Position numbers and translations under genes: made by a program. Below the pieces are notes generated by a model. It did no database searches. It was not told the DNA's origin and saw nothing but the letters and a program-made list of their open reading frames with translations. A stretch of DNA of 64,000 nt, taken from assembly GCA_001574975.1 (NCBI GenBank), contig KQ965850.1:62001-126000 (forward strand), written 5' to 3'. The DNA is from Gonapodya prolifera JEL478. Taxonomy: Eukaryota > Monoblepharomycota > Monoblepharidomycetes > Monoblepharidales > Gonapodyaceae. Positions 1 to 64,000 of this stretch are shown one piece after another; the stretch's first letter is position 1, and each line of letters begins with the position of its first letter.

Positions 1-66
1 AACACAGAGCAGCGGGAGTAGGAGGATGTAGAAGATAAAAGCACTCTCCGAATGGCCGGAAGTGCG

Positions 67-476
67 TTAGGTAATGGAGACGCAAGGAGGAACGTCACGG
101 ATTCGGGATTCGGGTGACTTGATTCGAACCAACAGCACTATTCTGTGTTCTTTTTCGGCGCAAACTTGGAACGAATATTCACATCCACTCACAAGAGCTT
201 CCCTGTCTGCTCCTGCTGCTCTCGCGACTCCAATTCCACCTCGACATATTCAACCTCTCGCACGCTGATGGCGCCCGCGTCGAGCAGCCCGGGAACGCCT
301 CCAGCGAGATTCCATGCTATTGATGCCGATGCTCCCGCGTCGAGGTAGACGATCGCTCCGTTTACAGCTTTGATCCAGTCGGCACCTTTGTTGGCGAAAA
401 TACGGTCTGTTGCCGTAGTGAGCAGGGATGTAGGCGATTGTGGTGATGACGAGAGTGGACTGTGTGTCGTAGGCAT
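67..476 (-). CDS. C-terminal piece of an unrecognised gene, cut by uncertain upstream exons
   Basis: Two minus-strand exons join cleanly: 193-476 and 67-142, with a 50-nt GTGAGT...CAG intron (143-192) that removes an in-frame stop and leads to TAA at 67-69. The joined reading frame ends in a hydrophobic then charged tail. The only family hint is VYLDAG followed by an Ala/Trp-rich stretch, which resembles the YLDAG...W motif of glycoside hydrolase family 6 cellobiohydrolases. The rest does not match well, and the part upstream of 476 has stops in all frames. It may be a decayed gene or a real gene whose 5' exons I cannot place. Function is unassigned. Confidence 0.3.
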
Positions 477-649
477 GTTATTGCGGTACGGATGCCAGAT
501 TTCCGGTTCACGAACTCTGGATGGCTATGAGCACGGCATTCACTTCTCTGCAGTATGTACCTGCCCATTGCTGAGACAAATTCTGAGATAAAGCATCAAT
601 TATTAACGAGAAGCAGTGGCAACTGCAAAGTGAATATGTAAAGTGAGTA

Positions 650-1480
650 ATATGTAACTGGATTTTAAAGTTTCGCTGCAAGCATCAACATAACAGTGCA
701 AGGATCTTTCATATCTTTGTCGAAGTGCATAAACACCTCGCGTTCTTCGAAGCACAACCTGCGGTAGAAAGACAAGTTCTTCGCACTACTACTTGTCAGG
801 AAGCACGGCAGTCCATCTTTGTCCGCCCGATCCAACAGGTCCGCGAGCACCTTCTTCCCCACACCAGCTCCCTGGTGTCCCGCTTTTGTTCCGATAGTGT
901 GGACAAAGTAGAGCTTGTCCTTGCTCTTTCCAAGGTGTTTGCTCAGCGCCTTGTCAGTCAATCTTCCAGTCTCGATGAGGGCTCGCTCAACAACAACTGG
1001 ATCTCGAAATAGAGACTGAACGATGAATCCCAGAAACCCAAGAGCTGCTCCAGTAAAAGGTGGTACTTCTGCGTGGTACCCGGTGGAAAGGAAATAATTG
1101 CGGCGACCACTTCTACTGAAGAAGCATCCCAAAGGGACATCGGGAGGTTGGTTGACCATGGCGCATACGGAGCGCGGGATGGATTGTGTGTAGAGGATCC
1201 AGGTACGGTAGTATTCGTCGACAAGTTTGGGGCTTGGTAGGGCCCCACCGTGGATCCATTTGAGAAAGGGATCTGGGGACAGGGGAAGGCACATGCTCAG
1301 TGAGTTAGACAGGGTACACGGACGGGATGCACTTGTCCAACTCACCTTCTTAAAACGTAAGTCGGAAGCACTCCACGGCGCTCTCTACGAGAGCTTGGTG
1401 CAGCTTGGGATCCTTGTCGTGATACGAGTGCACATCGACAAAGGTTTCACGAGGGGCGATTCCGTCATTTAGGTGGAGAG
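650..1480 (-). repeat. Left arm of a gene-sized inverted duplication
   Basis: This arm matches 6603-7430 in opposite orientation, covering the whole GNAT gene, its single intron and a little flank on each side (for example ACTCTC upstream of the ATG and AATCCAG-TAC just after the stop). The arms are about 5.1 kb apart and enclose the redox fusion gene. Confidence 0.8.
665..1468 (-). pseudogene. Decayed GNAT acetyltransferase, inverted copy of the gene at 6615-7419
   Basis: This is the minus-strand twin of the intact gene at 6615-7419, alike in exon, intron and flanks. The first exon (ATG at 1466-1468) has lost one G after the fourth codon relative to the twin and carries an in-frame TAA just before the splice donor (twin reads Asn-Asp there). 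In exon 2 an extra G and a missing G about 50 nt apart change a short block between DVPL and GYHAEVPP. After that the frame is open to the stop at 665-667 and keeps the acetyl-CoA region. It could at best make a truncated protein from an internal start. The damage is seen directly; loss of function is inferred. Confidence 0.8.
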
Positions 1481-1628
1481 TTTGCGTAGTGTGAGACGAA
1501 CGAAGAAGACGAAGAATAGACAGTCCCTGAGGGCATGGCGGTTGTTAAAAAGGTTCGTCGAGATCACAAATGTCCGATCGGCACCGGATGAACTGCGGCA
1601 AATTAGGTCAGACCTTGAGCACACCCCG

Positions 1629-4600
1629 ATGCGACTGGCACGCCGACTGGCCGGATCGCATGTCTCGCCCGCTGTGGCTGTGTGGGCGATCGCAATCGCT
1701 GCGCTTCTTTGGGTGCCCGCATTCGTCGCAGGACTCAACGACACCGCACTGCAGTCCGCATGTGGACTCACTTCTCAGGACTTTGAAGATCTGCGCATCA
1801 TCGTCGATGGCCTGGTCCAGGGCGGGTTGGGACCCAAGCTGCTCCGTCTTGCGCATGCGGATGCCATTTCATACAGCATCCGGAGCGGGCGGACGGGAGG
1901 AATGAGAGGGACGCTGAAGCTGTATAGTAACTCTTCGCTTCCTCCTGGGTTATCTGCAATCATGCCCTTCTTGGAGGATTACAAGATCCTCCATCCCAAA
2001 GCGAGCTGTGAGTGACTGTCGACTGACACGAAAGCCTGTCTTGAACTTCACCTTCACCGTGGAACGGAACTATCCCCCCCCCCCTGCAGACGCCGACATT
2101 TGGGCGTACGCAGCGTCTGTGGCGATATCGGAAAGCCGGGGGCCGGCTGTACCCTATCGCTGTGGGAGAAAGGATCTCAATGCCACACAGTTCACTCCAG
2201 CCCCGTCGTTGCAGCCTCAAGGAACCTGGAACGCGAGTCAAATTCGAGCGCGGTATTCCGACATGGGGTTGACGGACAACGAAACGATGGCGATTTTCGC
2301 AATGCGCGGAATGGGGTGAGAGTGAACTCCACCAGACCGCAGACGATTGTCAAATCTTGACGACACATGATGACTGTCCCCACTAGACGAATGCACCCTG
2401 ACGTTTCGGGATACGATGGGAGAACAACTCCATTCTCGCTCTTCATCACCAACGCGTACTTTATTCAGCTCACAAGAATGACTACATTTGTTTACTCCTC
2501 TAGCGCCAAGCAATGGGTAAACTCGGCATCAAAAACGGCCATGATGCCGTCGGATATGTCTTTGATGAACGATACGTCATTCCAGGGTGCGGTTCAACGG
2601 TGAGCCTGAGTCTGAGCCTGGAACGTTTTTGTCAAAGGGTCTCGCTTCACCAAACTCGAAATACCAACACAACAGTTACGCCGCAAACGCAACTCTCATG
2701 TTCACCGATTTCGTCCCCGCCTTTGTGAAGTTGTTGGAGCTCGGAACGACGTCATTCTATTCCGAGTACATCCCCACAACGTCCTCCAACAATAGCGCAG
2801 GAGCGAGCACAAGCACAGCTTCCCTTACCGATGGGTCGACCACGTTCCGCAGCCTTCGATACACCGGACCTCGCACCGTCCAACTCTCATGGCGGATTCG
2901 CGACCCCTACATCGACTTTCAGGTCTCGTGCACGTGTCTCGGATGGTTCGCGATCGGGTTCGGCTTGAACATGGCAGACAGTGAGAACCATGTCGCTCTT
3001 GTCGCTCTGGGATAATCCCATGACTCACAAATTCATTGAGCAGTGGATGCCATCATCATGGAGAATGGTGCCAACGCGTCAGACAGGTACGCCTCGGCCT
3101 ACACGCTTCCCTACACCGACATAGCCCGGGGGGGCACAGACGATGTTTTGAACTTCACCGACATCACCGCTACCAGTAACGTGTCGTCGGACGGTATCAC
3201 ATGGACGCGAGTCGTCGCGTTCAGCAGGCTCCTTGTCACGGGTGATCCATACGACAGACCGATCCGACGAGGTAAGGAGCTCCTACTCTATTGATTTCGT
3301 CCCCGTGCACTCAACTATTAGTCTACGCGCACTGCGCACTCACGAATCATCGCTAGGCGAACAAACCGACCTTGCCGTCGCATTCTCCGACAACCCGACG
3401 CTGCTATGGCACGGCGCCAGCGGATCCGTCCGACTCGGTAGCTTTGACTTATTCGCCACCTCCAACAGGTCAGACTTGATTAACACTTCGAGCACGCCTC
3501 CGGTGCGACCACTGAAATACGTCCACGGAGCGAGTATGGTGTTTAGTTTCGTCCTGTGCTCGTTTGGAGTGCTCGCGGCGCGGTACCAGGGCGGCACTGT
3601 GTCGCGGCGATGGCTCGAGTGGCACCAAACGTACGTGAGCCTCGCATCTGGAATCGAAGCGGGCGACTGTAAGCTGTGGTTGATCGTCAGTAAAATTCTA
3701 ATCCGTATATTCTTCTTCGTCTGCGCAACAGGTTGTCGACTCTGTACTACGGGTCCATGACACTAACATTTATGAGTGCTCTCGGAGGTCAACTCGCAAG
3801 CGGCGCGCTCGTGGAATACAAGGGCGGCTCCTTTGCGGTTGTTTGGCATCCCACTTTGGGTGAGTGAGCTGAGCATGAAGCCGTAAAACTCAGTCACCTA
3901 GAGATCCACTCTTCTCCTTCAAGGTATTACCGCGTATGGAATATGCGCCTTGACAGTGTTTCTGGGATATATGTCTGCGTCGTACTTTCAACTGCCCTTC
4001 TTGCGCGAATTCTTCATCCGCAACCAACTCAACGTCCGAAGAACGCACTCGGTCTTGGGCTACGTGGTGTACTTTTTCTCCATGGTGGTAGCCACGTGGG
4101 GCAGCTACGACTTGTTCTTGGGTGACCCCATGGCGACGACCTTATTCGCAGCAGTCATTGTCGCTGTTCCAGCGACACTGGTGGTTCTGGGAGAAAAGGA
4201 TAAGAGAAAGGTCTACAAGGAGGTCCAGAGGAGAAAGTCCTCTGTTGTCATGGAGAGTAAAGAGGGAATTGCAAAGGAAGCCTTGTATGGAACGTTCAAG
4301 AGACAATTGCCCAAGATGACTTGGGAAGAGTGAGTGTCGTTGTTTTCTCTTAGCGCACGTTTTATTTTGTAACATCGGAAACTTTGAAGCATCGAAGAAG
4401 CTGTCCTTGAAGGTGAACAATTGATTGTGATTGACAATGTCATTTACCACGTCGAAGACTTCATGCAAGGTACGTTAAGCTGTGTTACAGTGTCATTGTT
4501 GTATAAAACATGTTTCCTTGTGGTCGGCGACAGTCCATCCTGGTGGTACTCGCGGCCTGAAATCCTTCATTGGGCAAGATGCGACAGCAGTGTTTGGGGG

Positions 4601-5872
4601 GCTCGAGGCGTTCCCTTCCAAACAAGTTGAAGCCGGGCAAAGCGACTTGAACCTGCCGTCCATAATACACGCTCACTCTCGCGTCGCGCGCTATCAGCTT
4701 CAGAGTATGGAGTATGGGCGATTGGTGGAGAGGCGAAGCAGGTCCAACTCGGTTGCCTCTGGTGACCTCCTGCGCCGTCCTAGCAACATTAGGATACGGA
4801 ATGCGAGCATTGGACCTGATAGACCAAGCACTCTGGAGCGAAGCAGTGGCAAGTCCAGACCCATGAGTCTTACCCCTGACGTCAAGATTTTCGCATCATC
4901 GCAGCTGTACGAGGCAGATCACCCTCCTGGGAAGACCGACCTCGCTCCAGTTCTCGAAGCCAAGTCTAATGAAAAACCCTCATTACCTTTACCGACCACA
5001 TTGATCTCAGAGGATGGTTTCCCTGTGTGTGAGGTATCGGCCAAGACTGTCTGCAACTCTCCCTTATCGGATCGACCAATCATGCACATAACTATGATGC
5101 TTTTGTCGAATGAATCAATGTGCTTCCGTCCAGGGAGCTATGTCATGCTACAAATGAAGGATCCTCAGACTGGCAAGCTCGCTAGGCGACCGTACACACC
5201 CATAGTGATCCGTGCTGACGCTACCATCCATCTGGAATTTCTCATCCGAGTGCATGCTCGCGGGTACTTTAGCAAGCTGCTCCAGAAATCAATGAACGTC
5301 GGGGACTGGGTCTCGGTCAAGCCTGTTGCTCCAACTGTGGACGAGCGCCGAACAGCTCTCGTGTGGAACCCTCGACATCCAGCGGGTCTCTACAAGTCCA
5401 TTGTAGTACTCACAAAAGCGACTGCGTTGACATCGCTACTGCAGCTTGTCAGATACTATCTTGCTTTCGCCAAGGACCAGTCATACAAGATAGTCGCGTT
5501 GAATTGTCAGTCAACCGAATTGGACATTTTCTTTGAGGATATTTTGAAGGGGGCGGTTGCCGAGTCGGCGGGGAATTTTCACCTCATCAACTGGCTTCAG
5601 TCTGCCCCATCAAGTTCGGCTTCGGAATCGCAACTGCGTGATCGCGGTTGGAGCTGGGGTACAGTCTCTGAGGGTCTCATTTCATCGCTTATACGGGCTG
5701 CTGGTGGAGCACCAGATATTTTCTATGTGACCGGGTGAGCTCTAACAAGGCTAATGTTATCAGTCGCTGTTTTTCAAGCGCCCTTCACGCCATTAGGTCC
5801 CCAGAGTATGTCGGTACCGTTAGGGGCTTTCTCACAAAACTGCACGTCGACGAGAACAAGATCATATATTAG
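1629..5872 (+). CDS. Secreted/membrane redox fusion: peroxidase-like, DOMON, cytochrome b561, cytochrome b5, FNR
   Basis: Eleven exons join in phase: 1629-2007, 2090-2315, 2387-2599, 2676-2980, 3044-3271, 3357-3630, 3732-3859, 3924-4329, 4390-4469, 4534-5734, 5797-5872, giving 1171 residues. Order: signal peptide or anchor (about 1-35); plant/fungal haem peroxidase fold (about 40-295, SYADIWAYAASVAI and a KLLELG end); DOMON (about 340-490); b561 with four membrane-side His (YVHGAS, EWHQ, VWHPTLG, RRTHSVLG; about 505-680); cytochrome b5 with HPGG and HSRVA (about 720-800); ferredoxin-NADP reductase-like part with RRPYTP (about 900-1171). The b5 and FNR parts would be cytosolic and could pass electrons across the membrane to the DOMON side. 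Both peroxidase haem histidines are replaced (RLAHADA for RLAWHDA; FAMRGMG for SGAHTLG). The usual Gly-rich NAD(P)H loop and CGPP are altered. Role is inferred: transmembrane electron export. Confidence 0.88.
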
Positions 5873-6614
5873 TCTCTCTTCTCGTTATATTAGAATGCAC
5901 CGTACTCTTATTCTGCTGTAGTTTATTGGATACAATGCGCAGCTTCAGTGCATACACATTTGAAAACGCCCACAGCGTAAGCCGCGTCCATTGAGGTGGC
6001 ACGTATCATTTCTTGCGAGAACACAACGTTGAGCACCTCTGCCACGATCTTATACACGCGCGCTGATCGTCAGCATATTTACAGATACTGAGGTGCAGAG
6101 CACAGAAGATGAAACGACAAGGCAATTAAAAGACACAAGCATCTTGTTTAACCCGAGGGGAGTCGCTCCCCATGCGTACGGGCAGATAGAACTGAACATG
6201 TGTACAAGAATCCAATGCAAGAGCTCACGCCGTTCCGCGCCTCACCTGAACATGGTAATCACTGCTGAATACCCAAGGCTTCTACTCTGGCCAAACATAA
6301 TGTCACCCAACCCTGTGCCACAACTCCGCCACCTCTCAACCCACACCCATGTGAATGGCAAGTTCACATGCTAGACGTGACACATCTACAGTTTCAGGCA
6401 AAATTGTCTCACGTTCTCGGCACAGAAGATGGATGGCATGCTTCAGGCTTTGAATTCTTTCAATGTTGATCCCAATTATATTGATCTTTCCAACCGTCAT
6501 CGGAGAATGCGTCATCAATCCACAATTTGGCCGGGTTACGCCGGGGTTCATCCGGGGTACCTGGGTTTAAAGGAAACGGCGATCAGGGATCAACATCCCC
6601 CACTCTCGAACGTA
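5873..6614. other. Intergenic region
   Basis: There are 742 bases between the redox fusion and the intact GNAT gene. I see no coding exon or RNA gene. The last stretch before 6615 belongs to the inverted duplication. Confidence 0.5.
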
Positions 6615-7430
6615 ATGACAGAATCGGCCCCTCGCTACACATTTGTCGATGTGCACTCCTACCGCAACGAGGATCCTAAGCTGCACCAAGCTCTGGTGGA
6701 GAGCGCCGTGGAGTGCTTCCGACTTGCGTTCAACGACGGTGAGTTGGACAAGTGCATCCCGTCCGTGTACCCTGTCTAACTCACTGAGCATGTGCCTTTC
6801 CCTGTCTCCAGATCCCTTTCTCAAATGGATCCACGGTGGGGCCCTACCAAGCCCCAAACTTGTCGACGAATACTACCGTACCTGGATCCTCTACACACAA
6901 TCCATCCCGCGCTCCGTATGCGCCATGGTCAACCAACCTCCCGATGTCCCCTTGGATGCTTCTTCAGTAGAAGTGGTCGCCGCAATTATTTCCTTTCCAC
7001 CGGGGTATCACGCAGAAGTACCACCTTCTATTGGAGCAGCTTTTGGGTTTCTGGGATTCATCGTTCAGTCTCTATTTCGAGATCCGGTGGTTGTTAAGCG
7101 AGCCCTCATCGAGACTGGAAGATTGACTGACAAGGCGCTGAGCAAAAACCTTGGAAAGAGCAAGGACAAGCTCTACTTTGTCCACTCCATTGGAACAAAG
7201 ACGGGGCACCAGGGAGCTGGTCTGGGGAACAAGGTGCTCGCGGACCTGTTGGATCGGGCGGACAAAGATGGACTGCCGTGCTTCCTGACTAGTAGTAGCG
7301 CGAAGAACTTGTCTTTCTATCGCAGGCTGGGTTTCGAAGAACGGGAGGTAATAATGCATTTCGATAAAGAGAAGACAAAGCCTTACACCGTCATGGTGAG
7401 ACCGGCAACAAAGCCTTGAATCCAGCTACT
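6603..7430 (+). repeat. Right arm of the inverted duplication
   Basis: This arm pairs with 650-1480 in reverse orientation and contains the intact copy of the GNAT gene. Confidence 0.8.
6615..7419 (+). CDS. GNAT-family N-acetyltransferase
   Basis: Two exons, 6615-6738 and 6812-7419, join across a GTGAGT...CAG intron to 243 residues. The C-terminal half has the GNAT core: a beta-strand and acetyl-CoA loop (FVHSIGTKTGHQGAGLG, the Q/R-x-x-G-x-G/A type), then KVLADLLDRADKDGLPCFL, and the closing YRRLGFEERE helix-strand typical of the fold. Family knowledge says it moves an acetyl group from acetyl-CoA to an amine; the substrate cannot be read from sequence. An N-terminal part of about 120 residues resembles fungal acetyltransferases of the GCN5 type that start with a helix-rich segment. 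It is the working member of the inverted pair. Confidence 0.88.
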
Positions 7431-7535
7431 ATTCAATTTGCATTTGTTACCTTTATTTGATGATAATGCCGTTTCAGAGAGTTATAATTCCTCCCAATCA
7501 TCATTTGTAGATTGATGTGTGCGAAATGCTTTTGT

Positions 7536-8456
7536 TTATGCCAGCATATAGTCCGGAATTTTCGGCATGAGCGCGTTATTGAACTTTGAATGCCCTCCCG
7601 GCGGGTAGTCAAGTTTCTTCGCTCCAGCTCCAGAACCTTGCAGTGGGTTGCCAACTTCACCCACAACTTGAGGACCTTCCCCGGCAACAAAGACCGCCCA
7701 GACCCCAAGAGACATTTTCCCCGCTTCCTCCACAATGGCCTCACGGCGAGCCTTGTCCTCGACCGTCAGAACAAGGTTCGGGTGGCCATCGTCATGTTTT
7801 TCTAGTGAGTTTTGACGAGAGTGTGATTGTTTTGCAGGTGCAACGTACGGCTTGACGAACGGTGCGACAAACGGCAAAGGGTATGGAGGTGGTCGAGTGT
7901 CAGTTGTTGGTCGGCGTGAGCGGCGGACGGGAGGTGGAAACGTTCGGGCGTCAGTGGGGTCAAGGGTCCACTTCGACGACGGCGGAGTCGTTGTATCCGT
8001 GTCGATAACCGGTAAACTTGGAGCATCAGGTCGAGGTCCTCGTGATTCCTGCCGGTGGGTGACAACCGTGTTGGGGCGACGATTCAAGTCCGGGGAATAG
8101 CTTCGGCGAGGTGGGGGAGCGTGCTGGTAAGGTCTATCACGCTCATGCCAGGGGCTCCCTCGAACCATGTCTCTGTCTCTATAGTCCTCGCTTCTTCTGT
8201 AGCCGTCCCGTCCGTGATCCTGCGTGCTTCGTCTTGCTTCACCTGCACGTTCCCTGTTCACATCATCCCTCCACCAACCGTCGCGCCTATCATCCTCCCG
8301 CCGTCTCTCCTCCTCTCTCCAATCTCTCCCATGTTGGCCTGGCGGAGCGCCGTGACCCCGAGCTCGAGGATCGGAGTGATGGAGTCGAGGAGGTGGTGGT
8401 GACCGCGAACGATCTTGGCGGTAGTTGGGGGGCGGATTGTACGGTCGCTGGTACAT
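7536..8456 (-). CDS. Arg/Ser/Pro-rich protein, function unknown
   Basis: A single exon of 306 residues with ATG at 8454-8456. The first 120 residues are strongly basic and low in complexity (RDRSRSPPPP, many RR, RD and ER pairs), like splicing- or RNA-associated disordered domains. The middle is Pro/Thr-rich. The last 90 residues look more folded, with a predicted helix (DKARREAIVEEAGKMS) and a Gly/Pro-rich end. No family is recognised. It overlaps no other gene and lies tail-to-tail with the GNAT gene. An RNA-binding or nuclear role is only a guess from composition. Confidence 0.6.
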   Translation of the reverse strand: MYQRPYNPPPNYRQDRSRSPPPPRLHHSDPRARGHGAPPGQHGRDWREEERRREDDRRDGWWRDDVNRERAGEARRSTQDHGRDGYRRSEDYRDRDMVRGSPWHERDRPYQHAPPPRRSYSPDLNRRPNTVVTHRQESRGPRPDAPSLPVIDTDTTTPPSSKWTLDPTDARTFPPPVRRSRRPTTDTRPPPYPLPFVAPFVKPYVAPAKQSHSRQNSLEKHDDGHPNLVLTVEDKARREAIVEEAGKMSLGVWAVFVAGEGPQVVGEVGNPLQGSGAGAKKLDYPPGGHSKFNNALMPKIPDYMLA

Positions 8457-8786
8457 TACGGTAGGTGAAAATGGAAAAAGTAATCAACTCTTGCTCATGG
8501 ACAATCTTGAATCGTTTGGGATTGTGTTGAACGTGACTGGAATTTTTGGTATCATTCATCCGTTTTTATGAAGATGCCATTCCAACTTTCCTCGTCTTCC
8601 TGCTCTTCTCGGCCTTTGGAAATCCACGAAATTTTTGGATTTGGCGGGGAATCGCCGTGATGCCATGCATACCAGGCTGAATCATGTGACAAAAGGAGTG
8701 GACGGAACAAATGGGTCATTTGTACATTTACATTTGGTATTACATTGTACTTTCTTCCTGTACCAGCCTGCCGCTCGGCCTATACT
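8457..8786. other. Intergenic region
   Basis: These 330 bases hold the presumed promoter of the Arg-rich gene and the 3' end of the NodB-family gene. No coding segment is seen. Confidence 0.5.
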
Positions 8787-10933
8787 CTAAGGTGTGTATG
8801 CATCTGCCAAAGTCGAGTTGCCGGTGAGGCACTCGTGGACAGTGACAAAGTTGGTGAATCCTGCGCCCTTCAGGAGATTGATGGACGCCTGCCAGCCACC
8901 GTTAGCTGTGGAGCCTTCATTGTCGCATGGCAAGTCAAAGATCAGCTCATTTCCACACGACAATGGACTTTGTCGAATCACTCACTGACGGTGTCCCGGT
9001 GACGTATGATAAAGCTTGCCCATGCCGGCCTCTGTGTGAGAATTGCTTGGCTCACTGAGTAAGAAGCGCAGGTGCTGTCCGTGCATTCGTTGTCGTAAGA
9101 ATCACTAATTTGCGAAAAATCATGTTCGAAATGAAAGAGAACGAAGCTTTGACTGTGGTGAAAAAGACTTACATGTTCCAATTGACAACGTATGAATATC
9201 CAACTGAGCCGACGCTCGAGATCCAACTGGAGTTGAGCTCCCCAACTGTAATATGCGCGTCACATTTTATCAACGACATGCTGGAATGCTGCCAGTTACG
9301 AAGCAACAGGAAGCTCACATGGTGCCCTGAAATACTTGGGTACAACACCGATCAAGGACTGTGGTAAATTGGGTCGTTCTTGATCAGTCGTCCGGTAACT
9401 CAATTCTCTGGTAACACGAATTACCTTGAATGACTGTTCAGACGTGAGCAGTTGAGTGTTGTCAAAGGTAGTGAAGTCCATGATAGTGGACGCATTCGTG
9501 GAATCATAAAGTCGGCTAGAAGGGTTTCAGTCAAACTTTGATCAGTTGCGTGGACAAATAGTGGATCTTACCTGGCAACTTGGTGTCCTTCGGCCAGCAT
9601 GCGTTGCACTGGTGCATCACGGACATAATGAGAAATGTGTTCGATTGACTTGAAAGATGTACTCACAGGTAGAATTGTAGCTATAAAGATTGTTGGTGTA
9701 GTTGGTAGACTTTTCCCCACCAGAGAAACAATGAGATGTGGGACAAGGAATAATGGATATGGTACTTACCACAAAGAACGTCGCTTTGACTCCCATTGTC
9801 TTCAAGTCGTCAAGCACTTTGCTGGTGAACGACCCTGGACCATCCTCGAATGTCAGAGCCACAGAACCCGCGGTCTTGCAAGCTGGGAGACCCCAGTCTC
9901 CACTCGTATCACCGGACACCGACGCAGATTGGGCAACTCGAAGGGAGGAACGGCTGTAGCATGATCCGTACGTGGACTGGCAGCCAGTGCCACAGCTCGA
10001 CGGGCCTTTTGGGTGGAACTTACTTTGTAAGAGTATTTTCAATCTTTCACGAAGGACGAATAGCTCACCGCGACCACAGCTGATAGGTTTTTTTGGTTGT
10101 CCATGGGTAAGTTGGCCACGTGGTGGAGATGATGTGATGCAAATTTAAGAAATGCAAGTCACACGGGCGACGATAGCACGCACAATCCGTTTGAACCACA
10201 GCAAAGACCGCCTTGTGAGCCATCGTTAGGGCATCGTAGCTCTTTAGGATAAGTGGCTGGGGCTACCATATTCGAGTTTATATGAATCCTTGAGCACAAG
10301 ATTCGAATTTGTTCAATGGATCACGGAACTCACTCCAAGAGGACTGAATTTTTCCACACATTCCATTCGTGGTGACGTCGTTTGATGTCGTCGTGGCGGT
10401 CGGTGATGCCGACGAAGTCGTTGTGGTTGTGACTGCTGTGGCGGTGCTGGGAGCTCCGGTAGTCGTAGCCGACGAGCTAGATGTTGAAGTAGAGACAGAC
10501 CCTCCATTGTTATTGTTAAGTCCCGGATCAGAAGACGGAGAGGTGGAAGATGACCGTGAAGCGAGGGTTGCACCAACGGCAGCTCCCACTGCGGCGAGAA
10601 GGAGAATGAAACCTAAAAATAATGAATTTCGATTGTCACCACCCAATTGATTGTTAGAGTCCGGTCTCTCATAGTGTTCATTGCGAACTCACCAATTGCG
10701 ATCATCAACAAAATGAACTGGGTCTTTGTGAGTCTTCCCCCACAATATTTGCGTCCGTCCTCGGCTCTGCCTTTGCTCAGCGGAACACCTTCTGCTGTTG
10801 TGAGATTACCATTCGATGATCCGAGGACGGCGAGCTCCTGCTGAGAAGGCGTGCGAAGGAGATCTTCGGAGCTTTGATGTCCCCGGAATGCATTGCGGAG
10901 TCCACCGGTGCGGTTAGCTGCTTGTGCGGGCAT
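8787..10933 (-). CDS. Type II membrane protein with CBM18 chitin-binding and NodB (chitin deacetylase-like) domains, probable pseudoenzyme
   Basis: Exons (minus): 10693-10933, 10334-10612, 10184-10262, 10069-10079, 9770-10005, 9572-9648, 9425-9515, 9319-9358, 9173-9245, 9056-9104, 8787-8945; about 444 residues, the last junction least certain. A cytosolic tail of about 75 residues precedes one membrane helix (FILLMIAIGFILLLAAVG), then a Thr/Ser-rich stalk, a CBM18 module (GGLCCGSNGF-CGR-GPSSCGTGCQ) and a NodB domain (SVALTFEDGPG, KATFFV, AEGHQVAS, PKYFRAPFG, VTVHECL). The catalytic motif is TFED rather than TFDD, the zinc motif SHxxxH reads SRLYDS, and the late HD motif is not found. It should therefore bind chitin but not deacetylate it; that is inference. 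An 11-nt micro-exon encodes CGR in the chitin-binding loop. Confidence 0.8.
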
Positions 10934-11301
10934 CGATAGTCGCTGGATGTTTGGAAGAGTGTGATCGCGCGAGCTCAAGAAGGCAGGCAATCCGTGCGAA
11001 GTCCGTGCCACAACACTCTGTTTATTGTTGACTGGTCTTCACAATTAATTTGAATTAGTAATACAAACTTGCAAGTTTTTTCCTCGTTTAGAATTTTTAC
11101 ACAATGGTCTGGTTTGGAGAAAGCCGGATTTAGGCACACAAGGTAGAAAAGTGCATCTCTGCTGAATGTCTCCAAACTCTGCATGGTGAACCTGATCACG
11201 CTTACTGTCCAGAAAGAAAAAAGAGGCACCTCGGGCAGGTGGTTGCAATTATGGTTTTCGAATGTTTGCGAATTTCCGTCCCTCCACACCGCTCAGCCAC
11301 G
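10934..11301. other. Intergenic region
   Basis: These 368 bases hold the upstream region of the NodB-family gene and the 3' flank of the F-box/WD gene. I see no further gene. Confidence 0.5.
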
Positions 11302-13425
11302 CTAAGCCCGCTCCACTTCGACCCCAAACCCGACCACATCCACAAATCCGTTCCCCGTTCCAACCGCCACGAGGTCTCCATCCAGCGCGACGCACTCCAA
11401 CGTGTCTTGAGTCCGCGGCGCGCGTCCCCACCTCTTCCAGACCGAGTCCCCACCCTCTCCTTCCATCATCACAGGCGCATCGTCCCACCATCCCCATGAC
11501 CGTGTTCGCAACCACACCGCGCGACCTCGGTCGTACGCGCACGTGTTGATGCTGTCGGCTTCCGATCGGAAATCGGATGGAAGGAGCCGCCAAGGAGGGG
11601 AGTCACCCTGTTGTTGTGCAGTAGCAGGAACCGAGCTCAGTAGGTCGGATACGTGCGAGGAGAAGCGCGTGGCGTTCTTCCGCACCACCGTTACAGTCGT
11701 GTCGGTGCCGCTTCTACCTGCGTACAGTGCGACGCCAGATTCGTTCACAGAAGCGTCCAGAATAGTGCTGCTTACGATCTTGGGATCCATCGGAGGGCGA
11801 GACTCGGAGGCATGTGTGAATTCGGTGACATCCAAAACAGTGACGCCGTTGCTTCCCGGCGATGCGCTGCGAGTGTTTGGTGCAACTTGTGCGAGAATGA
11901 AGAGGAAAGAGCGGCTGTGAGATGCGTCTGGGGAAGCAACGGTGATGGGAAGTACGTCTTTGATGGTGTTCTCGGTTGAAAACACCTTTATGACAAAGCA
12001 TGAGTGTCCCGGGACAGTGGGCGATGAAAATGTAGGGCGAGCTCACATTCATAATACACAGTCCACTTGAATCAGTTCGAACTGGGGCCGCGACATTCAC
12101 CGCCCCAACATCATTCTTGTGAATATGCACGGCTTTCACCCCTCCCGCCGACGCCACCAAGGCCCACGAGCCCCACAGCACCACTTTGGAGATCGGCGAT
12201 CCCGAGACCTGCCCGAGGGAACGAATGGTACGGAGTCGAAACTCCGTCGCTTGTGCTGGTCCGAACTCAAACGCTCTAACGGGGCGATGCACGACCTCGA
12301 TCACGACGAGCGTCGCTGTCCCAAGGTACGATCCAATCACAACCCGCAGCGCCTGAACCATCGGGCGCGTCCCCTCGTCGTCATCCCGCGGCGCACCCTC
12401 GCGCAGCACGTCCGCATCCATGCATGACACTGAGTGGGGCGTCTCGACAATGAGTAGCGGCGTGGGCGGGTGCAGGTGCCATATGCGGATGCTGTTGTCA
12501 AACGACGCGGTGATGAGGAGCGGGGGTTCAGAGATGTAGGTGATGTTGGAGTGCTGGGAGTGTGAATGAAGGGTCTAGGTGCAGAGCGTCCTCGCGGCCG
12601 CCACCAGGCAACATCCCGCACGAGCCAGAAAACACACCTTATCGCTCCACTTTCCGAGATAAAACGACGCGCCGCCCGTCGCGGGACGCACCCCAGGCAC
12701 CGCAACGAACTTTGCCGCCGTGACCTTATCAGTGTGTCCCTTGAGCCGGGCAACAAAGGTCGGCGACCCGCTCTCCCAGGCTCGCTCCGCGCCGATCCGG
12801 CGCCGCGTCATGTTCTTGTACGGCGTCGCTTCCCTCACTGCGGCGGCTGCCGACGGTCGCAGTTTGGGCGACCAGGAGGACGATTCGGCGTCGGACTCGG
12901 ACTCGTCGACGCACCCGGCAGAAGGGTGTGGGTCCATTGGAGAGACCGCGGGAGGCGCGTGGAGGGAGGAAGAACCGCCCGCGTTGGCCCGCGAGAGTGC
13001 GAGGAACCGCGCGCGCCATTCGTTAGAGGCCGACACGAGACCGGCCCATCGGGAGGACACCTGGGCTCAGTACAGAGCATCAGGGGGGAAAGTGAGAAAA
13101 AACGCCCGCAACGGTCCCCGCGCCGTGTCGTACCTGTTCGGCTCTACCAAGTGATCGCAGGTCCAGCAGCGCGACGACCGCGGCGGCAAGTTCGGGGGGC
13201 AGCGCCGTCAGCAGGTCGATTGCCAAGGCCGGGACGGAGAGTTCTGTGCGGACAAGGAAGCGCTCGGCGGGGGAGAGCGAGGACACGAGCGCGCGGAGTC
13301 TGCGATGGTTGCGAATGAATTGAAGGAAGGGGATGCAGTGCAGGGGAAACGAACATTGCGCGTCGGGAGGGATCGGACTGATTCCGCAGCTGCGTGATGA
13401 TCGGGTGCGTGGGTGTCCTCGGCAT
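11302..13425 (-). CDS. F-box/WD-repeat protein (SCF ubiquitin ligase substrate receptor type)
   Basis: Five exons, 13379-13425, 13134-13299, 12638-13060, 12047-12553 and 11302-11985, give 608 residues. The F-box lies at about residues 45-90 (ALPPELAAAVVALLDLRSLG...SSRWAGL). After an acidic Ser-rich linker, a first WD unit starts at VARLKGHTDKVTAAKF, a clear one reads ITASFDNSIRIWHLHPP, and later ones are weak. F-box/WD proteins bridge Skp1 to a phosphorylated target held by the WD propeller. The first donor is GTCCGA, unusual, but the join restores frame and family alignment. The gene ends in a long exon whose WD repeats are too diverged to count with confidence. Confidence 0.78.
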
Positions 13426-13555
13426 GTTGGGCGTGGGGGCTGCGTGTGCTAAGACCTGCGGCCGACAGCACTAACAGTTGCGTCGTCGTCTTCGTCAGTG
13501 GGGACAAAATTAAATTCGTGCACGGTATAGTGTACAACAAGATTCGATGGCTTTA

Positions 13556-14728
13556 TCAACTGATGTTGTTCTCCCACTCCCACATGTCGACTCCGACGTC
13601 ACAAGACTCCTGTATTACCCGATCCACTTCCGCGTCCCCCCTGTACTTTTTCAGCGCCGGCAAACACTCCTCCGTTCCTATAGACCCCAGCGCTTCGGCC
13701 GCTTCGTGCCGTACAATGGGTTCCTCCGTCGTGTTGGCAAGAACCTAGTCGTCGAGAGGGATGCGTCGTGTAATGTCTCGTCGCGTCGAGCCAAATTACA
13801 TGAAAACACTTACCTTGAGAAGGTAAGGAACGCTAGCGGGGTGCTGCATCTGCCCAAACACATACGCGATCTCGTGGCGGAACAGCGCGCTGTCGTCACA
13901 AAAGCCGGCCCCCAGCGCGGCAATGGCTTCCTCGTCGCCCTTGTTCCGCAACGAGAACATGGCCCGGTACCGTTCAAACAGGGGGAGTTTGGGGTTGAGG
14001 AGTTTGGATCGCAGCTCCGAGACGGGCAGCTCCTTGGTAAGCGCAGGGGCGGGGTCGACCGACATGTACACCCTGCACCAGGGTCCGAGATATAACATCA
14101 GTCCTTGCTGACATGGTGTGCGAATCCCTCTCATGAGATTGGACTCACGAGCCGTATCGGGGCTGCTCCGACTCCTTGGACTCGGTGTGCTCGATGTTGG
14201 CGACGGCCAGCTCGCAGGTCTGTGAGACGACTTTTTCGGGATCGGCGAGGTATTTTCGAAGCACGGGGAGGGATTTGGGGTCGCCTATGGCGCCGAGAGC
14301 TTCTGCAGCCTGGAACGGGTTCCACTGTGAGTGGACCTGCTTCACCAGGTGAGGACAGGACTTGTATCTCCCACCTCGTGTCGAACCATGGGCGCCTCGT
14401 CTGTGTTCTCCAAAACTACTGTCAGGTGGGGAATGGCAGATACCTTTCGCATCTGGCCGAGGACGTAAGCGAGCTCATGTTTCAGCAGAGCCGAGGAATC
14501 GGTGAAGGCTGGGGACGCCCGGTCCGGATCAGGGGTAGAGCAAGTGACGGAACGAGGGGGGGGGGNGGAGAGAACGGTACCTTTTGCGATGATGTCGACA
14601 GCGGTGTCGTCTCCGATATGCCGAAGCTCGAAAAGAGCTCGAAACCTGTCCGCCAGAGGAACCTTGCCCGCGCCGAGGAGCCGGGCCTCCAGCTCCTGAT
14701 GGCGAGACGTCCGCTCAGCAGCAACCAT
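13556..14728 (-). CDS. DOHH: Deoxyhypusine hydroxylase (HEAT-repeat di-iron enzyme)
   Basis: Five exons, 14581-14728, 14375-14508, 14149-14309, 13814-14072 and 13556-13744, give 296 residues, near the usual 300-330. All four iron-binding His-Glu pairs are visible: [38 protein letters not shown] and [12 protein letters not shown], set in two halves of HEAT repeats joined by SVDPAPAL. The enzyme hydroxylates deoxyhypusine on eIF5A, the last step of hypusine formation, in the cytosol. One undetermined base (n at 14566) lies inside the first intron next to a G run, so it does not touch coding sequence. It shares a short upstream spacer with COQ7. Confidence 0.95.
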
Positions 14729-14835
14729 TTCCAAGTGCGAAAGGGTCGAGGGAATAGTGTAACGGTTGGCGAGTAAAAAATGAATCGTGTGTCAGTGGAC
14801 CAAAGCATCGTCCCAACCAACTTCCGTTTCCACCA
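14729..14835. promoter_or_regulatory. Short bidirectional promoter between DOHH and COQ7
   Basis: Only 107 bases separate the two divergent ATGs, so both promoters and 5' leaders must lie here or overlap the genes. No TATA element stands out. Confidence 0.5.
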
Positions 14836-15812
14836 ATGATTTCGTCGTCCATCGCTCCACGCAGAGCAGTCCACCGCGCAGCCGCGAACGCCACATGCAC
14901 GAGCCGGCCACGGCTATTGGCGCCTGTGTGTGTTTCTCCCGCGAGCACGAGCAGATTCAGCTCAGTAGCAGGAGTAACAGAATCCGATGAAGCAAGGAGT
15001 AGGAAGGACGCCATCGACGCTCTCCTGCGCGTAGACCATGCGGGCGAAATCGGCGCAAATGTCATCTACAAGGGTATGTGTCCTCGATGCGTGTGCGATG
15101 CTTTGAGCTCGCCAAGATTGAACTTCTCCTCACCCCCCGTCCCTCTCCCCCACCACGTACGCAACGCCCAGGTCAAATCGCCGTGCTAGGGCGAGACAAG
15201 GCCGTCCGCCCCATGCTGCAGCACATGCTGGACCAGGAAGTTGTGCACCTTGCCGAGTTCGACTCCCTCCTGGCCGAGCACCGCACACGGCCGTCCCTGC
15301 TTCGACCCCTGTGGGAGGCCACCGGGTTCACACTGGGTGCCGTCACGGCGGCTATGGGCAAAGAGGCCGCCATGGCGTGCACGGAGGCCGTCGAGACGGT
15401 CATTGGAGAGCACTACAATGACCAGATCCGGGACTTGCTGGAGCGAGGGGACCCGAAGGATGCCCAGCTTATTGCGACGCTGAAGCGGTTTCGGGACGAG
15501 GAGCTGGAACATAAGGATATCGCAGTGGAGAATGATTCGCAGCAGGTGAGAAATTTGTCAGGCTTGCGGGGTGTGGGGTGTTGGTGGCAGGTGCTGGAGA
15601 TTCAACTGGAATGCTCACTCATGGAGGACACGTAACATGTTCGACAGTGGGAGTTGAAAATCTTGAAACAAGAATTTTGACAATTGGCTGCACTGCGCAC
15701 TCATTGTTTCCCTTGACCCTCGACCTCGCACTAGGCCCCTTTCTACACCGCACTCTCAACAGTCATTCAACAGGGGTGTCGGGCAGCCATATGGGTCGCA
15801 AAAAGAGTTTGA
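14836..15812 (+). CDS. COQ7: 5-demethoxyubiquinone hydroxylase
   Basis: Three exons, 14836-15073, 15172-15545 and 15735-15812, give 229 residues. An Arg/Ser/Ala-rich start of about 40 residues with no acids fits a mitochondrial presequence. The di-iron ligands are present: VDHAGEIGA, LDQEVVHLAEF, KEAAMACTEAVE and RDEELEHKDIA, and the tail GCRAAIWVAKRV matches the family's closing GC..AI..SER. It hydroxylates demethoxyubiquinone in coenzyme Q synthesis at the inner mitochondrial membrane. The last intron (189 nt) is longer than most here. A diverged copy of the last exon lies about 1.17 kb downstream. Confidence 0.95.
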
Positions 15813-17284
15813 GCGTGTGTACCTCTGGTGATGTCATTCGGCAATATCAGTTGCGAAACAAAGTTGACGATGTACATACACTCCCATAGATGAAAACAAT
15901 ACCCTTCAATGGTCTCTTTACGCTGAAATTCTGTATGGACATTTAGGAGTCATGCGTCCCTCGTCTGTTTGGGTTGTATTATGAGTTAGACAATAATAAA
16001 GGTGATAATCTTCCATGTATATATGCTGCTGTCTGCTCTGTTACACACCTTGCTCTTAACTTGGCAGCAGTCATTTCACTGGGATAAATAGCTGCAATCT
16101 GTGACATGCATGGCAAGATGACACTTCACACAGTTACATGTATTGCTGAGGTTTGAGATGGTGAGCAATGGTAATGCTGTTTATATGAGTAGTAATGAAA
16201 ATACGTTCTAAAGCAGTATTGAAAAAGTATATTGGTAGAATAGGTGTCTCAGTATGGGGTATTCCCAGGCCCTTGGAGTGCTGGCTGGTGGATGGATTTT
16301 AGCTCAATTTATCTAAATAAAAAATTGCCTATTTAGTCATTTAGTCAAAATTCTGAGTTAGTGGGACACAATTTTCTTTTGCAACCTGCCTTCTGTATGT
16401 GCTGAAAGTGTTTTGGGATGGGTGTGGAAGTGTATTTGAAATTTGTGGGTATTGGTACAGGGGAGCAAGAGTGCCTGTACCACCAATACCCGCAAATCTG
16501 TCCTGGGGCCTGTTGGTCAAAGCTGACACACCCAACACATCCACAAACTATGGTTTACTTACGCAAATGAGGTTTTACCCCTTCCAAGTAAATTAAGAAG
16601 CACTATGCAAATTTCAGTCTGGATGTTCCAGGAGGGGATTTTAGACTTACAATGGAAGCATGAAATACAGTGCCTTGGAATCCTCACATCACACCAAAAT
16701 CAAAAGAACAAAGCCCTGTTAATGAAATTCTCATATTGTTTTGAGATCCAAGGAGTGCAGGGTGGCAGTGGAAAGACCACACAGCTGTCCAATGAAGCAG
16801 TACTCCCTAACCTTGTACTACAGGACAAGCGGTTGTGGCTTTATCCAAGTCATGCTGCTCCCTGGGATTTATGTGTTAGTGTAACTACTGACCGTTGTCT
16901 CCTCTGTTCTACACTGCACTTTCAACAGTGATTCCTAATTCCAAAAATACAAAAAGTCATGTTACGGTCTCTGATATAGTTTGCGAAGCAAGTTTGACAT
17001 ACTAATGCAAAACAGATTCAGAAAAATACAGCGCCCTTGCTGTATCAAATGTTTCAAGTGGCTGCTCCATTTTCCTGTCTACACCAAGCTCTTGAGAGCG
17101 CAGCGCGCGTTGCAGAATCGCAGAACTGAGAACTGCACGGCGCCGTCATCGTGAGGGACACTCACGAATCGGAAGGCTGCATCTAGTGACAAGATTGATT
17201 CAATCCGTTGAGGTGTATTTGCTTGCCTCTCTTCTGTAATCTCTACTTTATCACGAATTGCAACCTATCAACTAGGCGCACGAG
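15813..17284. other. AT-rich gene-poor island, possible relic of an inserted element
   Basis: Base composition shifts to clearly AT-rich compared with both neighbours. It holds a near-perfect hairpin at about 16442-16496 (arms of about 18-20 bases) and a short P-loop-like translation (GVQGGSGKTTQ, about 16750-16785) in an otherwise unremarkable frame. No complete gene, terminal repeat or known element family is recognised. Confidence 0.45.
16907..16999 (+). repeat. COQ7: Diverged copy of the COQ7 last exon and 3' flank
   Basis: Bases 16907-16934 match 15741-15768 at 25 of 28 positions, and 16982-16999 match 15851-15868 at most positions. The order and strand are the same, with a deletion between the blocks. 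The copy is too short to be functional. Confidence 0.5.
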
Positions 17285-17730
17285 ATGGCTCTCCCCGAAG
17301 GTGGTATACATGCACAATGGGCGAAACATCCATTGCGACCTGCAGCCAATACGAGTCGGGACTTGGGTGCACAGGTCGGGACGTAAGCTCGGTTTCATGC
17401 ACACTCGCTACACCACCGAGTCCGGTATCCAACCATGTGTCCATTGCTTTGCCGAATTGGGAACAAGCCAATCAGAGAATGTGGAGGATGAATCGCATGG
17501 CTTCCAGGTGGTCAAAAAAGGGGACAAGAATATCTTGCGTTGTTTCGGGGACGTTGATTGGCGATGAGTTTGGCGGTGTACAAACAGTGGTGGCACGTCT
17601 CGGACTTGCACGCGCCATCCCACCCCGCGCCCTTCATTCATTTGATTCTTCCCCGCCCCCCACGCCAGCACTCTCCCGCCCCTTCGCGGGCCCCGTCCGC
17701 GCACCCGCAATCGCCCAGGTGGAACTCTCC
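17285..17730 (+). CDS. Possible small gene upstream of CEP104, unrecognised
   Basis: An ATG at 17285 opens a frame (MALPEGGIHAQWAKHPLRP) that could be joined at a GTAAGC donor (about 17380) to a second frame containing VSIALPNWEQANQRMWRMN. The intron would be only about 39 nt. The joined text reads like a globular protein, with a Trp-rich middle, but I recognise no family and the 3' end is unclear. It may instead be 5' untranslated sequence of CEP104. Confidence 0.25.
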
Positions 17731-17777
17731 CCCCACCGAAACACCCGCTCCTCTGTGGCCTCCACCCCCTCCGCACC

Positions 17778-20700
17778 ATGATGGCCGCGCTCCTGCCGCC
17801 CACCTCCCTCGCGTTTCCCAATGGCACCGCACCCTCCGCCCTGTCCGCGTTCGCCCACCACGCACCGCTCGTGCCCGTCCCCGCCGCAGTGGTCGAGCAC
17901 ATGTCCCCACCAGACTGCGAGCCGGGATTCCCACTCCACAACCTCGTCCTGGCGCAGGGGCAGGGGCAGGGTCGCCACAGGTCGGAATCTACAGTGTCCT
18001 CCTCCTCCTCGTCGGCGCAAAAGGGATGGCGATCCCAGCGATTCTGCGCCTACCCGCTCAGCATTGTGTTTCGATTCACGGCACCGAAACCTGTCCACAT
18101 TGCGGCAATTCAGATCCTCGCGCATCATGCGCTCGTGCCGTCAAGACTCGAGTTTTGGATTACAGAGGACGTTGGGCTGGAGGACGCGGGGAAAGGTGGG
18201 GGAACGGGCAAAGGTGAGCAGAACAGGAAACGGACGAATTGACGGTGGGAATGGTGGTATTGAATGCTACTGGATTTGAGAAATGGGTGAAGTTAAAGGG
18301 TGAGATTGGTGATGTCAATGAATTCGAGGCATGGAAGAAAGGATGGAATGGGAGTGGGAATGGTGATATTGAACGAACGGGGTGATAATGCATGATGAGA
18401 ATGTATCAGAGGAAATGTCGATGGACGCACGAGGACAGACAGTGGACACCGTTTGCTTGGGGAGTGGCTACACCTTAATCGATTATGGAACACGGGTGGG
18501 AATGGAGTTATTGTGTGATAATTGACGATTATGGATTGGAGGACATTATCTGGAAAGGGGACGCGAGTGTTGACATCGGTGGATGAGAAAGGCTTTGAGG
18601 AAAAGGGAATGTGCAACGGAGTGGTATCTCGGGGGGTGGGGGTGGGAGGAGGAAAAGATGAAGCACGACAATGGATTGCGGGGATGATCCTTTGCCCGTA
18701 GCGATGCCAAAACCTCACATACCTCTTCCCACCCCCCTTTTCCGTCCCCCACCTTCCCCCTTTCCGCTTGCCCCACCCAAGCCCCAACATTCGCGCCCCT
18801 CGGCCACGTCCTCCTCTCGGACCCCTCGCTGCGCCCCTACCCCGCGCGAGAGCTCAAGACGGTCCGCATCGACCCACCGCGACTCGCAAGGGGTTGCAAG
18901 GTTGTTGTGGGAGGGTGTTGGGTTAGTGGTGGGAATTTGTGGGGGCAGGTGGGTGCGTCGTTGGAGGTGTTGGGTGAGGGAAGAAGTGGGGAAAGGAGGC
19001 GTACGGCGCAGATGAGAATCTTTGGATTTTTGTACAGAGCGCAGCTGACATTCCTCCTTCACCCCTCCAGGCCTCCATCCTATCCATATCCTTCCTCACC
19101 CCCTCCGACCCACCATCGCCTCTCTCGCCGCACCGCCCGCTCGCATTGCCCGCCGCCGAGTCCGCGCGACCAGGGGAGATTTCCCTTCCGGACATGTCGG
19201 TGAGTGCGCCGTACCCCCTGCTCGCGCCCCATCCGAGTTGACGTACCCCTCACTGGTACCACATCGCGCCCCAGTCCCTGCCGGCCCCGCTCTCGAAACG
19301 TATCACCGAGGCACTGGCATCTCCGCCCCCCTCGGTAGGTCTTCCCACATCGATGCCTCTGCCCCTGCCTCAGGTCAAGGACGTGAACTCGGCGCCGCAG
19401 CCACCTGTCCATGAAACATCACCGCAACCGCCGGTGCGGTTTCACTGGGATCCGGCGATCGCGGAACTTGCGACGGATATCGAGAGGAAGAGGGCTGATG
19501 CCGTCGCAGGTGAGTTGAGGTCCTCGCCACCCATCCCCCCTCAAGTTCTATTTGACCTCTTCTGCGGCGCCACCCATGTCCTCCCCTCCCCCCCACTCTA
19601 GTCGAAGACTACCTCCAAGCATCCCTACTCACACCCATCCTCGCCGACCTCCGCCGCGCGTCCGAATCACTATGCCGCATTCGACAGGACAAACTCCGCG
19701 CAGTGGCCGGCGAGGACTTTGCGACGGCTGAACGGTGGCGACGAGAGGAGGAACGCATCGTGGGTGAGGTGTCGGAGAAAGTCCACCGCGAGGTGCGCGT
19801 GAGTGGAAGTGGGAGTCGCGAGCGCAAGTCCTCGAGCGACAGAGCTTCCCCACAACGTCCCCGCGTGCCCCCGCGAGAGGACCCCGGTCCGACCTCCCAG
19901 CCATCGTTGGTACAGCAACCGGGGTTCGCGGGCGATCCGGACGACCGACCCATAAAGCCAAAGGAAGGGTACTCTGGATGGACTCCCAAGGGGTCGGACA
20001 TGGCGTTGGCGGCAAAGGTTGGCACACCTGGCGCCGGCGCCCCAGTTGCTCCAAAGGGACGGCGCTCGCCTGCAAAGACCAAACGGGCGGCCCAGGTGCG
20101 CGGCAGCGCGGACGACATTGACAACGACGACGGCGACAAGACCTCTTCACCTGTTCGAGCGGCTCGACCATCCCCCGCCGACGGTCCCGTGCGGCGGCGA
20201 GGCTCGCCTACGCGGGGATCACCTGGCGGTGGACCCCCAGCGTCGCCTCCGTCGTCTTCTGCTCTTGGGCCTCCGGATGAGCCAGACCCGATCCCGCTGG
20301 ACGCGTCCCCCGACGTGCGCGCCGCTGCTGACACACTTGGAGACGTTGTGGTAGCATCTGCCCTTACTCGTCGCAGCGCCGCCGTGGCGGAGTGGGGCCT
20401 GGACAGGATTGCGGACCTGCTTGATGGCAAAGGGGCAAGCCCCACGTCGAGTCCCCGCGGGGCGCCTGTAGACTCCACCACGCTGGCTGCCGCCGCCCTC
20501 GTCGCCAGGACGTGCTTAGGCGACGCGCGTGACCGAGTCGCTCTCCGCGCCGTTCGTGTGCTGCTCGCAGTGCTTGCTCGGTGCACTTCGTCGTGCCCTG
20601 CTTCGAGCGTAGTTCCCCGAGAAACTCCCGGTGCCCTCGTCGACAAAATCGAGCACAGTTTGGCGTCGGCGGGAGCCGGACGAGTCGCTCGGGAGGCCGA

Positions 20701-22517
20701 GGGACTGTTGGGGGAGTTGGCGGTGAGTGGCATGGCCAAGGACGTGGGCGGGGCGATCACGAGGGCGATCCCTACGGGCAGGGGGAGAGCTGCCCACCCG
20801 CGAGTCGCCAAGGGTCGGGCCATGTGCGTTGCGGCGGTTGTCAAGCGGGCTGGGACGCATTTGGGAGGAGGCGGGGATGGGATCGGCATGGGCGTCGTGC
20901 ACGGGTTCGCACTGGTGGTGATGAAGCATCCCGCGGGGGATGCGAGAGAGGCTGGCGTGCAGATGCTCGTGGAGGCTGTCAAGGCGTGCAAGACGGGGGT
21001 GGTGGAAGCGGCGGATAAGGTTGCGGGGTGGTTGGAGAGGGGCGGCGTGAGAGGACGCGCAGTGGAGGCGGTGAGGGAGGTGGCGGGGAAGGGAGGAGGA
21101 AAGGGTGAGTGTGTTGGGGATTGGCGTTTGTGGGGTGCCATGTGTGCAATCTGAACTAAACATTACACACAGGTCGTTCATCCCCGTCGCCGCCCCAAAA
21201 CCCAGCTGCCCGGCGCACCGCCCAGCTGCAATCACTTCTCGAAGAGCAGCGTGAGCTTCGTGACAAGATGGCCGGAAACGTACCCAGGCAAGCGCCGTCT
21301 GGGGTTCGAGAGCGCGACGGGCACGGGTCCGATGTGCCGGAACGAAGTGGCCAGAGGACAAAACGGACAGGACAAGGGCAGAGCGCGAAGGGTGCCACGA
21401 AAGGAGCGGGAGGGAAGAAGAAGGGCGCTGGCGGGAGTGCGCAGGCGGCGGGGGGCAAAGATGGGCGCAAGGTGTATACCAAGAATGAGGAGGTGTATGC
21501 GGGGGACTGGAACATTGATAAGTGAGTTGGTGGGCGGTGTGTGCCGGCACTGACAGGAGCTCGATAGGATTCGCTCGACCTGCTTAACCTGACTGACCGC
21601 TCCCCCCCCCCCCCCCCCCCCCCCCCCCCCACCCCCCCCCCCCCCCCCCCCCCCCCCCACCACCACCCCCACCCCCCTTCCCCCTTCCCCCTTCTCTGCA
21701 CCTTGCGCGTCCAGGGCTTGCGTCTTTTGTCTGGAGCAGAACGAATCGTTCAACGAGGAGGCGCTCGATTTGCACTATTGGAAGGACTGTCCTATGCTGG
21801 CGAATTGTCCGAGGTGTAAACAGGTGGGCCGGGTGGTGTCAACGAGGGTCATTGTGACACCACAAACTCAACCATACCGCTTACTGTACCAAACTCGCGC
21901 CTTACACCCCACTTTCCTCATACGTGCACACCGCCGGCACGCACCCAGATCGTCGAAGTCCCCACGCTCTCTGAACACGTGCTGCGCGAATGCAGCGGCG
22001 TCAAGCACGGCCAGGTGCTCGAGTGCCCGCGGTGCAAGGAGCCCGTGGATGCGGGAGAGTTCAAGGCGCATGTGGCGACGAAGAAGTGTCAAGGTGGGTT
22101 CGGGTGGGGTGTCCGGGGGGTTTGGATTGGGGGATGGGGAAGGACCTGGTACTGACTTCGTCCCATGTCATGTCACGTCACATCACGTCGTCTTCAGTCG
22201 CACCACGACCGCCAGCTGCGCGGTGTCCTCTGTGCCACGCGGACGTAGCTCGGGGGGACTCGGACGATTGTTGGCGCGAGCATCTGATTGGGGTGTGTCC
22301 CGCCAACGGGCGGCGGGTGCGACGGGCTGGGGCGCGTGCGGTACGCCAGGCGGAGGCGAGGCGTGGGGACGACGGGGAGGATGGGGAGGATGGGGAGGGT
22401 GGAGATGGAGATGGAGACGGGTACGGGAGAGAGGATGTGGGGAGCGATGGTGGAGGGGGTGCGGGAGAGGAGGAAGGACGGCACGGCTTTTTTGAAAGGA
22501 TGTTTGGACGTCGATGA
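17778..22517 (+). CDS. CEP104: CEP104-like ciliary tip protein
   Basis: Exons: 17778-18213, 18782-18900, 19071-19199 (perhaps from 19037), 19275-19509, 19602-21104, 21173-21521, 21715-21823, 21949-22093, 22198-22517; about 1114 residues (human 925). The N-terminal jelly-roll shows GWRSQRFCAYPLSIVF and PARELKTVRID. A coiled coil (IAELATDIERKRADAVA, then EDFATAERWRREEERI) follows, then a TOG/HEAT array (about 540-806), then paired zinc fingers (CVFCLEQNESFNEEALDLHY, CPRCKQ, CPRCKEPVDAGEF, CPLCHADVARG). CEP104 binds tubulin through TOG and sits at the ciliary tip. The acidic Gly-rich C-terminus is extended. The join between exons 2 and 3 is the weakest. Presence implies a flagellated stage. Confidence 0.9.
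18214..18781 (+). repeat. Long CEP104 intron with degenerate internal repeats
   Basis: This 568-nt intron is far longer than its neighbours. Three copies of a unit beginning GTGGGAATGG and continuing to a TATTG core start at about 18245, 18354 and 18496. The copies are imperfect, with spacings of 109 and 142. Confidence 0.5.
21602..21710 (+). repeat. Extreme poly-C tract in a CEP104 intron
   Basis: From 21602 to 21658 the strand is C apart from one A, and C-rich sequence runs to the acceptor at 21712-21714. It sits where the polypyrimidine tract of the intron belongs. Length may be an assembly estimate. Confidence 0.8.
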
Positions 22518-22566
22518 CTGACAGCGATGTGAACGTGACTGTGACTGTGCCATGGACCACATACGC

Positions 22567-22760
22567 GAATTTTTGATAGCGATAGTGATAATTGTATGCG
22601 ATACCACGCTTCCGATAATCTTAATGTATATGCGGCTTCGATGGCGATGAAGTGTGACCTGGACAACAGCAAAGTTGAATTTTTGACGGTGAATGGTGAT
22701 AATTGGATGCGATACCATGCTTCTGATCAACTTAATGTAAGTGTATGTAGCTTCGACCCG
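22567..22760 (+). repeat. Two-copy direct repeat, period about 110
   Basis: A block starting GAATTTTTGA at 22567 recurs at 22677 with matching downstream text (GTGATAATTG, ATGCGATACCA, CTTAATGTA). It fills most of the spacer between CEP104 and the FAM72-like gene. No coding content is seen. Confidence 0.7.
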
Positions 22761-22870
22761 CCACGAGGATTCTCGGAGATTTTGCCCCATCACGGCAGAA
22801 CTCTCCCTTCATCCAACCACACTCTCGCAGCCATCACCTCGCATCCATCACTCGCATCCACCGCCCGACG

Positions 22871-24520
22871 ATGCGATCCATCCCCGACGCCCCGCGCCCT
22901 TCCTCCTCGCACCGATCGCACATTCTGACCAACTCGTCGGCGTCGCGGGTGCTCTTCGCACGCACGCTGTCGCTCCTGCACCCCAGCAACACCAGCACCG
23001 CATCCGCATCCGCATCCCCCGCGACGACATCATCGCTGAGCGCGCATCCGCCCCTCGCCGTGCCCTCGCCTGGCCACGCACCCCGCCCGCGCTCTCAGCA
23101 CCGGCAGCTGCAGATCGAGGCGCTGCTGGGAATTTCGCGGCGGTTCGCGGATATGCAGGCTGTGCACAGCACGCGGATTACGGAGCGAGAGCGGGAAAGG
23201 GGATCGGGTGCGGCCAGGGACAGGGACAGGGCCCAGGACACGGCCGCAGCACCCAGACTGGACGTGTCGCGGTTCGAGTTCTCGCTGCCCTCGACGTCGA
23301 CGGCGCAATCGTCATCTCAGCCGTCGCTCGGCGCGCCCCGCGACTCGCCCTCCGCCGTCTCGCCCTCCGACGCATCATCATCCCCCGTCCTGCGGCTCTC
23401 GTGCGCGCAATGCGGTCGCGTCGTGTGTGCGGCGGCAGCAGGTGTCAGACACAGTGACAGGAGCGTGGCCATGACCGCGGTGGCGGCGGCGATGGGGACG
23501 GCAGGGTGGACGTGGGATGCCAAAAACGACAGCATTGCATGTTTTGCGACGGACGAGGAGCCCGGCGGGTGAGTGTCCTGGCGAGTGACGGAGGCTTCCG
23601 AGCGACAGTGAGGACTCCGAGGCCTAAGTGCGTTGATAGTGTGACACGAACACATGGACGAATGCCAATGTCAGGATGCGCGCAAATGTTCACTCTCCCA
23701 ATCTTGTTCTTCTTCCCCTCTTCCCCCGCATTGATATTGTAGCCTCCTCCTCCTCCCGCATCACCTTCCCACAAATCCAACAGAACCCACACGACCGTCT
23801 TCTTCCTCCTCATCCACGCTGTCGCCCGGCTGCCAATGCACCGTTCGTGAAGCTGCGTGTCTCGGATGGTGCGTTGTTCTTGTCCTCCTGCAATCCATCC
23901 TTGTCGTCAACTCACCTTCCATCCTCTCATCCGCTTTCCCTCTACCTCCCTTACATCCCCACCCCACCCCCCCACCCCCCCCGCCAGCGGCACATCCATC
24001 GCCCGCCACATCGTCTCCCCGTGCTCATCCTGCGCCTCCGCGTCCTCCTCGACCGGCGGCGTGCGGGGCATTCGCGGGTTCCGCGCCGCAGGAAATTCCG
24101 AGATGAGACTCGGGAATGGCTCGATGGCGAGAGGGTGGCGATGGTGCGTGGTGGTGTTCTTGCACTTGTCTCTGCTCGCTTGTTGCAGACTCGCTCACCG
24201 TGCATCCCCATCCCCCACACACCCCACACAACACCCTCAGGTTCTTCCCCCCACCCACAGTCCACCCATCCGACCTCCTCCACCCACACCACCCCCGCCT
24301 TATCACGTGGGCCGACCTTCGCGCCGCGCGGTGCGGTCAAACTCACGTCCCCGGGGACGGTGGCAGTGGCGCGCAGGGCGCGGCGGCGGCGGCTGGTTTC
24401 ACGTTTCCCGACACAGGGGCCGGAGTCGATGGGCTAGGACTCGTGTGGGACGGGATGGTGAAGGATGGTGGGGAGGGTGCGGCCGGGAAGGGGTGGAAGG
24501 GTGAGGGTGGGTGGCGATGA
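22871..24520 (+). CDS. FAM72: FAM72-like zinc-binding protein with long disordered N-terminus
   Basis: Four exons, 22871-23568, 23743-23868, 23988-24143 and 24241-24520, give 419 residues. The first 170 are Ser/Ala/Pro-rich. The conserved core then shows LRLSCAQCGRVVC, a CFATDEEP block like the family's (L)(F/Y)STDxPP, CQCTVREAACLG joined across an intron to CGTSIARHIVSPCSSC, and a late RLITWADL. This order of CxxC, CxCxxxxxxCLGCG and PCxxC matches the FAM72 fold. In vertebrates FAM72A binds the uracil glycosylase UNG2; whether that holds in fungi is unknown. The C-terminal 90 residues are Gly/Ala-rich and specific to this gene. Splices are coherent in phase. Confidence 0.72.
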
Positions 24521-25117
24521 GGTGTGGTGCGGTCGGTGGGTTGTGGGTGGGTTGTGGTGGGTGGGAGACTGGGACTTGGAAAGGAGAAAAGACGGCGAAG
24601 AAGTGCGGTGCAGTGCCGGCATACCATACAACGTGGGAGATGAGCATTCGTAACCTCAATACAAAACCAAGAGAAGTGACGTAGAACAAGAATAAGAATG
24701 GCGTGGCAGCTTTGAAACAAGGAAAGGATATGAAAGGAAAAGCAAAGGAAAGGAAACGGAAAGCTCTCTTCATGCATTCACATGAAAAAATAGACGAATG
24801 GAAAATTGGGAAAATATGCAATGTCACTTTTGCTCAAACCTCAAAACTCAAACAGGACAACTGATTATTTCGAAGTCTGAAAAGAAACGTTGCTCTGTGT
24901 CCCGGAAACTAAATCACTTTCAGAAGGTGGGGAAAATCGTGAGCATGTACCGTCGTCAACCATTCGGAGCAGTGTGTTCTATTCACACACCGGGTAGGTA
25001 CTTTTTTTTCTGGAGTGCAACCACAGAGTACACCACGACCTCTACAATAATTCAAGGCCCTTGAAATAATTTATTGTTTCGTGCCATGCAAGAGTCCATA
25101 TCCCTCCACAACCCACT
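24521..25117. other. Intergenic region
   Basis: These 597 bases lie between two convergent genes. The sequence is A-rich around 24,650-24,800. No gene is seen. Confidence 0.5.
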
Positions 25118-26701
25118 TCACGCCTTGACACCATCGACGGCTCCCTGCGCCTGTGGCGAAAACCTCCACACGACCGCGGCCACCAGGACCAACAAAATTG
25201 TATTCAGCGAGCTCGCCATCGGAAACGCCGTCACGAACGCCGCAAACACATCGCGGCTCCCGCACACGTAGCATCTATACACGTTCTGCGTCGCCAGGTA
25301 CGTCTGCACCTCTGCCGTCAGCGTGTCGGCGATGGGGCCCGAGGGCACGGGGAGCGTGGAGGTCACGTCACGCACGGCCGCTTCCATGAGGCCGTACACG
25401 TCGTCCACGGAGGACGACGCCAGCCCCGATTGCGTGCTGGGCTGCCGCCGGTATTCGGTGTTGCCCAGAACGTAGTTAAGCAAAGAGCGGTAGTTCCAGG
25501 CGCGCCCGTCGTCGTAGATGAGGATGGAGAGGGAGAAGGAGCGGACTGTACGGTATGGTAGGGGTGTGGGAGTTGTGGTGAACCCAATCCCACGAGGTAC
25601 AAGGGTGAGGTGGAGGAGAAAACTTACCGACTGCCGTATATTCGACCACTGCGGCAGACCCTGGTGTCTCAAGATTGTACGCCATTCGATCTATCAGGTT
25701 AGTCCAAGTCCAAGTCGGGGCGGACGTTCGTTGAGTGCACCACCAAGATCTCACGCTTCAACCACACTCACCAATCCCCGCACTAATAACGTCAAAGAAC
25801 GTCGTATTCTGCTGGGTCGCCTGGATCCCTTGCAGACTCGACGAGCTGAATATCCCCCCACCGACGTTGGACGTTGCCGGGAGAGCACCTGTAGCAAAGA
25901 CGGTGACGTTGACCCCGCCGCACACCATTTTCGGGTAGCTGTATTGAAGGGGGGAGCCCACTTGGTACTGCCGTGCAAAAGATTGTCAGTTGCTTGACTT
26001 CGTGTGTAATACACCAGAAAGATAACTTGGTATCGAGCATCCCCTCACGGCTTGACTCCTCGATCAGTGCAATTGCACTTTGTCCTTAAACTCGCTCTTC
26101 CGGTCTTTGGCCTCTGTCGCTCGACGGCCTCAGTCAGTAGACCTCGCCTTACTCACGTTAAACGAAACCACACTGCCCTTCAACGACTTTGGATTGGTGA
26201 CATTCTTGACGGGATCCCAGGACAAGAAATCGAAATGGTCGTAGATGATCTGACACGTCTTGCCGTTTGCCCAAAAGTCCTCGAGACCCCTGCCGGTGTA
26301 TGCATACTTGACGCGCACGTCGTTGCCCTGGGACACGATTCCCTTGGCGTAGGGGTTCTCCTGGCTCGTCACGTTGCCCTGGCTGAACCCGCACGTCTTG
26401 AGGGATGGGTCGTATCCCTAGAGTGTTGGCGGCATACTAAGCAAGATTGCAATTGCGACTGCACGAGTCCCCCCGATTCATAATTTACCCTCGTTTCCCA
26501 TCTGCAATTCTGGTAAAAGAACGCCCATAGCATGAGCCCCGCAAATGTCCCACCTAGAATCGCGCCATAGGCCAGCGTAATGATCCACAGCACATCTGGC
26601 TTGGTGCCCGGGACGGCCACGTTTGGATCGCCATACTGCCGCCTCAGCTTCGTTGTGATCCAGGAGCCAAGTCCGCGCTTTGTGGAATCGATGATGCCCA
26701 T
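25118..26701 (-). CDS. Membrane protein with N- and C-terminal helices, unrecognised
   Basis: Five exons, 26489-26701, 26157-26417, 25772-25967, 25628-25690 and 25118-25545, join in phase to 386 residues. A basic N-terminal segment of about 35 residues leads into a helix (VLWIITLAYGAILGGTFAGL). About 270 residues follow with several NxS/T sites and Cys (KTCGFSQGNV, MVCGGVNVTVF, YRCYVCGSRD), so they are probably extracytoplasmic. A second helix (NTILLVLVAAVVWRFS) ends the chain. The layout suggests a receptor- or channel-like protein with a large outer loop, but no family signature is recognised. Only about 850 bases upstream lies another multi-pass protein on the same strand. Confidence 0.75.
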
Positions 26702-27549
26702 GGAAATGCAGAAGAAAGAAAGGAGAGCGTGCGGTTTATCCGTCTCCGATGAAGGGCGGCAGAGGGCGGTGCGGCTGTGTCGTCTCTCCCTGGATGAACC
26801 TGCGCGAAAGGCGAGAGTGCGTGGAGCCGCGACAGAAGCAACGTGCGCAGAATGCTCAAAAAAAAGAAAGAGTGCAGGCGGGGGCGGGTCGCGTCACTAG
26901 GGCGTAATATATGTGGCACTATATTGGGCACCCCATGCCGCACCGAGCGGGATATATTGGGCTCCATGGTCACCGCCACTGGCTGTCCCCGCAAAATATT
27001 AAAGGGTCTCGCACGCGCCACCTGCCGCCCCGTCGGAGAGAGCCGAAGAGTGCGACGCGCTGTCTCCACCTCAGGATGTACTACTACGTCGTTCCTGCGA
27101 AGTCACCCCCTCATTCCATCCCGTGTCCCGTCCCTGTTCCCTCATCCCTTTCTCACCACAATCAATGAAAGACTGGAGAGCAACATTGCTGCCGACACGC
27201 TCATGTTATTGTTGCTGAACGTCATTCAGTCGGTTTGACACATTGTTTGCGGTCGGCGTGTCTCTTCATTATGGATTAGTATACAGACACGTGCTGCAAC
27301 TATGATTTAGATACGGTCAAACCACCGTGACGTCGATCAAAACTTAATTAAGGCGAAAAAACGGGTAATGGCGAGTCCATCCAAGGCAAATCTCGTGGAG
27401 CCGAATGTGTACTCATTGCCGCGCAAGCTTCCGCTAGAGGCTAATATTCGTGGTCTTATCGGGGAAGGAGGGAAGAGAGGCCTCCGCTGTACAGAAACAC
27501 TTGCTTTCGAGCGTGTCCATCTGCTCAGCGAGTCCACACTGGAGCGCAC
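26702..27549. other. Intergenic region
   Basis: These 848 bases hold no supported gene. There is a short A-rich stretch at about 26,855 and T/C-rich sequence near 27,130. The promoter of the downstream minus-strand gene should lie at its left end. Confidence 0.5.
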
Positions 27550-29441
27550 TCATTCCAGCGCCCACCCGTTTCCCCTTTCCGTATCCTTTTCGACGCCATC
27601 ATCGCCCTTTCCACCCTCCTTTTCCCCTTTTCCCGTTCCCGCCGCCGCCGCCGCCGCCGCCACCGCTCCAGCCCCGCACCCGCACCCGCGATCCACATAC
27701 TCCTTCAGCCCACGTCCAAAATTAGACGCGCACACGGCCCCAGTGACGATGATGGCTCCCGTGATGAAGATGTTGAAGATGCAGAAGAAGGTGCCCGCGT
27801 CACGGACGAGGAAGAAGGTGTCGTAGGTGAAGGTGGCGGGGCGGGGCCACATCTGTGAGGGGGGGGTGAGATTATTTCGACAGATGCCATGATTTGACTT
27901 CGACATGAATCCTCCTCAAGTAGGTGATATCCACAGATGTCATGATCGACTTTGTCACGAATCCGGATACCCCAAAAAGATTTCCACAGATCTCTTCTCG
28001 ACTTTGCCATGAAACCCCCTTCACCTCTTCATGACACACTCACCGTTGCCAACTGCATTATCGTCACCACCTCAAATGCCACGCCAACCACGAGGAATGC
28101 CACAACGGGCGCAAAGTACTCCTTCTGCGATCCCCATGACAGCCCGAGGAGGCTCGCAGCGTACAATGCGTACACTGCGACGGTCCCGTCCAGAAACGGG
28201 GTGGTGTATGACCACACGCCGTGCGAGCAGAGGTAGAATCCGGCCAGGAAGGCGAAGTAGATGGATACTTTGATTTCGACGGTGAGGAATGTGAATGCAC
28301 TAGGCGATTACGAGAGTTACATAATACTGCCGTCGCCCGGTCCCACGAACTCACCAAGCTCACCTATATCTGAACCTCATTGCTCGATCGGCTCCAATCT
28401 TCTTAAACGCCTTCCACTTGACCTCGAGCCACACCCACCTCAGCATCGCGAGCTGGCCCACCAGCTGCACGGCACAAATGGCGCACGCCACGACCTGCAT
28501 CGCGTCGATGCTGTGGCCCCAGGCCGAAACGAAATCCATGGAGTCCGCGTGTACGGACGAAAGGTACCGCGCGTACCACAGTGTTGGGTCCACGGGAAAG
28601 GAAGGGTTGCCGAGGAGGACGATCTTGCATAGGTCCGTGTCGGTGGTTGCGGATGCGATGGTGGAGGCGAAGACGACGGCGGAGAAGAAGATGGCTCCGA
28701 AAACCTAGGTTGGGTGTGAGTTTTTCGATAAGCATGCCGGCGACGAAAGAGCACCGCACCGTCGTGCACCTGCACGTGCAGGTTGCCAAACCTACTTCGA
28801 ATATGTTTTCGTTCCGGACAGCGCTCGTAGTCAGGAGCATTGCATACACGGCCGCGATAATCGTCCCTCCTCCGAGCACGTTTTCATGTGGGGAGAAGTC
28901 TGTCCCACGAAAAACGAAACACGCCAGGTTGCAGGTTACATGTAACTGTCGTCAACAACCAAAACCCCAGACCCAACTCACACCCAACCGACTGCGAAAT
29001 CTGCCACGCCACGAGCGCGATCTCGACACACCCCGTCAGAGCCGTCCACGCAACAAACGCGACGGACCAGCGGCCCCTGTGCACGATGTACTTGTGCGCC
29101 CGCCGCGACCACGTACGGCTGGGGTGCGACTTGGTGTCGGCAGCGAGGGTCGGGGTAGATCCTGACGAGGCGTAGGCTGTCGTGCCACCCCACAAGTCGT
29201 CCGAGGCTGAGGCCGAGACAGACGCGGACGTGGTCGCTGACGTTGTCTGCCGCGCGACTGAGACGCCATCCACTTGCATGGTGGAGCTGGATGTGGATGC
29301 TGAGGGGGGGGCGGACGTAAGGGAAAGCAAGAGCGGTGGCGGAGGTGCTTGAATTATGGTGTCGCGAGGGGTTGGCAGTGGCGGTTGGGCGGGTGGAAGT
29401 GGAATCGATTCATCCATTCCGTCCGTTCGTCCCGCCTGCAT
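27550..29441 (-). CDS. Multi-pass (about 7-8 helix) membrane protein, unrecognised
   Basis: Five exons, 28982-29441, 28796-28899, 28364-28704, 28044-28299 and 27550-27852, give 487 residues. A Pro/Ser/Thr-rich tail of about 125 residues precedes helices such as WSVAFVAWTALTGCVEIALV, GGGTIIAAVYAMLLTTSAV, VFGAIFFSAVVFASTIAS, VVACAICAVQLVGQLAMLRW, SIYFAFLAGFYLCSHGVW, PVVAFLVVGVAFEVVTIMQL and FFCIFNIFITGAIIVTGAV. A short conserved-looking loop WVWLEVKWKAF follows the fourth. The C-terminus has an alanine run encoded by a GCC repeat and is charged. Helix number fits a seven-transmembrane receptor, but I see no diagnostic motif. All splice phases agree. Confidence 0.75.
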
Positions 29442-31195
29442 GTCAAGTTTAAGGTCTTTTCGCGGCCGATGGTATTTTTGCTAAGATTTTTCCGCGACCC
29501 TGTTTCCAAAGGGAGTTTTGTCATTGTGACAGGTTCTTTGACAGGTATGTCAGGCTGCCCTGAGCTGCTTCTCCCGCTTTCTCCAAAGAATGCAGCGAGC
29601 AGCGCAAGATCGCCGAAATACGAGTTTTGCAGTGGGCCGAAGGGACCGAAAGGAAAAGGGAGAAAGGAAGAAGAATTTGATCACCCCCTTGCGGCCTGAC
29701 CACAGATGGTAAGACCAATACAACAGTCCTTCCAACACAGCGCTTGCTCGATGGAACTCGCGCGCCAGGAACTTCAGTGGAGTAAATAGAGACCGTCGCC
29801 TTCGAAGGTACGTTGAGAGGCACCCGCTGTTATTCGGTTGATACGCCGAACGGATGGAACGGAAGGGAGAGGCGGCAGAGGGGAGCGCGACCGACGGGCA
29901 GCAACTAGCAACAATTCTGGCGAAGGACGGTAATAGCCCCAACTGATCTCCAATGGGCCAGGGCACTCCCGTCAACCCTGGTAGAGTTAACATCAAAGCC
30001 TGCGGCTCGCGAAAGATGAAGCGGCACAAAATTATGGAGAGCATGGCGGAGAGCTGAGGAGGAACGCCTGTGGTCCCGAGCCAGCGAAAGGTCGTGCGCT
30101 GCTGAACTGTCGGACTTTGGGGCTGGACGGGAAAGGCCTTGATCGAACTTGGCGGCTCAGAGAAGAGCATTCTCTGGGTGCAGGCAAGTTCAGCTGTGGC
30201 CGTCAGGAGCGGCCCCAGCTCGAATAGCATGGTATCAAGCGAGAGATGGTGTGCTTAGGCATGTTAAATGAGGAAAGCCGTGCACTGCTGAACGTTAGGA
30301 AGTCGAGCTGGATGCATATTTTCGGGGCGATCGTCGCGTCTCTTCTTTGCTTAGCCTTTATTGCACGATTCACGATGATTGGAAACTCACGTCTCGACGT
30401 ACCTTTTTAGGAGACTCCCCCCGCACATCTCCAGCGGAGCACCTGGTGCGATGAGTGCCTGCAGACACATATCTGTGCGTTCACGTCAAGGCCCGAAGTG
30501 GAAGAGAACGGTGTGTGGAGGAGCGTGATGGAGCACAGATATTGTATGTCGAGCTTGGCTGAACACAAATGCATTTGGTATCTGATGGTAGACGCCCTAT
30601 CTCGCTGCAACAACTTTCAATTCTGGGTTGTGATCTATGCCTGACTACTAGAGCACCAAAGTAAAATATACTACCTTTCATTGGTTTCAGATAGCCGTTG
30701 AAGACAATGTTGAAAGCTCAAAGAAGTTCCACCAAATTGCTTGCTCCTCACTTTTTGACCTCCAGCCAGATTCCAATAACGCAAACATAAAGGATCGATA
30801 CAGCGTACACCCCATAGCGCACCGTTCAGAGGGAAATTCAGGGTCACTGGAATGTGGTTGAGCCAAGCGAGAAATGTAAGTGATACGAGAAGAAAAATAG
30901 AATCGTCACTCACAAACTCTGCTTTCGCCCTTGTGGCTTTGTTCTTCGAGTAATGACTGCAGATGCTTCTCGAGTGTGGCATGCACACCCCACATCGTAG
31001 TGAGTTTTATCTTTCCCCACTATAGTAGGGGATTCGCCTCGAAGTTGGGTCTTCCTTCGCCTCTCCGCAGTGGGCCGGCATTCGCTCGATAGTAGAAGAC
31101 AGGCATATAGCCATCGCTATACCGAAAAACCCTGAGGGTTGCATATAACGCCGCAAGGATTGTAACGTATGACCAATTGAAATCGAAGTCGAGCA
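29442..31195. other. Unassigned region with weak coding hints on the minus strand
   Basis: An open minus-strand frame of 226 codons (29550-30230) contains hydrophobic stretches but no family motif. Around 30,730-30,900 short minus-strand frames read like membrane helices (IFLLVSLTFLAWL; then GIWLEVKK, similar to WVWLEVKW of the multi-pass protein at 27550). I cannot assemble these into one gene. It may hold a decayed relative of that protein. Confidence 0.3.
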
Positions 31196-31614
31196 TCAAA
31201 CCGCGGTAAGGAGGACCGTGCTATTCTTGACGTCCTCAAACTCGTCCACAGATTCATCGAGCCCAGGAAGAACATCCTCGACATCAAGAGACTTTGATCC
31301 AGGGTCTGGCTTCGGAGGCTCCACAAGGATGTCAACAAGCGGTAACGTTGGTTCGGATTCCGGTCCCCATTGAGCCAGACGCCAACTAGCCTCCGTGATC
31401 TCCTTCTCAAATATCCCGAGCAGCAATTCAAAGGCCTCAAAGAGGATGTTTTAGGTGTCATCTTGACGGCAAGGGGGGAAAGAAGTTGGTGACGTGTACC
31501 TCTTTATCGATTCCTCCCCATTTGCCTTCTTTATCTTCATACACAATAATAAAATACTCCAAGAATTTTGGGACAACAGTACCTAGTATATATTTCGAAC
31601 CACCATTATTATTA

Positions 31615-33267
31615 TCATCTCCTTCCTTTCCCTCTCCCTGTTCCTGACCCCGATGCCCCTCCAGCGACACCTTCCTTTCCCTCTGCCCTCCGCCTTCTCT
31701 GTTTGTCAATCCAGTCCGCCTGGTCAATCTTAACCAATGAAGAGCACGCACCGCCCAGTTGAAGAAGGTTGAGGATCTGCTTGAGAATACATATCGGAAG
31801 AGAGATGTACAACACCACAGTTGCGGCGGTGGCGACTATATTTATGAAGAAGTTGGAGGGGAGCATTAGCGGCAGCTATATGATGCCAGAAAACGGAAGG
31901 AAGACGACGAGTTGCAGGGTTCCAGAGAAAGTACAGGCGAAGACATCCCAAGATGCGTCATTAGGTCACTCAATCACCCAGAGAAATGGCAGAGGGTCAT
32001 CCGCTCAAGGAAATCATCCAATTCCGGAGTAACACATCGAAAAGCTAACTTCTGGATCTATGAGTTGAAGAACTCTCTTTTTGTCCGTTACGTTGACCTT
32101 TCTGTCCTACGGAACGCCTCATGCCGATACACTTTCCTTTCTCCTTTGTATCTCTTTTCCGTATCATCGATAGTCCTTCCATTCCTGTGTCCGAGTCTAG
32201 GCGACCACCCGTGGCTTCGCCTCTAAGCGCTGCAAACCCCATGTCACTATCAACTCACTCCACTCAACCTTTTCGTACCGTAGCATATACAGTACAACAA
32301 AGCACGCCTCGTTTCCAAAGCAGGTCCAGAAGAGCATCGCGCGAGAGGAGTAGTAGAGTCGGAGGAGGGGGTTGGCGGTCGAAGGGAGGGCTTTATGAGA
32401 CGCGGAACCTTGAGAAAGCGTACTAGAGCGGCGGAAGTGACGTTAATGGGGATAACGACAAGGAAATTTCTCCTTGCTCATGGGAGACAAGAGGAGAAAG
32501 AGTTGATACATACCTGTACATGTGCATGTAGTGGCTGCTGATGTCCAGCGAGATGAGCAACTGGAAAGCGATAGCCCAGTTGGGGTACGCGCCGGCCAGA
32601 TAGCAAAGGAGACATGTGGTGGTACATCGGTCGGTCACCATGTCCAGCACGGCCCCGAACTTGGTACCTGTTTCCAAGACGAAACAGGATGAATTCTTCC
32701 CTGGGAATATTCTTCTTCCTTGTGTGGTTGACTCACTCTGGTCGAACGCCCTTGCCGCCAGACCGTCCACGGCATCCAGGAGACAAGAAGTTGTGTAAAG
32801 GGTGGTCGCATAATGAGGATGCCACGGCATGAAATAAAGCGAAACGATCGCAAGAGCCACGCGGACGTATCCTGGATTGTGATTAGGGTTGTCAGTTCGT
32901 CTCAACCTCCAGGTCCGTGGAAGTCACCAACTTGCCAACACCCACCAATCAGATTCGGCAACCAGAGGTAGATGTTGGGAGGCGTTATGTCCTCTCGGCC
33001 TGAGATGTCGGCACTTTCTGTTGTTCCATAGGCTCTGGACCCTCCGTTCGCGTCGATGAGGGAATCGGTGTCACGCGAGGACGGCGAACCCGATTGACGG
33101 GACCTGGACGCGTCAGGAGACCCCCGCGTCATTGATGGCAGTGATTTGGAAGTTGGAAAGGGATTGTGTCCGGATTCGCGAGTTTCGTGGAAGGTGTAGG
33201 TCCAACCACAAGTCCGCAGTGCCGGTGTAGTGAACGGACGGGCGAGATCAGTTTTCGTACATAGCAT
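31615..33267 (-). CDS. PIS1: CDP-diacylglycerol-inositol 3-phosphatidyltransferase (phosphatidylinositol synthase)
   Basis: Five exons, 32946-33267, 32737-32871, 32514-32667, 32259-32422 and 31615-31835, give 331 residues. The CDP-alcohol phosphotransferase motif is complete across a splice junction: DAVDGLAARAFDQ, then TKFGAVLDMVTDR. Other family blocks are IYLWLPNLIGYVRV, SSHYMHMY, NPLLRLYYSSR, CFGNEACFVVLYML and LPICILKQILNLLQL. It makes phosphatidylinositol at the ER. The first 95 residues are an unusual Ser-rich extension; yeast and human enzymes are about 215-220 residues. A GTGTCG donor in the last exon could instead join two downstream segments (about 31,480-31,575 and 31,196-31,428), replacing the short basic tail by an acidic one of about 135 residues. 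Confidence 0.9.
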
Positions 33268-33373
33268 GTTTGATAAATATGCAATGTACTGTTGCAAAAC
33301 GGGAAAATTTATAAGAACAGTTTTGTGATCTTTTGTGTAAACATTCTCATTTTACTTGTGGTCATCACATCCG

Positions 33374-35044
33374 TCAGCGCCCCTTGCGAGGCTTATCGCT
33401 CAACAGCAGCTCGTGGCTCCCCAGCGGTGTTGTCCGCTCTGAAATGAGCCCTTCGTCCATGTCCATATCAAACACGTGGTGTTCTTCCAGATCCTCCGGT
33501 CCGCGAACACCTCCGGGCGTAAGCGGCGACCGTCTGACCAGATCGACGTCAGCGAAGGCGTCCGTGAAAGATTCAATTTTCTTGTAAGCTCGCTTGGCCG
33601 CACGATATTGATGGAGCTGATGGACTTGGGACGGGGCCTCGGTCACTGTTGAGTCGCAAGGGTAGTTAAGCGCCAGGTGGAAAATGCCTTATGGAACGGC
33701 TCACCATCCTCGATAATGTCCGTGACGTTTATGGTGTCTTTAATTCCGGTCCACAGCCTCGTCCTGCTTTCGTCCTGCACAAAGTCTTTGTACCCAAATG
33801 CTTTGACGTGCACTGTAGTGTGGGAAGACCGAAGGTTACACTTGGGCGGGCCCCCGTCTCATCCAGCATTGTACAACTCACAAAATGCCGCTACGACCAT
33901 TTCGGCGCACACTAAGAAGCTCTGGACAGCGTCCGCAAACGTCTCTGACGAAACCCCCATCCACGCAGGAAGGGTCAGGAGGCCGTATGCGTTAAGAATA
34001 CTGAGGATGAGAGACTGCCAGTAGCTTCAAGAGAAATTTTAAAGGGGTTTCCCGTTAGATGAGGGTGAGAACACAAATTGCGCTGCAACTGTAGTTCACC
34101 TGAAAAAGATGACGAATTTTATCGCGAGGAACTTGTACAAGGGCCGGTAAGAAGAGAGTTCGTCATGGCACACAGTATAGAATATCAAAAGGGCATACTG
34201 AAATGGGAGCACAGGTTGCGATATAGTGATGTTGTGAGGAACCCAGATGGAACGTACCAGAGCAATACTGCAGCTAATGAAATTTATCGAGCCAATCCAA
34301 AAAGAAGGCCCAGTGATCGACGAGTCCTCGCAGAGGAGGCCGTACGACTCCAACGCGAGGCTTATAATTGTTAGCAAGACTTTTACGACTGCGTACTGTA
34401 GTGTTGTGAGCTGACAGTTTAAAAGAAACGCGTGTCCGCGTGGAGAGTACTTTATGAAACCGAAAGGGAATGGGTACCCGAAGTCTGGTTTTTGGCGGAG
34501 TCGGCTATGCTGGACCTCGTACGTAGGGCCGAGGTAATGGAGCATGAGGGTGTAAAAGCTGTAGAGAACGAAAGCCTCATACGAGTCGCGAGCGAGGGCT
34601 AGGTACGCGGAGTACCAAGGCTTAGTGGAGTGGGTGAGTGAACAGAATGATGTGCGACGAAAGATCAACTCACCAGACGAAATTCCATACTTGAAATAAT
34701 GGAATAAATCGGTACCATAAGAAGGATTCTCACAATGTACCGTTGATAGAATGGCTCGTGGTAGTTTTGGAAGTGTCGCCACTGGACGGGATGCGAAGAG
34801 TGAACACACTCATGAATGAGAACGAGATGCGAGTCGCCCACTCACAATGAGATAAAAACTCATTCCTGTCGCCCAGACTGCAAAAATGATTGTGACAATC
34901 CATAGTCCGACATGCACCTTGTATCTGCGAAGGAACATGGACGTCCAGCGATATCCAGCGATCATCACCAGAGACATACGTGAGACCACCGGGATCCGTT
35001 GCGAATGGATCCGGATGTGAAGTGCAGTCTGTGCTGTTGATCAT
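33374..35044 (-). CDS. TMEM184/Ost-alpha family transporter-like protein
   Basis: Eight exons, 34980-35044, 34846-34924, 34674-34781, 34258-34620, 34100-34197, 33882-34024, 33705-33812 and 33374-33645, give 411 residues. Family landmarks are in order: HFQNYHEPFYQRYIVRILLM, VPIYSIISSMEF, RDSYEAFVLYSFYTLMLHYL, NCQLTTLQYAVVKVLLTIIS, FLAIKFVIFFSYWQSLILSI and a late FADAVQSFLVCAEMVVAAF. About seven helices are expected, followed by a charged cytosolic tail. The family includes organic solute transporter alpha and endomembrane TMEM184 proteins; the substrate cannot be told. The start at 35044 is the first ATG that gives a short hydrophilic N-terminus with an NxT site. It diverges from the sulfurtransferase gene across 135 bases. 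Confidence 0.88.
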
Positions 35045-35179
35045 TCGAGTTGATGGAGGGGAAGAGAGGGAGCTCAGAGCACACTCATCCAAAGCCACTA
35101 TGGGGCCGCAGCAACCTCACCTGAATTTTTCGAGCGACATCCACCTTCGCAATAAAAGCGCCAGGAGGGATCCGGTGCC
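35045..35179. promoter_or_regulatory. Short bidirectional promoter
   Basis: Only 135 bases lie between the divergent start codons of the TMEM184-like gene and the first sulfurtransferase. Confidence 0.45.
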
Positions 35180-36771
35180 ATGCCGCCACCGACATATCAC
35201 AAATCCTTACATCTCTCCGCCTCTATCGCGGCAATTCCGGCGCTCGTGTCCGCCACGTCGCTCGGGCCTTTCGCAACACGGCAACCACGTCAGCACGCAC
35301 GACAATCCTCTTCCTTAGCACACCCTCTCTCTCCCTCCTCCACATACTCCTCCCCCTCTCCCGTCCTCCTACCCTCCCGCCCTTCCGCTCCACGCTCAGC
35401 CGTCGAGACCTCTCGATGTCATTCGCCTCGTAGCTTCCAAAAACGATTTTTGGCGTCAGAGTCTCAGAAAGACGGCAACGGACTGATTGGCGCCACGGTA
35501 AATAAACTCAATCATCGATGATTTGTCTGGCAATCGCTGATGCCTTGCCCTGGTGGTTGCGGCGAACACAGCGAGCGCTCGCCACAACGGATTGGCTGGA
35601 ACGGAACTTGGGGCTTGTTGTGCCGGTTGACGCTTCGTTCCACCTACCGACATCAGGGAGATCTGCCGAAGATGAATATAAACGATGCCACATAAAGGTG
35701 CGCTGGAAATAGTGTTTTGGGTACATGTTGTCACGTCGCTCAACCATTGCACGCCAGAACGCACGGTTTTTCGATATCGAGAAGATTCGCGACACTCAGA
35801 GTCCGTACCCTCATATGCTTCCATCGGCGGATGAATTTGCAAAGTACATGGGTTCGTAAATGCCCGACACAAACGTGTTGATACCGAGTCACACGGCGCC
35901 TCCTTCCACAGCGGAGCTCGGAGTTTCGGACGAAGACCACGTTGTAGTGTACGATTCTGTGGGAATGTTTTCATCCCCACGAGTGTGGTGGATGCTAAAG
36001 GTGGGTTCAAGTCAGAAAATTGCGAAATCTTACACAACCATGTGAGCGCCGTTGCCTTCCGTTTCAGGTTTTCGGGCACGATAAAGTATCTGTGCTGGAT
36101 GGAGGATTACCGAAATGGGTGAACGAGGGACGCCCCGTCATGGACAAAGAGGTCAAAATTTCGGTGAGTTTTGGGTTGCGGACTCGACTGGATGATAAAA
36201 AAGGCCAGAAACCTGACAACGGAAACCGTTTCAGCCCAAGTTCTACAAAGCGCACAAACCCAACACCAGGCTCTTCGTCAACTACAACGCCGTCGTTTCG
36301 CACCTCTCTAATCTCGAGAATACTACCCAAATCATTGACGCCCGTCCCCCCGCCCGATTCAATGGACAAGCACTGGAGCCTCGAATCGGCTTGCCGAGCG
36401 GCCACATGCCCGGCTCGATCAATGTGCCCGGTAGCGACCTTCTTGATCCCGCGACCAACACGTTACTTCCTAAAGAGAAGCTTGCCGAGTTGTTCAAAGC
36501 CAAAGGAGTGGATTTAGAGAAACCTATCGTAACAACATGTGGTATGTGTCAATTTGTGTTTCGTCCGCTGCCACATCCCTCAACATACATGCTTCTTCAA
36601 CGTTTAGGTTCTGGCGTCACGGCGTGTGCTCTCCTCTTCGCCCTCGATCGCATTGGAGCGAAAAATGTTAGCGTTTACGACGGTTCGTGGTCGGAATTCG
36701 CCGCTCGGGCGGACCAGGACGGCATCAAAATTTTTCAGCGGGGACCCGTGCGATCGTCCGCTGACCAATAG
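35180..36771 (+). CDS. Two-rhodanese-domain sulfurtransferase, probably mitochondrial
   Basis: Seven exons, 35180-35497, 35572-35697, 35758-35851, 35912-36000, 36068-36163, 36235-36541 and 36608-36771, give 397 residues. Domain 1 has TTDWLERNLG, NARFFDIEKI, HVVVYDS and FGHDKVSVLDGGLPKW. Domain 2 has IIDARPPARF, GHMPGSINVP and the active loop TTCGSGVTA, which is split by an intron; CG(S/T)GVTA is typical of 3-mercaptopyruvate sulfurtransferase rather than thiosulfate-type CRKGVTA. The first 106 residues are Ser/Pro/Arg-rich with few acids and end before the rhodanese fold, consistent with an organelle presequence; an internal ATG at 35518 would give a version without it. It is followed 143 bases on by a paralogue. 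Confidence 0.9.
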
Positions 36772-36914
36772 AAATACATGATTTTGTACCTTGCAATGGT
36801 GAATATTGTATCCGCGAATAGGCCGGAGAAAAGAGGGCGTCAAGTTATTGGCGTCATAATTCTTGAGAGTCGGAACCGTACAAGAGCCATTACTCTTGCC
36901 ATCACTCGACCAAC

Positions 36915-38232
36915 ATGTCTCCTACTGTGAGCTTCGAATGCGCGCGCTTAGATGAAGTGGAGCTGATCGCGATCGCTTGATAGCCCGACCTTGTCACGGT
37001 GGAATGGCTCGCGGAACACCAAAGTGAAGTGATCATTCTCGATGGAACGTACCATTCATTGCTGCGGGACGCAGAAGCGGAATATAAGGAGAAACACATC
37101 AAGGTAGAGAACGATCGAAAGCTATCTCGTCGAATTGTACTGTTGGAGCGATCCCGATGACTGTGATTACAGAACGCTCGGTTTTTCAACATTGATGAAG
37201 TAAAAGACCGCTCCAACCCGTATCCCCACATGGTCCCTTCAGTCAAGGAGTTCGAGGCTGACGTTTGTGTGTAACAGTGTCAATAATGAAGTTTCGCAAA
37301 TCACAGAAGTGAAGTCCTCAACACCAAACCACAGCTGCTCTCGGAATCTCGAACGACGACCACATCGTCGTCTATGACACCTACGGTATTCTCACCTCCG
37401 CGAGGGTATGGTGGCTGTTCAAAATTTTCGGTCACGACAAAGTGTCTGTGCTGGACGGTGGATTGTTGCGGTGGATTGAACAGGGCCATCCAGTCACGGC
37501 GGAGGAGTCTGTCTTCAAGGTAAGCGCTGGCTTTGGAACCTTTTCTCGGTGCTAAGCTGACTCAACTGGTCTGAATGGAATCACAGCCCACTGCTTTCAA
37601 AGCGACGACGCCAGTTTCCGGTCGTGTGATCAAGGTGAGAAGTCCGTGTATCGTCCAAAAAAGACCCCATAACCAACTTTCGAGGACGAAAGTATTCCAC
37701 TGTGCTGCAATACCTCTCCAACCCCTCCGCCGCGCCACAACTCGTCGACGCTCGCCCCAGTACCCGATTCCAGGGAGAATCGCTCGAACCCCGCGTTGGA
37801 ATTCCCAGCGGACACATTCCGGGCTCTCTCAACACTCCGTTGATATCTGTTGTGGATCAGACAACTGGTACCTTGCTGCCAGCCCAACAGCTGAAGGAGG
37901 CGTTCGAGACGGGAGGAGTTGACCTTCAGAAGCCCATTGTTGCGACATGTGGTGAGTACACATTTTATTCAATATGTAGGGTCTGTATAATCTTAACGTG
38001 ATTTCCAAAGGGTCTGGCGTGACGGCTTGTGGTCTGGTGTTGGCGCTCGATGTTCTAGGTGTGAAAAACGTCCCAGTTTACGATGGTTTGTTGGACTTTG
38101 TTTTTCTTAGACAACGCTTTCTGAAGCGACGACATTGTTCCAGGTTCGTTCACAGAGTATGTACAACGCGCCGAGAGTGATGGTCAAAAGATATCAAAGA
38201 AAGGACCAGTACGTCAATCTGTACACGAGTAG
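36915..38232 (+). CDS. Second sulfurtransferase, tandem paralogue without presequence
   Basis: Eight exons, 36915-36926, 36984-37103, 37173-37266, 37335-37519, 37587-37634, 37693-37951, 38011-38085 and 38144-38232, give 293 residues. The first exon is only 12 nt (MSPT). The same landmarks as the upstream gene appear: VTVEWLAEH, NARFFNIDEV, FGHDKVSVLDGGLLRW, LVDARPSTRF, GHIPGSLNTP and ATCGSGVTA. Most intron positions and phases coincide with the upstream copy, including the one just after the active-site Cys codon, which marks a tandem duplication. The lack of a presequence suggests the cytosol. Confidence 0.9.
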
Positions 38233-38671
38233 AGAAAAATAAACTGCACTCAGAGCAGAGATGAGAGGGGAGAAGGGGGAAATAAATTGGGACCGCTGAG
38301 CTGAGAAATTTCATATCGGTTTGCGATATTTATCCGACGTGAAACCTTGTACCCCTTCGATCACCATCGAAGTCTATCTTTATCGACGAAGCGCCCACAG
38401 CATCCGCGCCGCCTTCTGCAGTGACGCGTCTTTCGACCACCCGTGCCTCGCTACAACGCAAACAGTTCCCATCAAGAGGGTTTTGCGCAACAAGGGAGAC
38501 AACGAAGAAGCACATTAATCACGCAGAAATTGCATATCACGCCTGCGCGATATTGCTATACAAGAGGAAAGAGAGTCGCATCTGGTTTCGCACTGTCACT
38601 GTTGCGTCACTTCTCGGCGAATTCTAAGACTTGGCTTATTGAGCAACCGAGGGTCCGACCGATTCTTTCTC
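38233..38671. other. Intergenic region
   Basis: These 439 bases carry the presumed NHA1 promoter. Nothing else is recognised. Confidence 0.45.
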
Positions 38672-41531
38672 ATGGCAATCCATCCATCATTGGAGCAGAA
38701 CGGAGTCCCGGCATCTCTTTTGATCGTTGGAGGATTCACGGTTCTCTTTTCGTTCGTCTCCTTGATCGTGAAGGAGCGACTGTTCATAAGCCAGCCGCTG
38801 CTTGCAACATTGGTCGGCGTACTTTTCGGTCCCGTCGCCTTGAACTTCTGGGACCCGTTTGCTTGGGAGCAAGGAGCATGGCTGTCCGTCACGCGTCAAT
38901 TCGGGGCGTGCATTATTGCAATTCAGTGAGTAAATTCGCGATTTCAACAGTTCTTCTGGCCTGAACGAAACATTTCGTCTTTATTTCATTTAAGAATATT
39001 TGCAAGTTGCTTGCCTTTTACTAAAATCTGGTGGATGGAAAATTGGCAGTCCTTGGCGGTGAGTGAACCAGAACAAGTTGCCTGACGTGCCATCACGCTA
39101 ACTTGCTCAACGACAACCAAATCAAGGTGATGCTACTTCCAGTCTCGGCATATATGTGGATGGCAACCAGTCTCCTTGTGTGGGCGATTGTCAGATGCAG
39201 TTTTGTTAATGCCCTGATAATTGGTGCAGTTTTAACCCCGACTGAGTACGTTTTCAAAAATGTGGAGGCTTAAGCCCACCAGGTGATTGTTGACCAAGAG
39301 CTGCTTCAGTCCAGTCTTAGCAAACAGCATCGTGAAGGGTCGATTTGCGGACATGCACGTGTCAAGGGCAGTGCAGGAGCTTCTCTCCGTCGAGAGGTGA
39401 GCGAGACGTTCCAAAGTGCTCTCGCAGGCTAGATATCCTCACTGTGTTCGAATTTCAAAAAGTGGTGGCAACGACGCAGTGGCGATCCCATATTTTTCCC
39501 TCGCACTCTTTCTCGTGGAGTTCTACGTCCCCACAGTTTCTTCCTCCACGAAGGAGGTCTTCTCAAAAATGGCGGAATCTCTAATGTTCCCTCAGGAATA
39601 TTTTGACTTACACGACTACAAATTAAAATCCCTGGGAGACGTTTTTCTCAAATGGTTTCTCGAAGGCGTTCTCTACGAGGTCGTGCTGGCCGTCGTCCTC
39701 GGATTTGTCTTGGGTTATGGCGCCAGATGGCTCTTGGAGGAAAGCGAAGAGCGAGGATGGATCGACAACGAAAGCATCCTCGCGTTCTCAATTGCGCTAT
39801 CCCTGTTTGTTCTCGGAGTAGCGGACATACTTGGACTAGCGTCGTTTTTCGCCGTTTGGGTGGCGGGAATCTGCTTCGCATGGGACGGCTGGTTCGCCGA
39901 ACAGACCAAGAACTCCCATTTGCAGGAAGTTATCGACAATTTGCTATCCACAGCCTTTTTTATTTATTTTGGTATGTTTTGTTTCACGTTCATTTCCTGG
40001 ACTGCCACTGAAATTAACCTCGGCTCGTCGGTTCAATCAGGCACAACTGTACCCTTCTCCTCATTCAACTCAGAAAGTGTTCCTATCTGGCACTTGGTCC
40101 TCCTTTCCCTTGGGCTTCTGTTTCTCCGACGACTACCAGCTGTGTCAGTTGCCTATCCCCTTCTGAGAAAGCTGAACAATCATCATGAAGCGTACTTCGT
40201 AGGATGGTTCGGCCCGATTGGTGTTGGCGCCCTTTGGTACGCAGCGTACGCTGTGGATAAGGGCGCTGTTGACCCTGTCATTGTTCCTGTAACTTGGTGG
40301 ATGGTTCTCACCTCGCTAGTTGTTCATGGCGCAAGGTATGTGTGAACGGTGGCGCCAGTTATCGACCAACATTTCTCAACTCTTGTGATCGACCATCTCG
40401 AACCTCGGTATGCATTGCCCGCAGTGTGCCGTTCGTTCATCTGGTGAGTATACCCAAGTTAAAATTTGAGCGCCCGTTTCAACTTATCTTTGTAAACCTT
40501 TCGCCTGAATCACGTAGTCCATTCTTGCAGTCAGCAGATCCCGAGATCCTTCGTTTGCAGTCCCACGAGGGCCAGCCGGATGGACGGGTGGTCGACTGAG
40601 CATTAGCGCTCCAATCTTGACCACCCGCCCTCCTTCGTTGAGGCCGCCAAGCAACTACTCTTCAGGCGACGGAACTCGGGCGGTGCGGACTGACGAAAGC
40701 GGAGGTGATGGCTCCGAGATGTCAAAGAGTTTCAATGGGGGACATCGGAAATCAGTGGACGCAAATACCACCCTGCCTCGATTGTCCGTGGCGGAGGAGG
40801 AGGATGGGGAAGGTCTTTCCGACATGCTTGGGCACGGTATACCTTTCCCTGGAAGGGCTGATACGACAGGATCACTACCACTATCACCACTTGGACTGCA
40901 TCGGACATGGACAGCTGAAGCGCAAAGCGTCCGAATAGATGCAGATCCATCCGCCGCGGATCAATATCCCCTCCAAGGCGGCATCTTCAGACCGTACCCC
41001 GCAGGTCGCAGCATCCGGTTTGTGGACATGGAGGACGACGTATTGGACAAGGAGTTGCATGGCCCAGGTTTGCAGTTGGTGGTCAGTGGTGAGGATGCCG
41101 CAGATGGCGACACTGAAGCCGAAGTATCAAGGGCTCGTGACCGTTGGGTGAGGGCGGTCGGTAGAACGCCTGATCTAAGCGCTAGCGCAACACGAGGTCG
41201 TGCTCGTAGCGCAGATAGATCTGGTTCTACCACTGGATGGAGGGTGCTCCCGAACTTACGGACGTTATTCCGATCGCGGACATTAGAGGCTGGTCAGGGC
41301 GATAGACACAGCCAAAATTTGGAGCAATTGGACAGTGTCGTCGTGCCTGTGGACGAACGAGGGGACCTCGCTGATCAACTTGGAGAATCTGCGGGAAGCA
41401 CTCAGCCACCTATGGAGAGCGCGGACACTGTTGTTGCAGAAGTCGCGGACACCTCAGAGATGCTTGAGCCGAGCTCTCCCAGTGCACCAAACCCCCCTTC
41501 AGAATCTCAGAGTTCTGCTCGACATATATAA
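38672..41531 (+). CDS. NHA1: Nha1-type plasma-membrane Na+(K+)/H+ antiporter
   Basis: Eight exons, 38672-38925, 38995-39058, 39127-39245, 39310-39396, 39463-39971, 40041-40335, 40425-40443 and 40518-41531, give 786 residues. The CPA1 transport core includes TPTDPVLANSIVKGRF, the fungal SGGNDAVAIPY block (usually SGxNDG), a run of hydrophobic helices and HGASVPFVHL, which is built from a 19-nt micro-exon. The last 330 residues are a hydrophilic Ser/Asp/Glu-rich tail, as in fungal Nha1 proteins. It exports Na+ and K+ in exchange for protons. The start at 38672 lies just ahead of the first helix (ASLLIVGGFTVLFSFVSLI). Confidence 0.93.
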
Positions 41532-41596
41532 AAACCAAATGATACGTAGACATAGAATGTATGTAACTATCGCAAAAAACCATCCTCCATCTTGGT

Positions 41597-44567
41597 TCAG
41601 ACTTTCCCCTGACTCTGACTGTATGCTCTCGTTCTGAGACCTGCAGAAGCACCATTCGACGCTGCCAAATCCGTCCAACTTGGACGACGATCAATTTCTT
41701 CCTTCCAGGGGCCACTGTCCGTACTTCCTGTAGTCCGTGTTCGTGTCCTTCCTGGAAAAACAGACAACTTCTCTGTTGAAGATCCAGAAACCGAAGATGG
41801 CGCTGTTGCCGCTTTTAGCTTCTCGGACACTGGAGTGACGGAAGGCAGTCGTGAGATTGGTATCTTGGGTGGCGCGGCAGGTGACACCACTACGTTGCTA
41901 TCGTGACAGCCTTCTGGGAGAGCAAACGGCTGTTCCTCCAGTACGTCTGGTGCAACGGCGTCAACTCCTTCACCTCCCAATTCTTCAATATCTCCACAAA
42001 CGTCCAGAAGATTCACTCCCGAGTCTTCACCCTCTACTTTATCAACTATTTCCAGCACCCCCGGAATATCTTTCAGCTTGATAACCGCGTTGGTCATCAC
42101 ACGCTCCTTTATATTTGATGAACGAGGCGCTCGCGAGGTTTCCATGTCCATCTCTTTACGAGTAAATGAGGGTCGCCGAGCAGAGGCAACAGATTCCGCG
42201 TCCCCAGTCAACGAAGAGATCATCTTTTCAACAACAGAGAGCCGTCGTCCAGTTTGGTTCGACTGTCTCTGAGGGCCCTGCTCAGATTTCAGAGACGACA
42301 GAACTTTATCCACAAAGGAGGGTCTCCGGGCTGGAGGTAAGGGCGACGCTTCCTCCATTGGAGGATTGTCCGCTCCAGTAGTCATTGCCACAAGCTTGTT
42401 GGAACTATTTCCGCTCGTTGCATTGGCATCAACATCCTTCGGGTTGACCTGGAACGCGAAGAGTTAAAGTGGAGGACAACGACTGCAGGAACACCCCCTA
42501 CCTGGATGGGACGTTCGCCCGTCTCACGGGTATCAGAGGAGCCATCTTCCTTTTGCAAAGAGGTTTCCTGTGCAGCGTCTGAGCCCGATGGAGGGGTGGA
42601 TTTGGACTCAAAGTGGGGGAGAGCGATGTCGCTTGGAGGGACTACCCCCTGGAAAGTTCATTCACTTATCACGTTCTGAAGAGTGGCGGAATTTCGTGAC
42701 AAGTGTCGTACCTCTTTGAACCCTTTCCAGCTTTTCACAGCCTCCGCGAATTCTTTTTCGTGAGCTCTCGCAAGTTCAGGATCCTCTTCTTTCTCCAACT
42801 TTTCAAGCTCCGCATTCATGGCCTTCAGCCACGTCATATAAGCTGCAGGACAGTGCTTCGAGATCCAGGCGTGATCAAGAGCCTGAAAAAAAATTGGTTA
42901 TGACTAGGCTTGATTTGTGCTGGTGAGCGTAGCCTCACCTGTTTCGCTGTCAACCGCTTCTCTGGTTCGTACGCCATAAGTGCTCGAATAAAGTCCTTCG
43001 CGAGATCAGATATGTTATCCCAGGCAGGTGATGGGAAGTCGAAATTGCCCTTCTTGATACGCTCGTCGATGTCGAGTGGTGAGGCGTTGTAGAACGGATT
43101 GAAACCGCACAACAAAGTATACACTAAGTCTGGATTGAGTGGGCCAAGCTCATTTCCATAAGCCTGTGTTAGCTCACCAATCTCTCCGGTATTCCACATA
43201 TCAAACGGTGGTCCTAGATACGGTGTCTTCTTCACCACTGTATTCCAATGGAGTCAGAAATTATCAGAATGTGGGTCAGATACATCTGAAACATACCTTC
43301 AGGAGGCTGATAATACTGCGTCCCCACGCGGTAGGTTGTGAGAAGCTGACTTTCACTGTCGACGACCTTAGAGATGCCCTTCATTATTCATCCAAAGAGT
43401 TAGATTTTCAAAGTGAAGGACAACGATTCGGGTGGGGCACCAACAAAGTCCACGATTACAAGAGGGCTGTTGAATGAGTCTTCCTTGAACAGTAGATTTG
43501 CCGTCTTCCGTAAGAATGGTGGAGAATTTCGATTTCGACACAGGTTACCAACGAAAGTAGGACCCGTTATTGAAGGCTCCCACCAACCTTCAAATCCCTG
43601 TGGACAATATGATGGTCGTGGCTGAGATTTGAAGTCACGATATGTCAACCAACAAACATGTGAGAATAACAGTACAACGGAACCCACAGAAACGCGAGAG
43701 CATTGATTATCGTCGCCGAGACGACTGATTTCACGAGCAAATGATGTCACCCTGGTGCCACAAGTTGAACAGCTGTGACGTCTCACCTGCCGCGTCCCGT
43801 TCACGATACCACCCTTTTTGAACGATCCTCTGAAGCAGCTCACCGCCTTGCGCTCTACGATGCACTATGGATGTTGGAAACGTTTGTGTTCATCTACCGG
43901 GCTAAAGACTCACAACTCGAAAATGAGGTGCCAGTGATTCTTCGATTCGAACCAATCAACCAACTAATGATTCAAAATACGCAAATGTGAGTTCTTCTTT
44001 CGAAGGCTGAAGAGAATCGCTGCTCATTCACCCACTGCAATAAGATGAGGATGATACAGGTTGCTCAGGATTTGAATCTCGCGTGGTGGTGTGTTGCGGG
44101 CTTCCCCTTTACCTCGCTTGTACACTTCCTTGAGGGCATATTGTTTCTTTGTTGGGAGATGAATGGCAAGGTACACCGATCCCTCTGCACCGGACCCTAG
44201 AAATTGAAGGTCCAACATAATGATGAGAGATTCCAGGAGCTTCTCTCGCGGCCGTTGCTCACCAAGCGTATGCATTTTAGCACTGGGGTCGTTCGGATCG
44301 GTCGGGTTGGAAACAGGAAATGTGAGTTTTCTCGCCTCGCTCCTGTACCGTTGTATCACACTGGGAGGTGCGATCGGTTGCTCACTACTCTTTCGCCTTC
44401 TCCGCGTTCTGGAACTGATGCTTCGGCTTCTGCGCTGCGGGTTTGGAAGAAGCGGAAAACGCTCTTCTCAATGCTCCACCAAATTGGGCGACTTCTCCAG
44501 AGGGGTTCGGGCTCGCGGCATCTTCCTTGTCGACCTTTTTCTTCTTGAAGATGTCGAGGAGTCCCAT
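41597..44567 (-). CDS. CAMK-like Ser/Thr protein kinase with long phospho-rich tail
   Basis: Fourteen exons join in phase to 702 residues: 44386-44567, 44263-44282, 44036-44196, 43914-43963, 43787-43854, 43688-43724, 43588-43621, 43445-43504, 43297-43378, 43178-43237, 42939-43123, 42712-42882, 42502-42648, 41597-42448. Kinase motifs are intact: LGSGAEGSVYLA, YALKEV (Lys), ESKNHWHLIFELAQGGEL, HDHHIVHRDLKTANLLF, VIVDF-GISK (DFG), GTQYYQPPE, CGFNPFYNA and LMAYEPEKRLTAKQALDHAW. A basic N-terminus (LLDIFKKKKVDKED) and an acidic helix after the kinase precede a tail with repeated RRPSF/RRLSV-like Ser sites, good targets for basophilic kinases. Exons as short as 20, 34 and 37 nt are needed. Upstream pathway unknown. 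It is convergent with NHA1, 65 bases apart. Confidence 0.9.
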
Positions 44568-44695
44568 CAGGAGCGATCACTGACGGGTGGCTGAAGAAGA
44601 AAGGTCGCCAAGTACGCCGGAACCAATTTTGTCGTCCCGAATGAATCATTCATACAGTCCGCAAAAACTAAGTTTGACGACGTAATCTAGTAAAA

Positions 44696-46650
44696 CTAGA
44701 AGCGTACAAGTCTACTGCACACGCAATTTATCAGAGTCCCGATCGAAAAAAAACCCGTCTTAATCATCCATGGCCGCGCACCATTATTGGCGTTTTGGTG
44801 CAGGTAAACGAGGCGAATATTCAGAGCACCGATGCGGTCACGATTCCAAATAATCCCGCAATGTCGACACTCAAGACGCTTCCAAGGTTTTACAGTCGGG
44901 GTCCAGTCTGGCCCAGGTGCACGAGTATTGGGTATCGTGCGGGGCTTCAGCTTGGCCAAGGGTGGGGCTCATGGTGGAGGGCGTCGAGGATATAGCAAGA
45001 ACATCCAGAACTCGTATAAGCTTCATATATTTGGCGTAGAAGCTTAATGGAGCCCTGGGGCCTCTTCTGGATCCTCTTCGCAGGACATAACCTCCCGGGG
45101 ATAAATCGAAACCTGTTTACGTTTGCGCTCCCCAAGGCAATATGGATGTCGTTCTTCGCAAGGGATTTCTGATGATGGGCAGGTCCCAGAGTCGCGATGT
45201 ATCTGAAGCAAGAGGGGTTAGAGATTGTTTAGAAAAGGCGAAAACAAGTAAACACACTGTGCTGCCCTATCAACCTCCATCTGCTTCCCACTCCAAGTGC
45301 GCCAACGCCACCGCGCGTGAACATCCTCTGTTCAATCTGTGTAATAGTCGATGAGTGCGTCGTGCCACCGGAGAAACCACACCAAGTAACTAGAAAAGCA
45401 TTGATCGTGAATTACTCATCATCCTTGGCAAATTCAACATCAAAAGAACTGTACCTGTCAAAATCCCCATCATTCACAGTTTTCAATGTTGGCTCGGAAC
45501 TCTCAGCTACTTGAAGTGCCCGGGTTTGCGACTGAGCTTCTCGGCTGCTAGGCAAAGTCTTGTTCACTCCAGGGCGTTCATAGTACTCAGAAAAGTGGTA
45601 GGTGAAGTCAACCTCCGGTCTCCGTTGATCATGTGATGCCACACCACGGATATGTGGAGCTCGCTCTTCCCAGGATCAACACCCAAAACAATGTCAGTGG
45701 GGGGTATCGGAACTGGGACGAAGAACTTTCCAACAAAGTTGAGCTTCAGTGCAATGTTGAGACAAGTTGGGGGTATTCCAAACATCGTCCAAACTGTACC
45801 AGAGAACTGGTACACACAATGGCCAGAACTCTCCCAAATGTTCCCGACTAAGCAGTTTATTCAAAGGTGGCATCCGTAGCAACAACTCGTCAAAGAGATG
45901 CTGAAGGAGGTGTGTTGGATCATCTCCATCGTCTTTTTGTTGCCATCAACCCCATGTTCCACCCCAGCACGGGCGTCTTCGTCGGCCATGTCCTCAGCGC
46001 CCCCGAAGCGACGGATGAATTCCGCACACAACCAGTACCTCCGGTGCTGGGAGAGATCGGGGTAATGCATCCATACCTTCCACTTGAGATACTGCATAAT
46101 GGAAGCTGGGACGTGGCAGATAGTGTCCTCCTTCCAGTTTTGCTCCATGTTTGTCAGGTACTTGTTTTCTGCGTTCCCTGAAACGCAGACAAGATCAACA
46201 TGCCGCACACCATCATCCACCATCTGCTGCCAGAAATTCTCTGCCGCGTCAAAGATTGGTCCCACCGCAGACTCCTGCCTTTTCGTTTTCATCATGCGGA
46301 ACGTTTTGTTCAGCACGTCATGGGGCATGATGTTTTGCCCGATATCCCCACGGCACTGCGATAGTGCCATGTGCAGTACGATGCTGTGCAATTGAGCGAG
46401 GATGGTAAACTGCTTTGAGACGTCGTGGATCACTGGGATAAGGCAATCATCCTTAATGATGGCATTGATGCCCATTTTGCGGTGGTGGTCCACCTCGCCA
46501 CATCAGCTTTTGCAAGCCCAGTCTCTTGCGACAATGGTAAGTCGAGAAAGGTTTCACGAAGGGTGGAGTGAAGTTGAGCGGCGGTGCGGAGCTTTTTTCC
46601 TGGTGGGGTGCCGTCAGGTGCTGTTGAGTAGTTCCAAGCCAAAGTAAGTA
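44696..46650 (-). CDS. Fanzor (eukaryotic TnpB-like RuvC nuclease), exon structure unresolved, possibly decaying
   Basis: Minus-strand frames carry the RuvC/TnpB signature in the right order: RuvC-I VLGVDPGKSEL (Asp, 45,664-45,683), then FSEYYERPGV as in Fanzors, RuvC-II NDIHIALGSANVNR and IYEAYTSSGCS (Glu, about 45,007-45,027), then a zinc ribbon and RuvC-III, LECRHCGIIWNRDRIGALNI (Cys pair and Asp, 44,838-44,869). Stop at 44696. An upstream open segment (45,861-46,493) would be the N-terminal and wedge part; APDGTPPGKKLRTAA near 46,600 may belong to the start. Moving between segments needs splices of about 30 nt or frame changes near 44,960 and 45,620, so this copy may be damaged. Fanzors are RNA-guided DNA nucleases carried by mobile elements; none of the element's ends are identified. 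Confidence 0.72.
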
Positions 46651-48935
46651 TTGGCTCGACGCAAGAATATGCAACCATTCTAAACTCACTTTCTTAAGCA
46701 CCAGTTGCTTGCCCTCCTTCTGGAGTGTAGTGTAGTGTAGCGGGAGCGTACAGTGTAGGGGCGGGTAGTGTGGCGGACGGTAGGAGAGTGTAGTGGGGGC
46801 TCGGCGTTGGCACAGGCAGTGCAATTGTTGGCTGTACGCGTTGGTGGGCGGGAGGATTGCATGGTGCTGACGTTTGGTAAAGACACTGAAGCCAAATTAG
46901 TCTCCGAAATTCGGAAAGTGCATACAAAAATCTACCACAACTCACCGAAATCACGCGGCCGCTGGGGTGGCAACTGTGGCAACAGCTGCTGCTCTCCCAC
47001 CAACAAACAGTGGTGTGCCTGGTTGCGTCAGTCGGCACGAACGTCGGTCGAGGAGAGAGGAGACCAGGCTGGGGAGGTGGATAATCTGTTGCAGTGTGTT
47101 TCCGTCCGAGTCGGGGCCGCGCGGTGCGGTTGCCATGGCGCGAGAGGGTTTAGGTATTAGTGACAAGCTTCAAAAGCGTTCGATTGTGTGGCCGCGAACG
47201 GGGAAAAGGAGTTCGTGGGCAGGGACCGGGCCACGAGAGAGTGTTTGGCTCCTGGTCGTCGTCCCGACAACGTTTACGCCCACGGGATGCTCGTAGCATG
47301 AACGCGAATGAACAAAGCGGAGGCAACTCAGAGCGCAGATAAGAGAAAACGGGTTACGAAACCAGGGTGGGACGGTGCACTGTTTTCTTTTGTTATCCTT
47401 TAAGCAAAGCCAATTTGACTGGAAGCGATGGCTCCGCTCTCGTAAACTGAAACAGGAGCGCTTGTTTCGTGGGCACCCGGAGTCAAAAGGATGTCACATG
47501 AAAGGGACAGGAAGGCCACGAGTGCTCATATGCAACCGCCGACGCCACAGGGCGCACGCTCTTATCAGGATTAAGAAAACAGCTATTAGATATGATGTCG
47601 TTTCACGGATACGCGGTCCAGGGCGCGCACAGATTGCACAGATTGAGAGATTTTGTGCCGACAGACCCTGGGCCGCAGGATCGATTGATCCTTCATTCAT
47701 CCACGCCAACTCCTGACAACGACCATGATATCCGAATCTCTGGCTCAAGACGCACCGCTGTTAGGAATTTTGCTGCAGATCAGGCAGCGCACAGGCGCAA
47801 AGTGACGCGGCAGGATCAAACCGAGCAAGGGTTGGGCGCGCGGACACAGCACGAACGCACCAACAGAACACCACCGCTCGCCAAGTGGCCACGCCGCATG
47901 CAGGCCGCACCGACAACGTGACGCAAGCAGGACTCCGCGCCCTTCCCTCCATTCCAACACGCCCGCGCCTCAATCCTCCCTCTCGTTCTCCTGAACCGAC
48001 TCCTGGTCTCGCTTTTGCTCCCATCGCCACTGCGCCACTAGCACCCCACGCGGGCATGGTCGCCTCGTCATCACACGCTCCTCCTCCCGTAGAAAAATCC
48101 ACCCTCAGAATTACCTCCACACCCCGCGTGAAACCACGTCCCATCCACCGCGCCGCAAAAAGGCATGTGCGGTCTCACCACCTTACCCCGATCTCAACTC
48201 TACTTGTTCCAGCACCTCCACCTCACCGTCGATCTGGGACTTTCCCAAGTCACCACTTGTCGATTCCCCACTCCCATCATCGTCAACCAAGCTGATACGG
48301 ATTCAAACTAAGCTTGGCCGCGCGCCCCCATCAAAAGGCGCCATCGTCGCTGGACCAACCAAACCCACTACGCAGTCCTTGAAGTTGGACAGTGGGGTCG
48401 GGGGTCGGGGGACGGGGGTGGGGGGTCAGGGGTCGGGAAGCGGCGCGCGGCGAGACGGGAATAGTTCCTCCGCCAAGCGGTGCTTTTGTTCCTGGAATAC
48501 GACCATCTAGCTCGTCGAGGCACTTCTGTGATGACCCAGGCATGACTGTGGAAGACGTCTTAAATCCCAAACATTTCCGTCGAGGAGCTGAAGGTGTTCG
48601 AGCGAATGGCAGACGCCTACGTCGTTACTACTGGGGCGAGAAGTTGGGTGGAATCACTTGAGAATACCGTGTCCCCCAATGCACAGGGGGCGTCGTTCTT
48701 TCTGTGAGCCACGCTCGGATAGAGGAAACAATAAGATACCGTGTGGGGGTTGCATGACGTTGTCAATTACTCAGTACTACTACGACTATTTTGTATCAAG
48801 AGAATGTGGGGAGTCTATTGACACTTGACAGCCTATCGCGGTACTGACATGAGGCTGTTGAGACAACGTGTGTGGGATGCAACGTGTTACAGATTATCTT
48901 TTGTGCGCCATTATCACATTTTTTCTCCCTTTCTA
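46651..48935. other. Long gene-poor region
   Basis: About 2.3 kb without a supported gene. It holds a short GTGTA microsatellite (about 46,725-46,740), an open minus-strand frame of 62 codons with ATG at 47,136 that could be the first exon of the Fanzor gene, and a G-rich tract (48,392-48,438). Confidence 0.45.
48392..48438 (+). repeat. G-run cluster able to form a G-quadruplex
   Basis: At least six runs of four or more G occur within 47 bases, separated by one to five bases. Confidence 0.6.
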
Positions 48936-50140
48936 TCATTTTGCCGCAAGTTCGACCAATAAATCACCTTCTATACGTGTCATTATTTTGCCACTCCCCA
49001 CTTTACCCCCCATTTTCTCATAGAAACCAATAGCGCCCTTGTTCCAATCAAGTACTTGCCACCTGTACGTCAAACAGTCGCGGTTCACCGCAATTGAAGC
49101 GAGATGCGAAAGCAATTGGGTTCCGATACGGTGTTTTCGGGCTTGTGGTGTGATGTAGAGGTCTTCAAGGTATAGCGACCTTGAGGATGTATACGGATCG
49201 TAAACAAACAGCCACCTGTATAGTTGCCACCAGACGTCAAGAAACAGACATGGTAACGCCAAAAAGGACCCAGGAACCCACATCGCGAACCCCACTTCGA
49301 CTCCGTTCCTCTCAGCGATCACAGTTTCTGTCACCGGCGCGCCCACTTTGGGGAAATGGTACAGCTCAGTGTCTTCATGCGACGCTTTCGCCTGGTCGGG
49401 CTCGTTCTCAAACTCCGCCAGTTCCTTCACGAAACGTAAAATGGTGGAGATCTACTTCGGCGATGTCGTGACACGATCTCACGCTGATGGACTATAAATT
49501 GTTGTGGTTAAAACTCACGTCGCGTGGCTCTGCCGGTCGGATGACGAGCTCAGTCCTGGATGGCAGACCATCGTTTCGCCGCGACAGAGATTCCAGGTTG
49601 GGATGACTAACAACAACGTCCAGCCATTCCGGTAATTCATGGGCGCCCACTTCTTTCGACAGGTCTTTGAGCTCCACATCTTCCGGACCGGTGTTCCATT
49701 GCAGCCTGGTTGCACGACGCTCCACAGCGAGTCCTGCGAGGTGCTTCAACATCGGTTTGAAGACGGTCTTAAGAGATTCATTCGGCAGAGTCGAGAGATG
49801 TTGGATGGAGAGAATGGGTCTTCCTTGCCATGTCGAAAACCAATCGGTGAAGCTGCCCCGGCCAGACATCAACCTCAATTCGGATGTTGCCAGGAAACAG
49901 GAAACGCCACGCAACTCAAGCTCACACCGCAACAGCAATGACGGATCCGTTTGCGTCCTCGGCCAAGGCAGCTCCAGCGATGGGTCGGGATCCGTCGTCG
50001 GGAAACGCGTTTCGTTTAAAGCCCACAGCGATCGCATCCAGGGGCAGGCTGTTGGGCGGATTGGAATGATTTTTGACGAATTTTGCAACGATTTCGACGT
50101 CGGCGTGTGTGGCAGTCCGCACGGAAAGAGATGGAGACAT
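48936..50140 (-). CDS. Tandem double-GNAT acetyltransferase, diamine acetyltransferase type
   Basis: Three exons, 49926-50140, 49519-49873 and 48936-49451, give 361 residues. The C-terminal domain is a clear SAT-type GNAT: VIRPAEPRDISTILRFVKEL, VGFAMW, SLYLEDLYITPQARKHRIGT (acetyl-CoA loop), YRWQVLDWNKGAIGFYEKMG. The N-terminal half repeats the fold in weaker form: SVRTATHADVEIVAKFVKN, DWFSTWQGRPILSIQHLS and VERRATRLQWN, but it lacks the glycine-rich acetyl-CoA loop and the WNxxAIxFY end. One active and one degenerate domain is the simplest reading. Family members acetylate polyamines or small amines; the substrate is not readable. Confidence 0.85.
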
Positions 50141-50234
50141 GTGGATGGTATTCGGGAGGCTACCTTAAATATGACTCGGGCAGCGTTTCCCGGCTAAATC
50201 TTGTCACCATATTTATTATCTTATCATCCTCGTA

Positions 50235-51313
50235 TTATCTTCGAAACACTCCTGCGTCGGGAATAGTTACATTTGGTGTTTGTTGCCAAGTTCCCATCAT
50301 TGGCATTCCCATAGCATTGGGATATTGAGGTTGGGTGGGGAACGATTGTTGTGGTTGCATTGGGAACAGTATCGCAAGACTGCCGGGGTCGGACGGCCAA
50401 GTTAGCTGCTGCTGCGATCGAAGAACATCTGTCACGGCCAAGCAAATCAGTCTTGACAACACAAAGCGAAATATGACGGTCCAGTTTATACAATACCTTC
50501 GTATGCGGGAACCATGGCATCAATTCCCGTGACGTTCGTCGGTGCGGCTCCTCCACCGAGGTGTTTTCGGTGGGCAGGTAAAGTGTCCCATCCGCTCCGC
50601 ATGGGAAGTCCATTTTCGTCGAACCGCGGTACAGTGTCTTGACCCGGACCGCGACCCCGCCCCACGTCACGTCCACCAAGTCCACCAAATCCCCCTCGCC
50701 CCGGTACGCTTGCCATATTCGGGTGGTTGTTATTCTGCCCGTTGCCCATGAGGCTCTTCCAACGGCTCTCGGAATATTGTTGCGGAGGACCAAGAAGCGC
50801 GTCGTACCCCTCGTCTTCTCCTCCTTCCTCCCAGCCTTCTCGCCCGCTCCCACCACCACGATCACCCCCAAGAAGACCCCCCGGACCCCACTGTTGACCC
50901 GCAGCAGCGGCGGCGATTCGCAGCTGGACTTGCATTGGCGTCAGGTCAACGTCCAAGTACTTGCCCTCTGCTTGCGCCTCGCGAAGCTTTGCTACGTGCC
51001 GACCTGACACGGCATGGCGGTCCACGTACCAAGCGGTGATACGAGACAGTGGAGTTTCGCACAAGATGCACGACGGACCATCCTTGTCCTTTTTGACCCA
51101 AAACGGAGGAGGAACGGACGCTGCTGGGTTCGGGCTCGCGAGGACTTTCGGCGGCCCAAGGGGTGGTCGGCCAACGGGATTTGGTGGTTGGAATCCCCCG
51201 GCGGATTCGGTCGGGATTGGGGATTGTGTGAATGTACGACTGGGATTTTGCGGAAGGTTTTCGGATTGGGTGGGGATGGAGGGCGCTGCTGCGGAATCGA
51301 CGGTTGAAGACAT
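50235..51313 (-). CDS. Gly-rich protein with one matrin/U1-type C2H2 zinc finger
   Basis: Two exons, 50497-51313 and 50235-50428, give 336 residues. A zinc finger lies at about residues 85-115: CILCETPLS then WYVDRHAVSGRHVAKL, the spacing of matrin/U1-like fingers that bind RNA or dsRNA. A helix follows (KYLDVDLTPMQVQLRIAAAA), then Gly/Arg-rich stretches (GRGGFGGLGGRDVGRGRGPG) and a Gln/Pro/Met-rich C-terminus. Composition and finger type suggest a nuclear RNA-associated protein, perhaps splicing-related; no orthologue is recognised. The ATG chosen (51311-51313) is followed by a Ser/Pro-rich linker. Confidence 0.75.
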
Positions 51314-51450
51314 TGGAGTTGCCCGTGGACAGACTTGAACCGACCAAAGCACCTTTGAATCAATGTCACAAGCACTCCTCTTTCTCTGCCAATGAATTAC
51401 ATTATGAACACTATTTACGGAGGAACATTACACTGAATTATAACAACATG

Positions 51451-53340
51451 CTATTGTGATTTTGTATCCGTGTCTCCAGCTCTCCCAGAATCCTCCCGGC
51501 TTGTCGGCGTCGCTCGATCAGTGGCGCTGACATCATCTTCCGCGCCACAGCACGTCTCCGGGACTTCCACAATCGCGACGGTGCTATCCTCATCCGCAAG
51601 TTTGACGCTCGAGGGTGGCGTGCCAACCTTTGTGCTCGTACTCCTACGCTGCAGAACACGGGACGTGACGCGACGATTCGAAAGTTCGCCCGACACGGCG
51701 AGCACCACCCAGAAGAAAATGAAGAAGGGTGCGGAAAGATATCCGTTTTTAGGGTCCACCAGGTACATCTCCGAGTACCTTCGAATCCCAAGCACAGCCG
51801 CCTGGTGAATGATGAGAGCGAGTCAGAACGGGCACAGCTGCGCTCTACGTCCAAGGAAGACTCACCGCAAACGTCAACACTGGCACAGCCAATCTCCCCA
51901 CCCACAGATGCACCAAGTGCTGTACGGGGCGGCCTAAAGCTCGCACGCGAACCAGCGCTGTGCGGTATTTCGAAAAATACGAGTAAATGCCAAGGGAGGT
52001 TTGCAGAAGAATCAGCACCAGCGCTGAGAATCCGAGTGTCTATTCATTGCAATGCAGACGACATTAAGTGCCATGAAAAGACGTTGCGATGCGAGGATTC
52101 TTACCGAGTGGATGGTGGAGAAATGAGCGAGCGATGATTGCGAATTGTAAGAGTAGGAAAGTGCAAAGCCCACCAATGTGAGCAAGGCGACCAGGAGTGA
52201 TACAAGACCCTGTTAGTGGAATTCCCCCATTCAAAACTGCTGATCCCGAGCAAGATCGATAGCGCATGAGCACTCACATGCCAGGTAGATCGCACCCGTT
52301 TAGGTCCATAGCGCATGATGTAGACTCCAACGGGAAAGAGCACTCCCCACGTCAATGCTAAGAGGTACGCTGTTGGTGCCGCCAGAATTTCAGAGAAATG
52401 CCACATTTTGTAAAGCAATTCGCCACCAACCATGCACTCTTAGCAACACCGAGCGAGTATCATTGTCCTCCATTGATGTTGTTCCAATCACAACAGGCCC
52501 ACTCGGTGCCGGTGGCGTTGTGCTTCCACCCTTTCCAGATGCGCTGGTGCTGTTGCTACCAACAGATGAAGATTTTGCGCCAGTGAGATTGGGCGGATCC
52601 GCTCCGAGAACGACGGATACGTCGAAGAGGTTCATGGTGGGGAGGTTCTCGTTCACGTCGTGCATTCCTAGCACAGTGGTGAGGGACTTTGAAGAAAGCC
52701 GCGAGCCGTACTTCCACGCCCATATGTAGTTCGCAGCTGATGTGGTGAACACCAGGTCTCTGGTGTCGCCTGGTATCAACCAGAGTCCATCACATGTTCA
52801 GAGAATGGGTAAGTAACATCGGTGACTTGGATTCGCACCTGTCGTAAGTTTTCGCCTCCAGTGTATCACAACGATCGAATCCCCAGAGATGTACGAGTCC
52901 GTCAGCACGGTCGCATCCTGTTCGGAGTCGGTGGGGGGCTCCGCGTTTGCGATTCCATACTTGTCCGACACCACGAAAGACCCATCGGCGGCCACCCAGA
53001 ATGCCTAGCAACGCAGAGATCAATTAAAATTTGAAAGTGCAAGACGGTTCGACGAAGCGTGCTGGGAAGCCCTGGTCTTGGCTGGAACGAAGGGAAGCCA
53101 GCAACTCACGATTATGTCCGACCCAGGCATATCTGTTCCGATTCCAAACGCAAAGTATTGCACATTTCCTGGAAACGTTAGTGTAAAGTCCCCGTATCCG
53201 TCGGCTCCCGCAGTGCCGTTGATGCAGATACCACTGGCAGCATAGCTGCAATATCTGCCACTGAAAACAGACCCCGGGAGTAAGAGCGCCGCAAGGGAAA
53301 ATCCTAGAGCTCTGAGCAAGCTCGTGTGATGGATGGGCAT
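51451..53340 (-). CDS. DOMON-cytochrome b561 membrane protein
   Basis: Seven exons, 53110-53340, 52839-53004, 52431-52769, 52278-52369, 52105-52209, 51866-52039 and 51451-51801, give 485 residues. A cleavable signal peptide (ALGFSLAALLLPGSVFSG) leads to a DOMON domain (FAFGIGTDMPGSDII, AFWVAADGSFVVSDKYG, TRDLVFTTSAANYIWAWKYG). After a Gly/Ser linker comes a b561 core with haem His in RVHAYLLALTWGVLFP, STWHGLVSL, HSTLGFSALVLILLQ and VQHLVHLWVG, then a final helix (FFIFFWVVLAVSGEL) and a hydrophilic tail. Proteins of this type pass electrons from a cytosolic donor such as ascorbate to outer acceptors such as ferric iron. It has no attached reductase, unlike the fusion at 1629-5872. Confidence 0.9.
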
Positions 53341-54253
53341 GAACGGGTTGGAGAAAAAGAATGAAAGCGGAAACCCGATTGGTCAGAATATCCTTCATGA
53401 ACCGTCCTCCCCTTGCAAAGATGGGCGCGGTTTGCAAGGGGGGGAAAGAGGGAGGCCACCTTGGAATATTTATTCAGCAATGAATCATTGCGAAAACACG
53501 TGAAGCTGCTAGGATTGCATTTTAGGGATGACTTCGACGGCGATTATCCCTCATCCGAGAGGGTGATGTCGAATTCTCACGCGGTCGTTACTAAACAATA
53601 CGCATTTTGTTAGCACCATAAGTGCAAGAAGGTGGACGACTGGAAGTAACGGGCAACTGAGTGATAAAGATAATTTTGACAAGCGGAGAAGTTCTGCCTT
53701 TGTTGTGGATTAAGCCGTATTGCGTTATGCATGCTGTCAGTCTTAAGAGCCAATTCATTGATGAAGTCCCCGCATTGCGGTGTGTGTGCCATCGCCCCAT
53801 GGAACCACTTTTGGTGACGAACGAATGTCGAGCTTACCTATGAGAACTTGAACAAACAGAATGACTCTCGGAAGAAGTTTGGTCCGGACAAACCTCAGTG
53901 TATTATCTTGGATGCCCTCCACTTGGTGTTGCCTTGCCATAAATGTAGCAGACAATCTCCGGTTGAGAAGGACGAAGATCCCTCGTCCAATTTCTTTTCA
54001 AGTTCACACGATAGCAACTTTATTGCAGGAGATTCTTGATTGATCAGTTAGCACACTGCATTTTGACAATATACTAATGACTTTTTTGCGGTAGAGCAGG
54101 CTTCTGTGACCCAGTTGGAGTGCGTACTGTGGCCGGCACTTCACTAGGAACGCCGGAACCTCATTTTTCAAAAGAATCTCGTTCCAAAGATGGTCTGTTC
54201 CCCATTCCGAACCATTCTACACTCCTCCTTGCTGACGCCGCTTTGGAGCGCAG
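53341..54253. other. Divergent intergenic region
   Basis: These 913 bases separate the DOMON-b561 gene and IFT56. I see no coding exon, RNA gene or notable repeat. Confidence 0.5.
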
Positions 54254-56641
54254 ATGCTTTCTAGGGTCAAACCGGCGATATCGTCGGACACCTCAAATGC
54301 GCAGACCGCAGCGTGAGCAACCATCCATCATCGGCACACTCATGGCCTGTTTTGATCATGGGAACCTTGTCGTCTCCTCAATTGAATCTCGAACCGTCTC
54401 GTTCGGACCTAAAGACCAGATCCCAAACGAAATTTGCCCCAACTGGAATCCTTCATCGAAAATCGAGACTACATTGGAGCACTTACGCTTTTGGACGTGC
54501 GTTGATGAAAATGAGAGGCGAAAGCACCCAAATATGGGTCGCCTGCTTTACAAGCAAGACACCATTCGTACGCAAATGAAAATAACGTCCACTGTGTTCA
54601 CAACTAGTTCTCGCGTTCGAATGGGGATAGCTCCGTTGAAAATATTCTATGGACTGCGTACGCTGCCTTTCATCTGGGAGATTATAAGAGGGCAATGGAG
54701 GTCAGTCATAATTCGAAACGAGTCCTGCTTCGATACCCACCGACACTCAATTTTTATGTGTTCGCCGCAGTCCTACCATGAAGCTATTCGACACCACGAC
54801 GTAGATTCGCTCGTCCATCTCTATCTGGCGTGCACTTACTTCTTTCTCGGAATGTACAAAGAGGCCGATGAAGCAGCCAAAAAGAGTGAGAGATTACTGT
54901 TCTATTATCTCTGGTGCGAGCCACAACCTGTCGCTATCTCTACGACACAAACAAAGGCCCTACAAACAAGCTTCAGAACCGACTGTTCTTTCACCTTTCG
55001 CACAAGTTCAATGACGAAAAGCGTCTCATGCACCATCACCAGTCACTCCAAGACGTTGTCGAGGATCAAATGACCTTATCATCTGTGCATTACCTCCGTG
55101 GCCACTACCAGGAGGCGGTCGATATATACAAGCGCCTGCTTCTTGAGCGGCCCGAATGCGTGGCAGCAAACGCCTATGCTGCTCTGTGCTACTACAAGCT
55201 CGACTACTATGATGTGAGCCAAGAGGTCCTGGGCGCATACCTTGCCAAGTTCCCAGACAGTGTGACTGCGGCGAACCTGAGGGCATGCAATCACTACCGT
55301 CTCTATAACGCCAAAGCAGCAGAGCAGGAGCTCACGAACCTGCGAGAGAATATAGGTGGTGGCTTCAAGTTCGCAGAAGATCTTATTCGACATAACCTGG
55401 TTGGTACATCTTCAGTCATTGCTTCAAGCCAGTGAACAAGCTTCTCATCTTTGTTCCCCGCGTTTCTACTTCTGCTCTCACACAAGGTTGTGTTCCGGAA
55501 CGGTGAAGGGGCGCTTCAAGTATTTCCTGCGCTGACGGACGTACTTCCTGAAGCGAGGTTGAATCTGGTTATACATCACCTTCGAGCCGACGACACTCAA
55601 GCCGGATACACACTTATGAAAGATGTAGAGCCTGCAACGCCACAGGTTTGTTTGGGACGTTTTTTCCTTGTGAATGTGTTGGTTGACTTGGAAGCGTCTT
55701 TTCCACAGGAGTACATTTTGAAAGGCATCGCCAATGCCGTTCTCGGACAAGAGAGCGACTCGAGGGAGCACCTGAAAGTCGCACAGCAGTACTTCCAACT
55801 TGTCGGAGGGTCCGCGTCCGAGTGCGACACCATCCCAGGGCGACAATGCATGGCTTCTTGCTTCTTTCTGTTACGGCAGTTTGACGATGTCCTGACGTAC
55901 CTCAACTCGATCAAGGTGCGCAAATTTAGGTCATAACCTGGTGTCTCGAACTATCAACCCTCCTAACGCGTCTCACGACGAAAACTCACAAACTAGGCAT
56001 ACTTCTACAATGATGATACCTTCAACCTCAACTACGGCCAAGCGAAGGTCGCCGTCGGAGCCTATGAGGAAGCAGAGGAGGCACTCTGTTTAGTGCAAAA
56101 CGAGAAGCTCAAGTCGACTTACACATACTTGAGTCACCTGGCACGCTGTTGTAAGTTCTCCGATCATCTTCTCGTGATGGTTAGTGCGACCAACGAGTCG
56201 CGCAGTTATTCAGAACAAAAAGCCAAGGCTCGCATGGGAACTCTATCTCAAGATGGAAACTTCAAGCGAGTCGTTCAGCTTGCTGCAATTGATTGCACAT
56301 GACTGTTACAAGGTGGGATGTTATTGACCTATTGTCGCAAATGAATCTACATGCCACTCAAATTTCCATCTCCACACATCCAACAGACTGCTCAATACTT
56401 CTATTCTGCCAAAGCATTTGACGTGCTAGAACGTCTTGACCCTAGCACTGAGAACTGGGAGGGTAAGCGTGGGGCGTGTGTGGGTGTGTTCCAGGCCATT
56501 GTTAATGGGACAGAGCCCAAAGAAACGTTACGTGACGTTTTAACACTATTACGGAGTACGTCGAATCCAGCGGCGGAGTACATAGTTCGAATTGTCCGAC
56601 GGTGGGCGAAAGAAAGAGAGAAGGAGGGTAACCATCATTGA
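54254..56641 (+). CDS. IFT56: Intraflagellar transport protein IFT56 (TTC26/DYF-13)
   Basis: Ten exons, 54254-54312, 54415-54496, 54608-54700, 54771-54885, 54957-55399, 55487-55645, 55709-55915, 55997-56150, 56206-56312 and 56387-56641, give 557 residues, against 554 in human. The start MLSRVKPA matches the family start. TPR landmarks: [119 protein letters not shown] and [15 protein letters not shown]56 is a subunit of the IFT-B complex that moves cargo along the flagellum. Together with CEP104 it shows that this fungus builds cilia. Confidence 0.96.
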
Positions 56642-56737
56642 ATTTGTATGTTGAACATTCAAAGATTTCTTCACTGCGTGAAACGTGATCCTTTCCGTCC
56701 ATACTATGCGGCGTTCAGCCTGAGTAGGCTGCATATC

Positions 56738-59700
56738 ATGGATATTCGCTCAGGAAAGCATTTCTCAAGTCCAGAGCGTGACGGACAGGAGATCGACGAC
56801 ACAGAAAGCAGGTTGAAGCGAGCTCGCCTGTCCCGTTCACCTGAGAGTCGAGGGAGGAGTCGCAGCGACATAATCGAAGACAGAAATCGACCGCCTGCTA
56901 AACGATTCAGGAGTGAACTTGGAAAAACGTTTGGGGAACGTTCGTGGAGCTCCACTGACGGAGGAGAAAGCAGTGCAATCAAGCGGGAGCACGGGCGGTC
57001 ATCCTCACGGGATAGCAACAGCGATCGTTACAGGGAATCGTCTAGCATGATTTCATCGCGTGCCAGTACCCTTCAGCATGGTGCGGGAGGGAGAATTGGA
57101 GGATCTGAAACCCGGCCTCTCTCCACCTCATTCCATGATATCAATCGGCCAAGTGGCTTCGGTAATGAACACTCTGATACTGAAATGGAAGATTGGGAGC
57201 GGAGCTATGAGAACGGCACCGTACCCACCATTGAAATGCGCTCAACAACACATTCCCGACCAGACGATGTTGATTTAGCAGAAGATTTATCATTGGGGAA
57301 CGAACGGAGGAATCAATTACCTCCTCGTCGAACGCCAATGACAACGTCTCGCTCTGGCCCGAAGCGGGTAGCCTCTTCCACAAATGCAATACCTCTAGGA
57401 CAACAAAGATTTGGGCGAGCAACCACATTCAGTGGCACGCGTAACCAATCCCCCCCACTGGCGCCTTCTTTCAGCCCACCACAAATTTCGTCTCGCAGTG
57501 TCAGCAATGTGGCTGCACCGAGGAGTGGTGAGGGGAGCTTCCCCAGGACCAACGACTCCTCCGAACATGCTGCTCAGTTGCAATCGACGCCAAACACATT
57601 TAATCCTTTTCAAGATGCCGATTATACTGAGGCCGGGCTTGAACGCGCTTTTGATTTCAGAGCCGCCGAACAATCTTTCCTCGGTCCGAAATGGTTCACC
57701 AATCCGAAATCATGTATCTCCAATCTCTACCTCCAACAGAATATTGAATCACCGCCGCCGTACGAGCTCCAGAATTTGGGTCGAAATTTTCGTTGTGTCA
57801 TCGAGTTCCAATTGGAGGAATCGAGGAGAGGTTCTGGGAGTAAATTGGATGAGAGCGAGCTCACTATTGTTGGTGTCGGAGATTCGAAATCAAAGAAAGA
57901 GGCCGAGAAGGTGCGTCTGCAGCCTGATTTTCCTTTGACGCGACTCCAACCTGAGTTGCTCTGATAGCTTGCCGCTCTACACGCATGTCTCCTGATGTGG
58001 AAGCGGGACCTTATCGAACGCGTGTATAACCGCACTTTGCAGCTTCGAATTCATGATGGGATGGGAGCCATAGCAACGAAATCATTTGAACCGGAAGCTC
58101 GTCATGGATCTTCGCACCAAAACAGACAAGAAAGTGTTTCAGTTCCGTTTCAGGATGCTAGTGGTCCGGATTTTCGACATGAAGGTTCACCAAATGAAGA
58201 CATTCAAAGCCACAGGGATCGACACATCACCAGCTCGATTTTCACTTCACGACGAGATCAGAATGACGAAAGGCTTGCAGACAAAAGGCACATTTTAGCT
58301 TACTGTGCACGTTTTGACTTCGAACCGGATTTTGACATGAAAATGATACCAGTCAAAGCACCACCAGGCCAACTTTCTCGCAACCGACGTAGCGGTGGGG
58401 GAATGCAGAGCGAGTGGGTCTGCGAGATTGCGTTTCTTGCCCAAACAATTCGAGTTCAAGGCCGTGGAAAAGCCAAGCGTGACGCAGAAAGGGACGCGTG
58501 TCTTCGCTTCAAAATTGCGGTTGATGAAAAGTTTGGTTCCGGCTATTTCGAGGATTGCGCAAATGAGGTGCTCAAGCCTCAAACGAGAAAAGAAGACCCG
58601 AGAAGTGCAAAGCAGGCGAACAAAGATCTTGCCGAGGAGGCTGGTAGATTCATGCAATGGTATACAAGGAATATTCTGCGGTTACCTCCAGGACCTAACG
58701 GAGAAGACGCATTTCGAATCGAAGTTCGAAGTGCAGACTCCAGGAGCGGTGTGCAGAAGAGAGCGAAGTTCCAAGGCGGTAACGCATGGAATGCAGTGCT
58801 TCTCATTTCGGGTAGGGAGTTTCAATCATCTGTTGGCACAAGCAAGAAAGATGCCAAAAGTTTCGTATTGATGGACGCAATGTCCAAACTACGAAATGAC
58901 CCAGAACTTGAGTAAGTCGCCACTTCTATATCCGAGTATGGTCTCAAAACAGACTTTTTAAATAGTCGCCAATGGACGACAGTAAAGAACTCCGACAAAG
59001 CGGAATCGTATCTCTTCTCGAAAGATCAAGTGATGACAATGGTTCCCATCGGCTTGAACACGTTCCAAATTGATCGAATTATGGATACGGTGGATTATGT
59101 CCGGCGCTCCAAGGCTTACGAGTCAATGCTCAGTTACAACGAGTCTTTGAAGTCACTGGTCCATATTGCGAATAAGGATTCTGCCCGGCCCCCACTACCA
59201 CCCACCAAGTCGAGTTTAGAGGCGAAGTCTTCTAAAATGCTTACAGCGCTGCGAGCTTGGGACACTTCCAGGATGCACACGAAAATGCGAGAAACCCGGG
59301 CGAACTTGCCTGTAGCGAAACATTCACAGGATATACTTGATGCTGTCGACGCGTGTGATGTTGTTGTTATTGTTGGGGCAACAGGAAGTGGAAAGACCAC
59401 TCAAGTACCTCAAATAATCCTGGACTCCTGGATCAGACAACAGAAGGGAGCTTATTGCAATATTATCGTGACACAGCCGAGACGAATAGCTGCCATTTCC
59501 GTTGCCCAAAGAGTTGCCGCCGAGAGGGGCGAAACCCTGGGACACAGTGTCGGGTTTCAGGTTCGCTTTGAATCTGTCGCTCCTGAAAAACACGGGAGTG
59601 TTCTTTTCTGTACAACAGGAATTCTTCTGAGGAAAATGCACGAGGCCGGATTAGGTCTCGATAAAAGTAAAGGCCAGGTGGAAACAATTGGAGATGACCG

Positions 59701-62700
59701 AGATGGTGCATCGCCTGATATTGAAAACGTTTTCAACGAGATCACGCATGTCGTAGTCGACGAATGCCATGAACGGTACGTTCTCTGGTAAATCGAGTAT
59801 TCCATCATCAGAATCTCAAGGTCCACGATATTCATAGAGACATGAACATTGATTTTTTGTTAGTCGTGCTGAAGAAGGTGTGGAAAGAACGGCGCAAACG
59901 AGGACTCCCTCCAATCAAATTAGTTCTCATGTCAGCAACAATTCAAGCGGATCTTTTCGCAAAGTATTTTGAAGAGGTTGATATTATCGGTGACCGGGCC
60001 AGGCGGGGAGGAGTTCCCATCGTGGAGGTACCAGGTCGAACGTTCCCCGTTAAGTACCATTATTTGGATGAACTCGTTTCGCAGTTGAGGAAGCAGTATC
60101 CGGAGAGGGCCGCTCCCCTTTTGTATAATGTCGAAACTCGTCGCTACTTGGAACGAGAGCTTCGTGTGCAGGGTGTGGTACAGGAAGACGAGAGGCGTGG
60201 TTTACTGTCACATGCGCCTCGTGATAATGGCCCCGCTAATCGCGAAAAGGATTCACGCGGTAACGACGGGATCCGTAAAGAACGAGGATATGACGATGAA
60301 TCTTCGAGTGATGATGATGACTCTGACTCCGAAATGGCAGACGATAAACACTTCGATGACTTGTCAGCTTGGGGTTCGAATCGTCAGAGATCTGGTGTAG
60401 TGCGAAATCCACTCTACGACGAGGGTGCAGATGATGTCCCATTTGGTATTCTTGCGACCACAATTGCTCATATTTGTCGAACAGCAAATGACAACGGTGC
60501 TATCTTGTGTTTTTTGCCCGGATGGTAAGGAAGATTGAGCTGAATGACGGTCATTTTTACATAATTGGCTCATTTCCAGGGAAGAAATAACCAAACTCCA
60601 TCGAATTCTCACCAGTGATCCATCTCCTCTCTACCGCGACACTTTTTCGAATCGAGACAGTTTCAGAATATATTTACTGCACTCCACTATCCCGGTTGTG
60701 CAACAACAGGCAGTTTTTGAAACACTTGGCCCGTCTTGTAGGAAAATTATTCTGTCAACCAACATTGCTGAGACTTCCCTCACCATTCCGGACGTCGTAT
60801 ATGTTGTCGATAGCGCCAGGGTCAGAGAGAAACGGTACGATCCAGCAAGGCGTATGACAGATTTGGTCGTTAGCTGGGTTGCCCAGGCGAATGCAAAACA
60901 AAGAGCGGGACGGGCTGGTCGTGTCCGCGAAGGACAATACTACTGCGTCGTTTCACGTGCGCGCTGGGACAGTGTTCTTGCTCCATTCCAAATTCCGGAA
61001 ATAGCTCGCTCAGACCTCCAAGAACTTGCACTTCACATCAAAGCGTTGGAAATTCCGATGCGAGACCGTTCTGGAAGAATGGATACAATCGAGGATGTTC
61101 TTGAACAGGCTCTCCAGCCTCCCGAGAAGGCTGCAGTTCAAGAAGCGATTCGGAACTTGAAGTCTTTGCATGCGTTGGACCGAAATGAAAACATGACACC
61201 TCTGGGTGAGTTGATAATGTCTTCCTTTGTCTCCTTTGAATCTTACGTGTCGTCCGTTCAGGCCACGCTCTCGCAGCAATTCCACTCGAGCCGACATTTG
61301 GAAGGATGGTTTTACTGGGCGTCATCTTCAAGGTATGTGTGGCGTGTGACAGCCGCTTTTGCAAATCTGATTTTGTTTTCTCTCTTTGGAGTGTTTGGAT
61401 CCAATCCTCACTTTGGCCGCGGGAATCACAAATCGAGACCCTTTCGTGTATCCACCGGATACTCGTGATGAAATTCGCAGGCAAAAAGTCTGGTGGACTG
61501 GAGGTGAACGGTCCGACCACCTCGTTCTGTTAAACGTGTGGCGTGAATGGGTGAAAAAGAAAACTGAAGTCCAGCAGAAGTATGGAAAGGCCAGTGGACG
61601 CGCCCCTGATGGAAATGACAATATGTGGATACATACAGAACTCAAAATCTGGCTGGAAACGAAATCACTCGGAAAAATCACCCTCCTTACAATCGAAAAA
61701 GTCCGAGTGCATTTATACTCCATTCTTGTAAAGAGCGGCTTTGTGTTCAACGCCGACTCTTCACCCTTTGGCCGTCGCGAGGCTCAGTATCAGAACCCTT
61801 TGGACGTATTGGGAGGTCCGGAGCTAAATGTGAACTCCAACAACATTCCAATGATCCGAGCACTCCTCTACTCCGCGCATTATCTTAACCTCACAATCCG
61901 AACGGACAAAAAGGTTTACAAGACGCAAAAGGAAACCTGTAACATGCATCCCGGGACTATTAATGCTGCAAAGTATGAGGCGGACTTTATTGCTCACGAG
62001 CTCAGCAAGATTGGTCCAAGTAATACGTTTCCTCATGTCAACAACTTAAACGTCAATCTCAAAGGAACTGGAACCTTGTATTACTACGCTGAAAAGGTCA
62101 AAACTGGTATCGTGTTTTTGAGAGGTACAACACGAATTGATCCTTTGGATGCTGCACTTTTTGGAGATGCGAGGACATCGCACACCTACACTGCGAGTAC
62201 ACGCTTTAGGACAGGCGCCAGTCAGTCGTGCTTCACTATCGATGGTTGGCTTCGGATTGGTGAGCATGACGATCGAATACTTCCAGTGCTAGAAGAGTGG
62301 AAAGAAGCCCTTGGAACATGTTTGGAGTTCTATTTCCGCAATCCTCCAGGACGAAGGAACCGATTCTTGAGCGAATCTGCCAGAGAAACAGCAGATGACA
62401 ATGGCTCTGACGATGAGGATGAGGTGGGAATTCAAACTACCTTTAACCCACTTGGTGCATCCAAGGATCAAATTTTGCAAGGAAATGCGAGTCTCAAGAA
62501 GCAGGAGTGGATCCTTGCCGAACGCATCATCCAGGATGTTGCCACAGTCATTCAAAATGAGTTCGGTTCAGGTGAAGGATCAGCTCCTGAAGCGCTTGGA
62601 TCAGCTTATGATCCGCAAAAACTGACCCAAAGCTATGACGATCATCCTGTCAAAAGAGAATCCGAGAAAGCAGTCACACCTACCGTTGAATACACCAACA

Positions 62701-63411
62701 ACAGCACATCAAGACAGGAGCATGGGCGTCATGGCGAGGACTCTGTGAGAAAGGATTGCCGTCGCGAGACTGACCGAGAAGATACACTCGTTTCATTGCA
62801 AGATCTACCGCGACAACGTCCAATAGAGTCCCGCAGAGAAGCAGATTCCTGGCGTCCGCCACCTCGGCGAGATTCTCCGGGAAGAGGCAATGATTCCTCA
62901 AGGAGCAGATCACGTGGAGGGCGCAGAAGTCGTTCACGGGAGAGACCATTACCTGAGTAGGTCTCTTTGTTCTGTCATTGGAGTGTTACGTTGAGTCCAG
63001 AAACGGTTCTGCTTTAGTTACAACACACGTTCTCGACGTTATTCCAGCTCCGAGAGATCTCGCTCCGCTTCTGGTTCAAATAGGTCGAGGTCGGGTTCAC
63101 GCTCTCGCAGAAATGTAGAAGACCACCGACGTAAAGATCGGAAACAGGAGCGCCATTTTTCTGCCAGTACGTCACACACTAGTCGCAGTGACCGTTCCCC
63201 TTCTCCACGGGATCGTACACAGGCGCGAGATGTTCGAAATGGTGACCGATGGCGACCATCGCGCAACCGATCGTCTCGTGAGACTGACTCTATATCAACT
63301 TCCTCGTTACGGCGTTTGGGAGGGGAAACCGGCAATCCGACAAGTTCAGTAGAAACAACAACCCCTGCCCGATTGCGACACCCACTGCCTCCCAAACCCA
63401 CCAGTACGTAA
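56738..63411 (+). CDS. DExH-box RNA helicase with dsRNA-binding domains and RS tail (DHX9-like)
   Basis: Eight exons, 56738-57910, 57968-58911, 58966-59775, 59838-60524, 60580-61205, 61262-61332, 61392-62956 and 63048-63411, give about 2079 residues. An Arg/Ser-rich start precedes a dsRNA-binding fold (about 305-410, PPPY... then GVGDSKSKKEAEKLAA), a second similar unit (about 500-585) and a third near 610-700. Helicase motifs: GATGSGKTTQVP, TQPRRIAA, VVVDECHER, LVLMSATIQ, STNIAETSLTIPD and QRAGRAGR, followed by HA2 and OB regions and an RS-rich tail of about 200 residues. Such enzymes unwind RNA with ATP, in the nucleus in DHX9. The first exon starts about 100 bases after the IFT56 stop. An earlier in-frame ATG exists at 56648. 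Confidence 0.9.
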
Positions 63412-63533
63412 TGCATTTATACATGGACTTACAGCCCCACCGCGTCAGAAGAAGGAGGAAAGACGAATAAAGGGAAGCTCGATAGTACATAATAATGTAA
63501 ATGAAACTCCACACTCAGTAACATTTTCTTGAC

Positions 63534-64000
63534 ATGAGCAGCGGAGAAGACAGGCCACCTACAAAAAGGCAGCGCAGGTCGCGAAGCTCTGGAGGGAGTG
63601 CAACAGTCCCGCCCCCACTGCGGGGCGTTGGAGACGATGGCGAATCCGACGACGATGTCGAGGATGGAACCCGAGCGGATGATGGCACTCAATCTGGCCA
63701 TCGGAGCTGCAATATGTATGTACATTTGACATATTGCTATATTTTATTCGTACAGGCTGATTATATCCTTCATCAATGAAGTTGTGCACGTCTGCATGAC
63801 CGATGTGATGGGAAATATCCATGTGACCCTTGCATCAAACGAGGAAACGAGGTGACTTACTGTCGATTTCGTAAGCTGCTGGTATCGAAAGATTCGATCG
63901 GTCACTCAATCCAGTGCTCATATGAGCGGCAACGTGTCATGCCAGGACCACCGAAAGGATGGTGAGACTTCCTGGTTTCTCGACACTGCGAGAGAGTTGA
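63534..64000 (+). CDS. Zn2Cys6 transcription factor, 5' part only
   Basis: Exons 63534-63715, 63782-63851 and 63915-63961 are visible; the rest lies beyond the window. A Ser/Arg-rich acidic leader precedes a complete binuclear zinc cluster made from three exons: CNICARLHDRCDGKYPCDPC, then IKRGNE and CSYERQRVMPGPPKG. The spacing is C-x2-C-x6-C-x5-C-x2-C-x6-C, the exact fungal Gal4 type, followed by the usual RxxxPGPPKG linker. Such proteins are nuclear DNA-binding regulators found mainly in fungi. The target genes cannot be told. Confidence 0.85.

Follow-up and report, generated by a model that had tools for sequence, protein, structure and literature searches.

One gene in the Gonapodya prolifera JEL478 window (the whole stretch of 64,000 nucleotides analysed here, positions 62,001 to 126,000 of contig KQ965850.1) appears to encode a five-part membrane protein, a potential trans-membrane electron carrier. 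The chain joins a peroxidase, a DOMON, a b561, a cytochrome b5 and an FNR-like module in the order claimed by the earlier note, with a b561 core that scores below the Pfam cut-off and a reductase whose NAD(P) half is divergent. The enzyme-like modules at both ends look degenerate, owing to the lost haem histidines of the peroxidase and to this divergence in the reductase. The interior DOMON, b561 and b5 modules retain putative ligands for four b-haems, and the FAD site is also kept. We consider the chances about even that the protein belongs with the trans-membrane electron carriers of CYBDOM type (DOMON plus b561), with modules added at either end, the outer one a non-catalytic peroxidase cap.

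Gene structure and reading frame

Eleven exons at 1629-5872 on the forward strand joined in phase to 3516 nt, giving 1171 amino acids plus a stop, with no internal stop codon or frameshift. The exons of the spliced reading frame and the module boundaries that fall inside single exons are as follows.

Exons 1-6, + strand: 1629-2007, 2090-2315, 2387-2599, 2676-2980, 3044-3271, 3357-3630
Exons 7-11, + strand: 3732-3859, 3924-4329, 4390-4469, 4534-5734, 5797-5872
Peroxidase/DOMON boundary, + strand: inside exon 4 (aa 273-375)
DOMON/b561 boundary, + strand: inside exon 6 (aa 451-542)
b5/FNR boundary, + strand: inside exon 10 (aa 747-1147)

All ten introns had GT...AG borders and all intron phases agreed, and the transcript would be spliced as drawn here. 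Retention of an intron would bring in an in-frame stop in eight of the ten, and the lengths of the remaining two, introns 6 and 9, are not multiples of three, so that their retention would shift the frame. For intron 6, an alternative donor after 3634 was dropped because it broke the reading frame. Codon usage of the exons was also examined, with training on the other ORFs of the window. In 10 of the 11 exons the chosen frame outscored both alternative forward frames, exon 4 being tied; the test is a weak one, as the chosen frame fell below background in six exons (1, 2, 4, 5, 6 and 7) and some reverse frame scored higher in four (2, 6, 7 and 11). Three of the four module boundaries lie within uninterrupted exons, and the b561-to-b5 join is the only one that depends on introns (8 and 9). 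These results bore out the claim that eleven exons join in phase to a single 1171-residue protein. A second copy of this protein was not found elsewhere in the window (tblastn, E<=1).

Modules and their putative ligands

The features located along the chain are listed below.

1629-1736, + strand: N-terminal hydrophobic segment, aa 1-36, with an Arg-rich start and then 19 hydrophobic residues
1737-2772, + strand: class I-like peroxidase domain lacking the canonical haem histidines, roughly aa 37-305, in exons 1-4 (Pfam and PDB alignment)
1854-1859, + strand: His76-Ala77 opposite Trp-His of 3riv, distal side (pairwise alignment)
2305-2307, + strand: Arg199 at the proximal haem-ligand position (pairwise alignment)
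2875-3415, + strand: DOMON domain, roughly aa 340-470, with Met372 and His469 as putative b-haem ligands (Pfam, spacing compared with CRR/HYP1)
3512-4189, + strand: b561 membrane core, aa 503-673, His507, His540, His581 and His626 (hydropathy, His order, sub-cut-off Pfam score)
4319-4709, + strand: cytochrome b5 domain, about aa 717-805, His748 (HPGG) and putative His794 (HSxxA) (Pfam Cyt-b5)
5109-5321, + strand: FAD-binding half of the FNR-like reductase, aa 939-1009, RPYTP and GYFSKL (Pfam FAD_binding_6)
5415-5435, + strand: KATALTS (aa 1041-1047) opposite the GGTGITP loop for NAD(P) (weakly aligned to 2eix, an NADH-cytochrome b5 reductase, E ~0.02)
5730-5872, + strand: reductase C-terminus with the stop codon, in the last part of exon 10 plus exon 11 (aligned to E. 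coli Hmp)

A Pfam search proposed in the earlier note recovered the peroxidase, Cyt-b5, FAD_binding_6 and, on the isolated piece, DOMON, but it left Cytochrom_B561 below its cut-off and NAD_binding_1 absent. The N-terminal segment, with a hydropathy peak of 2.39 at aa 15-33, is probably a signal peptide or signal anchor. Of 15 N-glycosylation sequons, 13 precede residue 505 and two come past the membrane core, and the last helix is followed by a Lys/Arg-rich stretch. In the predicted sidedness, the peroxidase and DOMON would be outside and the b5 and FNR modules inside.

The peroxidase domain matched Pfam at 5.9e-22 (79.1 bits, cut-off 27) over aa 65-277. Its nearest solved structure was the Leishmania peroxidase 3riv (1.1e-28, 79 of 246 aligned residues identical), followed in the PDB by cytochrome c peroxidases from 2.5e-26, and this similarity to APX/CcP places it in the class I fold of the peroxidase-catalase superfamily. 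When aligned to 3riv, the distal haem histidine is replaced by Ala77 and the proximal one by Arg199, so that both histidines of an active peroxidase are missing, in agreement with the loss claimed earlier from RLAHADA and FAMRGMG. One histidine, His76, does take the place of the distal Trp, immediately preceding the position of the lost distal His. Arg73 and Asp258 of the haem site are retained, and five of the seven residues that we took to represent the site differ from 3riv. Opening a gap of one codon in the distal site would place a His in register; this was considered and not adopted, since without the gap the acidic residue, Ala, Ser and Tyr that follow all stay aligned. The proximal change is a single codon in one assembly, where a base error is possible, and the distal change involves two codons. 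Since the domain has no canonical haem ligands, the earlier proposal that electrons are delivered to it found no support.

The DOMON domain matched Pfam on the isolated piece (1.5e-10, 41.8 bits, cut-off 32.7) and was missing from the whole-chain list at E<=1; His469 lies about 10 residues beyond the end of the match. The b561 core, also as an isolated piece, reached 17 bits (0.0072), below the cut-off of 23. Against the PDB, no relative of the b561 part was found, and DOMON and b561 gave only chance-like matches. Judged by order and spacing rather than by alignment, the putative ligands M372-H469-H507-H540-H581-H626 follow the same order as those of Arabidopsis CRR (M89-H180-H220-H256-H289-H325) and HYP1 (M90-H174-H211-H245-H278-H314), although the last two His spacings in the b561 core are 8 and 9 residues longer than in the plant proteins. 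The ascorbate-site residues of HYP1, R307 and N311 (7 and 3 before H314), are not kept, with Gln619 and Arg623 at these offsets.

On the inner side, Pfam Cyt-b5 matched in the whole-chain scan at 1.5e-9 (38.1 bits, cut-off 23.7) and at 4.6e-10 in another scan. The matches end before His794, which is separated from His748 by an insertion and which, from its HSxxA motif, we take to be the other haem ligand. The FAD half of the reductase is genuine-like: FAD_binding_6 matched in the whole-chain scan at 1.7e-8 (35.1 bits, cut-off 21.1), in another scan it scored 37.9 bits here versus 36.5 and 26.2 in E. coli Hmp and Fre, and weak alignments were obtained to 2eix and methane monooxygenase reductase. 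NAD_binding_1, in contrast, gave no reported match in the reductase part at E<=10 (with HMMER filtering, few matches above about 0.1 are reported), while the two E. coli reductases used as controls scored 75.9 and 94.3 bits. We regard this missing match as stronger evidence than the KATALTS loop alignment; in a three-sequence MAFFT alignment with Hmp and Fre, KATALTS fell opposite a gap and its register was not confirmed. The NCBIfam models MmoC (32.2 bits) and flavohaemoprotein (17.7 bits) reach across the NAD(P) half, each scoring far under its cut-off, and the C-terminus reads FYVTGSP versus FYLCGPV in Hmp, the chain ending in IIY. This divergence had been missed in the earlier note. With no Pfam match for the NAD(P) half and its glycine loop lost in the weak alignment, NAD(P)H donation through the protein's own reductase domain is doubtful, and the claim that electrons enter from a working FNR was not supported. 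A structure model of exon 10 alone (AlphaFold without alignment) had a mean pLDDT of 34 and was set aside as unusable.

Candidate electron path and competing explanations

If the protein is an extended CYBDOM-type carrier, the DOMON-b561 unit would have gained a cytochrome b5 and a reductase-like, flavin-binding domain on the inner side and, on the outer side, a class I peroxidase fold lacking the canonical haem site. The most likely electron path would start at a cytosolic donor, enter by the haem of b5, the inner haem of b561 or both, and continue through the outer b561 haem and the DOMON haem to an external acceptor, with quinones, secreted enzymes and ferric or cupric complexes as candidates. 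Because the NAD(P) half looks degenerate, NAD(P)H bound to the protein's own FNR half is probably not the donor; ascorbate would be likelier, as would a separate reductase supplying b5. The peroxidase fold may serve as a non-catalytic cap which docks or shields the acceptor, comparable to the haem-less domain packed on DUOX1. The CYBDOM-like ligand order, the sequon asymmetry, the matched FAD half beside the unmatched NAD(P) half, the lost peroxidase ligands and the intact frame argue for such a carrier; the sub-cut-off b561 score with no PDB relative, the ascorbate residues not kept, the NCBIfam matches across the NAD(P) half and the chance that the peroxidase domain binds haem by another ligand (His76 or a Met) count against it. 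More tentatively, and at clearly less than even chances, it may be a conductor in which both terminal modules are non-catalytic, the peroxidase being haem-less and the flavin domain unable to take NAD(P)H, with four working b-haems between them. Such a conductor would parallel DUOX independently and without homology, with dead enzyme folds turned into docking or sensing heads.

Several other explanations were weighed against the extended carrier. A complete chain driven by NAD(P)H, running from a divergent NAD(P)H-binding half through FAD, b5, b561 and DOMON to oxygen or iron outside, would make the protein a functional analogue of DUOX/NOX or ferric reductases. The Hmp- and Fre-like FAD_binding_6 score and the weak reach of the MmoC and flavohaemoprotein models over both halves are in its favour, and known b5 reductases have a similar b5-FNR order; we nevertheless think it unlikely, given the unmatched NAD_binding_1 beside its high-scoring controls and KATALTS facing GGTGITP in the weak alignment. 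The outer domain might instead still hold a haem by ligands other than the canonical ones, namely His76 or a Met close by, and act as a sensor or scavenger. His76 replaces the distal-pocket Trp, and Arg73 and Asp258 remain, but with Arg in place of the proximal His and most of the compared site changed from 3riv, this has only a slim chance of being right.

Gene decay, with the catalytic ends drifting as the protein loses function, would fit the key residues lost in the peroxidase and probably also in the reductase, and a His-less class I example has been labelled a pseudogene by Zamocky et al. 2014 (PMC4232752). Such decay is distinctly unlikely for a gene whose 11 exons and ten GT-AG introns still give an open frame and whose putative DOMON, b561 and b5 ligands are kept; because the frame is intact and these interior ligands remain, the loss appears confined to particular sites. 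It is very improbable that two or more genes were wrongly joined, or that the locus is alternatively spliced into shorter products: the gene model comes from sequence alone, its codon-usage support is weak and the b561-b5 join rests on introns 8 and 9, but the other module boundaries sit inside exons and the intron phases are consistent throughout.

Comparison with known systems

No description of a peroxidase-DOMON-b561-b5-FNR fusion was found in the open-access papers searched, which agrees with the earlier statement that no protein of this order is described; eukaryotic protein databases lay outside this search. Queries with the peroxidase part gave 7 pattern matches in viral contigs and 34 in genome contigs, none confirmed, exon 10 gave one in viral contigs, likewise not confirmed, and the reductase and peroxidase queries had no match in plasmids (tblastn). 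Since the collections searched were viruses, prokaryotes and plasmids, this absence of relatives says little about eukaryotes.

The class I fold without catalytic residues is shared with APX-L (TL29) and other His-less class I folds. According to the available part of one report, Arabidopsis APX-L does not bind haem yet appears functional, and APX-L is defined by replacement of Arg38, Trp41, His42, His163 and Arg172 (PMC8069737). APX-L is a plant thylakoid-lumen protein, and the present domain, unlike it, keeps an Arg (Arg73) at Arg38; the other four are replaced by His76, Ala77, Arg199 and Val208, the last placed by offset. Fungal hybrid B peroxidases, chytrid ones included, are likewise secreted peroxidase domains fused to another domain, but in the available text they keep the haem histidines and the fusion partner described is a sugar-binding (CBM/WSC) domain (PMC8945051). 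Here, MAIFAMRG stands against the proximal L/M-V-A-C-G-H motif, and WSC was absent from the whole-chain Pfam search.

An outer DOMON on a membrane reductase core is also found in ferric reductase-domain proteins of Naegleria and oomycetes, although their core is of the FRE/NOX family rather than b561, and a peroxidase domain goes unmentioned in the available part of that report (PMC3591440). Sponge DspNOX combines five b561-like (or DUF2427) helices with a NOX-type reductase in one chain, but its core is a NOX with EF hand and PAS, and the term DOMON has no occurrence in the available text (PMC9524095).

Human DUOX1 has an outer peroxidase domain in which, according to the available text, the haem ligand and haem density are absent, so that, as here, a peroxidase-derived domain without haem ligand caps an electron path that crosses the membrane and includes a flavin domain in the cytosol (PMC7794343). 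The parallel with DUOX drawn earlier, with modules of other families, holds as analogy and not homology: a whole-chain Pfam search (E<=1, four families listed) found no NOX ferric reductase core, animal-type peroxidase or EF hands. DUOX proteins differ in having a NOX core and EF hands, and their peroxidase domain comes from a different peroxidase family.

The closest likeness is to CYBDOM proteins (Arabidopsis CRR and HYP1, animal SDR2), which have an outer DOMON with Met/His and whose b561 core has its four His ordered as here. Two plant members were reported in 2024 as metal reductases (PMC10784552, PMC10784544), and HYP1 showed ascorbate-dependent currents and reduced Fe(III) and Cu(II) (PMC10784544), with no peroxidase fold, b5 or flavin domain described for CRR or HYP1 in the available parts of these reports. 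A member with its own b5 and flavin modules and a dead peroxidase cap would show how CYBDOM carriers gain or lose donors, and also that peroxidase caps devoid of haem can arise on membrane electron paths more than once, from unrelated families.

Gene structure and modules of the redox gene

The redox gene (1629-5872, forward strand) was re-joined from eleven exons, and the spliced product was 3516 nt, encoding 1171 residues plus a stop, the same length that the earlier note had claimed. All ten introns had GT...AG ends, and intron retention would lead to an in-frame stop in eight of the ten and to a frame shift for introns 6 and 9. The best argument for a single chain comes from the exons bridging modules, which relies little on splice prediction. 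Exon 4 spans the peroxidase end and the DOMON core, exon 6 spans DOMON and the b561 core, and exon 10 extends from cytochrome b5 over the FAD half matched by Pfam and the greater part of what remains of the reductase, so that modules are joined across introns only at the b561-to-b5 step (introns 8 and 9). Of the 11 exons, 10 favoured the forward frame by codon usage and exon 4 was a tie; this test is weak, as six exons scored under background in the chosen frame and exons 2, 6, 7 and 11 scored higher in a reverse frame.

A Pfam search of the joined chain matched peroxidase (5.9e-22), Cyt-b5 (1.5e-9) and FAD_binding_6 (1.7e-8), with Cytochrom_B561 sub-threshold (0.51) and DOMON absent from the listing. 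On isolated pieces, DOMON was found at 1.5e-10 (41.8 bits vs a cut-off of 32.7), and b561 reached 0.0072 (17 bits vs 23). Searching the PDB by sequence gave no credible relative for either module.

The redox gene sits in the 5.2-5.9 kb separating two inverted GNAT acetyltransferase-like copies, which are 92% identical over 799 nt.

Other features of the window
664-1457, reverse strand: GNAT acetyltransferase-like gene, copy 1
6627-7420, forward strand: GNAT acetyltransferase-like gene, copy 2
15003-15635, forward strand: COQ7-like ubiquinone biosynthesis gene (Pfam 5.2e-50)
39401-40345, forward strand: sodium/hydrogen exchanger-like gene (Pfam 2.8e-20)
56642-62960, forward strand: run of long open frames, two of which were scanned
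58916-59791, forward strand: DEAD, slightly under its cut-off (scanned frame of this run)
60548-61468, forward strand: Helicase_C, over its cut-off (scanned frame of this run)

Carrier core and suggested sidedness

The putative haem ligands of DOMON and b561 are, in order, M372, H469, H507, H540, H581 and H626. In the cytochrome b5 module HPGG is retained (His748), and His794, located after an insertion and beyond the Pfam match, is presumably the second ligand by the HSxxA pattern. Of the 15 N-glycosylation sequons, 13 precede residue 505 and two come after the core, and a Lys/Arg-rich stretch follows the last hydrophobic helix, which together suggest that peroxidase and DOMON are outside, with b5 and flavin inside.

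The ligand order is identical to that reported for the Arabidopsis DOMON-b561 proteins CRR (M89, H180, H220, H256, H289, H325, with pairs 220-289 and 256-325; PMC10784552) and HYP1 (M90, H174, H211, H245, H278, H314; PMC10784544). The spacings are 97, 38, 33, 41 and 45 here, compared with 91, 40, 36, 33 and 36 in CRR and 84, 37, 34, 33 and 36 in HYP1, the final two being longer in the redox protein by 8 and 9 residues.

Peroxidase and reductase ends

The top PDB match of the peroxidase part was the Leishmania peroxidase structure 3riv (1.1e-28; 79 of 246 aligned residues identical), and the 60 matches listed, of 118 at E<=0.001, were all ascorbate or cytochrome c peroxidases, one fused with cytochrome c, marking this part as class I-like by sequence. 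Aligned with 3riv, this part has His-Ala in place of the distal Trp-His pair, Arg for the proximal His, Pro for the distal Asn, and Thr for the Trp that occupies the position of cytochrome c peroxidase Trp191. The distal Arg and proximal Asp are retained, so five of the seven positions are changed. The proposed loss of both haem histidines thus held for the canonical pair: judged from the alignment, canonical haem ligation is lost, with one His still near the distal side. His-less class I folds are already known; Zamocky et al. note some, their drawn example being termed a pseudogene (PMC4232752), and Arabidopsis APX-L is described as not binding haem, yet knockout plants show phenotypes (PMC8069737).

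At the inner end the present reading departs from the earlier note, in which electrons would enter from a cytosolic FNR. The FAD half scores like genuine reductases (37.9 bits; E. coli Hmp and Fre, 36.5 and 26.2), whereas for the NAD(P) half no NAD_binding_1 match was reported by Pfam at E<=10, a search in which HMMER discards most hits with E over about 0.1; the corresponding NAD(P) halves in Hmp and Fre scored 75.9 and 94.3 bits. KATALTS lies opposite the glycine loop GGTGITP of NADH-cytochrome b5 reductase 2eix in a weak alignment (E about 0.02); in a three-sequence alignment with Hmp and Fre it faces a gap, and the loop register is therefore without confirmation there. In the latter alignment FYVTGSP, near the chain end, takes the place of Hmp FYLCGPV. 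A reductase fold is probably present, since weak matches to the MmoC and flavohaemoprotein models of NCBIfam, far under their cut-offs, run across the two halves; NAD(P)H binding by the NAD(P) half is doubtful.

Proposed working and known systems

The sites that look intact are those of the four interior haems and of the flavin, and the entry and exit enzymes look degenerate. Since HYP1, with DOMON and b561 alone, is reported to pass electrons from ascorbate in the cytosol to ferric or cupric acceptors outside (PMC10784544), we propose that the redox protein would do the same basic job, moving electrons from the cytosol to external acceptors; b5 would provide an additional way in for electrons, and the peroxidase fold would form a cap. 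Residues of the ascorbate site in HYP1 are not conserved at the same offsets, so that ascorbate is only a candidate donor here.

Related fusions have been described: Naegleria and oomycetes have DOMON joined to another kind of membrane reductase core (PMC3591440), and sponges have b561-like helices joined to a NOX (PMC9524095). No description of the five-module order was found in the open-access literature searched for such fusions; this agrees with the earlier statement that none is known, and gives weak support to its absence from print. The suggested parallel with dual oxidases is fair in outline, as the outer peroxidase domain of human DUOX1 is reported to lack haem ligand and haem density and to pack on the membrane core (PMC7794343). 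Because a Pfam scan of the whole chain matched no DUOX family, consistent with modules from other families, the likeness would be convergence and not membership.
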